This document shows, piece after piece, positions 1-64,000 of a DNA stretch of 64,000 nucleotides. The first letter of the stretch is position 1, and every line of letters starts with the position of its first letter. Where the stretch lies: the NCBI RefSeq assembly GCF_000092905.1, contig NC_014098.1:930001-994000 (forward strand), written 5' to 3'. The stretch is from Kyrpidia tusciae DSM 2912. Lineage in GTDB: Bacteria; Bacillota; Bacilli; Kyrpidiales; Kyrpidiaceae. Under the pieces are notes generated by a model. The model worked only from the letters and a program-made list of their open reading frames with translations. It did not search any database and was not told where the DNA came from. Both the position numbers and the translations under genes were made by a program.

Positions 1-436
1 AACCCTGAATTCGGAGGGCGTCGTCCATATCTTTGAGGGGGAAAACCCCTTCCAGGTCCCGTCCTTCCCACTGGGGAAAAATGGCGTGTCCCCCGGTGGC
101 GATGAGGAGGGTGTCGTAAGAGAAGCGCTTCTCGCTTCCCTCGGCCAGATCTTTCACGATCACCGCGTTTTCTTCGGGCAGAATCTTCGTGACCTCGTGG
201 CGGATGAAAACCTCGATGCGGTACTTGTCCCGAAACTCCTCGGGGGTGCGGGCGATTAAATTCCTGGCCTCCGGCACCACGCCCCCGATGAGATACGGAA
301 GGCCGCACTGGGCGTAGGAGAGGGTCGATCCCTTTTCAAAGGCGAGGATTTCCGCGTCCGGTTGCAGGCGGCGGATTTGCGACGCGGCGCTCATCCCCGC
401 TGCGTCCCCGCCGATGATGACAAAGCGTTTTCTCAT
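1..436 (-). CDS. CoA-disulfide reductase-like FAD/NAD(P) oxidoreductase (partial, 3' end outside window)
   Basis: The minus-strand reading frame starts with ATG at 436-434 after an AAAGGGG ribosome site and runs off the left edge. The N-terminus has an FAD-binding dinucleotide fold (IIGGDAAGMSAA), then a segment reading SYAQCGLPYLIGG, where the cysteine in the C-G-L-P-Y context is the redox cysteine typical of the NADH oxidase/CoA-disulfide reductase branch of the pyridine nucleotide-disulfide oxidoreductases. A later LLIATGG motif fits the second FAD contact. About 145 residues are visible, so the NAD(P) and dimerisation domains are missing from view. Family known; exact substrate (CoA disulfide, oxygen or polysulfide) cannot be decided from this fragment. 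Confidence 0.8.
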   Translation of the reverse strand, partial: MRKRFVIIGGDAAGMSAASQIRRLQPDAEILAFEKGSTLSYAQCGLPYLIGGVVPEARNLIARTPEEFRDKYRIEVFIRHEVTKILPEENAVIVKDLAEGSEKRFSYDTLLIATGGHAIFPQWEGRDLEGVFPLKDMDDALRIQG

Positions 437-560
437 TGTTTTCAGCCCCTTTCGCTCCTCTTTATACTACCCGAGGTACGGCGGGACACACAACGGGGGA
501 TGAGGGATGGGCCGCCCACTCGTTTTCGGAAGGCTGTTCTTTTAAGCCAACGGCGCGCCG

Positions 561-2567
561 TTACGGTCGGTCAAGAAATTTCACGTTACCGGTCAAGGCG
601 TCGATATATTGGATGAGGTGAGCGGGATCGAACTCGTAGATGAGTTGTGCCTGGGGAGCGACTTGATTGCCCAACTCCGGCCAGCGATAGATCAAGTGAA
701 TCGGTTGATTTTGCATGAAAATCTCTTTGGCCTTGTCTGCGGCAAGGGTATTGACATTGTCGGGCAGGGCAAGGCTCGGTGCCGGCGGGATGGAGAATCC
801 CACCACGTGCCCGGTGGTGGCATCGACGCTCACCAGGTAGCTGTGATCGGCGATGGGCACCCCCTGATGAAGGGGGAAGAAGGCGTAGAGATAGACCGGA
901 ATTGGCTGGAAAAGATTGTTCGGATCTTTAGCGGGATCATACCAGTCCGGCAGCCGTCGCGGGTTGGACAAGTCGGTTACCCGGGCCAGTTGAAGGCTCT
1001 GTGTGCCGCCCGGCAAGACCTGCTGGAGAAAAGCGACGGCCTTCGCTTCTCCCTCCCGGGTCGTGACGGTCGCCGGCTTACCCCGCAGGGCTTCAAAATT
1101 CATGTTCACGGTGACCAAATGGCCAGCGGCATCGAGGACCGCCGTGATCTCTTTCTGCGGCACTGATTCCGTATGCGCACTGGGCGTCGGGGTGCCAGGG
1201 TTTGATCCCGGCGAACTGTCAGAAGACTGGGGAGGCAGCTGGGTCCAGGTGTAGATCTTGTATCCGTCCCCGAAGGCCGATTCCCCGGGCAGCGTTCGGG
1301 AGCGGAAGGTCATCCCGGACAGATCGATCTGCATGAGTTTAGCCAAAAGGCGCTCGGCACTTTGTCGGTCTGTGGCCACTAGGGTATCACCCCGCCCGTT
1401 TGCCTCGTAGGTGCGGTTAATCGTAGTGCTCACCAAGGAGGGGTATACCCATTGCACCGGCTTTCCGGTGAAGGCGTCCACGGCAGCCACATTGCCGGCA
1501 AAATAACCGAGAATCGGTTGGTAGGTCGGCACGGCTTGCCCCTGGGCGTTGAACTGGAATGGCGATTCCAGATACTGTTTCTCCAGTTGAAGTTGATCGG
1601 ACAAAGCGCGGCGGGCCTGGTCCGCGGAGATCACCCCGGTGGGTTTTGGCAACTTGGAGCTGTCGAAAGGCCGTTCGATGCGCATCTGGACTACGTGACC
1701 GAATGGGTCGACGGAGATGTGAATCGAATTTTGTGGGAACAGGATCCCGTTTACTTTCTCGCCAAAACGCACATCGGCGTAGCGCCAGTCAAGGCGAGTT
1801 TGTCCGGCAAGGGAGCCGGCCGGGTTTGGTGAAGAATCGCTTTGGGGTCCGGGGGCGGCGTCCTCCGGCCTCACCGTCGGCCCTGTGGTTGGACCCGGGT
1901 CTGCGCTCGGGGGCGGCACGGGACCGGTGATCTGGGTCTCACTGAAGGAGTTCACGTCAACGAAAGCCCAATCTGGAAAGGGAGGGGGAATCGTTTGTAA
2001 AAACTGGGAAGCGACCTTCACGGCCATCTGGGTATCCACCGGTTGATCGCCGGCCCAAGCCGGATTATTTCGCGAGAACCCAAGTATATCTCCGGTGAAG
2101 GCGTCGACGTCAGCGTGAAGGATATCCACGGGCGGGGAGGATGGGTCCCGGGGTATCGACAGGTCTGCCGCTGAAAACGTCAGATTCCAAGTGGGCACAA
2201 CTGTCCCGCCCGCGCGTGGCAAAATCTCCGGGGGAAGACCCTGTGGATTGTAAAATGCCCGCACGTAGGGGAGCTCCTTCAGGCCGCCGAAAAGGGCGCG
2301 CACCCGGGCCACCGCCTTTTCTTCCGGCAAAGCGTCTGGCGGTGGAGGGGTGCGCTCGGGAGGTCCCAGAAACCGCAGGCCCGCGGAGGAGCCGTCCTTT
2401 GTGGCGGGCGAGGTGGGGGCCGCCGAGAGGGTGACGACACTCCGGGGTGCCGAGACGGAGGTGAGATCGGCGGCCTGGGCCGAACTGGTGTCGAGGGCAA
2501 TCGGGGATCCGAGGGTGACGACGACCAGAGCGGCGGCGGACCAGGTGGTGGTGCGATGGAGGTCCAT
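561..2567 (-). CDS. secreted YcdB/YcdC-domain repeat protein
   Basis: This 668-residue protein has an N-terminal signal peptide (basic start, hydrophobic residues about 10-25, then an Ala-rich cleavage region). The mature part repeats a signature of the form V/I-D-A-x-T-G-x-V (for example VDAFTGDILGF, VDAFTGKPVQW, VDATTGHVVGF and IDALTGNVKF at the C-terminus), spaced roughly every 80-120 residues. This is the PepSY-like YcdB/YcdC repeat found in exported proteins of spore-forming Bacillota. Proline/serine-rich linkers lie near residues 225-260 and 445-470. It is monocistronic, with a GAGGAG ribosome site and its own promoter upstream. The biochemical role of the family is unknown; binding or inhibition of extracellular peptidases is only a suggestion from the PepSY relation. 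Confidence 0.75.
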   Translation of the reverse strand: MDLHRTTTWSAAALVVVTLGSPIALDTSSAQAADLTSVSAPRSVVTLSAAPTSPATKDGSSAGLRFLGPPERTPPPPDALPEEKAVARVRALFGGLKELPYVRAFYNPQGLPPEILPRAGGTVVPTWNLTFSAADLSIPRDPSSPPVDILHADVDAFTGDILGFSRNNPAWAGDQPVDTQMAVKVASQFLQTIPPPFPDWAFVDVNSFSETQITGPVPPPSADPGPTTGPTVRPEDAAPGPQSDSSPNPAGSLAGQTRLDWRYADVRFGEKVNGILFPQNSIHISVDPFGHVVQMRIERPFDSSKLPKPTGVISADQARRALSDQLQLEKQYLESPFQFNAQGQAVPTYQPILGYFAGNVAAVDAFTGKPVQWVYPSLVSTTINRTYEANGRGDTLVATDRQSAERLLAKLMQIDLSGMTFRSRTLPGESAFGDGYKIYTWTQLPPQSSDSSPGSNPGTPTPSAHTESVPQKEITAVLDAAGHLVTVNMNFEALRGKPATVTTREGEAKAVAFLQQVLPGGTQSLQLARVTDLSNPRRLPDWYDPAKDPNNLFQPIPVYLYAFFPLHQGVPIADHSYLVSVDATTGHVVGFSIPPAPSLALPDNVNTLAADKAKEIFMQNQPIHLIYRWPELGNQVAPQAQLIYEFDPAHLIQYIDALTGNVKFLDRP

Positions 2568-2630
2568 TTTGTATAGTCTCCTCTCTCATTGGAATATGAT
2601 CGACGATTAGCACATTTTGGCATCGTCTTT

Positions 2631-2660
2631 ATTGTATCGTTAGCTGTGGAGTCCGGTCAA
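2631..2660 (-). promoter_or_regulatory. sigma-A-type promoter for the YcdB-like gene
   Basis: On the minus strand TTGACC (2660-2655) and TACAAT (2636-2631) are separated by 18 nt, giving a start about 55 nt upstream of the ATG at 2567. Five of six bases match consensus in each box. Confidence 0.55.
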
Positions 2661-3133
2661 CTGACGGAGGGAGTCCGCGAGGATGCCCTGCAAAGGGATC
2701 ACCTCGCACCACCTGCGCAAGGAATTTCCGCATGCCATATGTAGTGCGGTTTAACGTGAGCGGGGGTGTGGCCGGTGGAAGAATATGGGCCGTCGAAAAT
2801 CGAGGGGGGTGGTGTGTCCACCTTTTGAAAAACTACTTCATAAAAATGTATGCGGCAGGGAGACATTGGACAGAGTAATCGGAAACCTTGTCTGGTACCG
2901 TCAAATCTCCGGGCAACGCGGGTGGCGGTGTCCCTGTGTGCTGCGGCGGGCCGATCATCGATGTGAGGGCGGAGTCGCCGCCCCGCGGCCTCCGGGGGGG
3001 CGAGGAGCGGCTGGCTCCGGCATTCGGCCGCATTCGCCCGCATTGGCCGGTAAAAAATCGCGCATTCCCGAGCGTGCGGGCGCATATGGGCGAATGAGGC
3101 CGGTTGCCCTGGCGAATCCGGGGATCACCCGGG
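2661..3133. other. non-coding spacer upstream of the rRNA operon
   Basis: No open frame here has a ribosome site together with a recognisable product. The left part (about 2700-2880) is less GC-rich; the right part (2960-3110) is very GC-rich and carries the short repeats described separately. The stretch probably holds upstream control sequences of the rRNA promoters. Confidence 0.5.
3020..3096. repeat. short tandem and inverted repeats upstream of rRNA promoters
   Basis: Three adjacent 10-mers, GCATTCGGCC, GCATTCGCCC and GCATTGGCCG (3020-3049), are followed by a related GCATTCCCGA (3062-3071). The 9-mer CATTCGCCC at 3031-3039 has a perfect inverted copy GGGCGAATG at 3088-3096. They end about 40 nt upstream of the first rRNA -35 box, a position suited to a DNA-binding protein, but no known factor is recognised. 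Confidence 0.45.
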
Positions 3134-3163
3134 TTGAGTCCGGGCCCTCCGCGGGCCTATAAT
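3134..3163 (+). promoter_or_regulatory. rRNA operon promoter P1
   Basis: TTGAGT (3134-3139) and a perfect TATAAT (3158-3163) with an 18-nt GC-rich spacer lie about 190 nt before the 16S gene. The orientation and the strong -10 box fit the distal promoter of a tandem rRNA pair. Confidence 0.65.
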
Positions 3164-3250
3164 CATCTTCGCTGCCCCGATGGGCTCACCCCCGGGGCGG
3201 CCGGGAAGCGATGCGCGGCGGAGGCCGCGGGCGTTTCCACGAACTACCGG

Positions 3251-3279
3251 TTGCATCATCGACCGGGATGTGATAGAGT
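3251..3279 (+). promoter_or_regulatory. rRNA operon promoter P2
   Basis: TTGCAT (3251-3256) and TAGAGT (3274-3279) are separated by 17 nt. The predicted start lies about 65 nt before mature 16S and upstream of the 16S processing stem, as expected for the proximal promoter of an rRNA operon. Confidence 0.55.
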
Positions 3280-3312
3280 ATCTCTTGTCGCCGCTTCAAG
3301 CGGCACCTCGAT

Positions 3313-3335
3313 CCTTGAGAATCAAACAGTACGCC
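3313..3335 (+). other. left arm of the 16S processing stem
   Basis: This leader segment is complementary to 4932-4954 after the 16S gene: 18 consecutive pairs, then one mismatch and further pairs. Together they form the long helix that loops out pre-16S and is cut by RNase III in Bacillota. Confidence 0.8.
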
Positions 3336-3354
3336 ACTTCAAGCCCGGATGAAT

Positions 3355-4900
<1,546 letters not shown>

Positions 4901-4931
4901 GGGAGCAAGGCAAGGCGAAGGGGTTGGGGTG

Positions 4932-4954
4932 GGCGTACTGTTTGATTCTGAGGG
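4932..4954 (+). other. right arm of the 16S processing stem
   Basis: This is the reverse complement of 3313-3335 (18 perfect consecutive pairs). It lies in the roughly 100-nt 16S-23S spacer, which contains no tRNA gene. Confidence 0.8.
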
Positions 4955-4973
4955 AGCGAGGCTCTCTCTTGTT

Positions 4974-5000
4974 CCTTGAGAACTGAAAAGCCACGCAGCG

Positions 5001-5008
<8 letters not shown>
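4974..5008 (+). other. left arm of the 23S processing stem
   Basis: The segment pairs with 7949-7984 after 23S. The middle part (GTGGCTTTTC on the right arm) is perfect, and the flanks contain G-U pairs and a small bulge. It overlaps the first few mature 23S bases, as in other Bacillota operons. Confidence 0.7.
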
Positions 5009-7948
<2,940 letters not shown>

Positions 7949-7952
<4 letters not shown>

Positions 7953-7984
7953 CTTGCGCTGTGGTGGCTTTTCGGTTTTGAGGG
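7949..7984 (+). other. right arm of the 23S processing stem
   Basis: This is complementary to 4974-5008 and completes the helix enclosing pre-23S. It lies in the short 23S-5S spacer. Confidence 0.7.
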
Positions 7985-7992
7985 AACGAGGG

Positions 7993-8108
7993 TCGGGTGA
8001 CGAGAGCGGAGGGGAAACACCTGTGCCCATCCCGAACACAGAAGTGAAGTCCTCCAGCGCCGATGGTACTTGGGCCGCCGGGCCCTGGGAGAGTAGGACG
8101 TTGCCGGG
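7993..8108 (+). rRNA. rrf: 5S ribosomal RNA
   Basis: The approximately 116-nt gene contains the conserved CCCGAACACAGAAGT and CGCCGATGGTA segments, and its ends pair (GGTGACG with CGTTGCC). It follows 23S by about 40 nt and is followed closely by a terminator, so it is the last gene of the operon. Confidence 0.95.
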
Positions 8109-8120
8109 CGCGTTCCCGCA

Positions 8121-8151
8121 AGCCCCGCAGGTAACCACCTGCGGGGCTTTG
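8121..8151 (+). terminator. rRNA operon terminator
   Basis: A perfect 12-bp GC-rich stem (AGCCCCGCAGGT / ACCTGCGGGGCT) with an AACC loop lies right after 5S. The T tract is short (TTTGAT), so it is a strong hairpin with a weak U run. Confidence 0.8.
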
Positions 8152-8289
8152 ATATGTACTTTCAAAGATCTCTCGGGTTGAGGGCATCCGCCGGGATGGC
8201 GAATGAGTAGCTTTGAATCGGCATAGGCGTGGATTCAACCCTTCCCGGGCATAATACTTCCGAGTGTCGACCGAGGGAGGGATTGGCCG

Positions 8290-9168
8290 ATGCAGGTGGT
8301 GTTGCGTCCGGAACTTCGAACCGCCGGTGGGGAATCATTGGGGATTTTTTTGTCTCACCGCTGGATAGGAGATGTATATCTCGTCTATCGAGAAGGGCAT
8401 TTACTGACCGGGACGATCCAGTTGGACAGCGGGAAATTACCCGATGATCAGGTTGACGCGGTGGTGAGTCACATTCAAGACTACGTGGCGGGCTTGGCCG
8501 GGGCGCTGGACATCAACGATGCCACAGTGGTGATGATGTACGGAGATATCGATCCGGTCTTGGAAGGTCCAGCGACTTGGACTGGTCATCGCGAGGAAAA
8601 TGAAGCAGAACACGACTCCGCCCCAGACACTTCCGGGGCGAATCGCAAAGAGGCGCGCAAAACCGCCAAAGGTGAAATTGTAAATGGGTCGGCTCCCGAG
8701 GATCAGGACGAACAATACGGAGACGAAGGCCCCGAATATGATCTGGATGGTTTTCAAACCTCGTCCTGGCGCGGGGTCTCCGCCGACCCTTCCGCGGAGT
8801 CCAACAAGGAATCCGCGAAAAACCGGCTGTCGGCCAATGATCGGTCGCCGAAACGCCGGCGTCGGAATCGGGACCGACGTCAAACTCTGCATCTCTCTCT
8901 CTATAAAGAAGAGGGAAGTCACACCAAATATCATCTCCATAACGGTCATCATGAACCGATCGGCCTGGTGGCGGTGGATGAGTTGGATAACAGCGTGACG
9001 GGTCGGGTGGAATTCTGGCAGCCGCCGGGCAAGGCGACGACCAACCAAGTGGCGAGGTTATTGGCCAGAGAGTTTGCAGACGGCGACGTGCAGCGGGTCA
9101 GTTTTACGATGAACTACATGGATGAACATCTGGGAGATATGCACTTGGAAAAACAACCCCTCCATTAG
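8290..9168 (+). CDS. uncharacterised protein with two similar domains joined by a charged linker
   Basis: The 292-residue product starts with ATG at 8290 after GAGGGAGGG. I do not recognise a named family. Residues about 20-90 and about 210-290 look like two copies of one fold: each has a strand ending in TG-T/R-I/V, then a Gly-Lys turn, a Gln-Val-containing helix, and a final strand ending in MMYGD or MNYMD. The linker (about 95-200) is highly charged, acidic first and then Arg-rich (KRRRRNRDRR). There is no signal peptide or membrane segment. It is a single gene after the rRNA terminator, with no operon partner to suggest a role. Confidence 0.65.
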   Translation: MQVVLRPELRTAGGESLGIFLSHRWIGDVYLVYREGHLLTGTIQLDSGKLPDDQVDAVVSHIQDYVAGLAGALDINDATVVMMYGDIDPVLEGPATWTGHREENEAEHDSAPDTSGANRKEARKTAKGEIVNGSAPEDQDEQYGDEGPEYDLDGFQTSSWRGVSADPSAESNKESAKNRLSANDRSPKRRRRNRDRRQTLHLSLYKEEGSHTKYHLHNGHHEPIGLVAVDELDNSVTGRVEFWQPPGKATTNQVARLLAREFADGDVQRVSFTMNYMDEHLGDMHLEKQPLH

Positions 9169-9215
9169 TGCCCTGATGCGGCCGCACCGTTTATCCGCCG
9201 GGCGGCCGCGCTCTA

Positions 9216-9224
9216 TGTTATAAT
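9216..9224 (+). promoter_or_regulatory. extended -10 promoter for the following dehydrogenase gene
   Basis: TG-T-TATAAT (9216-9224) forms an extended -10 element; no convincing -35 box lies 17-18 nt upstream. The predicted start is about 28 nt before the ATG at 9259. Confidence 0.45.
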
Positions 9225-9258
9225 GCGAGAAGAATAATCGGTCAGGGACAGGACTGGG

Positions 9259-10161
9259 ATGGGGGGAATGATGCCCGTGCGGGTCGGGTTTGTCGGAGTG
9301 GGGACTATGGGAGCCCCCATGGCGCGCCGTCTCAAAGGAGCCGGATTTGAGACTCTTTTTTTTGCGCGCCGCCAGGCGGTCATCGAAACATTACAGGCAG
9401 AAGGGCTGCACTATGTTCAAAATCTGCGGGATTTGGCCGCCCAGACCGACGTGGTCTTGATGTGTTTGCCCGACGATGCCGTCGTAGACGCAGTGGGTTC
9501 AGTCGTTCTCTCTGCCATGAAGGCCGGAGGGGTGGTGGTGGATCACAGTACGGTCAGCCCCTATACCTCGCGGAGGCTGGCGGCAGAAGCGAAAAGACGA
9601 GGGATTTCTCATCTCGATGCGCCGATCAGCGGCGGTCCGATGGGGGCGGAAGCGGGCACCCTGGCCATCATGGTAGGTGGCGAGGAAGAAGCGTTTCGCC
9701 GCTGCCATCCTTTATTCGAGGCCATGGGCCGGCATATTTTCTACCTCGGCCCCAGCGGAGCGGGCAACATTGCTAAGCTTGTGAATCAACTAATCATCGG
9801 GATCACCCAAGAGGCCTTGGTGGAAGGCTTTGTCCTGGGAAGTCGAATGGGTCTCGATCCGAAATTGCTTTATGACGTCTTGGCCGTATCCACCGGGGAG
9901 AGCGCAATGTTGCACCGGAGTATCCCGAATTGTATTTTACAGAGGGATTTTACTCCAAAATTCACTGTGGATTTGCTTTACAAGGATCTTCGCCTGGCCA
10001 ATGACCTCGGCCGGGGTGAAGGGATTCGCCTCCTGGAAGGGGCTGTGGCCGAGCAAGTGTTTCGGGAGGCGGCCGCGGAGGGCCTGGGCTCGGAAGATAT
10101 TTCCGCTTTGGTGAAACCACTGGAACGCCAGGCCGGGGTTGTCGTGGAAAAACGGTCGTGA
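9259..10161 (+). CDS. 3-hydroxyisobutyrate dehydrogenase-family NAD(P)-dependent oxidoreductase
   Basis: The 300-residue protein has an N-terminal Rossmann motif GFVGVGTMGAPMARRL, the family substrate-binding segment DAPISGGPMGAEAGTL near residue 120, and GAGNIAKLVNQ near residue 170, whose lysine is the catalytic residue of beta-hydroxyacid dehydrogenases. The C-terminal helical domain is complete. The substrate is not readable: 3-hydroxyisobutyrate, tartronate semialdehyde or a related short acid are all possible. Alternative ATG codons occur at 9268 and 9271; 9259 was kept because AGGA lies five bases before it. The next gene, hom, has its own promoter. Confidence 0.8.
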   Translation: MGGMMPVRVGFVGVGTMGAPMARRLKGAGFETLFFARRQAVIETLQAEGLHYVQNLRDLAAQTDVVLMCLPDDAVVDAVGSVVLSAMKAGGVVVDHSTVSPYTSRRLAAEAKRRGISHLDAPISGGPMGAEAGTLAIMVGGEEEAFRRCHPLFEAMGRHIFYLGPSGAGNIAKLVNQLIIGITQEALVEGFVLGSRMGLDPKLLYDVLAVSTGESAMLHRSIPNCILQRDFTPKFTVDLLYKDLRLANDLGRGEGIRLLEGAVAEQVFREAAAEGLGSEDISALVKPLERQAGVVVEKRS

Positions 10162-10205
10162 TCAGCGGTTTTGGGGAAATGGAGAGTTGTTCCGGCGTTT
10201 CCCCC

Positions 10206-10234
10206 TTGGCGAATTCCGAGACTCGATATATAAT
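10206..10234 (+). promoter_or_regulatory. promoter of hom
   Basis: TTGGCG (10206-10211) and a perfect TATAAT (10229-10234) with 17 nt between them predict a start near 10241, inside the inverted repeat listed next. Confidence 0.6.
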
Positions 10235-10273
10235 GTCTACCGTGTATGGATGACTGTTCATTCACGGTAGACA
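10234..10273. promoter_or_regulatory. perfect 11-bp inverted repeat over the hom transcription start
   Basis: TGTCTACCGTG (10234-10244) and CACGGTAGACA (10263-10273) are exact inverted copies with an 18-nt gap. The left arm begins at the last base of the -10 box. It could be an operator for a dimeric repressor; as RNA only part of the left arm would be transcribed, which makes a DNA site more likely than a hairpin. Confidence 0.5.
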
Positions 10274-10307
10274 AATGGATCGGCGCGTCCATGGGGGGAT
10301 GAGGAAG

Positions 10308-11603
10308 ATGAAACGGGATGTTGTACGTGTCGGCTTGATGGGGCTCGGGACGGTAGGCACGGGGGTGTACAGGGTGTTGCAGCGCAATGCGGAAGATATT
10401 GCGCTGCGGGCGGGCATTCCTGTGCGGATCGAGAAGATCGCCGTGCGCGATCCTGGGAAAGAGCGGACTGTGGACGTGCCGAAGGATCTGTTGACCACGG
10501 ATGCCGACAGCTTGGTCGACGACCCCGACCTGGATATCATCGTCGAGGTCATGGGGGGCATGGACCATACCCTCGAGCTTTTGTTGCGGGCCCTGCGCAA
10601 CGGAAAGAGCGTCGTGACGGCCAACAAAGACTTGATCGCCGAGCACGGCCGGATCCTTTTGGAGACGGCGGAAGCGCACCGGTGCGATTTGCTGTTTGAG
10701 GCCAGCGTTGCGGGGGGAATCCCCATCGTTCGACCTTTGAAACAGTGTCTCGCCGGCAACCGGATTTCGGAAATCATGGGCATTATCAATGGGACCACCA
10801 ATTATATTTTGACGAAGATGACCGAAGAAGGCTCGGATTTTGCGACGGCCCTTCACCAAGCGCAGCAATTGGGGTACGCCGAAGCGGATCCGACGTCAGA
10901 TGTGGAAGGATACGACGCGGCGCGGAAAATCGCGATTCTGGCGTCTCTGGCGTTCAATTCCTGGGTGGTGTTCCCGCAGGTGGATGTCACCGGAATTACC
11001 GAAGTGACAGACCGGGATATCCGGTACGCCGGGGAGTTGGGGTACATCATCAAATTGTTGGCCGTTGCCAAACAGGACGAGGCGGAGGAGGCGATCGAGA
11101 TCGCCGTACGGCCGACCTTGGTGCCCCGGGATCATCCCTTGGCCGCGGTGGGAGGTGCGTATAACGCGATTTTTGTCCGGGGGGACGCCATTGGCCAAGC
11201 GATGTTCCACGGCCTGGGGGCAGGGGAGTTGCCCACCGCCAGTGCGGTGGCCGGGGATGTGGTGGAAGCGGTGCGGAATCTCCGGGACGGGGTGCGGGGC
11301 CGAATGCTGTGTCCCTGCTATCGGCGGAAGACGATCAAACCCATCGAGGACACCCGTTCACGGTTTTATTTGCGGGCCCTGGTGGTGGACCGTCCCGGGG
11401 TGCTCGGCGCGGTTGCCACAGTACTCGGGCAGTACGGGGTCAGCATCGCCTCGATGTTGCAAAAGTCCTCCCAAGGAGATCTGGCGGAAATCGTCGTGGT
11501 TACCCATTCGGTCCGCCAGGGGAATTTGATGGACGCGGTGGCCCGTTTGCGGGATCACGAAGTGGTGCATACGGTGCACGCGCCTTTGCACGTGGAACAT
11601 TAG
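10308..11603 (+). CDS. hom: homoserine dehydrogenase
   Basis: It reduces aspartate semialdehyde to homoserine, the branch point to threonine and methionine. The 431-residue protein has the NAD(P) motif GLMGLGTVGTGVY at the N-terminus, the catalytic-domain segments EASVAGGIPIVRPL and GIINGTTNYILTKM (about residues 135-170), and a C-terminal ACT domain (LVVDRPGVLGAVATVLGQYG) for feedback by an amino acid. The start at 10308 gives the usual MKRDVVRVGL N-terminus; ATG codons at 10275 and 10299 are in frame. thrC and thrB do not follow. The strong promoter with an overlapping palindrome suggests specific transcriptional control. Confidence 0.95.
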   Translation: MKRDVVRVGLMGLGTVGTGVYRVLQRNAEDIALRAGIPVRIEKIAVRDPGKERTVDVPKDLLTTDADSLVDDPDLDIIVEVMGGMDHTLELLLRALRNGKSVVTANKDLIAEHGRILLETAEAHRCDLLFEASVAGGIPIVRPLKQCLAGNRISEIMGIINGTTNYILTKMTEEGSDFATALHQAQQLGYAEADPTSDVEGYDAARKIAILASLAFNSWVVFPQVDVTGITEVTDRDIRYAGELGYIIKLLAVAKQDEAEEAIEIAVRPTLVPRDHPLAAVGGAYNAIFVRGDAIGQAMFHGLGAGELPTASAVAGDVVEAVRNLRDGVRGRMLCPCYRRKTIKPIEDTRSRFYLRALVVDRPGVLGAVATVLGQYGVSIASMLQKSSQGDLAEIVVVTHSVRQGNLMDAVARLRDHEVVHTVHAPLHVEH

Positions 11604-11658
11604 GCGTCTCGCGGGCTGGGGCAGTCCGGGGGGCCTCACGGATGGGTGGACGTCAATC

Positions 11659-12768
11659 ATGCCTGGAACGGTCGTCGTAAAAATCGGCAGCAGCTCGTTG
11701 ATGGAAGGGAATCACTTACACACCGGAAACATGGAGGCGGCGGCAGATCAACTGAGCGCATTGATGAAGGACGGGTGGAAGGCCGTTCTGGTCAGCTCCG
11801 GAGCGGTGGCGGCGGGGCGGATGCGCCTGGGTCTTCCGGCCGAGGGACTTACCATTCCCGAGAAGCAGGCTGCGGCCGCCGTGGGCCAGGGCGTCCTGAT
11901 GCAAGCGTACGAGCGGATTTTTGAACGGCGCGGGATCATTATCGCCCAGGTTCTGCTCACCCGGGACGTGATGGGGGAGCGTCGCAGGTATGTCCATGCC
12001 CGGAACACCCTCATGACCTTGTTGCATCATCGGGTCCTTCCTATTGTGAATGAAAACGACACCGTGGCGGTGGAGGAGATCCGCTTCGGGGACAACGATG
12101 CCCTGTCAGCCCAGGTGGCGGTGATGGTGGACGCAGATCTTCTGGTCCTGCTGACAGATACGGACGGGCTTTACACCGCCGACCCCCGGGTCGATGCCGG
12201 CGCCGTTCGGATTCCCAGGCTGGTGGAGATCACTCCGCAAATTTGGCGGGCGGCGGGCCGAACCCGCTCCCGGGTGGGTACCGGGGGCATGCGTTCGAAG
12301 CTGCAGGCGGCGAGAATCGCTTCCTCCACCGGGATTCCCACCGTTATCGCGTCGGCCAGGCGGCCCCGGGCGGTTCTCGACGCAGTGGAAGGCAAAGATG
12401 GAGGGACGTATGTCGAGCCGCAGCCCCACATCCGGGGACGGAAGCGGTGGATCGCTTATAGTTCCGCCCCCCGGGGTCGCCTCATCGTAGACGAAGGCGC
12501 GGTGAGGGCGCTTTGCCGGGACGGACGAAGTCTACTTGCTCCGGGACTGTTGGATGTTCAGGGATCCTTCTCGGCCGGGGACGTGGTCAGCATTGTGGGA
12601 CCGGACGGCCGGGAGATCGCCCGGGGCGTCGTGAACTACGACGCCAGGGATTTACAAAATGTCCGGGGATTGCGCAGTCAGGATATCCGGGAGATGGGTG
12701 TGGCAGCCCGAAAACCGGAAGTGGTTCATCGGGACGATTTGGTGATCATGGAGGAGGGATGGAAGTGA
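11659..12768 (+). CDS. proB: glutamate 5-kinase
   Basis: It phosphorylates glutamate as the first step of proline synthesis. The 369-residue protein has an amino-acid-kinase domain (VVKIGSSSL at the N-terminus, VSSGAVAAG near residue 45, NENDTVAVEEIRFGDND near 135 and TDTDGLYTADPR near 170) and a C-terminal PUA domain (about 275-355). The GTGGMRSKLQAA segment is the family kinase signature. The gene lies 55 nt after hom and overlaps proA, so the two proline genes are translationally coupled. Confidence 0.95.
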   Translation: MPGTVVVKIGSSSLMEGNHLHTGNMEAAADQLSALMKDGWKAVLVSSGAVAAGRMRLGLPAEGLTIPEKQAAAAVGQGVLMQAYERIFERRGIIIAQVLLTRDVMGERRRYVHARNTLMTLLHHRVLPIVNENDTVAVEEIRFGDNDALSAQVAVMVDADLLVLLTDTDGLYTADPRVDAGAVRIPRLVEITPQIWRAAGRTRSRVGTGGMRSKLQAARIASSTGIPTVIASARRPRAVLDAVEGKDGGTYVEPQPHIRGRKRWIAYSSAPRGRLIVDEGAVRALCRDGRSLLAPGLLDVQGSFSAGDVVSIVGPDGREIARGVVNYDARDLQNVRGLRSQDIREMGVAARKPEVVHRDDLVIMEEGWK

Positions 12769-14012
12769 CCCTTGTCAAAGAATTGGCGCTTCGAGCGAAA
12801 GAGGCTTCGGGAAAAGTGGCGGCGGCGGGGCCGGAGGCGCGGCAAAAGGGTGTTTTGGCCATGGCCCGGGGACTGGAGGAGCACGTCTCGAAGATCCTCG
12901 CCGCCAATGAGGAGGACGTGGCGGCGGCTCGGGAGCGGGGCGTGAGGCCGGAACTGTTGGACCGGTTGCAACTGAGTGAGCGCCGGGTGGCGGAGATGGC
13001 CGAGGGTTTGCGCCAGGTTGCAGGTCTTCCCGACGTGATCGGTGAAGTGTTGGAGGCTTGGCAACAAAAAGACGGTCTTTGGATCGAAAAGGTGCGGGTG
13101 CCTTTCGGGGTGGTCGGCATGGTTTACGAGTCCCGGCCGAATGTGACGGCGGATGCGGCGGGTTTGGTGGTCAAAGCCGGGAGTGCGGCGATTCTTCGCG
13201 GGGGTTCCGACGCCCTCCATTCCAACCGCGCCATCGTCACGGTTTTGCGGGCGAGCCTCGAAACGGAGGGGATCCCTGCGGATGCGGTGATTTTGCTGGA
13301 TGACCCCGATCGCCGGGCGGTGGATGAGCTTTTGACGGCCAAGGGGCTGGTGGACCTGGTGATCCCCCGGGGGGGCGCGGGGCTGATCCAACATGTCGTG
13401 GAGACGGCCACTGTCCCGGTGATCGAAACCGGGGTGGGCAACTGTCATCTGTACGTGGACCAGGCCGCCGACCTTGACATGGCTTCGGCTCTGACCATCA
13501 ATGCGAAAACCCAGCGGCCCGGAGTGTGTAACGCCATTGAGACCCTGTTGGTTCACGAGGCCGTGGCGGACGCCTTCTTGCCCGGAATCGTGGCGTCCCT
13601 GCGGGAGCGGGGCGTGGAGGTCCGCGGCTGCCCGAGGACCAGGGACGTGGTCCCCGATGTGGTGCCGGCCGGGGAGGAGGATTGGGCCACGGAATATCTC
13701 GGACTGATCTTGGCGGTTCGGGTGGTGCCGGATCTGCCGTCGGCCATCGAGCATATCAATCGCTACGGCACCCATCACTCCGAGTCGATCGTCACCGAAG
13801 ACAAAGAGGCTGCGGAGCGCTTTCTTCGGGAAGTGGATGCGGCGGCGGTGTATCACAACGCCTCCACCCGCTTCACGGACGGATTCCAGTTCGGGTTCGG
13901 AGCGGAAATCGGCATCAGCACGCAGAAATTACACGCCCGGGGGCCCATGGGCCTCAAAGAATTGACCACGTACAAATACGTCATCCGGGGCAGGGGACAG
14001 GTGCGCCCGTAA
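12759..14012 (+). CDS. proA: glutamate-5-semialdehyde dehydrogenase (gamma-glutamyl phosphate reductase)
   Basis: It reduces gamma-glutamyl phosphate with NADPH to glutamate semialdehyde, the second step of proline synthesis. About 417 residues of ALDH-like fold are seen: YESRPNVTADAAGL near residue 120, LIIPRGGAGLIQ-like segment (VIPRGGAGLIQ) near 200, and the catalytic-cysteine region KTQRPGVCNAIETLLVH near 250. The C-terminal GFGAEIGISTQKLHARGPMGL block is diagnostic. It overlaps proB by 10 nt from the ATG; a GTG at 12765, forming GTGA with the proB stop and better spaced from AGGAGGG, may be the true start. Confidence 0.95.
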   Translation: MEVTLVKELALRAKEASGKVAAAGPEARQKGVLAMARGLEEHVSKILAANEEDVAAARERGVRPELLDRLQLSERRVAEMAEGLRQVAGLPDVIGEVLEAWQQKDGLWIEKVRVPFGVVGMVYESRPNVTADAAGLVVKAGSAAILRGGSDALHSNRAIVTVLRASLETEGIPADAVILLDDPDRRAVDELLTAKGLVDLVIPRGGAGLIQHVVETATVPVIETGVGNCHLYVDQAADLDMASALTINAKTQRPGVCNAIETLLVHEAVADAFLPGIVASLRERGVEVRGCPRTRDVVPDVVPAGEEDWATEYLGLILAVRVVPDLPSAIEHINRYGTHHSESIVTEDKEAAERFLREVDAAAVYHNASTRFTDGFQFGFGAEIGISTQKLHARGPMGLKELTTYKYVIRGRGQVRP

Positions 14013-14090
14013 CAGGCTGCCGGGAGGCTTGGCGTTGCTTCGAGAACGGTTGTTGGATTCTTGTGGAGAGGAGCCGGTACGATTTTCACA

Positions 14091-14972
14091 ATGACAGCAC
14101 AAACACAATTGGCCTTTCTCGGCCCGTCCGGGACCTTCACCGAGGAGGCGGCCCGGGTCATGTCCGGCGTTTTGGCTTCAGATCTCCCTGGAGAAGAATG
14201 GGTGGCCTGCGACACCATTGCGGATGTGCTCGACCTGACGGCTTCTGGAGCCACGGCCTTCGGGGTGGTGCCCATCGAGAATTCCTTGGAGGGATCCGTG
14301 AATATCACTTTGGACTGGTTGGCCCACGAAGGGGGACTGGTCATCGCGGCGGAGGCGGCCCTGCCCGTCTCTCACCACCTTCTCGCTCGTCCGGGGGTTT
14401 CGGGAGAGCAGATCGAGGGAATTGTCAGTCATCCCCAGGCCCTGGCCCAGTGTCGGGGATATCTTCGAAACCACTTTCCAGGGGTCCCTCAGTATGCGGC
14501 TGAAAGCACGGCCGCGGCGGCGGAACGGGTTATCCGGGATCCCGAGGATTTGGCGGCGATCGGAACCCGCTTAGCCGCCCGGATCTACGGTCTAGAAATC
14601 CTTGCCAGTGAGATTCAAGACGAGGCCAACAATCGGACCCGATTTGTGTTGGTGGCCGCCCAGTCTCGGTGGACCGAGGAACAGCAGCGGGAGTTTTGTC
14701 GGCGGCACGGTGCCAGCAAAACGTCCGCCCTGATCACGCTCGGGGAAGACCATCCCGGCGCCTTATATGAGGTTTTGGCCTGTTTTGCCCGGGAACGGGT
14801 CAACCTGACCCGGATCGAGTCCCGCCCCACCCGCCGAGGACTGGGTAGCTATCATTTTTTTGTGGACATGGAGGGACAGTGGTGGGATCCGGCGGTGATT
14901 CGGGCGGTGGAGGGGATTCATGAAACTGGGGCGGCGGTTCGGGACCTCGGGACGTATCCGGTCATCGCATAA
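14091..14972 (+). CDS. pheA: prephenate dehydratase
   Basis: It converts prephenate to phenylpyruvate in phenylalanine synthesis. The 293-residue protein starts LAFLGPSGTFTEEAA, contains the PIENSLEGSVN active-site segment near residue 62 and NNRTRFVLV near residue 180 (the TRF threonine is catalytic in the family), then a C-terminal ACT domain with the phenylalanine-binding ESRPTRRGLGSYHFFVD segment. It is monofunctional, without chorismate mutase. The ATG at 14091 is used; TTG at 14061 is in frame, and the nearest purine-rich ribosome site lies far upstream of the ATG, so the start is not certain. Confidence 0.95.
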   Translation: MTAQTQLAFLGPSGTFTEEAARVMSGVLASDLPGEEWVACDTIADVLDLTASGATAFGVVPIENSLEGSVNITLDWLAHEGGLVIAAEAALPVSHHLLARPGVSGEQIEGIVSHPQALAQCRGYLRNHFPGVPQYAAESTAAAAERVIRDPEDLAAIGTRLAARIYGLEILASEIQDEANNRTRFVLVAAQSRWTEEQQREFCRRHGASKTSALITLGEDHPGALYEVLACFARERVNLTRIESRPTRRGLGSYHFFVDMEGQWWDPAVIRAVEGIHETGAAVRDLGTYPVIA

Positions 14973-14999
14973 TCTTCACATAACCTTTAGAAGAAACCC

Positions 15000-15028
15000 T
15001 TGACACTCCTTTGTCCGACCTCTATAAT
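15000..15028 (+). promoter_or_regulatory. consensus promoter of the ilv-leu operon
   Basis: TTGACA (15000-15005), 17-nt spacer, TATAAT (15023-15028): all twelve bases match consensus. Control must therefore act after initiation, through the T-box leader that follows. Confidence 0.92.
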
Positions 15029-15034
15029 CCGAGA

Positions 15035-15397
15035 TAAATATTTCAATCGGTTGCCCGTGCGGCGGCAACTCGACACGGTGAAGAAGAACACAGGCAATGA
15101 CGGGGACAGGAAGACGCGGAGCTCTAAAGCCCAGAGAGTCGGGGAAGGTGGGAGCCCGGCCTTTATCTCCGATGTCCAGCTCACCCCTGAGCCTCTCGCC
15201 GAACGGCTTCCCCTGAGAGGGAGGTACCAGTAGGCGACGACGGCAAGCGGCGGCCGTTATCCCGTCGGAAGTCTCGTATTGTGAGAGACTTCACGAGGTC
15301 GTGCGTTGCGAAACGCCGACGAACCTGGGTGGTACCGCGAACAAAGCCTTTCGCCCCGGACCGTGCACCAAGTGTGCCGGGGGTGAAAGGCTTTTTC
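15035..15397 (+). promoter_or_regulatory. T-box leader, leucine-specific (CUC specifier)
   Basis: The roughly 360-nt leader has the Stem I distal motifs AGAGAG (15133-15138) and GGTGGGAGCC (15147-15156), a probable specifier CTC at 15180-15182 followed by ACCCCTGAG as in other T-boxes, and the T-box core AACCTGGGTGGTACCGCG at 15322-15339. The UGGU in the core can pair with the ACCA end of tRNA-Leu. Uncharged tRNA-Leu would bind both sites, stabilise the antiterminator and allow reading into ilvE. The specifier agrees with the leucine-type T-box known for Bacillus ilv-leu. Stem I pairing was judged by eye, so the specifier is a strong inference. Confidence 0.88.
15343..15397 (+). terminator. 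T-box-controlled terminator before ilvE
   Basis: AAAGCCTTTC (15343-15352) pairs with GAAAGGCTTT (15385-15394), with further C/G pairs inside and a T run at the end. It is mutually exclusive with the T-box antiterminator just upstream. Confidence 0.85.
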
Positions 15398-15437
15398 CGT
15401 TTTCCCCGATGGGGTAAGTGAGAAGGGAGAGAGAGCG

Positions 15438-16343
15438 GTGAGTGAAGGTCAACTCATCTACTTGAACGGGGAGTTCGTCGATCCCAAAAGGGCGACGGTC
15501 TCGGTATTCGATCACGGATTTTTGTACGGAGACGGTATTTTTGAAGGGATTCGCGCGTACGGTGGGAACATCTTTCGCCTCCGCCAGCACATTGTACGAC
15601 TTTATGAGTCGGCCAAATCAATTTTGTTGCAGATTCCACTGACTTTTGAAGAGATGCAACAGGCGGTGGCGGAGACGGTGCGCAGGAATGGCCTGAAAGA
15701 CGCGTATATCCGCCTGGTGGTCTCCCGGGGCCCCGGGGATTTAGGGCTCGACCCGCATAACTGCTCGGGCGCCAATGTCATCATCATCGCCGATCAGATT
15801 AAATTGTATCCGCAAGAATTTTATGATCAGGGCTTACGAGTGGTGACGGTGCCCACCCGGCGAAACAATCCGGATGCTCTCAATCCGAAAATCAAATCGT
15901 TAAACTATCTCAATAATATTTTAACCAAAATCGAAGCGAGCCGCGCCGGGGCTCTGGAGGCCTTGATTCTGAACCAGGATGGCTACGTTTGCGAAGCGTC
16001 GGGCGACAACGTGTTTATCGTGAAAAACGGGCGGGTTATCACTCCACCCACATATCTCGGGGCGTTGGAGGGGATCACGCGAAACGCGATCATCGAAATT
16101 TGCCAGCGGGAAGGCATCCCGGTGGCCGAAGAGCCCTTTACCCGGCACGATGTGTTTGTCGCCGATGAATGTTTTCTGACGGGCACCGCCGCGGAGTTGA
16201 TCCCGGTGGTGGAGGTGGACGGCCGGGAAATCGGTCGGGGCGTCCCCGGGGAGATGACCAAGCGGTTGCTGGAGCATTTCCGGGCCTTGACTCGGGTGGA
16301 CGGCTATCAGGTGTATCCCGAAGCCGCCTCCCATCAGGTCTAA
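15438..16343 (+). CDS. ilvE: branched-chain amino acid aminotransferase
   Basis: It carries out the PLP-dependent last step of valine, isoleucine and leucine synthesis. The 301-residue class IV aminotransferase has YLNGEFVDPKRATVSVFDHGFLYGDGIFEG at the start (split here by its FDHGFLYGDG core), the PLP-lysine segment NPKIKSLNYLNNI near residue 155, and the phosphate-binding LEGITRN and LTGTAAELIPV motifs in the C-terminal half. Start is GTG at 15438 after a purine-rich site (GGGAGAGAGAG). It is the first gene of the T-box operon. No ilvD follows in this operon. Confidence 0.93.
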   Translation: MSEGQLIYLNGEFVDPKRATVSVFDHGFLYGDGIFEGIRAYGGNIFRLRQHIVRLYESAKSILLQIPLTFEEMQQAVAETVRRNGLKDAYIRLVVSRGPGDLGLDPHNCSGANVIIIADQIKLYPQEFYDQGLRVVTVPTRRNNPDALNPKIKSLNYLNNILTKIEASRAGALEALILNQDGYVCEASGDNVFIVKNGRVITPPTYLGALEGITRNAIIEICQREGIPVAEEPFTRHDVFVADECFLTGTAAELIPVVEVDGREIGRGVPGEMTKRLLEHFRALTRVDGYQVYPEAASHQV

Positions 16344-16374
16344 AACCAAGACGACGGGGTTGAGGTGAAAAAGG

Positions 16375-18111
16375 ATGGAAACGCAAAAGCTGGAGGTTGT
16401 GCCCGAACCTGAGGCCTCGGCCCCGGCGGCCGGCCCCAGGGTGATGACCGGGGCGGAGATGTTGGTGGAGTGTTTGAAACGGGAAGGCGTGGAGATCATG
16501 TTCGGGTACCCCGGCGGCGCGGTGTTGCCCATCTACGACGCGCTGTACGGTTCCGGAATCAGGCATATCCTCACCCGGCATGAACAGGGAGCGGTTCACG
16601 CGGCAGAGGGGTATGCCCGGGTGACCGGGCGGCCCGGGGTGGTGCTCGCGACCTCCGGGCCGGGGGCCACGAACTTGGTGACGGGGATCGCCGATGCGTA
16701 TATGGATTCCACTCCTCTGGTCTTGTTTACGGGCCAGGTGGCCACGGACCTCATTGGCAGCGATTCCTTCCAGGAAGCCGACATCATCGGGATCACCATG
16801 CCGATCACGAAACACAGTTATCAGGTGCGGGACGCCGCGGATATTCCCCGGGTGGTGCGGGAAGCGTTTCATATTGCCGCCACCGGCCGGCCGGGGCCGG
16901 TACTGATCGATGTGCCCAAGAATGTCGCAAACCAAAAGGCGGTGTTTGAGTGGCCCGAGCGCGTTTTTATCCGGGGCTACAACCCGACGTATACACCCAA
17001 TCCCACCCAGTTGTCGAAAGTGACGGAGGCAATCCGGGAGTCCCGGCGGCCGCTGCTGTACGTCGGCGGCGGCGTGGTCCATTCCGGGGCTGCTGAAGAG
17101 TTGCGGGAGTTTGCACACAAAACGGGCATTCCCGTGGTTTCCACCCTGATGGGACTGGGGGCGTTTCCTTCCGCCGATCCGCTGTTTGTCGGCATGCTGG
17201 GCATGCACGGGACCTTCGCGGCCAACCGGGCGGTGATGGAATGCGATCTCCTCATCGCCGTGGGGGCGCGGTTTGACGACCGGGTCACGGGCAAATTGGA
17301 ACGATTTTCGCCGCATTCAAAAAAGGTGCACATCGACATCGACCCGGCGGAGATCGGGAAAAACGTGGCGGTGGATCTGCCCCTGGTGGGCGACGTGAAA
17401 CGGGTGCTGTCGGCCATGCTCCCCGAGGTGGGACCGGTGGGGACCAAGGCCTGGCTCGAGCAGATCCGGGCCTGGGATGAACAGTGGCCCCTGGGCTACA
17501 AAGCCGAGCCGGGGGTGTTGAAACCCCAGCAGGTTCTGGAGATGCTGTGGGACGCGACCCAGGGCGAGGCGATCCTCACCACCGAGGTCGGACAACATCA
17601 GATGTGGGCGGCCCTGTTCTACCGGTTTAAGCACCCCCGGCAGTGGGTCACCTCCGGAGGGCTTGGAACGATGGGTTTCGGGTTTCCGGCGGCGATGGGG
17701 GTGCAGTTGGCAAAACCGGGCGAAACGGTCATCTGTGTGGCCGGGGACGCCAGCTTCCAGATGAATATCCAGGAGCTTCAGACGGTGGCGGAAAACGACC
17801 TGCCGGTCAAGGTGGCAATTATCAACAACGGGTTTCTTGGCATGGTGCGGCAGTGGCAGCAGTTGTTTTACGACCGCCGTTACGCGGAGTCCCGGGTGGG
17901 AGCTCCGGATTTCGTGAAGGTGGCGGAAGCGTACGGGATCCGCGGCCTTCGGGCCCAGACGCCGGAGGAGGCCCGGGAAGCCATTCGCGAAATGCTCGCT
18001 CACCCCGGACCGGTCGTCGTCGATTTTGTCGTCCCTGAAGAAGAAAATGTCTTCCCGATGGTGCCTCCCGGGGCGGGCACCGATGAGATGATCGGGAGGT
18101 GGGACGATTGA
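16375..18111 (+). CDS. ilvB: acetolactate synthase, large catalytic subunit
   Basis: It condenses pyruvate with pyruvate or 2-ketobutyrate, with TPP and FAD. The 578-residue protein has the N-terminal PYR domain with the catalytic glutamate in [16 protein letters not shown] (about residue 68), a middle FAD/domain-beta region (about 205-340), and a C-terminal TPP domain with [12 protein letters not shown] ending in [12 protein letters not shown] (about 460-500). A 25-residue N-terminal extension rich in Glu, Pro and Ala precedes the conserved fold. The stop codon overlaps the ilvN start. Confidence 0.96.
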
Positions 18112-18602
18112 AGCACGTTCTCTCGGTCCTGGTCAACGATCAACCGGGGGTGCTGGCCCGGGTCGCCGGATTGTTTTCCCGGCGCGGGTTCAACATCGAA
18201 AGCATCACCGTGGGCAACGCCGAGGAAGCAGGGCTGTCCCGCATGACCTTGGTCACCTCCGGTGATGAACGAACCCTGGAACAGATTATGAAGCAGCTCC
18301 ACAAATTGGTAGATGTCATCAAGGTGAACGACTTGACGGAAGAGGCCATGGTGGCCCGGGAGTTGGTCCTTATCAAAGTGGCGGCGACGGCGACCACTCG
18401 GCCGGAGATCACCCATCTCATTGAGCCCTTCCGGGCGGCGATCGTGGATGTGGGCCGGAACAGCTTGGTGGTCCAGGCCACCGGCGATATGGATAAAATC
18501 GACGCCTTGATCGAGCTCCTTCGCCCTTACGGCATCAAAGAGATCGCCCGAACCGGCGTGACCGCTTTGATGCGGGGCAGCTTGGTCAAAGTGCGAGTCT
18601 GA
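18108..18602 (+). CDS. ilvN: acetolactate synthase, small regulatory subunit
   Basis: The 164-residue protein consists of an N-terminal ACT domain ([20 protein letters not shown] with the family NIESITVG segment) and the C-terminal ALS small-subunit domain. It binds valine and adjusts IlvB activity. The TTG at 18108 shares TTGA with the ilvB stop and sits eight bases from GGGAGG, a better start than GTG 18099, which lies inside the ribosome site. Also called ilvH. Confidence 0.94.
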
Positions 18603-18665
18603 CCGTTTTAAGAGCGGCGGCAAATCTCTTGATTCACATTCTTGTACAGATGGGAGCGAATCGTT

Positions 18666-19658
18666 TTGTCATTGAAAATCTACTATGAACAAGACGCGGA
18701 TTTGAAATTGTTGGACGGGAAGACGGTTGCGGTGCTGGGTTACGGCAGTCAGGGCCACGCCCAAGCGCAAAACCTTCGCGACAGCGGCGTATCGGTGGTG
18801 GTGGGACTGCGGCCGGGCCGCTCCTGGAAGCAGGCCGAGGCGGACGGGTTTGAAGTCCTGTCTGTGGCCGAGGCCACCGAGCGGGCCGACCTGATCCAAA
18901 TCCTCATTCCGGACGAGCGCCAGGCCCAGACCTATCGGGAGGAGATGCTACCGAACCTGCGCAGTGGCCAGATGCTCATGTTCGCCCACGGATTCAATAT
19001 TCATTTCGGCCAGATCGATCCCCCGGCGGACGTGGACGTGACGATGATCGCCCCGAAGGGTCCGGGACACCTGGTTCGGCGCACCTTCCAAGAAGGTACC
19101 GGGGTGCCGGCGCTGCTGGCGGTTCACCAGGACGCGTCCGGCAAGGCCAAAGAGGTCGCCCTGGCTTTTGCCAAAGGCATCGGGGCGACTCGGGCCGGGG
19201 TGATCGAAACCACGTTCAAAGAAGAAACCGAAACCGACCTGTTTGGCGAACAGGCGGTACTGTGCGGCGGAGTCTCCAACCTGATCAAAGCCGGTTTCGA
19301 GACCCTCGTCGAAGCCGGATACAAACCCGAGATTGCCTTCTTCGAGTGTTTGCACGAGATGAAACTGATCGTGGATCTCATGTATGAGGGCGGATTATCC
19401 CGGATGCGGTACTCCATCAGCGATACGGCGGAGTTTGGGGACTACCGGAGCGGGCCCCGGATTATCACCGAGGAAACCCGGGCCGAGATGCGAAAAATTC
19501 TCGCCGAGATTCAAAGTGGGCAATTCGCCCGGGAATGGATTCTGGAGAACCAGGCCAACCGGCCGTTCTTCAACGCCCGGCGGAAAGCGGAGCAGAATCA
19601 TCCCATCGAAGTGGTGGGCGGAAAACTGCGGGAAATGATGACCTGGATTAACAAATGA
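18666..19658 (+). CDS. ilvC: ketol-acid reductoisomerase
   Basis: It isomerises and reduces acetolactate or acetohydroxybutyrate with NAD(P)H and magnesium. The 330-residue class I (short) enzyme has the Rossmann motif [13 protein letters not shown] near residue 25, the [11 protein letters not shown] segment near 130, and the metal-binding helices containing [12 protein letters not shown] and [19 protein letters not shown]. The start is TTG at 18666, nine bases from GGGAG, giving the usual [14 protein letters not shown]-terminus. A small 6-bp hairpin follows, without a T run. Confidence 0.95.
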
Positions 19659-19703
19659 CCTCCGCTCTTTTACAGAGCGGTACACACGCGGGAGGTGGCA
19701 CAC

Positions 19704-21254
19704 ATGCGGACCATCGAGGTGTTCGACACCACGCTGCGGGACGGCGAACAATCCCCTGGAATTAACCTCAGCCGGGAAGAAAAATTGGAGATCGCGCGTC
19801 AGTTGGGCCGTCTGGGCGTGGATGTCATCGAAGCCGGATTCGCGGCGGCGTCGCCGGGCGATTTTGAGTCCGTGGCGGAAATTGCCCGGGAGGTGCGCGG
19901 GTTGACCGTGTGCAGTTTGGCCCGCAGTGTCCAGTCGGATATCGACAGGGCGTATGAGGCCCTGCGGGATGCCGAGGACCCGCGAATCCACGTCTTTCTG
20001 GCAACCTCGGACATCCATCTTCAGCACAAGCTGAGATTGACCCGGGAACAAGTTCTGGAACAGATCGACGCCGCCGTTCGCTATGCGGTCAAGTATATGA
20101 GCAACGTGGAATTCTCGGCTGAAGATGCGGGGAGGACGGACATCGACTTTCTCTGCCAAGTGGCCGAGGTGGCGATCCGAGCCGGGGCCAAGGTGTTCAA
20201 TGTCCCGGACACGGTGGGTTATCTGACGCCCCAGGAGTATGCGGGAAAGATCCGGGCCTTGCGGGAGCGGGTGCCCGGGATTGCAAAGATCAAGCTGTCC
20301 AGCCATTGCCACGACGATCTGGGGATGGCGGTCTCGAACACCCTGGCGGGCATCGAGGCGGGAATCACCCAGGTGGAGGTCACGATCAACGGCATCGGGG
20401 AGCGGGCGGGCAACGCCTCTTTGGAAGAGGTGGTCATGGCATTGGCGACCCGGCCGGATTTCTACCAGGCGAAAACGAACATTGTGCTCAATCAGATCTA
20501 CCGCACCAGCCGACTGGTGAGTAAACTCACAGGATTCGTGGTGCCGCCGAACAAAGCCATCGTCGGGGCGAATGCCTTCGCGCACGAATCCGGCATTCAC
20601 CAGGACGGGGTACTGAAAGAGAAGCTGACTTACGAGATTATGAAACCTGAAACGATCGGGGTGGCGGAAAGCAAACTGGTGCTCGGCAAACACTCCGGGC
20701 GCCACGCCTTCCGGGAAAAGCTGACGGAGATGGGCTATCAGCTCTCCGATGAAGAGGTCAATGAGTTGTTTAAACGTTTCAAAGACCTGTGTGACAAAAA
20801 GAAAACGGTGACGGACGACGACATCGCCGCTTTGGTGGACGATAGTCATACCGTGGAACGCTCGGACCTCTATCAACTGGAGTACCTGCACATCTCCGCC
20901 GGCAACACCGCCGTTCCCACGGCGACGCTCCGGGTGCGGCTGGCGGACGGGACCGTGGTGGAAGAAGCCGCGGTGGGCAACGGCGCCGTGGACGCTATTT
21001 ACCAAGCTATCGATCGGGTGACGGGGGGAGCGACTGAACTGGTGAGTTATCAGATTCAATCGGTCACCGGTGGCCGGGATGCCCTCGGCGAGGTGCGGGT
21101 CCAGGTGCGGCAGGGTGAAGCCGTGGTGAGCGGCCGGGGTGTGAGCACCGATGTATTGGAAGCCAGTGCGAAAGCCTACCTGGATGCTGTGAATCGGTTG
21201 GCAGCGGGGCAGGGGCGGTCTGCGGGTGCAGCCCGGGTGAAAGCGGGTGTCTGA
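19704..21254 (+). CDS. leuA: 2-isopropylmalate synthase
   Basis: It is the first committed step to leucine: acetyl-CoA plus 2-ketoisovalerate. The 516-residue protein has a TIM barrel beginning [14 protein letters not shown] (metal ligand Asp), the HxH metal motif in [11 protein letters not shown] near residue 205, and the [18 protein letters not shown] block, then the C-terminal leucine-binding regulatory domain (about 390-510). ATG 19704 follows GGGAGGT by seven bases; GTG 19695 is in frame but lies in the ribosome site. Confidence 0.96.
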
Positions 21255-22329
21255 AAAGGTCTATCGCCTTGCCCTGCTGCCTGGAGACGGAATCGGACCC
21301 GAGGTGGTTCAGGCAGGGCGGCGGCTCATCGAAGCCGTCGCCGGGGCCTTGGGTCACGAGGTGATCTTTGAGGAACACGCCATCGGCGGGGCGGCCATTG
21401 AAGCCTTTGGAGAACCGCTGCCCGAGGGCACCTTGAAAGCCGCCCGGGAGGCCGACGCCGTGCTCCTCGGTGCTGTGGGAGGCCCCAAATGGGACCGGCT
21501 GGGGGGCAATCGCCGCCCCGAGGCGGGCCTGCTCGGGATTCGGAAAGCCCTTGGCGTTTATGCAAACCTGCGTCCGGTGCGGGCCTATACGCCCCTTCTC
21601 GGTTCCTCCCCTCTGCGCCGGGAAAAGGTGGAAGGGGTGGATCTCCTGATCGTCCGGGAGCTGACGGGCGGACTGTATTTTGGCCCGAAACGCCGGGAGC
21701 CCATCGACGGCGGCACGCGGGTGGTGGACGAGCTGGTGTACACCACGCCGGAAATCGAGCGTATCGTCCGCCTGGCCTTCGACGCCGCCCGGAAAGCGGG
21801 AAAAGGGCTGACTTCCGTGGACAAGGCCAATGTGCTCGAAAGCTCTCGCCACTGGCGGGAAGTGGTGGAGCGGGTGGCAACAGACTACCCCGATGTGCCC
21901 TTTGGCCACATGCTGGTGGATAACTGCGCCATGCAATTGGTTCGCAGTCCGAACCAGTTCGGGATCATTGTCACGGAAAACATGTTTGGCGATATTCTCA
22001 GCGATGAAGCGGCGGTGCTCACCGGCTCGATCGGGATGTTGCCCTCCGCCAGCCTCGGCGATGGGCCAGGACTGTACGAGCCTGTTCACGGTTCAGCGCC
22101 GGATATTGCTGGACAGGGCCTTGCGAACCCTTTGGGGACGCTCTTGTCTGTCGGGCTGATGTATCGTTTTAGCCTGAATGAACCCAGGGCGGAGGAGGCC
22201 ATCGTCCGAGCGGTAAACCGTGTGCTGGCGGAAGGGTATCGCACGGCCGACTTGGCGGGCCCGGGGGACCGCATCAGCCGGACGGAGGAGATCACCGATG
22301 CCGTTCTCGAAAGGTTGGAACTCGAGTAA
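21247..22329 (+). CDS. leuB: 3-isopropylmalate dehydrogenase
   Basis: It oxidatively decarboxylates 3-isopropylmalate with NAD. The 360-residue protein has [12 protein letters not shown] at the N-terminus, the substrate loop [20 protein letters not shown], and the NAD-binding [17 protein letters not shown] segment near residue 280. It starts with GTG inside the end of leuA (8-nt overlap) without a clear ribosome site of its own, so coupling to leuA translation is likely. leuC and leuD, needed between LeuA and LeuB, do not follow. Confidence 0.96.
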
Positions 22330-22362
22330 GTCGGTCTGAGAAGCAGTGGAGTCTGGCGGAAC

Positions 22363-22394
22363 GTGCCCGGGAGGGATTCCCCCCGGGCGCTTTT
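22363..22394 (+). terminator. ilv-leu operon terminator
   Basis: GTGCCCGGG (22363-22371) pairs with CCCGGGCGC (22382-22390), a nine-pair stem with one G-U, followed by TTTT. Confidence 0.8.
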
Positions 22395-22480
22395 CGTGTA
22401 CAATGGGATGTGTATCTGGAAAGAGACAACCTCACCGTCTCCATGGAACCGGCGAGGCTGAAGAGACCGGGGGGAACATT

Positions 22481-23386
22481 GTGGAACGGGGTACGCACGG
22501 CCGGGCGATTTCGGCTGCGGGGAGCGACTTATGGACACTGATGCGCCCCCGTCAATGGATGAAAAACGTCTTTGTCTTGGCGCCGGTGTTTTTTGCCGGA
22601 AAGATCGGCAACTGGGGCTCCCTGTGGGCCACGGTGGCGGCCACGGTGGCATTCTGTTTCATGAGCAGTGCCGTCTACGTGGTCAACGATTTCATGGACA
22701 TGGACAGGGATCGGGCTCACCCGAAAAAAAAGCACCGCCCTTTGGCGTCCGGCCGGGTGTCCCCGGGGCCGGCGGTGGTTTTGGCCGCCGCTCTATTTGT
22801 GGCGGCCGAGTGGTTGGGCTGGGTGGCGGACACGGGCGCAGGCGTGCCGACGGTGCTGCTGATCTACGGGTCGATGAATTTGCTGTATAGCACTGTCTTG
22901 AAACATTATGCCATCGTGGACGTGTTAATCATCGCCTTGGGGTTTGTCCTCCGGGTGGTGGCCGGGGCGTTTGCTGCTGAAGTGCCGCCGAGCCCGTGGC
23001 TTTTGCTGACAACCTTCCTGTTGGCCTCGGTGCTGGGGCTATGTAAACGGCGGGCGGAACTGGCTGCCCTGGAGGACCAAGCGGCGGTACATCGGGCCAA
23101 TCTCGGCGTATACACGGTGGACCTCCTCAACCAGCTGATTTCGATCTCGACAGCCGCCACCATTATGACGTACGCCATGTACACCTTCAGCGGACCTCAA
23201 GGTCCCAGAGCCATGGTGACCGTTCCCTTTGTCGTGTACGGTCTCTTTCGCTATCTCTATTTGGTCAATCAGAAAAATGAAGGAGAGAATCCCGATCAGA
23301 TTGTGGTGCGAGACCCCCCCTTTGTGATCAACGGCCTCCTGTGGGTGGGGGCGAGTTTTGCCGTCGTCTATTGGCCGTGGCTCTAA
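22481..23386 (+). CDS. UbiA-family prenyltransferase (decaprenyl-phosphate phosphoribosyltransferase-like)
   Basis: The 301-residue integral membrane protein has about eight hydrophobic helices and the two Asp-rich motifs of the UbiA superfamily: NDFMDMDRDRAHPKKKHRP near residue 75 and the second-motif region around YAIVDVLIIALGFVLRVVAGAF near 150. The RPRQWMKNVFVLAPVFF start and the H-P-x-K-x-x-R-P segment resemble the subgroup that includes 5-phosphoribosyl-1-phosphate decaprenyl-phosphate transferases more than menaquinone or heme enzymes. A lipid-linked sugar role is therefore favoured but not proven. GTG 22481 follows GGGGGAA; in-frame upstream codons run back into the ilv-leu terminator. 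Confidence 0.75.
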   Translation: MERGTHGRAISAAGSDLWTLMRPRQWMKNVFVLAPVFFAGKIGNWGSLWATVAATVAFCFMSSAVYVVNDFMDMDRDRAHPKKKHRPLASGRVSPGPAVVLAAALFVAAEWLGWVADTGAGVPTVLLIYGSMNLLYSTVLKHYAIVDVLIIALGFVLRVVAGAFAAEVPPSPWLLLTTFLLASVLGLCKRRAELAALEDQAAVHRANLGVYTVDLLNQLISISTAATIMTYAMYTFSGPQGPRAMVTVPFVVYGLFRYLYLVNQKNEGENPDQIVVRDPPFVINGLLWVGASFAVVYWPWL

Positions 23387-23401
23387 AAGGAGTGAGCGCT
23401 G

Positions 23402-23749
23402 ATGGCAGCTGATTGCATTTTTTGCCGCATTGTGCGCGGCGAATCCCCTGCACGCAGGGTATACGAAAACGCGCATGTTGTCGCCTTTCACGATATCGCC
23501 CCCCAGGCCCCGGTCCACGTCCTGGTGATTCCCCGCCTCCATATTGCATCAGTTTTGGAGCTCGGCGAGGAGGAGGTGGAGATCCTGAAAGGGGTCCACG
23601 AGGCGATCCGTCGGGTGGCGGAGGAGACGGGCGTGGCCACAACCGGATTTCGGGTGGTCACCAATTGCGGGCGGGACGGCCATCAAACGGTGTTTCATCT
23701 CCATTATCACATATTGGGCGGCCGGCGGCTCGGCTGGCCGCCGGGTTAA
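23402..23749 (+). CDS. histidine triad (HIT) nucleotide-binding protein, Hint type
   Basis: The 115-residue protein begins CIFCRIVRGE with the two-cysteine start common in bacterial Hint proteins, has IAPQAPVHVLVIPRLHI in the middle, and ends with the triad HLHYH near residue 102. Hint enzymes hydrolyse adenosine phosphoramidates; the cellular substrate is unknown. It lies 15 nt after the prenyltransferase gene and is probably co-transcribed. Confidence 0.93.
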   Translation: MAADCIFCRIVRGESPARRVYENAHVVAFHDIAPQAPVHVLVIPRLHIASVLELGEEEVEILKGVHEAIRRVAEETGVATTGFRVVTNCGRDGHQTVFHLHYHILGGRRLGWPPG

Positions 23750-23794
23750 ATCGAAGCCGGAGTCGGGGATTCAAAAACGAGGAGGCTGGGACAC

Positions 23795-24841
23795 GTGGAC
23801 GGGACAAAACCGTTAGCCGGATTAAGAATCGTTGATTTTTCTCGACTTCTCCCCGGCCCCTTTGGAACGTGGCGACTGGCACAACTCGGGGCCGAGGTCC
23901 TCAAGGTGGAGGATGTGCGGGGCGGCGATCCCATGCGGTTGTTCGGACCGCTCTACGATGCGGTCAATCGAGGGAAACAAAGCGTTGCCCTGGACCTCCG
24001 CGAGGAAACGGGCCGTCGCCAAGCCCTCGCCTTGATTCGGGCCGCGGACGTGTGCATCGAGAGTTATCGCCCGGGAGTGATGAAGGCGATGGGGCTGGAC
24101 GAACCGTCTGTTCGGCAGCTCAATCCCCGGCTCATCTACTGTTCAGTGACCGGCTACGGGCAGAAAGGGTCCTGGGCTGAGCTGGCCGGCCATGACATTA
24201 ACTACTTGTCCGTTACCGGTGTGACGGCGGTGACCGGCGTTGCCGTCGGCGATGAGGAGCATTTGGCAGTCCCGGGGATTACTGTGGCCGACTATGCCGG
24301 CGGGGTGGCGCTGGTGGAGGCGGTGCTCGCCGCCCTGTGGCGCCGGGAACGCACCGGGGAGGGGGCTTACCTCGACGTTGCGATGCAGGATATGCTTTTG
24401 TCCTTTCAAGCGGTGAATGGAGCCCTGGCCCGGGCGGGTTTGCCCACGGGTCCGGAGAAACAAGAGCTCAATGGCGGAGTGGTCTGCTACCATCTGTACC
24501 GGGCGAAGGATGGTTGGGTTTCCCTGGGTGCACTGGAACAAAAGTTTTGGGATCGATTCTGTCAAGGTGTGGGTCGGCCACAGTGGCGAGACAAAAGCCG
24601 GTCTTCCGCATCCCCGGATAATCCGGTGTACCGGGAGATGGTGGAATTATTTCGATCCCGGCCCCGGGATGAGTGGGCGACCCTGGGCGAACAGTGGGAC
24701 TGCTGTTTGATGCCGGTTCTCACCGTTCCCGAGGTGGTCGAACGGTTTTCCGACCACCCCGCATTTCGCCAGGGCCGAGGTCCGGCTCTGGGAGAACACT
24801 CGTGGCCGTGGGTTCGAGAGGCCCTGGCGTCGGCAGACTGA
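23795..24841 (+). CDS. class III CoA-transferase (CaiB/BaiF family)
   Basis: The 348-residue protein begins LAGLRIVDFSRLLPGPFGTW, the family N-terminus, followed by GAEVLKVEDVRGGDP and LDLREETGR. The segment YLDVAMQDMLLSF near residue 190 carries the aspartate that takes up CoA in family members. It is a little shorter than the usual 390-400 residues in the C-terminal region. Substrates in the family range from formate and carnitine to 2-methylacyl-CoA racemisation, so none is assigned. Start is GTG 23795 after AGGAGG. Confidence 0.85.
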   Translation: MDGTKPLAGLRIVDFSRLLPGPFGTWRLAQLGAEVLKVEDVRGGDPMRLFGPLYDAVNRGKQSVALDLREETGRRQALALIRAADVCIESYRPGVMKAMGLDEPSVRQLNPRLIYCSVTGYGQKGSWAELAGHDINYLSVTGVTAVTGVAVGDEEHLAVPGITVADYAGGVALVEAVLAALWRRERTGEGAYLDVAMQDMLLSFQAVNGALARAGLPTGPEKQELNGGVVCYHLYRAKDGWVSLGALEQKFWDRFCQGVGRPQWRDKSRSSASPDNPVYREMVELFRSRPRDEWATLGEQWDCCLMPVLTVPEVVERFSDHPAFRQGRGPALGEHSWPWVREALASAD

Positions 24842-24870
24842 ACGACGATCTGCCCGAGCAGTTCTGTGGG

Positions 24871-26976
24871 TCAAATTCGCGGGTAGATATTCCGCCGATG
24901 GGTGTCCAGGGCTGTTTCATAAAGCCGTTCCTGGCTGTTTAAGGGTTCCTCCGCTTCCCCGGGGGTTATGCGCACGTAGGTGCCGTCCGACAACAATTGA
25001 CGGCGCTTCACGTTGTCGGCCAATTGGGTCTCCAGAATTTCGATCACCCGGCGCTTGAGCCTCGGATTGAGCACCGGAAACAAGGTCTCCACCCGGCGTT
25101 CCAGATTGCGGGTCATCCAATCGGCACTGGATATCCACACCTTTTCCCGGCGCCCGGCGCGAAAACAGTACGCCCGCCCGTGTTCCAAGAAGCGGCCGAC
25201 GATGCTGTGGACGCGGATGTTTTCGCTCACTCCGGGTATCCCGGGCCTCAGGCAGCAAATGCCGCGAATGATCAGGTCGATTTGAACGCCGGCGCAGGAC
25301 GCCCGATACAGCGCTTGAATCATTTCCTTATCCGTCAATGCGTTCATCTTTGCGAGAATGCGTCCGGGCTGTTCCGGGGTGGAGTGGGCGATCACCTCTT
25401 CGATCTGCTCGACAAAGGCCTCCTCCAGCCCCCAAGGCGCCACTCGAAGGTGATGCAGCTCGGGCAGGGAGGAATAGCCGGAGAGCTGATTGAAAATCGA
25501 AGAAACATCTTCACCGATCAGTTCGTTGGCGGTGAAAAGGCCGAAGTCGGTGTACAGGCGAGCCGTATTTTCATTGTAATTCCCGGTGCCGAGGTGGACA
25601 TAGCGCCGGAGCCGGTCTTTCTCCCGGCGCACCACCAGAATCATTTTGGCGTGGGTTTTCAGTCCCACCAGGCCGTAGATGACGTGACAGCCGGCCTTTT
25701 CCAATTGTTTTGCCCACACGATATTTTTTTCTTCGTCAAATCTCGCCCGGAGTTCCACCAAAACGGTGACTTGCTTGCCGTTTTCCGCCGCTTCGGCCAG
25801 GGCCGCCACGATGGGGGAATCGCCTCCGACCCGGTACAGGGTTTGCTTGATGGCCAAAACCTGGGGATCCTGAGCGGCCTGGCGCACGAAATGCACCACG
25901 GGTTCAAAGGATTCATAGGGGTGATACAGGAGGATATCCCGCTTGCGGATGGCCTCGAAGATATCCTGCTCCCCCCGGAGATCCGTCGGGAGGATCGGGG
26001 GGTAATCCACAAAACGGAAGGCTTCGAACCCGTCTTGGTTGACAAACCGAAACAGGAAGGTCAAATCCAGAGGCCCCTCCAATTCAAATACTTCCTGGGG
26101 GCTGACCTCCTCCCACTCTTCCAGCACCTCCCGCAGGTACGGGTGCATGTCCCGCTCCACTTCAATCCGAACCGCATCTGCCGTCTTGCGCTTCTTCAGT
26201 TCTTTTTCGATCTCCTCGAGGAGATCTTCCGCCGCATCCTCGTTAAGGGTTAAATCGGCGTTTCGAGTGATGCGAAAAGGGCTCGCCGATAAGATGTGCT
26301 TCCCCCGAAACAGATCCTGCAGGTGCATGCGAATCACTTCTTCGAGCAGGATATAAGTCCGTTTGCCACCTTCCGCCGGCAACTCGATGAACCGGGGCAA
26401 TACGCTGGGGACCTGGACAAAGGCAAACAGATAGGGCTCTTTTTCCGGATCCTCCGATTCGATGAGCACCGCCAGGTTCAGGCTTCGGTTGAGGAGCATC
26501 GGGAACGGCCGGCTGGCGTCCACCGCCATGGGCGTCAACACCGGGTAAATCATTCGGTCGAAAAGATCCGAGACGTAGGCTTTCTGTTCCCGGTTCAACT
26601 GTTTGGCCCCGATGAAGGAGATCCCCGCCTCTTGCAGCAACGGGACGAGCACTTCCCGCCAGGCGTGCATCTGGTCGCGCATGAAGTCCCGACTGCGCCG
26701 CAGGGCCGCGTTCCACTGCTCCATGGCGGACATCTTCGTTTTGTTGTCGGGAACGTTGCTTCCCGTCTTGATTTGTTCCTTCAGCCCCGCGATGCGCACC
26801 ATAAAGAATTCATCCAGATTGGAGCTGGTGATCGCCAGGAACCTCAAGCGTTCGAACAAGGGGTTGCCGCTGTCCAGGGCTTCCTCCAACACTCGCTCGT
26901 TAAAGGACAACCAACTCAGTTCTCGATTGATATAATAGGCCGGGTTCTCAAAGTCTTGAGGCGTGGTCAAGATCAT
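24871..26976 (-). CDS. ppk: polyphosphate kinase
   Basis: This PPK1 enzyme makes polyphosphate from ATP. The 701-residue protein has the N-terminal domain beginning NRELSWLSFNERVLEEA, the SNLDEFFMVR head contact, and two phospholipase-D-like C-terminal domains. The phosphohistidine segment is LVGLKTHAKMILVVRR near residue 430, and a second conserved histidine lies in IVGRFLEHGRAYCFRAG near 590. Length matches the family. It is the second gene of a ppx-ppk operon and overlaps ppx by 29 nt. Confidence 0.96.
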   Translation of the reverse strand: MILTTPQDFENPAYYINRELSWLSFNERVLEEALDSGNPLFERLRFLAITSSNLDEFFMVRIAGLKEQIKTGSNVPDNKTKMSAMEQWNAALRRSRDFMRDQMHAWREVLVPLLQEAGISFIGAKQLNREQKAYVSDLFDRMIYPVLTPMAVDASRPFPMLLNRSLNLAVLIESEDPEKEPYLFAFVQVPSVLPRFIELPAEGGKRTYILLEEVIRMHLQDLFRGKHILSASPFRITRNADLTLNEDAAEDLLEEIEKELKKRKTADAVRIEVERDMHPYLREVLEEWEEVSPQEVFELEGPLDLTFLFRFVNQDGFEAFRFVDYPPILPTDLRGEQDIFEAIRKRDILLYHPYESFEPVVHFVRQAAQDPQVLAIKQTLYRVGGDSPIVAALAEAAENGKQVTVLVELRARFDEEKNIVWAKQLEKAGCHVIYGLVGLKTHAKMILVVRREKDRLRRYVHLGTGNYNENTARLYTDFGLFTANELIGEDVSSIFNQLSGYSSLPELHHLRVAPWGLEEAFVEQIEEVIAHSTPEQPGRILAKMNALTDKEMIQALYRASCAGVQIDLIIRGICCLRPGIPGVSENIRVHSIVGRFLEHGRAYCFRAGRREKVWISSADWMTRNLERRVETLFPVLNPRLKRRVIEILETQLADNVKRRQLLSDGTYVRITPGEAEEPLNSQERLYETALDTHRRNIYPRI

Positions 26977-28495
26977 CGACCTCCAACCGTATCTCGCGCT
27001 GAAAAACCTTTCGACATTTCTTGGTCCATTCCAAAGCCAGGTCTAACTCAATTCCCAAAGGTTGCCTCGCCTTCACAATCAGCTTCCAGGCCCGGCCATC
27101 GGGTTGAAGGTCGAGGCCGGTGACGACACCGGTTTCCGTGCGGTCAAAGGCCCGGACCAGTCGCAGGATCACTCCCAACTGAGTGATGGTCGGGATATCC
27201 TCTTCGTCGAAAAATTCCTGATACATAGAAAGGTAAGTTTGAATCTGCTTGGTGCTTTTGAAGGCTGCAATGGCCGCCGCCATGACGCGGTCCCGGTGGC
27301 TGATCCCGAAAAGGGGAATCTGAAGGAGCAGGTAAAAGGTGTGTTTACTCGTATTATAGATACTGATGGCTCGACCGATGTCGTGGAGGAGCGCCGCCAC
27401 CTGAAGCCAGCGCCGATGTTCTTCGGACGCTTCCACCAAGCCGTGGTTCACCATGGCCGTAAACAATCGATCCGCCAGTTTCCATACGTGAAAGGCATGG
27501 TTCCGGTTCAGGCCAAACTGATCGTGGATGTTTTCAATGCTGTACATCAGGGTGTCCGGGAGCAACTCCTGTCCCCGAATGTGCAGAATATGTTCCATCA
27601 ATACCCCGTCTCGCAAGCCTTTGTTGCTGATGACGAACCGGGACGTGCCCACTCGCTTCAGGATCTGATCCAATATTGCCAGCCCCGCCGTGATAATGTC
27701 CGCCCGGTCGGCGGACAGGCCAGTGATGTTCCTGCGTTTGACGATGGGCATGGAGCGAACCATGTCGAGGATCGCCGTGACCTCTGTGGGCCACATCTCG
27801 TATCCGTGGAGAATCAGCAGGGGATAATGCCGCCGGCGCTGATGAATGCGCGCCAAAGATCGCGCCGTCCCCCCCATGCCGATCACCGGGAATCCCAATC
27901 CCGTGAGCCACGGGCGGCGGTCCAGTTCTCTCTGAATGACCCGATCCAAGTTTTTCATGTCCTTCATGGACGGAAGATCACTTCGGAGAAACTCCCGGGT
28001 CAAGGAGACGGCGCCGTAGGGAATGGAGTCGGCCCGCACCAGGCGGCGGTCGCGAAAAACGGTGATCTCCGTGCTGCCGCCGCCGATGTCCACGGTGACC
28101 CCTTCTTCCAGCGCCAGCGAATTCACCACCGCCAGGTATCCGTACCGGGCTTCCTCCTCACCGCTGACCACCCGGAAAGGGATCCCGGTGGCTTCATAGA
28201 TCCGCTTGAGCACTTCCTCCCGGTTTACGGCCATGCGAACGGCCTGGGTGGCGATTCCCGTGATGTGGGTTACCCCATACGCTCGGCACAACTGGCAGAA
28301 TTGCTCCAATACCCGAAGCGCCGCCTTGATCCCGGCTTCGGCGATTCGCCCATCGTCCCCCAAGTGGCTGCTGAGACGAACGGTTTGTTTAAGATTATCG
28401 ATTTCTTGTTGAGTGCCCTGTGAACCAAGTCGATAGATGACCAAGCGGACGGAGTTGGATCCAAGGTCGACAACGGCTCCGAGTTCGTGGCTCAT
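26948..28495 (-). CDS. ppx: exopolyphosphatase / guanosine pentaphosphate phosphohydrolase with HD domain
   Basis: The 515-residue protein has the ASKHA phosphatase fold: VVDLGSNSVRLVIYRLG at the N-terminus, a second phosphate motif DIGGGSTEITVFRDR near residue 140, and the GMGGTARSLARI segment near 220. The C-terminal third carries an HD-type domain with LLHDIGRAISIYNTSKHTFYLL near residue 370. Start ATG 28495 follows GAGGAA. Its overlap with ppk suggests coupled production of the synthetic and degradative polyphosphate enzymes. Ppx and GppA activities cannot be separated by sequence alone. Confidence 0.92.
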   Translation of the reverse strand: MSHELGAVVDLGSNSVRLVIYRLGSQGTQQEIDNLKQTVRLSSHLGDDGRIAEAGIKAALRVLEQFCQLCRAYGVTHITGIATQAVRMAVNREEVLKRIYEATGIPFRVVSGEEEARYGYLAVVNSLALEEGVTVDIGGGSTEITVFRDRRLVRADSIPYGAVSLTREFLRSDLPSMKDMKNLDRVIQRELDRRPWLTGLGFPVIGMGGTARSLARIHQRRRHYPLLILHGYEMWPTEVTAILDMVRSMPIVKRRNITGLSADRADIITAGLAILDQILKRVGTSRFVISNKGLRDGVLMEHILHIRGQELLPDTLMYSIENIHDQFGLNRNHAFHVWKLADRLFTAMVNHGLVEASEEHRRWLQVAALLHDIGRAISIYNTSKHTFYLLLQIPLFGISHRDRVMAAAIAAFKSTKQIQTYLSMYQEFFDEEDIPTITQLGVILRLVRAFDRTETGVVTGLDLQPDGRAWKLIVKARQPLGIELDLALEWTKKCRKVFQREIRLEVDDLDHASRL

Positions 28496-28558
28496 CCCAA
28501 TGAATTCCTCCGTTGTTTTCTCAGGGGACCACCAAGCTTTATTTCTATTGTACAGCAT

Positions 28559-28738
28559 TCCCGGAGGTCTTTCGACACGCCTGGCTGGTGAACGCCGGGA
28601 CCGAGGCCAACGAAATGGCGATTGAGCTGGACCGGCTGGCGACGGAGAAAACGCACATCATCGCCACCCTCGGGTGGGGACACGGCAATACCCCGGACAC
28701 CAGCGTGGCCGGGGTCACTGCAATCTGGAGATTTTTTC
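28559..28738 (+). pseudogene. fragment of a class III aminotransferase
   Basis: The plus-strand frame reads FRHAWLVNAGTEANEMAIEL followed by DRLATEKTHIIATLGWGHGNT. This matches the V-N-S/A-G-x-E-A-N-E-x-A-I segment and following strand-turn-H-G block of class III PLP aminotransferases. Only about 55-60 residues are recognisable: there is no start codon with a ribosome site, no PLP-lysine region, and the frame runs into the antiparallel IclR gene. It looks like a leftover from deletion of a larger gene. The match is by motif recognition, not a database search. Confidence 0.5.
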
Positions 28739-29461
28739 CGATATTTGATGGGCGGCTTTTGTGACGAGGCGTGTAAGAGAACCTGCGGTCTCTCGGCGCA
28801 GCCGGACTTCGGGACCGGCCAGGCTGACGGCTGCGACGACATGGTCATGGGCGTCCCGGATCGGCGCGGCCACGCAATACAACCCCACCTCGTACTCTTC
28901 ATTGTCAATGGCGTAGCCCTGCCGTCGGATCGACCGCATCTCTTCATAAAATCGGTCCGGGTCGCTGATGGTGTTGGGGGTCATCGGCGTCAGTCCTTGG
29001 GTCACGACCTGCCGCACGTACCGGTCGGGTTGAAAGGCAAGCTGAACCTTGCCGAGTCCCGTACAATAAGCGGGCATGCGACCTCCGATCTTTGTCTCGA
29101 TGCGGATCGCCCGTTCCGATCGCAGCTTGGCCAGATAGTAAACTTCCGTCTGTTCCAAAACGGCCAAATGAACGGTCTCCCCGGTGGTTTTCACCAACGA
29201 CTCCATGACAGGAGAAGCCACTTGAAGGAGTTTCGGCAACGGTGAAACGGATCGGCCCCAGTCCAGAACCTTCAGGCCCAAACGGTACTTCTTCCCCGGC
29301 GTTTGTACCAAGACCTTTTGTTTGCAGAGAGACTTGACAATGTGGTGGACCGTGCTCTTGTTCATATTCAGCTGCGAAGTGAGTTCGGAAATTCCCAACT
29401 CTGTTTTCTCGGGAGTAAAACAGTTCAAAATGTTAACGACATGATCGACCGACTTGATCAT
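28715..29461 (-). CDS. IclR-family transcriptional regulator
   Basis: The 248-residue protein has an N-terminal winged helix-turn-helix (SVDHVVNILNCFTPEKTELG, then SELTSQLNMNKSTVHHIVKSL) and a C-terminal IclR effector domain (LGLKVLDWGRS, MPAYCTGLGKVQLAF, RRQGYAIDNEEYEVGLYCVAAPI, AAVSLAGP). ATG 29461 follows GGGGGAG; an in-frame ATG at 29506 lacks one. It is divergent from the aromatic-degradation cluster, 480 nt away, and is a candidate regulator of it. IclR proteins commonly control aromatic pathways, but its effector is unknown and it could also regulate the lost gene whose remnant lies beside it. Confidence 0.88.
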   Translation of the reverse strand: MIKSVDHVVNILNCFTPEKTELGISELTSQLNMNKSTVHHIVKSLCKQKVLVQTPGKKYRLGLKVLDWGRSVSPLPKLLQVASPVMESLVKTTGETVHLAVLEQTEVYYLAKLRSERAIRIETKIGGRMPAYCTGLGKVQLAFQPDRYVRQVVTQGLTPMTPNTISDPDRFYEEMRSIRRQGYAIDNEEYEVGLYCVAAPIRDAHDHVVAAVSLAGPEVRLRRETAGSLTRLVTKAAHQISEKISRLQ

Positions 29462-29506
29462 GGTGCTCCCCCCTAACCATAGATCGACGAGAGAGTCTTG
29501 TCTCAT

Positions 29507-29858
29507 TTCGAGCCGGTGTTTCTACCTTACCTAAATTATTATTGACTCAACCCGAACTTGGTTTCAAGTGGATGGCGTACATTTCAAGCGGCGTACCGAA
29601 AAACGCGTGTGGCATGAAAGAGGGAGGCGCCGGTTGGATGAACCCGCAGGGTTCCGTGCGGTGCCGAAAACACAAAACGGGGTTCGCTATAACGCCCGGT
29701 TTCTGTTGAAGGTGAAGAGGCAGTTTCATTTCGCAGATGGTTTCAAAAGTCGTACATGCACAGATCGTGCAGTCAGCAGGGGCGGGTTTCAAGAAGACCG
29801 AATGGCGGGATAGAGTAAATCGACAAACAAGTACGGCGACATTCGTCGAGATTCGCAC
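29507..29858. other. non-coding region between the IclR gene and the aromatic cluster
   Basis: About 350 nt of lower-GC sequence. Two overlapping short frames have no ribosome sites and no family resemblance. No sigma-54 -24/-12 element was seen. The region presumably contains the divergent IclR promoter and upstream activator sites. Confidence 0.4.
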
Positions 29859-29924
29859 TTACTTTTGATTCACAATCGCTTTACAATCAAAACGCAAACG
29901 AAAAGGTTTGCTGAAATCAAAACG
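29859..29924 (+). promoter_or_regulatory. candidate promoter and operator of the aromatic-degradation operon
   Basis: TTACTT (29859-29864) and TACAAT (29882-29887) are 17 nt apart; the weak -35 suggests activator dependence. Overlapping and following are two direct repeats ATCAAAACG (29886-29894 and 29916-29924), 30 bp apart, flanking the perfect palindrome GCAAAC-N6-GTTTGC (29894-29911). The spacing of about three helical turns fits a regulator site around the transcription start. The next ATG is at 29944. Confidence 0.45.
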
Positions 29925-29943
29925 AAAGGAGATTTTCAGAACA

Positions 29944-30852
29944 ATGGGTATCATGCGACTGGGAAGGGTAGAAGCCCGGGTGCTGGACCTGGAGAAAAGC
30001 ATTGACTACTACTCCAATGTGATCGGGCTGCAACTGATGGCCCGGGAGAACGGCAAAGCGTATTTCAAAGCCTGGGATGAAGAGGATCATCACAGCCTGA
30101 TCCTGACCGAGGCGGATCACGCCGGCTTGGTTCATCTTGCGTTCAAAGTGCGGTACGAACATGAGTTGGACGAGTTTGAAAAATCACTCGAAAACTACGG
30201 GGTCCGGGTGAACCGGGTGTCGAAGGGGACGAGGCTGGCCGAGGGACAAGCGATTCGCTTTGAACTGCCCACGGGGCACCTGGTGGAGTTGTATCACGAG
30301 ATCGAACGGGTGGGCAATGGCCTGAAGCTGAATCCGGATCCGTATCCCGAGAATCTGAAAGGCATTGCGCCTCCCCAGTTGGACCACCTCCTCATCACCG
30401 GAGAGGATGTACAAGGGGCGACGGATCTGCTCATGAAAGTGTTTGATTTCCACATGAGCGAGAGGATTGTCACCCTCGACGGTGAGCAGCTGCTGGCGGT
30501 ATGGTTGTTCAGGACCAACACCCCCCATGACATCGCCATTCTCAAAGGCCCGAACGGAAAGTTGCATCACTTTGCCTTCACATTGGGCAGCTGGAACGAT
30601 ATTTTGCATGCGGCGGACATTCTCGGGAAGAACAATGTGGCCTTCGACGTCACGCCGACCCGGCACGGAATCACCCGGGGCACGACGATCTACTTCTTCG
30701 ACCCGTCCGGGAACCGCAACGAAGTGTTCAGCGGCGGCTACATCCCCTGCGAAGATTTCACGCCGGTGACGTGGACGGAGGATCAGTTGGCGAGAGGGAT
30801 TTTCTATCACATGAGGGAACTGAATGAACGGTTCAGCACGGCGCTGACCTGA
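29944..30852 (+). CDS. dmpB: catechol 2,3-dioxygenase (extradiol, XylE/DmpB type)
   Basis: It opens catechol between C2 and C3 to 2-hydroxymuconate semialdehyde, using Fe(II). The 302-residue protein has two vicinal-oxygen-chelate domains. The iron ligands are visible as His148 (PQLDHLL), His209 (KLHHFAF) and Glu260 (NRNEVFSGG). The spacings of 61 and 51 residues equal those of XylE His153, His214 and Glu265. His246-region and Tyr residues (TPTRHGITRGT) are also kept. ATG 29944 is preceded by AAAGGAG. It is the first gene of the cluster, unlike the Pseudomonas dmp order, where it follows the hydroxylase genes. Confidence 0.95.
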   Translation: MGIMRLGRVEARVLDLEKSIDYYSNVIGLQLMARENGKAYFKAWDEEDHHSLILTEADHAGLVHLAFKVRYEHELDEFEKSLENYGVRVNRVSKGTRLAEGQAIRFELPTGHLVELYHEIERVGNGLKLNPDPYPENLKGIAPPQLDHLLITGEDVQGATDLLMKVFDFHMSERIVTLDGEQLLAVWLFRTNTPHDIAILKGPNGKLHHFAFTLGSWNDILHAADILGKNNVAFDVTPTRHGITRGTTIYFFDPSGNRNEVFSGGYIPCEDFTPVTWTEDQLARGIFYHMRELNERFSTALT

Positions 30853-30894
30853 GCACCGGGTACAAACAAAGGGGGCGAAAGGAGCGGCTGGGCG

Positions 30895-31185
30895 ATGGCC
30901 GATGGGTACCGGATCACTGTCCTCGGGAAAGGACGGGAATTCACCTGCAATCACGATCAGGACGTTTTGGCTGCAGCTGTCGCCCAAGGCGTACGAAGCA
31001 TCAAACGGGGATGTCGGGGCGGAGGATGCGGCTTGTGCAAGGTGCGGGTGGTGGAGGGTTCGTACGAGCTCGGCAAGACCTCCGTGGCGGTGCTCCCCCG
31101 GGATGAAAGGGAACGGGGGTTTGTTCTGACGTGCAAGACCACCCCCAAGTCGGATCTGGTCATCCGTTTGACAGAAGACTCATGA
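30895..31185 (+). CDS. dmpQ: plant-type [2Fe-2S] ferredoxin, XylT/DmpQ-like
   Basis: The 96-residue protein has the cluster motif C-x4-C-x2-C in GCRGGGCGLCKVRV near residue 42 and a fourth cysteine in FVLTCKT near residue 80. In Pseudomonas the neighbouring XylT/DmpQ ferredoxin re-reduces iron in catechol 2,3-dioxygenase inactivated by alkylcatechols. Placement directly after the dioxygenase gene supports that role here, although electron supply to the hydroxylase is also conceivable. Spacing to the neighbours is 42 and 16 nt. Confidence 0.85.
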   Translation: MADGYRITVLGKGREFTCNHDQDVLAAAVAQGVRSIKRGCRGGGCGLCKVRVVEGSYELGKTSVAVLPRDERERGFVLTCKTTPKSDLVIRLTEDS

Positions 31186-31201
31186 GAAGGGGAGGAAGCG
31201 A

Positions 31202-32314
31202 ATGGCGTTTCAGCCCAAAACCATCGAACCGATTCGGAAACAGCCCTGGGATTGGCTGACGAAAAATGAGTATGAAGAGGTCACGGTTCGGGAACAGCCG
31301 TATCTCCACGGACATTACCGATTCAAATACGGTAAAACGGAGTACGACATCTACGACCCGCGGTTCACACGGATCCGGGTCAAAGATTGGGACGCCTTCC
31401 GCGATCCCAAGCGTCTCTGGTACGAGACCTACACCCTGAGCCGCAAAAAAATGGCGGAAGATGTGGAGGGCGTTTTCGACCGGGCCCAGAAGCTGGGAAT
31501 CTACAATTGGGTATCCGATTCTTGGAAGGCATTCGCAAAAGATTTTTATACTCCGCTTCGCCATTACGAATATGCGGGCGCAGTCCAGCTGCAACACGTG
31601 GTGCGTTATGCCATGGGCTGTCCAATCGAGCAGACGGCGACCTACACCGCTTTCGACAAACAGGGACGCGCTCAGTGGCTAAGCGTATGGGCTCTTGAGG
31701 TGGTCGGCGACGAAGGCCTGCCCGCTTTGGAACGGGGCCGGGATCTTTGGGTGAATGACAAAGCTTACGACGGGCTGCGTCGATATATGGAGCACGTCCT
31801 GGTCGCCGAGGACTGGGCGGAAGCGTTGGTCGCATTGCATCTGACCCTGGGACCGCTTCTGGACAGGATCTTGTACCAAGAGATGAACGAGGTGGCCTTG
31901 GCACACCGGGATGCGGTGATCTCCGAGCTGGCGTTGGTGTGCGCGGAACAGGTCCAGTGGCAGGAACAATGGACGGAGACGCTGTTCAAGATGGTGGCCG
32001 AGGATCCGACCCTAAGTCGCTGGGAGTATCTCAAGGCGCTCGGTTATGAAAATTGGCCGGGAGATTACCGGTGGGGGAAGACACTGAGCGATCCTCGGTT
32101 AACTCCTGAGGAGGAAAAAACGAACCAAGAAATTCTGGAATCCTGGGTCAATCAGTGGTTGCCCAGGGCGGTAGAGGCTGTGAAATCACTTCAATCCCTC
32201 ATGGACCGGCACGGCATCGCGTTCTCGGTCGAACAATCGGTCGACCGGAATCTTCAGGAAAACGTTTATCCAAGACTGCAACGAATGGGTATTCTCGCAC
32301 ACGCGCCTGTGTGA
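31202..32314 (+). CDS. dmpL: phenol hydroxylase beta subunit (DmpL/P1 type)
   Basis: The 370-residue helical protein belongs to the ferritin-like beta subunits of bacterial multicomponent monooxygenases, lacking the full iron ligand set. The N-terminal KTIEPIRKQPWDWLTKNEYEEVTV region, YDPRFTRIRVKDWDAFRDPKRLWYETY and the Gln-rich C-terminal helices follow the DmpL/TmoE pattern. It forms the (alpha-beta-gamma)2 hydroxylase with the two genes downstream. It is about 40 residues longer than DmpL of Pseudomonas. It follows the ferredoxin gene by 16 nt with an AGGGGAGGAAG site. Confidence 0.9.
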   Translation: MAFQPKTIEPIRKQPWDWLTKNEYEEVTVREQPYLHGHYRFKYGKTEYDIYDPRFTRIRVKDWDAFRDPKRLWYETYTLSRKKMAEDVEGVFDRAQKLGIYNWVSDSWKAFAKDFYTPLRHYEYAGAVQLQHVVRYAMGCPIEQTATYTAFDKQGRAQWLSVWALEVVGDEGLPALERGRDLWVNDKAYDGLRRYMEHVLVAEDWAEALVALHLTLGPLLDRILYQEMNEVALAHRDAVISELALVCAEQVQWQEQWTETLFKMVAEDPTLSRWEYLKALGYENWPGDYRWGKTLSDPRLTPEEEKTNQEILESWVNQWLPRAVEAVKSLQSLMDRHGIAFSVEQSVDRNLQENVYPRLQRMGILAHAPV

Positions 32315-32332
32315 AAAAGGGAGGGTTCGGGG

Positions 32333-32632
32333 ATGACTGTGGACCAGGGCCAATATGTGGGGATGGATTTGGACAAGAACGGCGGCCCGGTGGTGGATGC
32401 CATTGTCGAAGCCATTCAGGCGGACAATCCGGGGGTTGAATTGGTTGACTTCAATGTCTATGTCAAAGTGAAATCGCCGATGAAATTGCTGTTGCGCCGG
32501 GAGAAAGTGGAGGAGGCTCTCGGTAGGGATTGGTCGATGGACGAGTTGCATGTGTTCATGTCTTCTTATTTCGGATTCATCGAAGAGTGGGACGAGGATC
32601 ATCTCGTCATTCGATGGAACCGCGACAATTGA
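32333..32632 (+). CDS. dmpM: phenol hydroxylase effector/regulatory protein (DmpM/MmoB type)
   Basis: The 99-residue cofactor-free protein matches the MmoB/DmpM family: it starts VGMDLDKNGGPVVDAIVEAI, continues NPGVELVDFNVYVKVKSP and ends with the R-W-x-M-D-E-L-segment (DWSMDELHVFMSSYFG). Such proteins dock on the hydroxylase and allow productive oxygen activation. The order beta-effector-alpha-gamma is that of dmpLMNO. Confidence 0.92.
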   Translation: MTVDQGQYVGMDLDKNGGPVVDAIVEAIQADNPGVELVDFNVYVKVKSPMKLLLRREKVEEALGRDWSMDELHVFMSSYFGFIEEWDEDHLVIRWNRDN

Positions 32633-32669
32633 TGGATCAAAGCGAGACGGATCCGAAGGAGGAATCGAG

Positions 32670-34178
32670 ATGGCGAAACTTTCGGCGGGTGCCAGGTACA
32701 AGGCGCTGACCAGGGATTTGATGTGGGACCCGAAAGACGTGGATTTTAAGCAGATTTATCCGTTGGTGGAAGCCGAGGGCATCCGCATCAAAGATCCGAA
32801 GCGGTGGGAAGACCCCTTTCGGATGACCTTCAATCAATATGTCAAGATTCAAGCGGAAAAGGAACACCTGCACCACGCGATTCGAAGTGCTTTCGAAGCG
32901 AACCACGGACACGCCCGAATCGTGGACAGTCGGTGGTTTGAAGGGGTCAAAGCGTTTGCGGTGGCCGTCCAGCCGGCGGAGTACTCGGCTCATCGGCTCA
33001 TGGCGTATATCGGGCGCAACATTCCGATCGAGGCGATTCGTTTCGCGACCTTCAATCAAGCGGTGGATGAGTTGCGGCATGCCCAAATTGAAATTAAACA
33101 TTACGCTCACATGAGCAAGTACTACGACGGTCTGCACGCTTATGCAAAAACCAATGAGAACCTGTGGTTTAACACGGTGCCGAAATCCTTCTTTGACGAC
33201 GCCCTCACCTCGGGTCCTTTCGAAGCGCTGATTGCCATTGCGTTCTCCTTTGAATACGTATTTACGAACATTTTGTTCCTGCCTTTCGCCGCGTCGGCTG
33301 CGGCGGTGGGGGATGAGCATTTCGCATCGGTGGGCAAGAGCGTGCAATCCGACGAGTCGCGCCATATGGCCCTGGGGATGGCGGCCTTGAAAATGTTGCT
33401 GGAAGAAGATGATCGCAATATCCCCATCGTTCAGCGGTGGCTGGACAAATGGTATTGGCGTTGTTATCGAATCTTTTCCGTGATCTCGACCTTGGTGGAT
33501 TATTATCCTCGGGTGCGGGCCATCTCCTGGAAGAAAGCCTTTGAAATGTATGTGGAAGATCAGGTTCTGAACGGGTTGTTTAAAGACCTGTACAAGTACG
33601 GGATCCGGCCGCCGCGGAATTTCGAGGATACGATCAAAGAGAAGGAGCACTATTCCCACGCGACCATGCGCATTCTCGATCATTACAAGCATGCGAACTA
33701 CTTCCGCGGGTTCCGGTTACAGCCGGACGATTACGAATGGCTGTCCAATGAGTATCCCAATACGTTTGAACGCTATTATGCTCCGTTCTTCCGAAAAATG
33801 GACGATCATGTGATGGCGGTGGCCGCTCCCGGTCTGCCGGCGGTTTGCGCGGTCTGTCAAGTTCCCTGCGAATTCCCGGATCCCGATCATCCGGATCGGA
33901 TGTGGACCCAATATGCCGAGTACAACGGCAAAACGCACATGTTTTGTTCCCCCGGCTGCAGGGATATCTTCCTCGAAGAACCGGAAAAATACATGCAGTG
34001 GTGGTGGCCGGCGGAATCGTATCTGTCCGGAGAGTTTGGGCCGACCCTGTCGGACATGTTCGAGTACTTCGGGTTCACCCCGGAGGAAGCCAACGAGCAC
34101 TACAGTTCTCGGGACTATCACCGGTGGATCCGCTATCGGGAACAGTTGGGCCTGGATAAAACGTTTCAAGTGGTGTAG
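32670..34178 (+). CDS. dmpN: phenol hydroxylase alpha subunit, diiron oxygenase (DmpN type)
   Basis: The 502-residue catalytic subunit inserts one oxygen atom into the aromatic ring. The carboxylate-bridged diiron ligands are visible as Glu104 (PAEYSAH), Glu134 and His137 (DELRHAQ), Glu195 (SFEYVF), Glu229 and His232 (DESRHMA), almost exactly the toluene/phenol monooxygenase numbering. A Cys-containing YHS-like segment (CAVCQVPCEF to FCSPGCRDIF, about 393-430) follows. ATG 32670 is six bases after AGGAGGAA. Phenol is the likely substrate from operon context; benzene, toluene or cresols are not excluded. Confidence 0.95.
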   Translation: MAKLSAGARYKALTRDLMWDPKDVDFKQIYPLVEAEGIRIKDPKRWEDPFRMTFNQYVKIQAEKEHLHHAIRSAFEANHGHARIVDSRWFEGVKAFAVAVQPAEYSAHRLMAYIGRNIPIEAIRFATFNQAVDELRHAQIEIKHYAHMSKYYDGLHAYAKTNENLWFNTVPKSFFDDALTSGPFEALIAIAFSFEYVFTNILFLPFAASAAAVGDEHFASVGKSVQSDESRHMALGMAALKMLLEEDDRNIPIVQRWLDKWYWRCYRIFSVISTLVDYYPRVRAISWKKAFEMYVEDQVLNGLFKDLYKYGIRPPRNFEDTIKEKEHYSHATMRILDHYKHANYFRGFRLQPDDYEWLSNEYPNTFERYYAPFFRKMDDHVMAVAAPGLPAVCAVCQVPCEFPDPDHPDRMWTQYAEYNGKTHMFCSPGCRDIFLEEPEKYMQWWWPAESYLSGEFGPTLSDMFEYFGFTPEEANEHYSSRDYHRWIRYREQLGLDKTFQVV

Positions 34179-34193
34179 AGAGGAGCGATCGGC

Positions 34194-34439
34194 GTGTTCG
34201 TCTGGGTCAGAGTGACGTTTGACGACCGGTTTCTTTGTCACCAGGGGCTGCCTGTACAGCCGGAGATGAAGGGAAAGGAATTGCTAGATGCCATAACCAA
34301 GATGTGGGAGCTGCCGGGGGACCGGGCGTATCGAGTGGTGCGCGTTCATCCAAGCGGAATGAAGGAGATCGAATTAGAACGCACCCTTCAGGAGAATGGG
34401 ATTCGGGACGGGGACCCTGTGGATCTTGAGGTGGCCTGA
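34194..34439 (+). CDS. dmpO: hydroxylase gamma subunit, short ubiquitin-like (DmpO position, TmoB-like size)
   Basis: The 81-residue protein occupies the DmpO position after the alpha subunit but is much shorter than Pseudomonas DmpO (about 119 residues). Its pattern of short strands, one helix (GKELLDAITKMW) and the ending TLQENGIRDGDPVDLEVA resembles the ubiquitin-like TmoB gamma subunits of toluene 4-monooxygenase and YukD-type proteins. Start is GTG 34194 after GAGGAG. Structural role in the hydroxylase is inferred from position. The gene symbol is positional. Confidence 0.7.
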   Translation: MFVWVRVTFDDRFLCHQGLPVQPEMKGKELLDAITKMWELPGDRAYRVVRVHPSGMKEIELERTLQENGIRDGDPVDLEVA

Positions 34440-34453
34440 TGGAGGGAACGCAC

Positions 34454-35305
34454 ATGATGGGAGATCCCGGGTCCGTTCAAGAAGGACAATACGTCGATGC
34501 TGGCGGTGTTCGCACGCATTTCCATGTGCAGGGAGAAGGCCCGCGTGTTGTGCTGATTCACGGCTCGGGGCCCGGGGTGTCGGCGTGGGCCAACTGGGGA
34601 AGGATTCTTCCCCGGTTGGCTGCTCGGTTTCGGGTATACGCCCTGGATGTGGTGGGCTTCGGCAAAACGGAGCGCCCAGAGGGGATCCGATACCATCTCG
34701 AAACGTGGGTTGAACATGTGAAAAACTTTATGGACGCGGTGGATGCCGTACCGGCCCTTGTGGTGGGCAATTCCATGGGTGGAGCGGTGGCCCTGCGGCT
34801 GGCGGCGACCCATGCAGAATATGTCCGTGGGCTCGTGTTGATGGGGTCGGTTGGTGTACCCTTCCGGATCACCGAAGGATTGGATGCCGTTTGGGGTTAC
34901 CGGGCTCGAGGAATTGAAGAGATGGAGCGGATTCTCGATATTTTTTCGTTCAATAAAGCTCTACTGACTCCGGAATTGGCTAAACTACGTTATGAAGCCA
35001 GTCTGGAACCTGAGTCCCGCTCGGCATATGAACAGATGTTTCCCGAACCGCGGCAGCGCCATGTGGACGCGATGGTGACGCCGGACGACGCAGTTCGCAA
35101 AATCGACCGGCCGGCTCTGGTGATTCACGGACGTGAGGATCGGGTGATTCCGGTGGACAATTCGTACCGACTGTTCCATCTGTTGCCCAACGCGGAGCTT
35201 CATGTCTTCGGCCGTTGCGGCCATTGGACCCAGATCGAGCGCCGGGAGGAATTCTGCGAGCTGGTGGAGAGTTTTTTCGAACGGGTTTCTCGGTTCGAAG
35301 ACTAG
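34454..35305 (+). CDS. dmpD: 2-hydroxymuconate semialdehyde hydrolase
   Basis: It hydrolyses the ring-cleavage product to 2-hydroxypenta-2,4-dienoate and formate (or another acid from substituted catechols). The 283-residue alpha/beta hydrolase shows the oxyanion segment HGSGPGVSAWANW, the nucleophile Ser107 in GNSMGG, an Asp near 228 in HGREDRVIP and His near 257 in FGRCGHWTQIE. The ATG at 34454 sits seven bases from GGAGGG; an ATG at 34439 overlaps the previous stop. It supplies the hydrolytic branch, complementing dmpC-I-H downstream. Confidence 0.9.
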   Translation: MMGDPGSVQEGQYVDAGGVRTHFHVQGEGPRVVLIHGSGPGVSAWANWGRILPRLAARFRVYALDVVGFGKTERPEGIRYHLETWVEHVKNFMDAVDAVPALVVGNSMGGAVALRLAATHAEYVRGLVLMGSVGVPFRITEGLDAVWGYRARGIEEMERILDIFSFNKALLTPELAKLRYEASLEPESRSAYEQMFPEPRQRHVDAMVTPDDAVRKIDRPALVIHGREDRVIPVDNSYRLFHLLPNAELHVFGRCGHWTQIERREEFCELVESFFERVSRFED

Positions 35306-35350
35306 GAGGGATTGAATGACGCCTTCAGTGCCGCGAAGGGAAGATGCTTC

Positions 35351-37240
35351 ATGAAGGCCCGTCAGTTGTTGCTCGATCAACTGCTGGAGATCAACCCCCG
35401 AACGGGCATTATTACCCTCAATGGAAGCCGCATGGCTTTGATGGAGACCTCGGCTCTCGGTCTATTGCGGAGAGATCTGGTGGCCACCTTGGGCATGGAT
35501 CGGGCAAAAGGGTTTCTCATGCGGTACGGTTACGCATGCGGGCAGAGTGACGCCAAGGCGGTACGATCGATGTTCGAGTGGGATTCTCCCGATGAGTTAT
35601 TTTTGGCGGGGCCTCAGTTGCATACCGTGGAAGGTATTGTGACGGTGGAACCGTTGGAGCTGAATGTGGATTGGGAGTCCGGTTCAATGGTGTTCACCGG
35701 GGAATGGCGCCACTCCTATGAGGCGGATGAACATCTGCACCATTTCGGCGTGAGTGAAGAGCCGGTTTGCTGGACGTTGGTGGGTTATGCCAGCGGATAT
35801 CTGACGGAGATTTTCGGCCATCGGGTTTTGGTTTATGAACCTGAATGTCGTGGACAAGGGGATGCGCGGTGTGTGTACACAGCGAAAAGTTGGAATCTGT
35901 GTACGGATGCCGAGCGTCTCCTCGGCCGCTACTACGAAGCGGAATCGTTGGCCACAGAATTAGACGCGGCTTACCAACGGATCTCGCTTCTGAATCAGAC
36001 CTGGAGGGAGTCGGTGGCTCTTCACCGAAGGTTAAGTGACCTGATGTTCGAGGGAAAAACCCTGGATGAAATCGTTCGGGTCATCGGCGACGCCCTGCAT
36101 CGCAGCGTCTTTGTTGAGAATCAGAAGGGCCGTTTGTTGTCGGAGTCGGTCATGAAACTCGACCATCGGAATGCCTATCGAAATTGGAAGGCTCGGTCCG
36201 GCTCGGCGGCCCAAATGGGAAAAACGATTTCAGCCGGGAAAACCGAATGTTGGGAGTACGACGCGACCTATGTAGAGGTCTTGGTGATCGGAACCTCAAC
36301 CCATTCTTTTGGACATCTTTGCCTGATCGGCGAAGAACCTCTTGCTGAAGAGGAGTTGATTCTGGCGGAGCGTGCAAGCAACATCTGTGCCATACAGCTG
36401 TTTCAAGAACGGCTTATCGTTCAAGAAGCTCGTCTGCATCTGGCCGATTTCCTCGACGAAGTGATCAGCGGTCGATTTGATGAGCAGACACTGATTCGCC
36501 GCGCCAGGCTGCTGGATATTGATCCCGAGGAACCGCGGCGCATGATGGCGTTCCGTGTTGAGCCCGAGGAAGAACTGTTGGAAGTGTGTGAGTACGTTCG
36601 GCAAAAATATCCGGGGTTTGAAGCATTCCCAAAAAACGGATATTTGATCGGCCTGTACTCTTTGTCGCAGCTGCGCAGGTGGGGGGATGGGGTGGATGAG
36701 TTCCTCCTATCGGTGTTGAACGCGTGCGAGAAAAAGTTTAAGGTCGTCCGAATCTTGGCCGGCTGCGGTCGGCTGGCGGAATCGGTGGGAAACATCGGAT
36801 ACAGTTATGACGATGCCGTGAGTATTGTTGATTTTCTCGAAGTTCTTGAAAATAGCGGGGTATCCCTTCGCTCGCGGTACGGTGTATACGAACAATTCCA
36901 AACATTGCTGCTGATTGTGAAGGCGGCCCCTCATAAGGAACTGGCCGATTTTTACCGGTCGGTCCTGGGTCGATTGGAAGAGTACGATCGAACGCACCAA
37001 GGAGAACTGTTGCCCACCTTGCGGGCTTATTTAGAACACACCGGAAACATTCGAAAAGTCGCCGGTGCCCTGTATGTATCGGAAACCGGTTTGCGATATC
37101 GAATTCGAAAAATCGAGGAACTGTGCCAGGTCAACCTGGATGACGGGGGGGATCGGTTCAAAATTCACTTGGCGTTGCAAATTCATGACAGTTTGTGTAC
37201 CCGAAAGGGCTCCGTGACGCGTCGGAAAACAGACAGATGA
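35351..37240 (+). CDS. aromatic-responsive regulator: XylR_N-V4R sensor with PucR-type HTH
   Basis: The 629-residue protein has an N-terminal half like the sensor part of DmpR/XylR: SALGLLRRDLVATLGMDRAKGFLMRYGYACG (its G-x-L-R-R-D-L and R-x-G-Y-A cores) and a V4R domain ending EPECRGQGDARCVYTAKSW. A variable GAF-like middle region follows, then a C-terminal PucR-type helix-turn-helix (LEHTGNIRKVAGALYVSETG, then LRYRIRKIEELC, about residues 570-605). The sigma-54 AAA+ domain of DmpR is absent. It probably senses phenols and activates this operon. ATG 35351 is used; TTG 35312 is in frame but lies too close to GGAGGG. Confidence 0.85.
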   Translation: MKARQLLLDQLLEINPRTGIITLNGSRMALMETSALGLLRRDLVATLGMDRAKGFLMRYGYACGQSDAKAVRSMFEWDSPDELFLAGPQLHTVEGIVTVEPLELNVDWESGSMVFTGEWRHSYEADEHLHHFGVSEEPVCWTLVGYASGYLTEIFGHRVLVYEPECRGQGDARCVYTAKSWNLCTDAERLLGRYYEAESLATELDAAYQRISLLNQTWRESVALHRRLSDLMFEGKTLDEIVRVIGDALHRSVFVENQKGRLLSESVMKLDHRNAYRNWKARSGSAAQMGKTISAGKTECWEYDATYVEVLVIGTSTHSFGHLCLIGEEPLAEEELILAERASNICAIQLFQERLIVQEARLHLADFLDEVISGRFDEQTLIRRARLLDIDPEEPRRMMAFRVEPEEELLEVCEYVRQKYPGFEAFPKNGYLIGLYSLSQLRRWGDGVDEFLLSVLNACEKKFKVVRILAGCGRLAESVGNIGYSYDDAVSIVDFLEVLENSGVSLRSRYGVYEQFQTLLLIVKAAPHKELADFYRSVLGRLEEYDRTHQGELLPTLRAYLEHTGNIRKVAGALYVSETGLRYRIRKIEELCQVNLDDGGDRFKIHLALQIHDSLCTRKGSVTRRKTDR

Positions 37241-37298
37241 AGTTCGGAGGCCCGTGTTGTGATCGAATGGAACCTGAATGGACGAAAGGGTGTTCGGT

Positions 37299-38330
37299 GT
37301 GAGTATTACTCAGCAACCCACGTTAACATACAAGATCCGCGTGGAGCCGCGAGGGGTTGAAATCAGTTGCAAAGAAGGCCAAACGGTCCTGGATGCGGTG
37401 CTGCGCAGCGGTCTGGCCGTTCCCTACGGCTGCAAACACGGCAACTGTTCTGCCTGTAAAGCTCGGGTCCTGGAAGGAGATTACCGGTTGATGGATCGGG
37501 TCTCCGAGTTCGCCTTGATGGGATTCGAGCGGGACGAGGGGTATATCTTGATGTGCAGCACGTTGCCGGAGAGCGATTTGGTCGTGGAGGTCGAAGAGGA
37601 AGACGAGGAGCCGGGGGTGCAGTTGTTCCCGGTTTACGATTTCGAAGCGGTGGTTCAAGACAATACGGCCTGCACTCATGACATTCACCGTATCCGCCTG
37701 GACCTGATCGAACCCGGGGATATCCCCTATGCGGCCGGGCAATTCTTCGAGTTTCGGATTCCGGAGTCGGAAGAAACGCGGGCGTACTCGGTGGCGACCC
37801 CGTACCGTCCGGGTGAACCGCTGGAGTTTCACGTCAGAAGGGTACCGGGGGGTGTGGGCTCGAATTACATGTGCGGCCTACAGCCGGGAGAGCGGGTGAT
37901 CGGTTCGGGACCGTATGGGAAAATGCAACTGCGGGATCGCAACAAAAATTTGCTCTTTGTCGCCGGCGGTTCCGGAATGGCCCCGATCAAAGGCTTGTTG
38001 GAAGAGTTGTTCTCGACTTCTTACGATTATGAAGCGTGGTTTTTCTACGGCGCGAGGTCCGTCCGAGATCTGTACCTGGCCGATTATTGGCGAGAGATGG
38101 AGCAGAAGCACGCCAACTTTCATTTTATTCCAGCTCTGTCCGAACGTGATCCGGCAGAGCCGTGGGACGGGGAAGAGGGATATATTGCCGATGTGGTGGC
38201 GCGGCAATTTGAACGGTTTGACGGCATGGACGCCTACCTGTGCGGTCCCCCGATGCTGATTCAGACCACGTTGAAAGTGTTGTACAAGGGTGGATTGCGC
38301 AGTTCGAACATTTTTTATGACGAGTTTTGA
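37299..38330 (+). CDS. dmpP: phenol hydroxylase reductase (DmpP type)
   Basis: It passes electrons from NAD(P)H through FAD and a [2Fe-2S] cluster to the hydroxylase. The 343-residue protein has a ferredoxin domain (C-x4-C-x2-C in YGCKHGNCSACKARV, last Cys in ILMCSTLP), an FAD domain with the R-x-Y-S motif (TRAYSVATPY, about 155) and an NAD domain with FVAGGSGMAPIKGLLEEL and the end CGPPMLI. GTG 37299 follows AAAGGGTG; ATG 37278 is in frame with a weak site. It is separated from dmpO by the hydrolase and regulator genes, unlike the contiguous dmpKLMNOP order. Confidence 0.94.
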   Translation: MSITQQPTLTYKIRVEPRGVEISCKEGQTVLDAVLRSGLAVPYGCKHGNCSACKARVLEGDYRLMDRVSEFALMGFERDEGYILMCSTLPESDLVVEVEEEDEEPGVQLFPVYDFEAVVQDNTACTHDIHRIRLDLIEPGDIPYAAGQFFEFRIPESEETRAYSVATPYRPGEPLEFHVRRVPGGVGSNYMCGLQPGERVIGSGPYGKMQLRDRNKNLLFVAGGSGMAPIKGLLEELFSTSYDYEAWFFYGARSVRDLYLADYWREMEQKHANFHFIPALSERDPAEPWDGEEGYIADVVARQFERFDGMDAYLCGPPMLIQTTLKVLYKGGLRSSNIFYDEF

Positions 38331-38357
38331 GCAATTTCATAATGTGGGAAAGTCCTC

Positions 38358-38385
38358 TTGCGGACAGTCATAGACCGTCTAAGAT
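38358..38385 (+). promoter_or_regulatory. possible internal promoter for the lower pathway genes
   Basis: TTGCGG (38358-38363) and TAAGAT (38380-38385) are 16 nt apart in the 97-nt gap before dmpC, the first sizeable gap in the cluster after the regulator. Match quality is moderate. Confidence 0.3.
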
Positions 38386-38427
38386 GGAATCATCCACTTC
38401 AATTTGGGAACAAGAGGGAGCGAGTGT

Positions 38428-39864
38428 ATGAAGCTGGTACAGCATTTTATCGACGGACGCTTTGTGGAATCGGAGAACGGCCGGCGGTTTGTGAATGTCA
38501 ATCCGGCGACCGGAGACGTCCTCGGGGAGGTGGCGGAAGGAGGGAAGCCCGAGATCGACCGGGCGGTGGCGGCGGCCCGGCGGGCTTTCGGCGAATGGGG
38601 GCGGATGCCCGTGGCGAAGCGATCGGCGATTCTGAATCGCATCGCCGACCTGATCGAGGAACGGAGCGAAGAGTTGGCCCGGTTGGAGACGCTGGATACA
38701 GGCAAACCTCTCAGTTTGTCCAGGACGTTGGATATTCCGCGGGCGGCGTACAATTTCAGGTTTTTTGCCGCTTTTGTCAAAGGCCTTGGGACTGAAGCGT
38801 TCCAGATGGATGATGTGGCGCTGAATTACGTGTTGCGCCGTCCGGTGGGGGTGGCGGGGCTCATTTCACCGTGGAACCTGCCCCTTTTGCTTCTGACCTG
38901 GAAGGTGGCGCCGTGTTTGGCCGCGGGGAACACATGTGTGATCAAGCCGGCGGAACTGACGCCCATGACGGCGACAAAATTGGCGGAGATCTGCCAGGAG
39001 GCCGGGCTGCCGGACGGCGTGCTCAACGTGGTGCACGGGTTTGGGCCCGATGCGGCGGGATCGGCGCTGACCGAGCATCCGGACGTGAACCTGATCTCTT
39101 TGACCGGAGAGACCACCACCGGCAAAGCGGTGATGCGGGCGGCCGCCACGAACCTCAAGCGGGTGGCCTTTGAACTGGGGGGTAAAAACCCGAACATCAT
39201 TTTTGCCGATGCGGATTTGGACGACGCCGTGGAGACGACGGTCCGGTCGAGTTTCTCGAACCAAGGCGAGGTGTGCCTGTGCGGATCCCGGGTGTATGTG
39301 GAGCGGCCGATTTACGATGAGTTTTTGCGGCGGATGGTGGAGAAAGCCAAAGGTCTGGTTGTGGGCGATCCCTTTGACGAGAAGACCAACGTCGGCGCAC
39401 TGATCAGCGAAGAGCACCTGCACCGGGTGGAAGGGTTTATCGAGCGGGCGGTGAAAGAGGGTGGCCGGATCCTGGTGGGCGGCCGGCGGCCGGAGCACAT
39501 GACCCGGGGGTACTACTTGGAGCCGACGATCATTGTGGACGTCGACCGGCGGTGCGAGATCGTGCAACAAGAGGTGTTCGGCCCGGTCATCACGGTCCAG
39601 CCCTTCGACAGCGAGGAAGAGGTGATCGAGCAGGCCAACGATACCCATTATGGCTTGAGCGCCACGATTTGGACCACGAACCTCAAGCGGGCCCATCGGG
39701 TGGCGGCGCGGCTGGAGGCGGGGATCATCTGGATCAACACGTGGTTTCTACGGGATCTGCGAACGCCCTTCGGGGGGATGAAACAGAGCGGCATCGGCCG
39801 GGAGGGCGGCGTGCACAGTTTTGAGTTTTTCACGGAACTGACCAATGTGTGCGTGAAGTTGTGA
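38428..39864 (+). CDS. dmpC: 2-hydroxymuconate semialdehyde dehydrogenase
   Basis: It oxidises the ring-cleavage semialdehyde with NAD to 2-hydroxymuconate (4-oxalocrotonate). The 478-residue ALDH has the ISPWNLPLLLLTWKVAPCLAAGN block split by its PWN motif, the general-base Glu in FELGGKNPNIIF near residue 250, and the catalytic Cys in NQGEVCLCGSRVYVERP near residue 287. The ending ...FFTELTNVCVKL is typical of HMSD enzymes. ATG 38428 follows GAGGGAG; TTG 38404 is in frame upstream. Confidence 0.94.
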   Translation: MKLVQHFIDGRFVESENGRRFVNVNPATGDVLGEVAEGGKPEIDRAVAAARRAFGEWGRMPVAKRSAILNRIADLIEERSEELARLETLDTGKPLSLSRTLDIPRAAYNFRFFAAFVKGLGTEAFQMDDVALNYVLRRPVGVAGLISPWNLPLLLLTWKVAPCLAAGNTCVIKPAELTPMTATKLAEICQEAGLPDGVLNVVHGFGPDAAGSALTEHPDVNLISLTGETTTGKAVMRAAATNLKRVAFELGGKNPNIIFADADLDDAVETTVRSSFSNQGEVCLCGSRVYVERPIYDEFLRRMVEKAKGLVVGDPFDEKTNVGALISEEHLHRVEGFIERAVKEGGRILVGGRRPEHMTRGYYLEPTIIVDVDRRCEIVQQEVFGPVITVQPFDSEEEVIEQANDTHYGLSATIWTTNLKRAHRVAARLEAGIIWINTWFLRDLRTPFGGMKQSGIGREGGVHSFEFFTELTNVCVKL

Positions 39865-39879
39865 GGAGGGAGGGTCAGA

Positions 39880-40683
39880 ATGGCAGTGGGGCCGGACGTG
39901 TTGGCGGCGTGGTCAGAACGGTTGTTTCGGGCCGAGAGAGAGCGCCGGCCGGTGGAGCCGTTGACGGATCAAGAACCTGGGCTTACGGTCGAGGATGCTT
40001 ATCAAATTCAGTTGGATGTGGTGCAGCGAAAGCTGGAGTTGGGAGACGAGGTGGTCGGGCACAAGATCGGCCTGACCAGCCGGCCAATGCAGGAAATGTT
40101 CGGAGTCGGCGAGCCCGATTACGGCCATCTGTTTCGCTCGATGGCCTACGCGTCCGGGGCGGTGATCGGCTATCCGCTCATGCAGCCCCGGGTGGAAGCG
40201 GAGATTGCCTTTGTCTTGAACAAGGATCTGAAAGGGCCCGGCCTGGGGATTCACGATGTCCTGCGGGCCACAGAGTACGTTGTGCCGGCCATTGAGGTGG
40301 TGGACAGCCGGATCGAGAATTGGCGGATCAAACTGCCGGATACGGTGGCGGACAACGCGTCGTCCGGATGTTTTGTGCTCGGGGATCGCCCAACGCGAGT
40401 TGAGGACGTGGATCTTCAGGTTGTGGGTATGGCCCTCTATGAGGACGGGGAAGTGGTGCAGACCGGAGCCGGGGCTGCGGTACTGGGGCATCCGGCTTTG
40501 GGCGTGGCTTGGCTGGCGAACAAATTATCGGAGTTTGGGACGGTGCTGCGAGCGGGCCATGTGGTCCTGTCGGGGGCCGTGAGCGCGGCGGTGAATGCCA
40601 AGCCCGGATCGAGGTACGTGGTGAATTTTGGACGGTTGGGTCGGGTGGAAGCGGTATTTCCGGAACGGGAGGGAGAGGCGTGA
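39880..40683 (+). CDS. dmpE: 2-oxopent-4-enoate hydratase
   Basis: It adds water to 2-hydroxypenta-2,4-dienoate to give 4-hydroxy-2-oxovalerate. The 267-residue protein belongs to the hydratase/decarboxylase family: [38 protein letters not shown] (metal-binding Glu pair), [23 protein letters not shown] and the [10 protein letters not shown] motif. The same blocks occur in dmpH downstream, its paralogue. It follows dmpC by 15 nt with GAGGAGGGAGG. Confidence 0.92.
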
Positions 40684-41561
40684 AGCTGAAGGCGGCCATC
40701 GTAGGGTCGGGGAACATTGGGACAGACTTGATGTTTAAGCTTTTGCGCAGTGAATGGGTGGAACCGCGTTGGATGGTCGGGATCGATCCGGAGTCCGAGG
40801 GGCTGCGTCGGGCGAAGGAGCTGGGCTTGGAGACGTCGGCGGAGGGGCTCAAGGCGGTGCTGGATCAAGGGGTTCGGCCGGACCTGGTGTTTGACGCCAC
40901 CAGTGCCAAAGCCCACGTGCGCCATGCCAAATTGTTGAGAGAGGCGGGCATTCAAGCGATCGATTTGACGCCGGCCGCCAGGGGCCCGTATGTCATCGCT
41001 GCGGTGAATCTGGGAGAGCACCTGGATGCGCCCAACGTGAACATGGTGACCTGCGGAGGTCAGGCGACGGTACCGATGGTGTATGCCGTCAGCCGGGTGG
41101 TGGGGGTGTCCTACGCCGAGATCGTGGCCACCATCGCCAGCAAGAGCGCCGGACCGGGGACGCGGCAAAACATCGACGAGTTTACAGAAACCACGGCCAA
41201 GGCGCTGGAGGTCATCGGCGGAGCCCGAAAAGGGAAGGCGATCATCATTCTGAATCCGGCGGAGCCTCCGATTCTCATGCGGGACACGATTTATTGTTTG
41301 ATCGACGAGACCGGGGACGAGGTTTATGAGCGGATCGACCAGTCCATCCGTGCGATGGTGGCGCATGTCCAGGAGTTTGTTCCGGGGTATCGCCTGAACC
41401 GGGACCCGATTTATCGCGACAACCTTGTGAGCATCTCCATTGAGGTCGAAGGACTGGGGGATTTTCTGCCCGTGTACGCCGGGAATCTCGATATCATGAC
41501 GGCGGCCGCCACCAAAGTGGGCGAAGAATTTGCCAAAAGTCGCCTGGCGATTCAGCGTTGA
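40680..41561 (+). CDS. dmpF: acetaldehyde dehydrogenase (acylating)
   Basis: It converts acetaldehyde, CoA and NAD to acetyl-CoA, accepting acetaldehyde through a channel from the DmpG aldolase. The 293-residue protein has the Rossmann motif [18 protein letters not shown], the catalytic-Cys region [18 protein letters not shown] near residue 125, and [19 protein letters not shown] near 155. The GTG start shares GTGA with the dmpE stop and is preceded by GGGAGG, so the genes are coupled. Confidence 0.94.
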
Positions 41562-41578
41562 CGGATAGGAGGGAAACC

Positions 41579-42616
41579 ATGGAAAAGCGGACGATTCGAG
41601 TGACGGATGTGACCCTTCGGGACGGGATGCACGCGGTGCGCCATCAGTTCAGTGCCGAAGACGCCCGGGTGATCTCCCGGGCGTTGGATGAGACGGGAGT
41701 GGCGATCATTGAAGCGACGCATGGAGACGGTTTGGGCGGCAGTTCGGTCCAGTACGGTTTTTCCAAAGAGACGGAAGAAGACTACCTGCGGGCGGTGTGC
41801 GAGACGGTCAAGCGCAGCAAAGTCGCGGCCCTGCTTCTGCCGGGGATCGGAACCGTTGAAGACATGAAGCGAGCCGCGGAGTATGGAATCCGCGTGATTC
41901 GGGTGGCGACCCACTGCACCGAGGCGGACATTTCAGAGCAGCATATTGGGGAAGCGAGGAAAATGGGGTTGGAGACGGTGGGATTCCTGATGATGGCCCA
42001 CATGGTGCCGGCCCAAACCCTGGTGGAAGAAGCGAAAAAGATGGCCTCCTACGGGGCGCAGACCGTGTACGTGGTGGACTCGGCCGGCGCCATGCTCATG
42101 GACGAAGTGCGGCAAAAAGTGGCGGCTCTGCGGGAAGCGCTGCCGGAGGAAGTGGAGGTGGGGTTCCACGCCCACAATAACCTCGGGGTGTCGGTGGCCA
42201 ATTCCATTGCCGCCGTAGAGGCCGGGGCGACCCGGATTGACGCCAGCCTGGCGGGTCTTGGGGCCGGGGCGGGGAACACGCCTTTGGAGGTGTTTGCGGC
42301 GGCGGCCGAAAAGGCGGGCATCGAGACCGGGGTGAATCTTTACGCGGCAATGGATGCGGCGGAGGATGTGGTGCGTCCCCGCATGACGCGACCGGTGCAG
42401 ACCGACCGGGTGAGTTTGACCATGGGGTATGCAGGCGTGTATTCGAGCTTTTTGCTGCACGCTTTCCGAGCGGCGGAGCAGTTTGGCGTGGATGCTCGGG
42501 ACATCCTGGTGGAGTTGGGCAAACGGAAGGTGGTCGGCGGCCAGGAGGACATGATCGTCGACGTGGCGGTGGAGCTGGCGCGCCAGAAGAAAGCGGCGGT
42601 GTCCGCCGGATCGTGA
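41579..42616 (+). CDS. dmpG: 4-hydroxy-2-oxovalerate aldolase
   Basis: It splits 4-hydroxy-2-oxovalerate to pyruvate and acetaldehyde, in complex with DmpF. The 345-residue TIM-barrel protein begins VTDVTLRDGMHAVRHQF (metal-ligand Asp and catalytic-region His), has THGDGLGGSS, the metal HxH motif in GFHAHNNLGVSVANS near residue 200, and the HMGL-like communication-domain C-terminus. ATG 41579 follows TAGGAGGG. The dmpF and dmpG gene pair is adjacent as in all known meta-cleavage clusters. Confidence 0.95.
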   Translation: MEKRTIRVTDVTLRDGMHAVRHQFSAEDARVISRALDETGVAIIEATHGDGLGGSSVQYGFSKETEEDYLRAVCETVKRSKVAALLLPGIGTVEDMKRAAEYGIRVIRVATHCTEADISEQHIGEARKMGLETVGFLMMAHMVPAQTLVEEAKKMASYGAQTVYVVDSAGAMLMDEVRQKVAALREALPEEVEVGFHAHNNLGVSVANSIAAVEAGATRIDASLAGLGAGAGNTPLEVFAAAAEKAGIETGVNLYAAMDAAEDVVRPRMTRPVQTDRVSLTMGYAGVYSSFLLHAFRAAEQFGVDARDILVELGKRKVVGGQEDMIVDVAVELARQKKAAVSAGS

Positions 42617-42728
42617 GTGCCTCGGGGATCTCCCCGGGGTTGCGGTACCGAGCGAACGGTTCGGGGGTGCCGGGTAGTGTCGCGCCGTCCGCGGCATAGC
42701 AAATGCGGGTGAGGGAGGGATCTGTGGC

Positions 42729-43502
42729 GTGGATCTTGAGTCATTGGCCCGGCGGGTGAGTGAGCATCAGCGTAAAGGTCTTGCAATGAAGAAATTGACA
42801 TTGGAATATCCGGAACTGACGGTGGAGCAGGCGTATCGCATTCAGGCTCTTTCTGTGGAGCGGTCCGTGGCGGAAGGGGATCGGTTCGTCGGGTGGAAGA
42901 TGGGGCTGACCAGTCGGGCGAAGCAGGTATCGGTGGGGGTGGATGAGCCGATTTATGGGCGGCTGCTGGCTTCCATGGAACTTCGCGAGTCCCTGCTTTC
43001 GGTCGGCGGCTTGGTCCACCCCCGCGTGGAACCGGAGTTGGCTTTCGTGCTGAAAGAAGGACTCCACGGGGAGTCGGTGACGCCCCGGGAGGTTTGGCGG
43101 GCGACGGAATGCGTGGTTCCGGCGTTGGAAGTGATCGATAGCCGATACGAGAATTTTTCGTTCACTCTGGTGGATGTCGTGGCGGACAATGCCTCATCGG
43201 CCCGGTTTTACCTGGGAGAACAGGGGTTTTCTCCGTATGGGGCGAGGTGGGATGAGGTCGGGGTCGTGATGCGCAAGAACGGTGAGGTGGTGCAGACCGG
43301 GGCCGGGGCGGCGGTGTTGGGCCATCCGGTGCGATCGGTGATGATGCTGACGCGTATGCTCGCCCGGGAAGGGTTGGGACTGGAGCCCGGGATGGTGGTT
43401 TTGACCGGGGGGATCACCGAAGCGGTCCCGGTGCAACCGGGGGATGCGGTGGAGGTGTCCTACGAGGGGCTCGGGAGCTTGGAGCTGAGGGTGGGCCGGT
43501 AG
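42729..43502 (+). CDS. dmpH: 4-oxalocrotonate decarboxylase
   Basis: It decarboxylates 2-oxo-3-hexenedioate to 2-hydroxypenta-2,4-dienoate, joining the oxidative branch to dmpE. The 257-residue protein shares the hydratase/decarboxylase fold with dmpE: GWKMGLTSRAKQVSVGVDEPIYG, HPRVEPELAFVL, DVVADNASSARFYLG and [11 protein letters not shown]. Assignment as decarboxylase rather than a second hydratase rests on the M-K-K-L-T-L-E-Y-type N-terminus, K-M-G-L-T-S-R-A-K-Q and position before the tautomerase. GTG 42729 follows GGGAGGG. Confidence 0.88.
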   Translation: MDLESLARRVSEHQRKGLAMKKLTLEYPELTVEQAYRIQALSVERSVAEGDRFVGWKMGLTSRAKQVSVGVDEPIYGRLLASMELRESLLSVGGLVHPRVEPELAFVLKEGLHGESVTPREVWRATECVVPALEVIDSRYENFSFTLVDVVADNASSARFYLGEQGFSPYGARWDEVGVVMRKNGEVVQTGAGAAVLGHPVRSVMMLTRMLAREGLGLEPGMVVLTGGITEAVPVQPGDAVEVSYEGLGSLELRVGR

Positions 43503-43592
43503 CCTTCGGTTCCGGGTTGCGGATGCGTTTATTCTGAACATGCGGGCATCGGTGAGAGGTTTCAGGTTGTCACGAGAAACGAGGTGAACTCG

Positions 43593-43811
43593 ATGCCTCT
43601 GGTGCAGCTGCACATTCTGGAAGGCCGGTCGGCCGAGGTGAAAAAGAGGGCGATCGAAGAGGTGACCGAGGCTCTTCACCGCAGCCTTGGAGCGCCCCGG
43701 GAGAATATTCGGGTTGTGATTTACGAGATCCCCAAGTCCCATTGGGCGGTGGGTGGGGTCACGATGGAAGAGAAACAACCGGAACATGTCACCACTTCGG
43801 GCGGTTCGTAA
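43593..43811 (+). CDS. dmpI: 4-oxalocrotonate tautomerase
   Basis: It converts 2-hydroxymuconate to 2-oxo-3-hexenedioate. The 72-residue protein begins MPLVQLHILEGRSAEVKKRA; removal of the initiator Met would expose the catalytic Pro1. Arg residues near positions 12 and 40 fit the family. The ATG at 43593 rather than the in-frame codon at 43584 is required for Pro1. The C-terminus (EKQPEHVTTSGGS) is about ten residues longer than in classical 62-residue 4-OT. Confidence 0.92.
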   Translation: MPLVQLHILEGRSAEVKKRAIEEVTEALHRSLGAPRENIRVVIYEIPKSHWAVGGVTMEEKQPEHVTTSGGS

Positions 43812-43835
43812 TCTGTGGATGGAGGTGAAAGGGAG

Positions 43836-44282
43836 ATGAGCGAGACCAAAGCGGTTCGGCAGACCTATGCTCTCACACACACCGCAGCTTTTGCGATGGT
43901 GGAAGCCGCCGTCTCCAAAGCCCAGGAGATCGGGGTTCGGCTGAATGTGGCGGTGGCGGATGCCGGGGGAAATCTTTTAGCGTTCTTACGCATGGACGGA
44001 GCGCCGCTTTTGAGCGGAAAGATTGCCCAGGACAAGGCGTATACCGCCGCGGCATTCGGCAAGGCGACGGGGGACTGGTATGCCTTTATCAAGGATGACC
44101 CGGCCCTTTTGCACGGGATTGTTCACACGGACCGGTTGGTGATCTTCGGCGGCGGCCTGCCCATCTATTGTGGAGACCATCTGCTTGGCGGGATCGGCTG
44201 CTCGGGGGGATCCGCCGAGGAGGACACCCTTTGTGCCGCGGCAGGACTGGCGGCGCTGGAGAGCCACTTGCACGGGCAATAA
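43836..44282 (+). CDS. GlcG/HbpS (DUF336) family protein
   Basis: The 148-residue protein has the family pattern VAVADAGGNLLAFLRMDGAPLLS, IAQDKAYTAAAFGK and a Gly-rich end (GGLPIYCGDHLLGGIGCSGG). DUF336 proteins are found beside many aromatic and short-chain acid pathways; HbpS binds heme or degradation products, while a catalytic role has not been settled. It is the last gene before the cluster terminator and is co-transcribed with dmpI (24-nt gap, AAAGGGAG site). Confidence 0.85.
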   Translation: MSETKAVRQTYALTHTAAFAMVEAAVSKAQEIGVRLNVAVADAGGNLLAFLRMDGAPLLSGKIAQDKAYTAAAFGKATGDWYAFIKDDPALLHGIVHTDRLVIFGGGLPIYCGDHLLGGIGCSGGSAEEDTLCAAAGLAALESHLHGQ

Positions 44283-44349
44283 GAGAATCTCGGCTCATCA
44301 CGAGAACGGTGCAATGTGGGAAACAAAACAAGTCATCGGTACAAGTGAG

Positions 44350-44375
44350 CGGGACCTCGCGGCGGGTCTCGTTTT
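44350..44375 (+). terminator. terminator of the aromatic-degradation operon
   Basis: CGGGACC (44350-44356) pairs with GGTCTCG (44365-44371) with one G-U pair, followed by TTTT. The surrounding 230 nt (44283-44515) holds no convincing gene. Confidence 0.6.
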
Positions 44376-44515
44376 ATCTTGGGGGGTATTCGCCGAGGTG
44401 CGAAAAGGGATAAACTGGAGTCCACGGTTGGAAGCAAATCGCTTCTATGAAGAATCACCGGATTCCTATGCATTCATGTATGAGTGATTATAATGGAGGG
44501 AAGGGGGGATGAGAA

Positions 44516-44989
44516 ATGGATGCGAAGGCGTTTCGGCAAGTGATGGGGTTGTTCGGTACTGGAGTTACGGTGGTGACGGTGCCGGACGGGGACGGGGCCC
44601 ACGGAATGACGGCCAATTCCTTTACGTCGGTGTCCTTGGATCCACCGCTGATTCTGGTCTCGGTGGACCGGCGGGCTCGCACCCACGAGCTCATTCGGGA
44701 GGCCGGGAGGTTTGGGGTGAGCATCCTGCGGGAGGAACAGGAGGGGGTTTCTCGGCATTTTGCGGGGAAACCGGATCCCGCGGTGGCGGTCGATTTGGAG
44801 TATGAATGGCCCGAAGACATTCCGGTGTTGGCGGGAAGTCTGGCCCAGATCGCGTGCCGGTTGTGGGCGGAATACGACGGCGGGGATCACACCCTTTATG
44901 TGGGGGAGGTCCTGCACCTATCCGCGAATGAGGGGCGGCCCTTGTTATTTTTCCAAGGCCGGTATCGGAGACTTGGGGAGATTTTGTGA
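44516..44989 (+). CDS. flavin reductase-family protein (HpaC/DIM6 type)
   Basis: The 157-residue split-barrel protein has FRQVMGLFGTGVTVVTV at the N-terminus, GMTANSFTSVSLDPPLILVSVD (family FMN-binding block around S-F-T-S-V-S-L-D-P-P) and RFGVSILREEQ. Such proteins supply FMNH2 or FADH2 to two-component monooxygenases. It lies beyond the operon terminator with TATAAT at 44489-44494 just upstream, so it is a separate unit. Its monooxygenase partner is not in this window; the diiron hydroxylase uses DmpP instead. Confidence 0.88.
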   Translation: MDAKAFRQVMGLFGTGVTVVTVPDGDGAHGMTANSFTSVSLDPPLILVSVDRRARTHELIREAGRFGVSILREEQEGVSRHFAGKPDPAVAVDLEYEWPEDIPVLAGSLAQIACRLWAEYDGGDHTLYVGEVLHLSANEGRPLLFFQGRYRRLGEIL

Positions 44990-45066
44990 ACGCCGCTCAT
45001 ATACATAAAGCAGGTTGTCGGTCACCGCAGCCTAAACCCGGTGCATTTGGCGAGGAGGGGACGGCG

Positions 45067-45234
45067 ATGTGGAGGCATTGGCTGAGCCTGCTGATCGGAA
45101 TCTGGCTTTTTATTTCTCCGTGGGTCATCGATTTGTCGAATCGGGTGGCGACGACGTGGGATTTTGTCATTGTTGGGATTTTGGTTTTTATCCTGAGCAT
45201 TGTGGATTTGTCCCAGGGTAAAGGTGCGCCTTGA
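45067..45234 (+). CDS. small SPW-repeat membrane protein
   Basis: The 55-residue protein starts at ATG 45067 after GAGGAGGGG. It has two hydrophobic helices, the first containing the S-P-W motif (WLFISPWVIDL) of the SPW-repeat family and the second IVGILVFILSIVDL. Family members usually have one or two such hairpins and no known function. It is a single small gene between the flavin reductase and the NAD genes. Confidence 0.7.
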   Translation: MWRHWLSLLIGIWLFISPWVIDLSNRVATTWDFVIVGILVFILSIVDLSQGKGAP

Positions 45235-45345
45235 CGGTTCGGGGTTGAGCCTCTGTGTTTCGATCCGCGCCTCCGGGCGGAAGCTGCTGACGCCGCGTCC
45301 GGGTCGCACGGGCAAGTGCCCATTGAACCACTTCGTTTCACCAGT

Positions 45346-45378
45346 TACGGCTGCGGGAAGCCCCGGAGCCGTATTTTT
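45346..45378 (+). terminator. rho-independent terminator after the SPW gene
   Basis: TACGGCT (45346-45352) pairs with AGCCGTA (45367-45373), an inner CGGG/CCCG extends the stem after one mismatch, and TTTTT follows. Confidence 0.75.
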
Positions 45379-45504
45379 CGTGAGAACAGCCCTGAAGGTG
45401 GGCGATGTCTCACAGGGGGCCGGATGGGGTCCCGGGATGCGAGTTCAGCCTTTTCGGGCTGCCCGAAGAGGGCCAGGACACGTCAGGGCCCGGGTGTCTT
45501 GCGG

Positions 45505-45533
45505 TTGGCTTGCGTTCCAACTCCATGTATACT
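45505..45533 (+). promoter_or_regulatory. promoter of the split NAD synthetase genes
   Basis: TTGGCT (45505-45510) and TATACT (45528-45533) are 17 nt apart, about 50 nt before the ATG at 45585. Confidence 0.55.
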
Positions 45534-45584
45534 GGATCGTGAGCCAATGGGGCGATGGAGTCGGAGACAGGTGGAGTGGATTCA

Positions 45585-46457
45585 ATGCCTTTTCGCGTAG
45601 GATTGGTGCAGATGCGCCCGGTGTTAGGCGATGTGGCGGAAAATGCCCGCCGCCATGTGATGTGGGTGGAGAAGGCCAAGGGGGCCGGTTGTGATCTGGT
45701 GGTATTTCCGGAGCTCAGTCTCACCGGTTACTGGCTGAAAGACTTGGCGGTGGACTGTGCCCGGATGGTGGAAGACCGGGAGGTGCGGCAGGTCATTCAG
45801 GCGAGCCGGCACGCGGATATCGTGTTTGGCATGGTGGAGATGACCAAGAGATACACGTTGTACAACACCGCCCTGTACGTGTCCGGGGGCGAGGTGGTGT
45901 ATCGCCATCACAAGGTTTACCCGCCCACCTATGGGATGTTTGAAGAGAACCGCTACTTTGGGCGGGGGAAGCGGGTGCGCGCCTTCGATGCCCCGGGGGG
46001 GCGTTTTGGACTGATGATCTGTGAAGATGCCTGGCACCCCTCGGTCCCTTATATCCTGACAGAGGACGGTGCGATGGTGCTGATTATTCCTTCGGCCAGC
46101 CCGGCCAGGCCGGCGGTGGGTGAGCGGGTGGGATCCCAGGAGACGTGGTACCGCACCTTGCGTACCTACGCCCAATTGTTCGGGGTCTACGTTTTGTTTG
46201 CTAACCGGGTCGGGGTCGAGGACGGCGTGGCATTTTATGGAGGGTCGGCGGTGGTGGATCCCTTCGGAGAGATCATCGCCGCGGCGCCGGAGTTTGAAGA
46301 GACCCTGCTGGTGGTGGATGTGCATGAGGAGGTTCTCCAGCGGAGCCGGTTGACAACTCCCTTGGGGCGGGATGAACAACTGGATGTCACGGTTCGGGAA
46401 TTGGGTCGGATCTACGAGGGGCGGTACGGAGGGGGGCGGTGGAGTGAACCTTTTTGA
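45585..46457 (+). CDS. nitrilase-superfamily amidase, glutaminase partner of NadE
   Basis: The 290-residue protein has the nitrilase catalytic triad: Glu in [12 protein letters not shown] near residue 40, Lys in [20 protein letters not shown] near 112, and Cys in [11 protein letters not shown] near 147. It overlaps the short NAD synthetase gene by 14 nt. In glutamine-dependent NAD synthetases this amidase is fused N-terminally to the synthetase; here the same two parts are separate genes. Supplying ammonia from glutamine to NadE is inferred from that arrangement. ATG 45585 follows GGTGGAG; ATG 45555 is in frame. Confidence 0.85.
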
Positions 46458-47289
46458 GCGTTCCGCCGAGGAGCTGTTGGCGATTTCGGTGCCCCTTGCG
46501 GTGAAGATGATGACCCGGTTTTTGCAGGATGAAGTGAGCAAGGCGGGGTTCTCCAAAGTGGTACTCGGTCTTTCCGGGGGCATCGATTCGGCGGTGGTCG
46601 CGTATCTTGCCGCCCGGGCTTTTGATCGCGGGCAGATCCTCGCCGTGCTTATGCCGTATAAGACCAGTTCTCCGGCCAGCCTGGACGATGCCAGGAGGGT
46701 AGTCGAACAACTGGACTTGCCGAGCGAGATCGTGGACATCACCCCGATGGTGGACGCATTTTTCGCCGGGGATCCCGAGGCGTCGGCGCTGCGCCGGGGA
46801 AACCGAATGGCCCGGGAGAGAATGTGCGTGCTGTACGATCGATCGGCCCGGGATGGCGCTCTGGTGATCGGAACCAGTAATAAAACGGAGCTTCTTCTCG
46901 GATATGGAACCCAGTTCGGGGATATGGCCTCGGCGATCAATCCCATTGGCGATCTCTACAAAACCCAGATTCGCCAGGTGGCGCGATATCTGGGAGTCCC
47001 GAGAGAGATTCAGGAAAAACCGCCGAGCGCCGATTTATGGGCGGATCAGACGGACGAGCAGGAGCTCGGGTTCACATACGAGGAGGTGGACCGCCTCCTC
47101 TACTGCATGGTCGATCTGCAGTACAGCCGTCGGGATCTGGTGAATTTGGGCTTTGCGCCCCGGTTTATCGATGCCGTGGCGAAGAGGGTGCGGATCAACC
47201 AGTTTAAACGCCGGCCTCCGGTGATCGCCAAGTTGTCTCGGAGGACCATCGGGGTGGATTTTCGCTATCCCCGGGATTGGGGCTTGTGA
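46444..47289 (+). CDS. nadE: NAD+ synthetase (amidation domain only)
   Basis: It adenylates nicotinate adenine dinucleotide and amidates it to NAD. The 281-residue protein has the pyrophosphatase-type P-loop [19 protein letters not shown] near residue 40, the [19 protein letters not shown]-like block ([18 protein letters not shown]) near 142, and the family ending [16 protein letters not shown]-type segment ([19 protein letters not shown]). It lacks an amidase domain. Start GTG 46444 follows a GGGGGG-rich site inside the end of the amidase gene. Confidence 0.93.
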
Positions 47290-47307
47290 TGAAAGGAAGG
47301 GGACGGC

Positions 47308-48051
47308 ATGTCTGGACATTCCAAATGGCACAATATCCAGCGGCGAAAGGGCAAGCAGGATGCGGTGCGGGGGCAGTTGTTTACGAAAATGTCCCGGGAA
47401 ATTTATGCGGCGACCCGACAAGGCGGCAGTAACCCGGAGACGAATTATCGCCTGAAGACGGCGATCGAGCGGGCCCGGGCGGCCAATATGCCCATGGACA
47501 GCATCCAGCGCACCATTGACAAGGCCGCGGGCAATGTGGAAGGTGTCAATTACGAGGAGATGTTTTACGAGGGCTATGGCCCGGGTGGCGCCGCGGTGAT
47601 GGTGCAGCTGCTCACCGATAACCGCAACCGGACGGCCGCCGAGATCCGGCACATTTTTTCCAAACGGGGCGGAAGTCTCGGCGAGAGTGGGTGTGTGGCT
47701 TGGATGTTCGACCGCAAAGGAGTCATCGAAATTTCCCGGGAGGGGTTCCCGGGCTCGGAGGACGACGCCATGATGGCCGCCCTGGAAGCTGGGGCGGAAG
47801 ATTTTACAGCGGAGGAAGATCGTTACGTGATCACCGTGGCACCCGAGCAACTCCGGGAAGTGCGTGAAAATCTGGAAAAAGCCGGAGTGCCCATCGCAGG
47901 GGCCGAGGTGACCTTTGTTCCACAAACCACGGTCAACCTTGAAGGGGACGAAGCCCAGCGGATGGTGGATCTCCTCGAAGCCCTCGAAGAACACGACGAT
48001 GTACAAAACGTGTTTTCCAATGTGGATCTGAGTGACGAGGACTTGATGTGA
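47308..48051 (+). CDS. yebC: YebC/TACO1-family protein
   Basis: The 247-residue protein begins MSGHSKWHNIQRRKGKQDA, the diagnostic YebC start, with ARAANMPMDSIQRTIDKAAG and the acidic C-terminal domain ending in LEALEEHDDVQNVFSNVDL. Family members are described either as transcription regulators or as translation factors aiding ribosomes at difficult sequences; sequence does not choose. It begins the ruv locus, as in many bacteria. Confidence 0.94.
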   Translation: MSGHSKWHNIQRRKGKQDAVRGQLFTKMSREIYAATRQGGSNPETNYRLKTAIERARAANMPMDSIQRTIDKAAGNVEGVNYEEMFYEGYGPGGAAVMVQLLTDNRNRTAAEIRHIFSKRGGSLGESGCVAWMFDRKGVIEISREGFPGSEDDAMMAALEAGAEDFTAEEDRYVITVAPEQLREVRENLEKAGVPIAGAEVTFVPQTTVNLEGDEAQRMVDLLEALEEHDDVQNVFSNVDLSDEDLM

Positions 48052-48151
48052 AAATATGTGTTAGATCTGTGCCCAACGAGGCAGGGATCGGATAAACCGG
48101 GGGGGCCGCGGCGATACTGGGAATGAATCGGGTTTGCGGGAGGAATCGCCC

Positions 48152-48700
48152 ATGGTTCATGCGCCAATGTTTCTGATTCGGGTGTTCACCGCGGTCATCC
48201 CGGCGCTGGCGGCGGTCGGTTTTGTTGCGGGTTCCGTCCAAGCGGCCTCGCCGCTGTATCTTCCCACTTTCGGCGTATTTGCGCCGGAACAGGAGGCCCT
48301 TTTTGTCACGGAGTACACCGGCGGCCTGTTGCGGATTCACCAGGGGGTGGTGGCGGACGTGACAGAGCCGGCTTTTGCCACGCCCGGGGCGCGCTGGGTG
48401 CTGGACGGAGGGCTGACGGTGGTGTCCAATCTGCCGGTGTTTCGGCGTTCGGTGTCCGATATCCCCCTTGACGTGAAGGGACACTTGTACTTTGTCCTTC
48501 GCCAGGATAACCATCTGGTTCTCTGCGACGGACAGCCAGGAACCGGGAAGGTGGTCAAAGATTTTGGTCTGCTAAACGTGGAAAGGGCGGCTAAAGGGTT
48601 GCCGAAAGGGGCCCTGGATAGTTTGCGGCGCGGGGTTCGGGTGGATGGGCGCGAGGATTATGCCTCCATTTTGGACACGTATGGAGAATATTTACACTGA
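48152..48700 (+). CDS. BofC-like exported protein
   Basis: The 182-residue protein has a signal peptide (hydrophobic residues about 8-30, then VQAASP). The C-terminal part (HLYFVLRQDNHLVLCDGQPG, then VERAAKGLPKGALDSLRRGV and the DYASILDTYGEYLH end) resembles the BofC C-terminal domain. In Bacillus, bofC precedes ruvA and acts in forespore control of sigma-K activation. Similar location here, between yebC and ruvC, supports the call. ATG 48152 follows GGGAGGAA. Confidence 0.7.
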   Translation: MVHAPMFLIRVFTAVIPALAAVGFVAGSVQAASPLYLPTFGVFAPEQEALFVTEYTGGLLRIHQGVVADVTEPAFATPGARWVLDGGLTVVSNLPVFRRSVSDIPLDVKGHLYFVLRQDNHLVLCDGQPGTGKVVKDFGLLNVERAAKGLPKGALDSLRRGVRVDGREDYASILDTYGEYLH

Positions 48701-48745
48701 AAATGAGGCGAGAGGGCGGAGTGCGGGGTGAGGAGAGAAGCAGGG

Positions 48746-49285
48746 GTGCGCGTGCTCGGAATCGACCCGGGGATCGGCCGGATGGGGTACGGGTTGGTGC
48801 GATCACAGGGGAATCGGCTGCGGACAGAAGATTATGGGTGTGTTGAGACCCGGCCGGGACCCATCGGGGAGCGACTGGTCAGAATCTACGAGAAGATGCA
48901 GGAACTGCTGCAAAACCTCAACCCTGACGTCGTCGCGGTGGAGCAATTGTTTTTTTATCGGAATGTAACGACAGCGTTTCATGTGGGGCAGGCCCGGGGA
49001 GTGGTCTTGCTCGCGGCTCGCCAGGCCGAGGTGGCGGTGGCGGAGTATACGCCGATGCAGGTGAAACAGGCTGTGACGGGATACGGATCGGCGGAAAAAG
49101 GGCAGGTTCAGCGCATGGTGGCCATGCTGCTCGGCCTCCCGGCGCCGCCGCGTCCGGACGATGCGGCGGACGCCCTGGCCGTGGCCATTTGCCACTTGCA
49201 CACTGCGCCGACCATGGCTCTGGTTCGGGGGAGGAATGGGGATGATCGCTTTCCTGCGGGGGAAAATCGCCGGAGTCAATCCTGA
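48746..49285 (+). CDS. ruvC: Holliday junction endonuclease RuvC
   Basis: It cuts Holliday junctions after RuvAB migration. The 179-residue RNase H-fold protein has the four acidic residues in context: Asp7 of VLGIDPGIG, Glu in [12 protein letters not shown] near 68, and the Asp pair in [17 protein letters not shown] near 140. GTG 48746 gives the usual MRVLGIDPG start and is eight bases from GGAGAG; GTG 48728 is in frame upstream. It overlaps ruvA by 44 nt. Bacillus itself lacks RuvC and uses RecU. Confidence 0.93.
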
Positions 49286-49838
49286 TCATGTGGTGATGGA
49301 TGTCCAGGGCGTCGGGTACAAAGTCTATGTGGCCCCCTCCCTGGCCGCCACTCTGCACCCCGGACAAGAGGCGGTTCTGCACACCCAGTTAGTTTGGCGG
49401 GAGGATGGTCCGACGCTGTACGGCTTCGCGGATCCCAGGGAGCGGGATTTTTTTGTTCTCGTGCAGACCGTGCCCGGGATAGGGCCCAAGGTGGCTCTCG
49501 GCGTGGTGGCTGCGGGAATCGATCGCGTGAGCCGGGCGGTGGTCGAGGAGGATATGGCTTTTTTGCGCGGGCTTTCCGGCGTCGGGCGGAAAACTGCGGA
49601 CCGGCTTGTGGTCGATCTGAGGGACCGGCTGAGTGGTTTGGTCCCGGATGCCGCCGGTCCCGAACGAGAAGGTTCCGGGGTGCGCCCGATGGAAGATGTC
49701 GTTGCGGCTCTGTCGGCGCTTGGCTATAATGAGAGGGAAATCCAGTCCATCATGCCTGTGTTGCGCCGGGAATGGAAAGAAGGCCGCGAACCGGAAGAGA
49801 TGATCCGCCTGGCGTTGTCTCAGTTGGCGCATCGTTGA
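49242..49838 (+). CDS. ruvA: Holliday junction branch migration protein RuvA
   Basis: The 198-residue protein has the OB-fold domain I ([20 protein letters not shown]), a helix-hairpin-helix domain II ([31 protein letters not shown]) and the C-terminal RuvB-binding domain III ([15 protein letters not shown]). Domain III controls the RuvB ATPase. The ATG at 49242 is seven bases after GGGGGAGG. It overlaps the 3' end of ruvC. Confidence 0.95.
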
Positions 49839-49860
49839 GGGGGCGTTGGGAGGCGGAACC

Positions 49861-50883
49861 GTGCAAGAGCGGATGGTGTCAGCACATTATACCGGGGAGG
49901 ATGGGCAGCTTGAGTCCCTGCGGCCTCGGAACCTGAACGAGTATATCGGCCAAGATCAGGTGAAAGAGAACCTTCGAGTTTTTATCACCGCGGCCAAGAT
50001 GCGCCGGGAGGCGCTGGACCATGTGCTGTTGTACGGACCACCGGGATTGGGGAAAACCACTTTGGCCGGGATCATCGCCCATGAACTCGGTGTCCAGATG
50101 CACACCACTTCTGGGCCGGCGATTGAAAGGCCGGGAGATCTGGCGGCGATTCTCACCAACCTGAGTGAGGGAGATGTCCTTTTTATTGATGAGATCCATC
50201 GGTTGTCCCGGGTGGTGGAAGAGATTCTCTATCCGGCGATGGAAGATTATGCCCTTGATTTTATCATCGGCAAGGGGCCCAGTGCCCGGTCGATTCGTTT
50301 AGATCTTCCGCCTTTTACATTGATCGGTGCCACCACCCGGGCGGGGTTGCTGTCTTCCCCCCTCAGGGATCGGTTCGGGGTCGTGGGCCATCTGGAGTAT
50401 TACAGCCAAGAGGATTTGTGCCGCATTGTTCGGCGGGCGGCCCAGATCCTCCAAGTCCCCCTGGAACCGGAGGGGGCTGAAGAGATCGCCCGGCGGTCCC
50501 GGGGCACTCCCCGGGTGGCGGGCCGGCTGCTCAAACGGGTGCGAGATTTCGCCCAGGTGGACGGTCACGGCAAGATTGATCGGGAGGTGGCGGCGGCCGC
50601 CCTGGAGCGGATTCAGGTCGATTCCGCCGGGCTTGATGCGTTGGATCACCGACTGTTGTTGACGATGATCGATCATTTTGGCGGGGGCCCCGTGGGTCTT
50701 GAAACCTTGTCGGCCACGTTGGGCGAGGAACCCGACACCATCGAAGATGTCTACGAGCCGTACTTGCTGCAGATTGGTTTCATTCAGCGCACACCGCGGG
50801 GCCGGGTGGTGACCGAGCGGGCCTGCGCGCACCTGGGACGGTGCCTGGCAGGCGGACCGGCCGGAAAGGGCCAGAGGGGGTAG
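49861..50883 (+). CDS. ruvB: Holliday junction DNA helicase RuvB
   Basis: The 340-residue AAA+ motor shows [19 protein letters not shown], Walker [12 protein letters not shown] near residue 55, Walker [11 protein letters not shown] near 107, sensor [18 protein letters not shown] near 155, and the C-terminal winged helix ending [18 protein letters not shown] 49861 follows GGGAGG; TTG 49846 is in frame. Confidence 0.97.
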
Positions 50884-50887
50884 AAGT

Positions 50888-51112
50888 GTGCATCCCGTCG
50901 CAAAAACACTGATCGCGATCGGTGCGGTCCTTGTGGTTGCGGGGCTTTTGTGGCAGTTTGTCGGGCGATGGCTGCCCCTGGGGCGACTGCCCGGGGACAT
51001 TGTCATTCGCAAGGAGGGCTTTTCATTTTATTTTCCCATCGTAACCAGTTTGCTCCTGAGCGCAGTGCTAACGCTTCTCGCCTGGTTATGGAATTGGTTG
51101 GGACGGCAATAA
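50888..51112 (+). CDS. DUF2905 small membrane protein
   Basis: The 74-residue protein has two transmembrane helices flanking the family segment LPLGRLPGDIVIRKEGFSFYFPI. DUF2905 genes commonly follow ruvB in thermophilic Bacillota and other thermophiles. No function is known. GTG 50888 follows AGAGGGGG. Confidence 0.8.
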   Translation: MHPVAKTLIAIGAVLVVAGLLWQFVGRWLPLGRLPGDIVIRKEGFSFYFPIVTSLLLSAVLTLLAWLWNWLGRQ

Positions 51113-51113
51113 A

Positions 51114-51142
51114 ACCCCCAGATACGCGGGAGCGGAAGCGAA
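51114..51142 (+). promoter_or_regulatory. candidate sigma-I-type promoter of sigI-rsgI
   Basis: ACCCCC (51114-51119), preceded by an A run, and CGAA (51139-51142), 19 nt later, match the -35 and -10 elements described for Bacillus and Clostridium sigma-I promoters. The element lies about 30 nt before the sigI start, so it would make the operon self-activating. Confidence 0.65.
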
Positions 51143-51172
51143 TTCTTTTCATATAAACGGGGTGAACGGGTG

Positions 51173-51913
51173 ATGGTGTTCCCCTTTCACCGAAGGCGGA
51201 ATGCGGAAGAGGGCGACCTCGGCGATCTCTTGGCGAGAGCGAAGGCTGGAGACGACGGGGTCCGTGACCAGTTGTTGAGAAAATATATCCCCTTTGTGGC
51301 AAAAAGTGCTTCTCGGGCATCCAGCCGGTATATTTCCCGGGGCGAGGATGATGAGTTCAGTATTGCCTTGGCGGCTTTCAACGAGGCCATCGACCGGTAC
51401 GATGGAAATCGGGGTGCGAGCTTCCTGGGATTTGCCGATACGGTAATCCGACGGCGGCTCATCGATTACTTTCGATCCCGAGAGAACCGGGTTCGGGATA
51501 TTCCGATGGCGGAACTGGAAACCGAGGACGAGGAAGACCACCCGTACAACAGGATAGAGATTCGAAAATCTCTGGAAGTTTACGAGGCGACGCAGGTTGA
51601 GGCTGCGCGTCGAGAGGAGATCGAGCGGTACAGTGCGTGGCTGGCGGAGTTTGGGATTAGCCTGGAAGAGCTGGTGGAGTTGTCCCCGAAGCATGCGGAT
51701 GCGCGGTGGAATGCGATACAGGTGGCGAAAGTCATTGCCTCCCGGCCGACTTTTTCCGAGTACCTCCTCAGGAAAAAATCCCTCCCGCTCAAGGAACTGG
51801 TGGACGAGGTGGGGGTCAGTCGGAAGACGTTAGAACGGCAGCGCAAGTACATCATCGCCATCGCCTTGGTCTTGATTGGAGATTTTGAATTGCTTCGCGA
51901 GTACATTGCGTGA
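51173..51913 (+). CDS. sigI: RNA polymerase sigma factor SigI
   Basis: The 246-residue protein has a sigma-70-like region 2 (LRKYIPFVAKSASRASSRYI, then FNEAIDRYDGNRGASFLGFADTVIRRRLIDYFR in its core pieces) and the SigI-specific C-terminal helix-turn-helix (LKELVDEVGVSRKTLERQRKYI). The next gene encodes its membrane anti-sigma factor. In Bacillus SigI serves heat stress; in Clostridium thermocellum SigI/RsgI pairs sense polysaccharides. Start ATG 51173 follows GGGGTGA; GTG 51170 and 51176 are alternatives. Confidence 0.92.
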   Translation: MVFPFHRRRNAEEGDLGDLLARAKAGDDGVRDQLLRKYIPFVAKSASRASSRYISRGEDDEFSIALAAFNEAIDRYDGNRGASFLGFADTVIRRRLIDYFRSRENRVRDIPMAELETEDEEDHPYNRIEIRKSLEVYEATQVEAARREEIERYSAWLAEFGISLEELVELSPKHADARWNAIQVAKVIASRPTFSEYLLRKKSLPLKELVDEVGVSRKTLERQRKYIIAIALVLIGDFELLREYIA

Positions 51914-51932
51914 GCGGGAGGGCGCGTCCGCG

Positions 51933-52751
51933 GTGAAAGGGATTGTCATAAAGACCGATGAGAGCGAGGCCATTGTGCTCACCCGGGATCGCCGCTTCGT
52001 TCGGGTGCCATATCGTCCGGGGTTGGCGGTGGGCCAGGAGACCGAGGTCCCGCCGCAACGGTTGTGGAACGCGGGTGACAGCCGCCGTTGGAAAATGCTC
52101 CGCACCTGGGGATGGGCGGCGGCTGCCGTCGTGATACTTTTGGCGGGGATCGGGTGGCGATTGTATCAAGATGTCCAGATCCCTTCGTCTGCGTATGCCT
52201 ATGTGACCGTGGACAGTGATCAAGCGGTGGAATTTGCAATAGACCAGTCCAGTCACGTTACGGATCTTCGGGTCATTGGCCATTCCGGCCAGGCGGTAGA
52301 TCCCGGCGGGCTTAAGGGGTTGCCCGTCTCTGAGGCGGTCGCCGCCTGGGTGCACCGCGCCGTCGCCCAGCAGCGAATACAAGACGGTGGAGAAGTGTTT
52401 ATCGCCACCACCCCCGGGGATCGGCTTCCCGCCGTCACCGCCCGGGCGGCTCTGGACCAACTCAATCGAGAGGTGGCCTACGCTGTCGCCAATGCGGTAA
52501 AAAAAGATCTCGATCTCGTTCATGTGGATGCCCTTCAAGTGCCGGAGGAGATTCGGAAAAAAGCCTTGGTCCAGGGGATGTCGCCGGGGCGGTACTATCT
52601 GTATGCGATGGCGAAGGAACGGGGCATGGCCGTCAATCTCGAGGAGTTTCGAAGCCAGTCCCTGACCGCATTATTTAGCAATTATCGAGAGTTAACGGGT
52701 TTGTTACAGCAGATTCAAGAACAGGGGTCCCATCGGGATCAGCGGTTTTAA
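51933..52751 (+). CDS. rsgI: RsgI-type membrane anti-sigma factor
   Basis: The 272-residue protein has a cytoplasmic RsgI N-terminal domain (KGIVIKTDESEAIVLTRDRRFVRV core), one transmembrane helix near residues 60-78 (AAAVVILLAGIGWRLY), and an extracytoplasmic RsgI-like domain starting PSSAYAYVTVDSDQAVEFAID. No carbohydrate-binding module or enzymatic domain follows, unlike clostridial polysaccharide sensors, so it resembles Bacillus RsgI. It would hold SigI inactive until a signal triggers release. GTG 51933 follows GGGAGGG. Confidence 0.88.
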   Translation: MKGIVIKTDESEAIVLTRDRRFVRVPYRPGLAVGQETEVPPQRLWNAGDSRRWKMLRTWGWAAAAVVILLAGIGWRLYQDVQIPSSAYAYVTVDSDQAVEFAIDQSSHVTDLRVIGHSGQAVDPGGLKGLPVSEAVAAWVHRAVAQQRIQDGGEVFIATTPGDRLPAVTARAALDQLNREVAYAVANAVKKDLDLVHVDALQVPEEIRKKALVQGMSPGRYYLYAMAKERGMAVNLEEFRSQSLTALFSNYRELTGLLQQIQEQGSHRDQRF

Positions 52752-52755
52752 GCCA

Positions 52756-52786
52756 GGGCCGCCGAAGAGCATTCTTCCGGCGGCCC
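52756..52786 (+). terminator. hairpin after rsgI
   Basis: GGGCCGCCGAAGA and TCTTCCGGCGGCCC form a long, almost perfect stem immediately after the stop codon. There is no T run, so it may stabilise the 3' end or pause polymerase rather than terminate alone. Confidence 0.55.
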
Positions 52787-52791
52787 GTCCC

Positions 52792-52820
52792 TTGCGAAGG
52801 GGTTCCGGCCGTGGTATGGT
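52792..52820 (+). promoter_or_regulatory. promoter of queA-tgt-yajC
   Basis: TTGCGA (52792-52797) and TATGGT (52815-52820) are 17 nt apart, directly after the rsgI hairpin and about 30 nt before queA. Confidence 0.5.
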
Positions 52821-52853
52821 TAGCGCAAATGCCTTGGAGGTGAAAGAAAAGCG

Positions 52854-53894
52854 TTGCGGGTCGAGGATTTTGATTACGACCTCCCGCCCGACCGAATCGC
52901 CCAGGTGCCGTCGGCAGACCGGACGGCGTCCCGGCTGTTGGTGTTGTACAGGGATTCGGGGAGGATGGAACACCGGCACTTTCGGGATCTGGTGGATTAC
53001 GCGGTGCCCGGAGATGCCCTCATCCTCAACGACACCCGGGTGATCCCCGCCCGTCTCCTCGGTGTGAAAGCAGGCGGTGGCGGTCAGGTGGAGTGTTTGC
53101 TGTTGCGCCGGGACGATCCGGAACAGGATCCGGATCTATGGCGGGTGCTGGTCAAACCCGGGCGTCGCGTGCATCCCGGGCATCGGCTTGTATTCGGCGA
53201 TGGAGCGCTGGAAGCGGAGGTCTTGGATACGACGGAGGAAGGCGGCCGCTTGGTCCGTTTCCGGTATACCGGGGATTGGGAGGATTTGCTAAAGCGCCTG
53301 GGAGAGATGCCTCTGCCTCCTTACATCAAAGAGCGGAGGGCGGATTCCGGACGGTATCAAACGGTGTACGCCCGGGTTCCGGGGTCGGTGGCGGCGCCCA
53401 CGGCGGGTCTTCATTTTACCGAGGAGCTGCTGGAACAGTTGAGGGACAGGGGCATGGAGGTCGGCACCATCACCCTCCACGTCGGCCTCGGTACCTTCCG
53501 GCCGGTCCAGGTTGCCCGGGTGGAGGAGCACCACATGCACGCGGAATATTTTCGAATCCCTTCTGAGACGGCGGAGTTGGTGTCCCGGGTGAGGGAGCGG
53601 GGTGGGCGCATCTGGGCCGTTGGGACCACGGTGTGCCGGGCTCTGGAAAGTGCGGCGCTCCGGGGTTGGGGGCCCCGGGAAGGGTGGACGGATCTCTTCA
53701 TTTACCCCGGATTTTCTTTTCGCGTGGTGGACCGCCTGATCACCAATTTTCACCTGCCCAAATCCACGTTGTTGATGCTGGTCAGCGCCTTGGCGGGGCG
53801 GGAACAGATCCTGGGCGCATACCAGGAGGCCATCGAAAAAGGGTATCGATTTTTTTCCTTCGGGGACGCCATGTTGATCACAACCGAATCGTAA
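52854..53894 (+). CDS. queA: S-adenosylmethionine:tRNA ribosyltransferase-isomerase
   Basis: It transfers and rearranges the ribosyl part of AdoMet onto preQ1 in tRNA, forming epoxyqueuosine. The 346-residue protein has [13 protein letters not shown] at the N-terminus, [32 protein letters not shown] near residue 180, and [10 protein letters not shown] and [17 protein letters not shown] near the end. TTG 52854 follows GGAGGTGAAAG and gives the usual [11 protein letters not shown] start. Confidence 0.95.
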
Positions 53895-53903
53895 TACGTT
53901 TAG

Positions 53904-55112
<1,209 letters not shown>

Positions 55113-55115
55113 CCT

Positions 55116-55385
55116 ATGCAATGGCAAAATTACTCGGGAATCCTGTCGATCATTGTGATGTTTGCGATTTTCTACTTTCTCCTGATTCGCCCCCAGCAAA
55201 AAAGGCAGAAAGAACGCCAGGCCATGTTATCTAAGTTGCAAAAAGGCGATAAGGTGGTTACCATTGGAGGGATTCACGGGACCGTGGTGGATTTAACGGA
55301 CGATCAAGTGACCCTCCGGGTAGCCGAAACGACGAAGATCGTGTTCGAGCGCAGTGCGATATCCAGTGTCATAAAGGACAGTTGA
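55116..55385 (+). CDS. yajC: preprotein translocase subunit YajC
   Basis: The 89-residue protein has one N-terminal transmembrane helix (IIVMFAIFYFLLIRPQQKRQK, ends before the basic stretch) and the YajC core GDKVVTIGGIHGTVVDL. It associates with SecDF in the membrane. It lies 3 nt after tgt in the same operon, as in Bacillus yrbF. Confidence 0.95.
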   Translation: MQWQNYSGILSIIVMFAIFYFLLIRPQQKRQKERQAMLSKLQKGDKVVTIGGIHGTVVDLTDDQVTLRVAETTKIVFERSAISSVIKDS

Positions 55386-55406
55386 ACCTACAGGAAGGCG
55401 TGAGTT

Positions 55407-55476
55407 CATCGGGCAGGTGGGGCCCGACCCGTTCCGCAGACGAAATCCGGCCGGTGGGAAGTCGGCTTGCCCGATG
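55407..55476. repeat. inverted repeat between yajC and the convergent yrzE-like gene
   Basis: CATCGGGCA (55407-55415) and TGCCCGATG (55468-55476) are perfect inverted copies with a GC-rich 52-nt interior that can fold further. The position between convergent genes fits a bidirectional 3'-end structure, but no T run is present. Confidence 0.35.
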
Positions 55477-55491
55477 GCCGCCCTTCCGCCG

Positions 55492-55893
55492 TTATTCCCG
55501 TTTCAGGTTGACCCCGATGACGCCTCCGAACGTTCCGATGACCACGAGGAGCACGCCCTGAATGAACGCCGCGGGGCTCCAGGTGACCTCCGCGGAGGTC
55601 AGGGCGAGGATCGTCACCGTCAGGGCGTAGCCGAGGCCGGTGATGGTCCCGTAGTACCATCCCCGCTCCCCGGCCATGCGGGCGGCCCACAGGGCTCCGG
55701 CCAAGACGGCCAGAACGTGAATCGTAAAGGCGAGATAGGGCAGCGAACGCTCTGACAGCGGGGTCCAACTCAGGGCGGACGCCACGATCAGGATGCCCAC
55801 CAAGGCGGTGCACAGGCTCACGATCAGCCCGTATAAGACAGCGACCGCGGATGGACGAGATGGAGAGGGCGCGGATCCCGAAAAATCGGCCAT
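55492..55893 (-). CDS. TIGR04086/YrzE-type membrane protein
   Basis: The 133-residue protein has four hydrophobic helices, including LYGLIVSLCTALVGILIV and FIQGVLLVVIGTFGGVIGVN, the pattern of the TIGR04086 (YrzE) family. Bacillus has yrzE at the same place between the yajC homologue and yrbG, but there it is co-oriented; here it is on the minus strand. Function unknown. Confidence 0.75.
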   Translation of the reverse strand: MADFSGSAPSPSRPSAVAVLYGLIVSLCTALVGILIVASALSWTPLSERSLPYLAFTIHVLAVLAGALWAARMAGERGWYYGTITGLGYALTVTILALTSAEVTWSPAAFIQGVLLVVIGTFGGVIGVNLKRE

Positions 55894-56162
55894 TTTTCAT
55901 TCCTCCCGATGGCCCGGTTGGGTACCGAAGGCGCGGATGTCCGAAACCGGTACATGTATATGAGACGGCAGGGCCGAAATATGTGCCGGGATGGGGGTTC
56001 AGGTATGGAAGATGCGGGCCGGGGCAAGGCTGGATAAAGCCGAACCGCGGGACATGAAGCGGTTGAGACAGAATTCGAACATTGGACGCTCCCGGGCATT
56101 TCGCAGAGAGGATGGTTCGCCGGTTCGGCTCCCGTTTTTAGGGACCGGCGGGAGGGAGATTC

Positions 56163-56987
56163 ATGGGGTTGTGGATCGGGCGCACAGTTTTTGTTTATCT
56201 GTTTGTCCTTATCGTGATGCGCATTATGGGCCGTCGGGAGATTGGCAAGCTGTCCATCTTTGATCTGGTGGTCTCGATTATGATTGCGGAATTGTCCGCC
56301 ATTGCACTCGAAGACCCCCGCGGGGCGCGGCTGTGGCACGCCGTGGCAACCATCGCTCTTTTGGCCGGCCTGCAGTTGGCCGTTTCTCAACTTTCACTCC
56401 GAAGTTCTTGGTTTCGACGGTTGATCGACGGCCGCCCGGTGGCGGTGATTGAAGGCGGCCATTTGCAGGAAAGGGCGATGGGCCGCCTTCGTTATAACCT
56501 CGATGATCTGATGATGCAGTTGCGGGAAAAGGGCATTTTCCGGGTGGACGACGTGGAGTTGGCCCTGATGGAGCCGTCCGGGAAGCTGTCTGTGTGGCTG
56601 AAGGAGGGGCGGCAGCCGGTCAATCGTGAGGATCTCGGGATGGGCGGGCAAACCGGAGCCCTGCCGGTGATCCTGGTGTTGGACGGTGAACCTTACTCTC
56701 CGGGTTTGGCCCGGCTGGGCCGGGACTCCGGGTGGCTGAAGCAAGAACTGGCCGCGAGGGGATACCCGGACGTGAGGAGAATCTTTTACGCCCACATCGA
56801 CAGCCGGGGCGGGTGGTATGTGGATCCCAAGGACAGCGCCGCCGGGACGGCGGGTGCCCGGGGCGGACCGGGTTTAGGCGGTGGGGCCCCGGGGGATGGC
56901 GCGGATCAAACGAACCAGGCTGTTCGGGTGTACGACGCCAAGCAGCATGAGCAAAGCGGTGTAGACCGCGGCACCCAGGGTGGCTGA
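56163..56987 (+). CDS. YetF/DUF421-family membrane protein (YrbG-like)
   Basis: The 274-residue protein has three N-terminal transmembrane helices with the LVLIVMRIMGRREIGKLSIFDLVV signature (core MRIMGRREIGKLS), then a cytoplasmic domain with GRPVAVIEGGHLQERAMGR and LMMQLREKGIFRVDDVELALMEPSGKLSV. Homologues YrbG and YetF of Bacillus are spore or membrane proteins of unknown chemistry. The Gly-rich C-terminal 40 residues lie in the segment that overlaps the convergent spoVB gene by 114 nt and may be a recent extension. Start ATG 56163 follows GGGAGGGAG. Confidence 0.88.
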   Translation: MGLWIGRTVFVYLFVLIVMRIMGRREIGKLSIFDLVVSIMIAELSAIALEDPRGARLWHAVATIALLAGLQLAVSQLSLRSSWFRRLIDGRPVAVIEGGHLQERAMGRLRYNLDDLMMQLREKGIFRVDDVELALMEPSGKLSVWLKEGRQPVNREDLGMGGQTGALPVILVLDGEPYSPGLARLGRDSGWLKQELAARGYPDVRRIFYAHIDSRGGWYVDPKDSAAGTAGARGGPGLGGGAPGDGADQTNQAVRVYDAKQHEQSGVDRGTQGG

Positions 56988-58433
56988 GAGCAAGATCTCA
57001 GCCCAGGGGGACTGGGTCCACAGCGTCACATAACTCATCCAGGCGTAGGTTCCAAAAGTGGCCAGGGCGATTTTGACCAGGTCCATGGCCGGTATGGGAA
57101 ATCCGATCAGTCTTCCCAAGGAAACACTGTGGAGGAGGGTGGTGAAGCAGATCGATGCCACCACCGCCCACAGAACACCCAGAATATGGTAGGCGCTCTG
57201 GGAGGCGAGCCACCAGATGAGCCCGAGGCGCAGGACGGATCCCGCGATGGAATTGCGCATGGCGAGATCTGCCCGGTCCAGCCCCTGTAAAATGCTGGCG
57301 AGGGGGGCCTGGAGGTACAACAGAAATCCCACCGGAGCGAGCTGTTTGACGATGACGGCCACCGAGGCGTTGTGGTACAGTCCTTCGGACAAGGGTTCGG
57401 CAAATAAATAGAGCCAGGCGGATGTGGGAAAGCCGATGATGGCCGAGATGCGCAACGCCTGAGAAAGGCGGCGCCGGATGAGGCCCGTTCGCTGTTCCGC
57501 CGCCGCTTCGGACACGGCGGGGACCAGGGCCGTGGACAGCGAGTAGGTCACCACGGTGGGCAGGAGGATCAGAGGCGCGGCCATGCCCGCATATTGTCCG
57601 TAAAAGGCGGTGGCCATCGAAGCAGTCATCCCCGCGATGATCAACGAGCGGTGCACGAAGACGGGTTCCAGGGCATAGGCGAAAGATCCCAACAGTCGGC
57701 TGGCGGTTACGGGGATGGCGATGCTCTGGAGAGCTCGGACGGCAGATCGGGTGGAACTTCGCCGGCCGTTCACGTGGCGCCAAACGGCCCAAGTTCCGGT
57801 GGGAGTCAGCGGGCGAGCCCGCCAGAGCAAAAAAAGCAGACCGGCAAGTTCTCCCAAAACCGACCCAACCATCGCCGCGGCCACAGCGTAGGGCAGACCG
57901 TGGGGCAGGGCAAAACCGATGAGCCAATAGACGCTGCCGATGCGAATCGTCTGTTCAAGAATGACGGAGACGGCCAAAGGGTTCATATGTTGCAGTCCCT
58001 GAAGGTACCCGCGTACCACCGAGGCGATGCTGATGATGGGAATCAGGGGGAGCATGGCCACGAGCAAGGGATAGATGTCGGGATTGTGAAAAATGGTCCT
58101 GGCGAGCCAGGGGGCGGCCGCCAGAAGGGCCAGGGTGCCGGCGGCGGACAAGCCGGTCACCACACCGAAGGAGATGAGCAGCACCCGCTGAATAAACCCG
58201 GTATCCTCGGTCGCCGCTGCTTCGGCCACGCACTTGGAGACGGCTGTGGACAAGCTGAGGGTTGTCAACGTCAGCACAAAGCTCAGCAACGGGGACACGG
58301 TCTGAAAGAGGCCCATGCCCTGATCGTGAATGAGGTTGGCGAGAAAGAATCGGTAAACAAAGCCCATCACTCGGGTGATCAGAGCGGCCACGGTCAAGAT
58401 CAAGGCCCCTCGAAAGAATTGCCCAGCTCCCAT
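56874..58433 (-). CDS. spoVB: stage V sporulation protein B (MOP-superfamily flippase)
   Basis: The 519-residue protein has about 14 transmembrane helices and the polysaccharide-transporter/MurJ pattern: GALILTVAALITRVMGFVYRFFL at the start (core ITRVMGFVYR), SVVRGYLQGLQHMNPLAVSVILEQTIRIG near residue 135, and SILQGLDRADLAMRNSI near 375. SpoVB is needed for spore cortex, probably flipping a lipid-linked precursor. ATG 58433 is six bases from GAGGGAGG; ATG 58439 is also possible. Confidence 0.9.
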   Translation of the reverse strand: MGAGQFFRGALILTVAALITRVMGFVYRFFLANLIHDQGMGLFQTVSPLLSFVLTLTTLSLSTAVSKCVAEAAATEDTGFIQRVLLISFGVVTGLSAAGTLALLAAAPWLARTIFHNPDIYPLLVAMLPLIPIISIASVVRGYLQGLQHMNPLAVSVILEQTIRIGSVYWLIGFALPHGLPYAVAAAMVGSVLGELAGLLFLLWRARPLTPTGTWAVWRHVNGRRSSTRSAVRALQSIAIPVTASRLLGSFAYALEPVFVHRSLIIAGMTASMATAFYGQYAGMAAPLILLPTVVTYSLSTALVPAVSEAAAEQRTGLIRRRLSQALRISAIIGFPTSAWLYLFAEPLSEGLYHNASVAVIVKQLAPVGFLLYLQAPLASILQGLDRADLAMRNSIAGSVLRLGLIWWLASQSAYHILGVLWAVVASICFTTLLHSVSLGRLIGFPIPAMDLVKIALATFGTYAWMSYVTLWTQSPWAEILLSATLGAAVYTALLMLLGVVHPNSLVRLIRAIPRGPTA

Positions 58434-58581
58434 CCCCATCCTCCCTCCTCAGGCCAGTCCCTTTTTCACCCTATGCGGGTTTGTCCGGGAATAGTCCCGG
58501 ACCCGGGTTCAAGGAAAGGGTCCCTTCGGAAGGAATTCAGATCTCGGCCGCGAATTACTGGTGGTGGGGGAGGCGATGCCG

Positions 58582-58839
58582 ATGCTTGCGCCGGAGGAAT
58601 GGCCGATGATGTCACCCGAGGAGTTGACCCGGAGCATTGAGGAGTTGTGCCACAGCAAGGCAAGGGAATTTGCGGTGCTCGGTTACGATAATGTCACGGG
58701 GCAGGAAATCTGGCAGTGTGTCTCTTCCCGGTACAAAGACGGTCTTCCGGCCCTTCATCGGATCGTCAACGACATTCTTTCTCTTAAACCCACCCAGTAT
58801 ATGGATTGGGCCATGGTGAAGGCGATGAAAGGCGAATAG
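58582..58839 (+). CDS. ComN/YrzD-like post-transcriptional regulator
   Basis: The 85-residue protein has the ComN family pattern: MSPEELTRSIEELCHSKAREF core pieces, LGYDNVTGQEIWQCVSSRYKDGLP and LHRIVNDILSLKPTQYM. In Bacillus comN (yrzD) lies between spoVB and secDF, exactly as here, and affects comE mRNA localisation with DivIVA. ATG 58582 is seven bases from GGGGAGG; ATG 58576 and GTG 58561 are in frame. Confidence 0.75.
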   Translation: MLAPEEWPMMSPEELTRSIEELCHSKAREFAVLGYDNVTGQEIWQCVSSRYKDGLPALHRIVNDILSLKPTQYMDWAMVKAMKGE

Positions 58840-58879
58840 ATAGACCGCCGCTTGGGCGCGGCGCGGTGGAACCCGCGGT

Positions 58880-58909
58880 TTGACAGGGAAAGGAAGTTGT
58901 TGCTACTAT
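58880..58909 (+). promoter_or_regulatory. promoter of secD-secF
   Basis: A perfect TTGACA (58880-58885) and TACTAT (58904-58909) with an 18-nt spacer predict a start about 27 nt before the secD ATG. Confidence 0.65.
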
Positions 58910-58942
58910 GAGAATATGGCCGAGCAGTCGAGGAGGAACGTC

Positions 58943-60187
58943 ATGAGCCGTTCAGCAAAACCTGTATGGAAACGGATTGCGTTATTTTTTTTGTTCATCA
59001 TTCTTTTTGGCGCCCTGGCGGGATGGACGACCCCGAAGGTGATTCACCGGATCGTTCTGGGTCTCGACCTGCGGGGCGGTTTTGATGTTTTGTATCAAAT
59101 TGTCCCGCCCCCCGGCCAAAAGGTTGACCAGGATGCCGTCAAGGCGACGGTGGCGGCGTTGGACCGGCGCATCAATGCGCTGGGGGTGGCGGAACCGTCG
59201 ATCCAGGTGGAAGGGACCGACCGCATTCGGGTACAGCTTGCCGGTGTATCCGATCAGGAAAACGCCAGGAAAATGTTGGGCAAGCCGGCGGTGTTGGAGT
59301 TCAGGGCTCCGGACGGCACGGTTCTCTTGACGGGAAAAGATCTCAAAAGTAATGCCAAATACGAAGCCGATCCCCAGACCAACGCGCCGCTGGTGGCGGT
59401 GGAATTCCGGGATCCGGCCAAGTTCCGGGATATTACGCAAAAATACCTGGGCCAGCCCCTCGCGATTGTGCTCGACGGCCAGGTGATCAGCGCTCCCCAG
59501 ATAAGGACAGTCATCCCAGATGGCCATGCGGTGATTGAAGGAGAAAAGACCCCGGATGACGCGATTCGCCTGGCGAATTTGCTGAATGCGGGCGCGCTGC
59601 CTTACCCATTGAAGGAGCTCAGCTCCACGGCGGTGGGGGCGACGTTGGGACAGGCCGCCCTTCATCAAACGATGATCGCGGCGGGAATTGCGGTGGCGGC
59701 GATTTTCCTGTTCATGATCATTATGTACCGAATCCCCGGCGTGATCGCGGTGATTTCTTTGGTCGCTTACATGTACTTGATCATCGTGGTTTTTGCGGGG
59801 CTCAAGGTCACGCTGACGCTGCCCGGTTTGGCGGCCCTGGTGCTCGGGGTGGGCATGGCGGTGGATGCCAACATCATTACCTATGAGCGGATCCGGGACG
59901 AGTTTACCAGTGGGAAGTCTCTCATATCGGCTTTTGTTACCGGGACGCGCAAATCCCTGGGGACGATTCTCGACTCCAACATCACCACGGTGATTGCGGG
60001 GATAGTGCTGTATTTCTTCGGAACGGGCTCGATTCGCGGCTTCGCCGTGGCCTTGGTGGTGAGCATCATCATCAGCATGTTGACGGCTGTGTTTTTAAGC
60101 CGCTGGCTCTTGCATCTGGTGGTTACAGCCAACTGGCTGCACCGGCCGGGATGGTACGGGCTGAAGGAAGGGGGCGAGGCGCGGTGA
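58943..60187 (+). CDS. secD: protein translocase subunit SecD
   Basis: The 414-residue RND-type protein has one N-terminal helix, the GLDLRGGFDVLYQI signature near residue 40, a periplasmic-type P1 domain (about 60-235), and a C-terminal block of five helices with LVLGVGMAVDANIITYERIRDE near residue 310 (the D-A-N motif in proton coupling). In Bacillus secD and secF are fused as SecDF; here they are two overlapping genes. ATG 58943 follows GAGGAGGAA. Confidence 0.94.
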   Translation: MSRSAKPVWKRIALFFLFIILFGALAGWTTPKVIHRIVLGLDLRGGFDVLYQIVPPPGQKVDQDAVKATVAALDRRINALGVAEPSIQVEGTDRIRVQLAGVSDQENARKMLGKPAVLEFRAPDGTVLLTGKDLKSNAKYEADPQTNAPLVAVEFRDPAKFRDITQKYLGQPLAIVLDGQVISAPQIRTVIPDGHAVIEGEKTPDDAIRLANLLNAGALPYPLKELSSTAVGATLGQAALHQTMIAAGIAVAAIFLFMIIMYRIPGVIAVISLVAYMYLIIVVFAGLKVTLTLPGLAALVLGVGMAVDANIITYERIRDEFTSGKSLISAFVTGTRKSLGTILDSNITTVIAGIVLYFFGTGSIRGFAVALVVSIIISMLTAVFLSRWLLHLVVTANWLHRPGWYGLKEGGEAR

Positions 60188-61080
60188 AGGTTCTGTTTCC
60201 CATCACTCGCCACCGAAAATGGTACTTTGCATTTTCGCTTTTAATTACGGTGCTGGGGATTGTGGTGATCCTTCTGTTCGGGTTCAATCTCGGCACAGAT
60301 TTTCGCGCCGGAAGTCGAGTTCAGATGGACCTGGGCCCGGGGTGGGAAACCCAGGATATCGTTCATCTTTTCCAGAACCAGGGCCTGTCCGTTTCGGCGG
60401 CCGACGTGACGTCGGCCGGGGCCCGGGGGGAGACGGCGGTGGTGCGTCTCAAGGATCGCCTGGATCCGGCGAAAGAGCCTCAACTCACGGCGGCGATTCA
60501 AAAACAGTATCCCCAGGCCAAGATCGGCATCGACAGCGTGGAACCCCTGGTTGCCCGGGAGTTGAGCCGCAATGCGATGTACGGGATCGGGCTGGCATCC
60601 CTTGGCATCTTGGTTTATGTGGCGATTCGGTTTGAATTTCGCTTTGGCGTGACGGGGGTGGTGGCCCTTCTCCACGACGCTTTTATTGTGATTTCGCTCT
60701 TCGCCCTTTTGCGTCGGGAGATCGATTTGCCTTTTATCGCGGCGGTCCTGACCATCGTGGGGTACTCGATCAACGACACCATCGTGATCTTCGACCGAAT
60801 CCGGGACAACTTGAAAAACGCCAAAATCAAGACCATCGAAGACCTGGAGCACCTGGTGGATCAAAGTTTGTGGCAGACGATGCGCCGGTCGATCTATACC
60901 GTGCTCACGGTGGTGATCGCCGCTTTGAGCCTGTTTTTGTTCGGAAGCGCGTCCATTCACAATTTCTCACTAGCTCTGCTCATCGGTCTCATCAGCGGGG
61001 CCTACTCTTCGATTTTTATTGCGAGTCCCCTCTGGGTAGCGTGGCGGGGCCGGGAACTGCGGCGGACGGCGGCCAAATGA
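60184..61080 (+). CDS. secF: protein translocase subunit SecF
   Basis: The 298-residue protein has six helices and the FGFNLGTDFRAGSRVQ start (SecF G-x-D-F-x-x-G motif), then VGYSINDTIVIFDRIRDN near residue 200, matching the SecD D-x-x-I-x-x-x-R-I-R motif. GTG 60184 shares GTGA with the secD stop, giving translational coupling. Confidence 0.94.
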   Translation: MKVLFPITRHRKWYFAFSLLITVLGIVVILLFGFNLGTDFRAGSRVQMDLGPGWETQDIVHLFQNQGLSVSAADVTSAGARGETAVVRLKDRLDPAKEPQLTAAIQKQYPQAKIGIDSVEPLVARELSRNAMYGIGLASLGILVYVAIRFEFRFGVTGVVALLHDAFIVISLFALLRREIDLPFIAAVLTIVGYSINDTIVIFDRIRDNLKNAKIKTIEDLEHLVDQSLWQTMRRSIYTVLTVVIAALSLFLFGSASIHNFSLALLIGLISGAYSSIFIASPLWVAWRGRELRRTAAK

Positions 61081-61133
61081 ACCGGCCGGGGAAGTCAGTG
61101 CCCCCTCCCTCGGGGATGATGGAGGACTGACGC

Positions 61134-61163
61134 TTGCGGTGGGGACGACCAACGTACTATAAT
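61134..61163 (+). promoter_or_regulatory. promoter of apt-relA
   Basis: TTGCGG (61134-61139) and a perfect TATAAT (61158-61163) with an 18-nt spacer lie about 33 nt before the apt ATG. Confidence 0.6.
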
Positions 61164-61196
61164 GAACATATTCATATATGGAGGCGTTTTCCGACG

Positions 61197-61709
61197 ATGG
61201 ATTTTCAGTCGCACATTCGGGTCATCCCCGATTTCCCACAACCGGGGGTGTCGTTTAAAGACATCACGCCTCTGTTAAAGGATGGACGGGCATACCGGGC
61301 CGCCATCGACTCGTTGGTTTCCTTGGCCCGGCCCTTGGCGCCCGATATCGTCGTGGGTCCCGAGGCCCGGGGATTCGTCATCGGCGCCCCCGTGGCATAC
61401 GCCATGGGATTGGGTTTTGTTCCGGTGCGCAAAGCGGGCAAGTTGCCTGCGGAGACAGTTTCCGTGGTGTATGATTTGGAATACGGAAGTGATCGCCTGG
61501 ATATTCACAAAGATGCGTTGCGGCCGGGGCAGCGGGTGTTGGTGGCAGATGATCTTCTGGCCACCGGCGGCACCATTCGCTCGACGATTCGGTTGGTGGA
61601 GCAGTTGGGGGCGGCGGTGGTCGGCTGTGTTTTTCTTATCGAATTGACCGAGTTGGAGGGACGGGCGAAACTCGCCGGCTACGATGTCCTATCACTTGTC
61701 CAGTATTGA
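61197..61709 (+). CDS. apt: adenine phosphoribosyltransferase
   Basis: It salvages adenine with PRPP to AMP. The 170-residue protein has [21 protein letters not shown] at the N-terminus (core [11 protein letters not shown]), [18 protein letters not shown] near residue 60 and the PRPP loop [14 protein letters not shown] near 120. ATG 61197 has GGAGG at a rather long distance. In Bacillus recJ lies between secDF and apt; it is not present here. Confidence 0.96.
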
Positions 61710-63903
61710 GTCGGCCGAAACGGCCCCGAGAAAACCGGATCCGGCAGAGCGGGCGTTCGATCTTCTTTGCGAGAAAGTGCGCGGCTATGCCGAGGACGGG
61801 GAGATTCTACGCCTGCGCGAGGCCTATACCCTGGCCAAAGCGGCGCACGCGGGCCAAAAACGCAGCTCTGGAGAAGATTATATTCTCCACCCCATCGCTG
61901 TAACGGAGATTCTGGCCGACCTCCATCTCGATGGCACGACGTTGACCGCTGCACTGTTACATGATGTGGTCGAAGATACGCCGGTGACGTTGGAGGAGAT
62001 CGGGAAGCGGTTCGGGCCGGAAGTGGTGGCCTTGGTGGATGGCGTGACAAAGCTGCGCCGCATTCAGTACGCCACCCGGGAGGAGCAGCAGGCGGAGAAC
62101 CTGCGCAAGATGCTTCTGGCCATGGCCAAAGATATCCGGGTGATTCTGATTAAACTGGCGGACCGGCTTCATAACATGCGGACCCTTCGCCACGTCCCCG
62201 AACAGAAGCAGATGCGGATCGCGAAAGAGACGTTGGAGATCTTTGCACCCCTTGCCCACAGGCTGGGTATCTCCCGGATTCAGTGGGAACTGGAAGACCT
62301 TGCGCTGCGCTACCTGAATCCTCAGCAATACTACCGCATCGCCAATTTGATGACCAAGAAGCGCCGGGAGCGGGAGGCGTACATCCAAAAGGTCATCGAC
62401 ACGTTAAGAGAAAAGTTCGTTGAGCTGAACATTAAAGCGGACATTTCCGGCCGGCCGAAACACATCTACAGTGTATATCGAAAGATGGTCAACCAGAACA
62501 AGCAGTTTGGTGAAATTTACGACTTATTGGCTGTTCGGGTGATTGTCGACAACATTAAAGACTGTTATGCGATTCTGGGTGTTGTGCACACCCTGTGGCG
62601 CCCTTTGCCGGGCCGGTTCAAGGATTACATTGCGATGCCAAAACCCAACATGTACCAAAGCCTCCACACCACTGTCATCGGCCCCCAAGGAGAGCCCCTG
62701 GAGATCCAGATCCGCACCTGGGAGATGCACCGCACCGCGGAGTATGGGATCGCCGCCCACTGGCTCTACAAGCAAGGCGGACGGACCTCCGATCCTTCCT
62801 TTCAGCAGAAACTCGCTTGGTTTCGGGAGATTCTCGAATGGCAACAAGATTTTCGCGATGCCCAGGATTTTATGGAGACGTTGAAGGTCGATCTCTTCTC
62901 CGATGAAGTGTTTGTCTTCACCCCCAAAGGGGATGTGGTGGCCCTGCCCACGGGATCGGTGCCCATCGATTTTGCCTACCGGATCCACACGGATATCGGA
63001 AACCGGTGTGTGGGCGCCCGGGTGAACGGCCGCATTGTGCCCTTGGATTATCAGTTGAAAACCGGGGACATTGTGGAGATATTGACCTCCAAACACAGTT
63101 ACGGCCCCAGTCGGGATTGGCTTAAAATTGTAAAATCATCCCAGGCGAAGAGCCGCATCCGCCAGTGGTTCAAAAAAGAACACCGAGAGGAGAATGTCGG
63201 CAAAGGAAAAGAACTCCTGGACCGGGAGTTGAAAAAACACGGGATCGAGTGGGCCGACGTTCCCGAAGCGGTATGGCAAGAAACTGGGGAGAAACTCCAT
63301 TACAGCAAGGCCGAAGATCTGTGGGCGGCCGTGGGATACGGCGCCGTGGGGGCCCAGCAGGCGGTGGGGCGGGTGTTGGAGCGGCTGCGCCGGGACGAGC
63401 GAGTTGCTCCAGCGACCGTGCCCGGGGATGCCCGGGAGCGCAAGGGGGATAAGTCAAGTTCGGGCATCCGGGTAAAAGGGGTGGATAACCTACTGGTGCG
63501 GTTTGCCCGGTGTTGTAACCCGGTTCCGGGTGATGAAATTGTGGGATATGTCACCCGGGGGCGGGGCGTGTCGGTCCACCGGGCAAACTGTCCGAATTTG
63601 AAACAGCTGTCCCAGTCCGAGGGTCGCCTGATCGACGTGTCCTGGGAAAGTTCTCCGGAGATTTCCTACAATGTCGAGATTGAGGTGACGGGGCTCGACC
63701 GGTGTGGTCTCATTAACGATGTGATGAACGCCGTGGCGGAGACCAAGACCGATATTACGGCGGTGAACGGAAGGGCGGATCAGCACAAGATGGCAATCAT
63801 TCACCTGAGCCTCAATATCAGGAATGTCGATCACCTGCATACGGTGATCGAAAAGATTAAGCGGATCCGAGACATCTATACGGTGCGACGGGTGGTTCAG
63901 TAA
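61684..63903 (+). CDS. relA: bifunctional (p)ppGpp synthetase/hydrolase
   Basis: It makes and degrades the alarmone (p)ppGpp. The 739-residue Rel protein has an HD hydrolase domain with [10 protein letters not shown] near residue 97, a synthetase domain with [21 protein letters not shown] core at about 310 (the R-F-K-D form of bifunctional enzymes), a TGS domain from about 405, a conserved Cys-containing [21 protein letters not shown] helical/ZFD region near 605, and a C-terminal ACT domain from about 660. The gene overlaps apt by 26 nt and dtd by 1 nt. Confidence 0.97.
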
Positions 63904-64000
63904 TGCGGGCGGTGGTACAGCGCGTATCCCGGGCCGAGGTGCGGGTGGAAGGCGAAAGGGTGGCCCGCATTGGCCGGGGACTCTTGGTGCTCATTGGCGT
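63903..64000 (+). CDS. dtd: D-aminoacyl-tRNA deacylase (partial, 3' end outside window)
   Basis: The ATG shares one base with the relA stop (TAATG). The visible 32 residues, beginning [20 protein letters not shown], match the conserved Dtd N-terminus. The enzyme removes D-amino acids from tRNA. The relA-dtd order is standard in Bacillota. Confidence 0.9.

Follow-up and report, generated by a model that had tools for sequence, protein, structure and literature searches.

Textbook accounts of aromatic sensing take the sensor of DmpR as their model, and it is commonly used as a part of biosensors; it is described together with sigma-54 and an AAA+ motor. The question raised by the present locus is how such a sensor may act when it is joined to a PucR-type output, in a protein whose gene lies among the phenol-degradation genes themselves. 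We addressed it for the regulator P0001 of the soil bacterium Kyrpidia tusciae DSM 2912, using a stretch of 64,000 nucleotides (NC_014098.1, positions 930,001 to 994,000), referred to below as the window; coordinates are those of the window unless another locus or contig is named, and the features are collected in Table 1.

The regulator gene is located inside an aromatic-degradation operon, on the same strand, 46 nt after the hydrolase gene and 38 nt before the gene of the hydroxylase reductase. Judged by its gene content, this is a genuine phenol operon, as a preliminary description of the window had held: its alpha subunit matches the phenol hydroxylase PHN (E 5e-122), and it encodes a catechol 2,3-dioxygenase and a full meta pathway. 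The gap between the ferredoxin gene and that of hydroxylase subunit L (31185-31202) is just 17 nt, which leaves no room for a DmpK-type gene directly ahead of subunit L.

Table 1. Operon, regulator domains and predicted promoter in the window
Feature	Position	Strand	Basis or remark
Predicted operator core GCACTT	29855..29860	+	-39..-34, position counted with the -10 hexamer
Predicted sigma-A -10 hexamer TACAAT	29882..29887	+	exactly 21 nt past the core
Catechol 2,3-dioxygenase, first operon gene	29944..30852	+	ATG 29944; TIGR03211 above cut-off
2Fe-2S ferredoxin, XylT/Fdx type	30895..31185	+	
Multicomponent phenol hydroxylase, L-O	31202..34439	+	L 31202-32314, M 32333-32632, N 32670-34178
Phenol hydroxylase O	about 34194-34439	+	position only, no Pfam match
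2-Hydroxymuconic semialdehyde hydrolase-type alpha/beta hydrolase	34439..35305	+	
PheR-type regulator gene P0001, XylR_N-V4R-GAF-GGDEF_2-HTH_30, 629 aa	35351..37240	+	ORF, Pfam, alignment, model
XylR_N part of aromatic sensor, residues 8-107	35372..35671	+	holds His91 (= MopR H106 / DmpR His100)
V4R part of sensor, residues 120-176	35708..35878	+	holds the zinc ligands
Long signalling helix, residues 200-233	35948..36049	+	AlphaFold2 model; at DmpR B-linker position
GAF-like domain, residues about 234-333	36050..36349	+	model comparison; CodY-GAF fold, missed by Pfam
GGDEF-like domain, residues 374-491	36470..36823	+	Pfam, model
PucR C-terminal helix-turn-helix, residues 553-611	37007..37183	+	Pfam; MabR C-terminal fragment 9f80
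Phenol hydroxylase reductase (P component)	37278..38330	+	
Meta pathway, start of stretch: HMS dehydrogenase, FAH-type hydratase/decarboxylase pair, acetaldehyde dehydrogenase	38404..44282	+	
Meta pathway, same stretch: 4-hydroxy-2-oxovalerate aldolase, tautomerase, HbpS-like protein	38404..44282	+	

Domain layout and sensor pocket

The family alignment backs the start of the regulator gene: the opening MKA is a conserved feature, with K2 never varying in 14 close relatives. There is an in-frame TTG 13 codons ahead of this start. Pfam recognises XylR_N (E 9e-33) and V4R (E 6e-13) in the N-terminal half, GGDEF_2 further on (E 2e-10; 41.2 bits against a cut-off of 24.5) and HTH_30 at the C-terminus (E 1e-19; 70.2 bits against a cut-off of 27), while no match to Sigma54_activat (PF00158) or to any other AAA+ family was obtained, HTH_8 stayed under its cut-off, and a motif search of the protein found no G[AS]FTG. 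The preliminary description was therefore right about both ends of the protein and about the missing sigma-54 AAA+ domain, but it had overlooked the middle, which contains the GAF-like and GGDEF-like domains.

An AlphaFold2 model built from 58 related sequences reached a mean pLDDT of 88.5 and a pTM of 0.59, the latter meaning that the relative placement of the domains is not to be trusted. By sequence, the first 200 residues find their best matches among solved structures in the sensors of DmpR/CapR, MopR and PoxR (E 1e-36 to 1e-37), and structural comparison bears out the DmpR-type assignment, the modelled sensor superposing over 196 residues on PoxR-phenol (Z 28.0, rmsd 1.9) and also matching DmpR-phenol. 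In the model, residues 214-361 match the GAF domain of CodY (Z about 15, VIA-align), and for residues 359-613 the matches are 3onq (Z about 12) and 9f80 (Z 12.6), the latter being the PucR-type C-terminal fragment of MabR. The modelled layout is thus sensor, long helix, GAF, long helix, GGDEF-like domain and helix-turn-helix.

P0001 shares with DmpR, PoxR, MopR and CapR the sensor fold (Z 25-28), the phenol-contacting His and Trp, the zinc site and, as its predicted target, a phenol hydroxylase operon; it differs from them in having no AAA+ ATPase, GAFTGA motif or sigma-54 promoter, in the type of its helix-turn-helix and in its additional GAF and GGDEF-like domains. The dmp and xyl regulators are, moreover, reported as separate units, whereas the P0001 gene lies within its operon. 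The GGDEF-like domain and HTH_30 are held in common with PucR/CdaR-type proteins such as PucR and AdeR of B. subtilis and MabR of M. tuberculosis. The N-terminal domains of PucR and AdeR are not known to be of the XylR_N/V4R kind. That of MabR is globin-like, again unlike XylR_N/V4R (PMC11617747). The same XylR_N-V4R sensor, with its phenol and zinc residues kept, is also found in two Chloroflexota proteins (L164, 110-2458; L188, 9938-13981), which differ in carrying a multi-GAF/PAS output instead of a DNA-binding one, that of L164 ending in a histidine kinase (HisKA_3/HATPase).

In DmpR the phenol hydroxyl sits between His100 and Trp128 with zinc alongside, and His100 is conserved among phenol sensors, its place being taken by Tyr in the toluene/xylene sensor XylR (PMC7264223). 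Alignment gives His91 and Trp119 as the corresponding contacts in P0001, and Cys140, Glu163, Cys166 and Cys174 as zinc ligands. Of 83 PucR-coupled sensors, 82 have His91, and all 83 have Trp119 and the four zinc ligands. The lining of the pocket is less conservative: Val161 stands where sigma-54-type sensors have Tyr or Phe, and Gly117 where they often have Phe, so that the ligand may be other than plain phenol and the preference of P0001 may be shifted from that of DmpR. This bears on a reading in which the main ligand is another aromatic compound or an intermediate of the pathway, and in which the GAF domain supplies a second input or even the dominant one. The differences in pocket lining speak for it, as do the association of the family with chemically different hydroxylases and the resemblance of the GAF domain to the ligand-binding GAF of CodY; since there is next to no variation in the two contacts to the phenol hydroxyl or in the zinc site, and the monooxygenase of this operon is a phenol hydroxylase, we regard it as rather unlikely.

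Spread of the family and its relation to sigma-54

XylR_N is present in 43 of 399 Bacilli genomes. When the full-length XylR_N proteins from these 43 genomes and from three plasmid records were scanned, all 60 consisted of XylR_N, V4R, GGDEF_2 and HTH_30, and none had an AAA+ domain; HTH_30 is likewise the C-terminal domain of five further proteins, encoded in genomes of Bacillota other than Bacilli, and in two of these GAF domains can be recognised. The suggestion that the arrangement is peculiar to this lineage or recent is not supported, the layout being Bacillota-wide. When 56 sensors were placed in a tree, the 12 coupled to sigma-54 grouped in a single clade (100/100) apart from the PucR-coupled ones; the tree is unrooted and so does not give the order of the outputs, and its sigma-54 sample of 12 is small. 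A recent local fusion as the origin of the protein was rejected, given the uniform layout in Bacilli and the separate clade of sigma-54-coupled sensors. The idea that the output was exchanged because sigma-54 had been lost was likewise rejected, rpoN being present here and in 39 of 40 carrier genomes. The K. tusciae genome (3,384,766 bases) encodes RpoN and about 17 sigma-54 activators, and perfect -24/-12 sites occur near activator genes outside the window (for example C1:280208, 299686, 1126078, 1135372 and 2492941), so that its sigma-54 system looks functional.

Upstream of the operon, in the intergenic region 29400-29945, no sigma-54 -24/-12 site was found with up to 2 mismatches, in agreement with the preliminary description. 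Within the regulator gene itself, in antisense orientation (36377-36392, minus strand), lies TGGCACAGATGTTGCT, a perfect -24/-12 consensus match that is probably due to chance and was set aside. The NCBIfam MobR model covers residues 7-216 of P0001 and hence the sensor half only, which could be taken to mean that the protein is a conventional DmpR/XylR sigma-54 activator with its AAA+ domain missed or truncated. With 60 relatives that have no AAA+ domain and all have HTH_30 and GGDEF_2, a confident model and no -24/-12 site at the operon, this reading is so improbable that it can practically be dismissed.

Among 81 regulator loci, an HpaB-type flavin hydroxylase was found in 46, a diiron phenol hydroxylase in 10 and a PheA1-type flavin hydroxylase in 7, so that 63 contain one of three unrelated hydroxylase types; a ring-cleavage dioxygenase lies nearby in 66, all these counts being lower bounds (contig ends, missed calls) in which close relatives are counted separately.

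A relative has been in the literature since 2008. PheR of Geobacillus stearothermophilus DSM 6285, reported by Omokoko et al. as a 'novel regulator', is encoded by 642 codons within a meta-cleavage operon for phenol; its sub-domains do not resemble those of DmpR/XylR, and its co-transcription with the operon was demonstrated by RT-PCR. The text of that paper mentions neither PucR nor V4R and reports no functional test (PMC2590616). The counterpart in Parageobacillus thermoglucosidasius (L042, 13926-15854), where gene order and lengths match the published phe operon, contains all four of the Pfam domains seen in P0001. It differs in being about 23-26% identical to P0001, in its conserved upstream DNA and in the hydroxylase, which is a two-component flavin enzyme there and a diiron one here. 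The earlier statement that no characterised phenol activator with this layout was known needs the qualification that PheR was on record, if only as an unexplained sequence. Our literature search, with subscription papers outside its reach, found no PheR-type family member tested biochemically and no paper naming both PucR and V4R. P0001 is accordingly a member of a widespread, functionally undescribed family in Bacillota, a sigma-54-free variant of the DmpR kind; what was known earlier is PheR as a sequence, and what is new here is the promoter element described below.

A predicted promoter element with fixed spacing

Alignment of the DNA upstream of the operon with that of same-genus and same-family relatives revealed a block of conservation that directly precedes a TA(C/A)AAT hexamer, and the promoters of HpaB-type hydroxylases that lie beside such regulators in other genera have (G/A)CAGTT or GCACTT ahead of the -10. 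In 22 of 26 HpaB-type promoters exactly 21 nt separate RCASTT from the -10, the next-best distance being found in 5 and shuffled sequences giving at most 4. The same spacing is seen in three of four phenol-hydroxylase promoters, including 29855-29887, and also in the fourth (L109), where the core reads GCTCTT. Within the HpaB loci, and with G also allowed at the third core position, hydroxylase genes are preceded by the element in 22 of 26 cases, flavin reductase genes in 5 of 25 and unassigned genes in 5 of 260.

The 3.38-Mb genome contains a single match to the strict form GCASTT-N21-TANAAT, at 29855-29887, just upstream of the operon; a reversed control pattern likewise has one genome-wide match, so that rarity alone proves little and the position of the match is the informative part. 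A slightly relaxed pattern has three matches in G021, a genome of the same genus, and two of them are the two phenol-operon promoters of that genome. The element is present in 5 of 7 comparable genomes with the regulator, and it is absent from three near-complete genomes (G286, G268, G366) whose hydroxylase is 75-86% identical to those under the regulator and which have no XylR_N gene. This comparison, a small control of three close genomes without the regulator, points to an element that tracks the regulator rather than the enzyme. Some relatives (L129, G393 and the clade-2 promoters looked at) do not have it.

A position weight matrix derived from the HpaB promoters ranks the 29855-29887 site first in the window, yet column-permuted matrices score comparably elsewhere, and when the matrix was limited to the core plus the -10 the site was no longer ranked first. 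The full-length matrix as proof of the site is weakened by these controls, and the case was accordingly moved to exact spacing and pattern counts.

At the operon promoter the -35 is poor (TTACTT) and is touched by the core, and across the conserved promoters the -35 is mostly poor and the -10 good. A generic sigma-70 scan reported no promoter at 29855-29887 because it demands a better -35. The preliminary description had tied the sensor to sigma-A promoters in this lineage; the sigma-A part of that proposal is supported, with a conserved -10 and a fixed upstream element overlapping the proposed region 29859-29924, and it is the restriction to this lineage that is not supported. A core at -39 to -34 that touches a poor -35 has the geometry of an activator beside sigma-A. 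The overlap of site and promoter would also suit a reading in which the same sensor and site serve a repressor, or a dual regulator, released by phenol, and PucR-family proteins have been reported in both roles, MabR as a repressor and as a possible activator (PMC11617747). We consider this unlikely, since a poor -35 with a good -10 is the usual mark of activator dependence and a repressor encoded inside the operon would limit its own supply.

The element might, alternatively, be bound by another factor, with P0001 acting elsewhere. A candidate is the IclR-type regulator encoded divergently from the operon at 28715-29461, a neighbour that also adjoins the operon in G021, and the operator-like palindrome GCAAAC-N6-GTTTGC (29894-29911), just downstream of the predicted -10, is a possible site for it; the palindrome is nearly kept in L109 and not in L043. 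The element itself, however, recurs in HpaB-type operons across many genera and goes together with the XylR_N regulator, being missing where a close hydroxylase is found without that regulator; it is also present at the L046 promoter, where no recognisable IclR neighbour was found in the stretch read. Binding by such a factor is therefore decidedly improbable.

Other upstream sequences were noted in the course of these comparisons. CcpA cre-like sequences (TGAAAGCGCTTTCA) are found some 15-25 nt past the -10 at the HpaB-type promoters of L111, L115, L118, L119, L140 and their relatives, which suggests, at the level of sequence, catabolite repression. Operons of the Geobacillus-PheR clade have a different upstream element around TTCGTACGAAA, with a downstream TATATTCAGAAAAT (L042 upstream of 10201, L143 upstream of 3212 and L146 upstream of 7053), a candidate operator for that clade. 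The HpaB-type hydroxylases found without an XylR_N gene (loci L205, L206 and L208 of G286, G268 and G366) have different upstream DNA again.

Proposed mode of action

We think it likely that P0001 is a one-component, phenol-responsive activator of sigma-A transcription, of the PheR type, which is bound at -39 to -34 and raises expression of its own operon. Residues 1-200 would bind phenol or a methylphenol in the manner of DmpR, the hydroxyl lying between His91 and Trp119 beside a structural zinc, and binding by the dimeric sensor would shift the long helix 200-233. The signal would then be relayed through the CodY-like GAF domain and the second helix to the GGDEF-like domain and the PucR-type helix-turn-helix, and the protein, presumably as a dimer, would bind the RCASTT core just upstream of and touching the -35, assisting sigma-A RNA polymerase where the promoter has a good -10 and a poor -35. 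Homology to DmpR and to PucR-type proteins is our ground for inferring phenol binding, the relay and the binding of the helix-turn-helix to the core; we favour activation over repression because of the good -10, the mostly poor -35 and the location of the gene within the operon. Neither sigma-54 nor an ATPase would be used, and activation would raise the level of P0001 itself, its gene being part of the operon.

On balance we also lean towards a broader statement: DmpR-type phenol sensing would be hard-wired to sigma-A throughout Bacillota, with no sigma-54 and no ATP hydrolysis, and one clade would keep RCASTT-N21-(-10) across the exchange of diiron and HpaB-type hydroxylases. If this is true, Bacillota use the DmpR pocket with another relay to drive ordinary sigma-A promoters, which would show how far the sensor module can be moved between proteins and would provide a sigma-54-free phenol switch made of one protein with a predicted operator. 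For the PheR family, whose mode of regulation was left open in 2008, this would supply both an architecture and a mechanism, together with a predicted binding site in the case of this clade.
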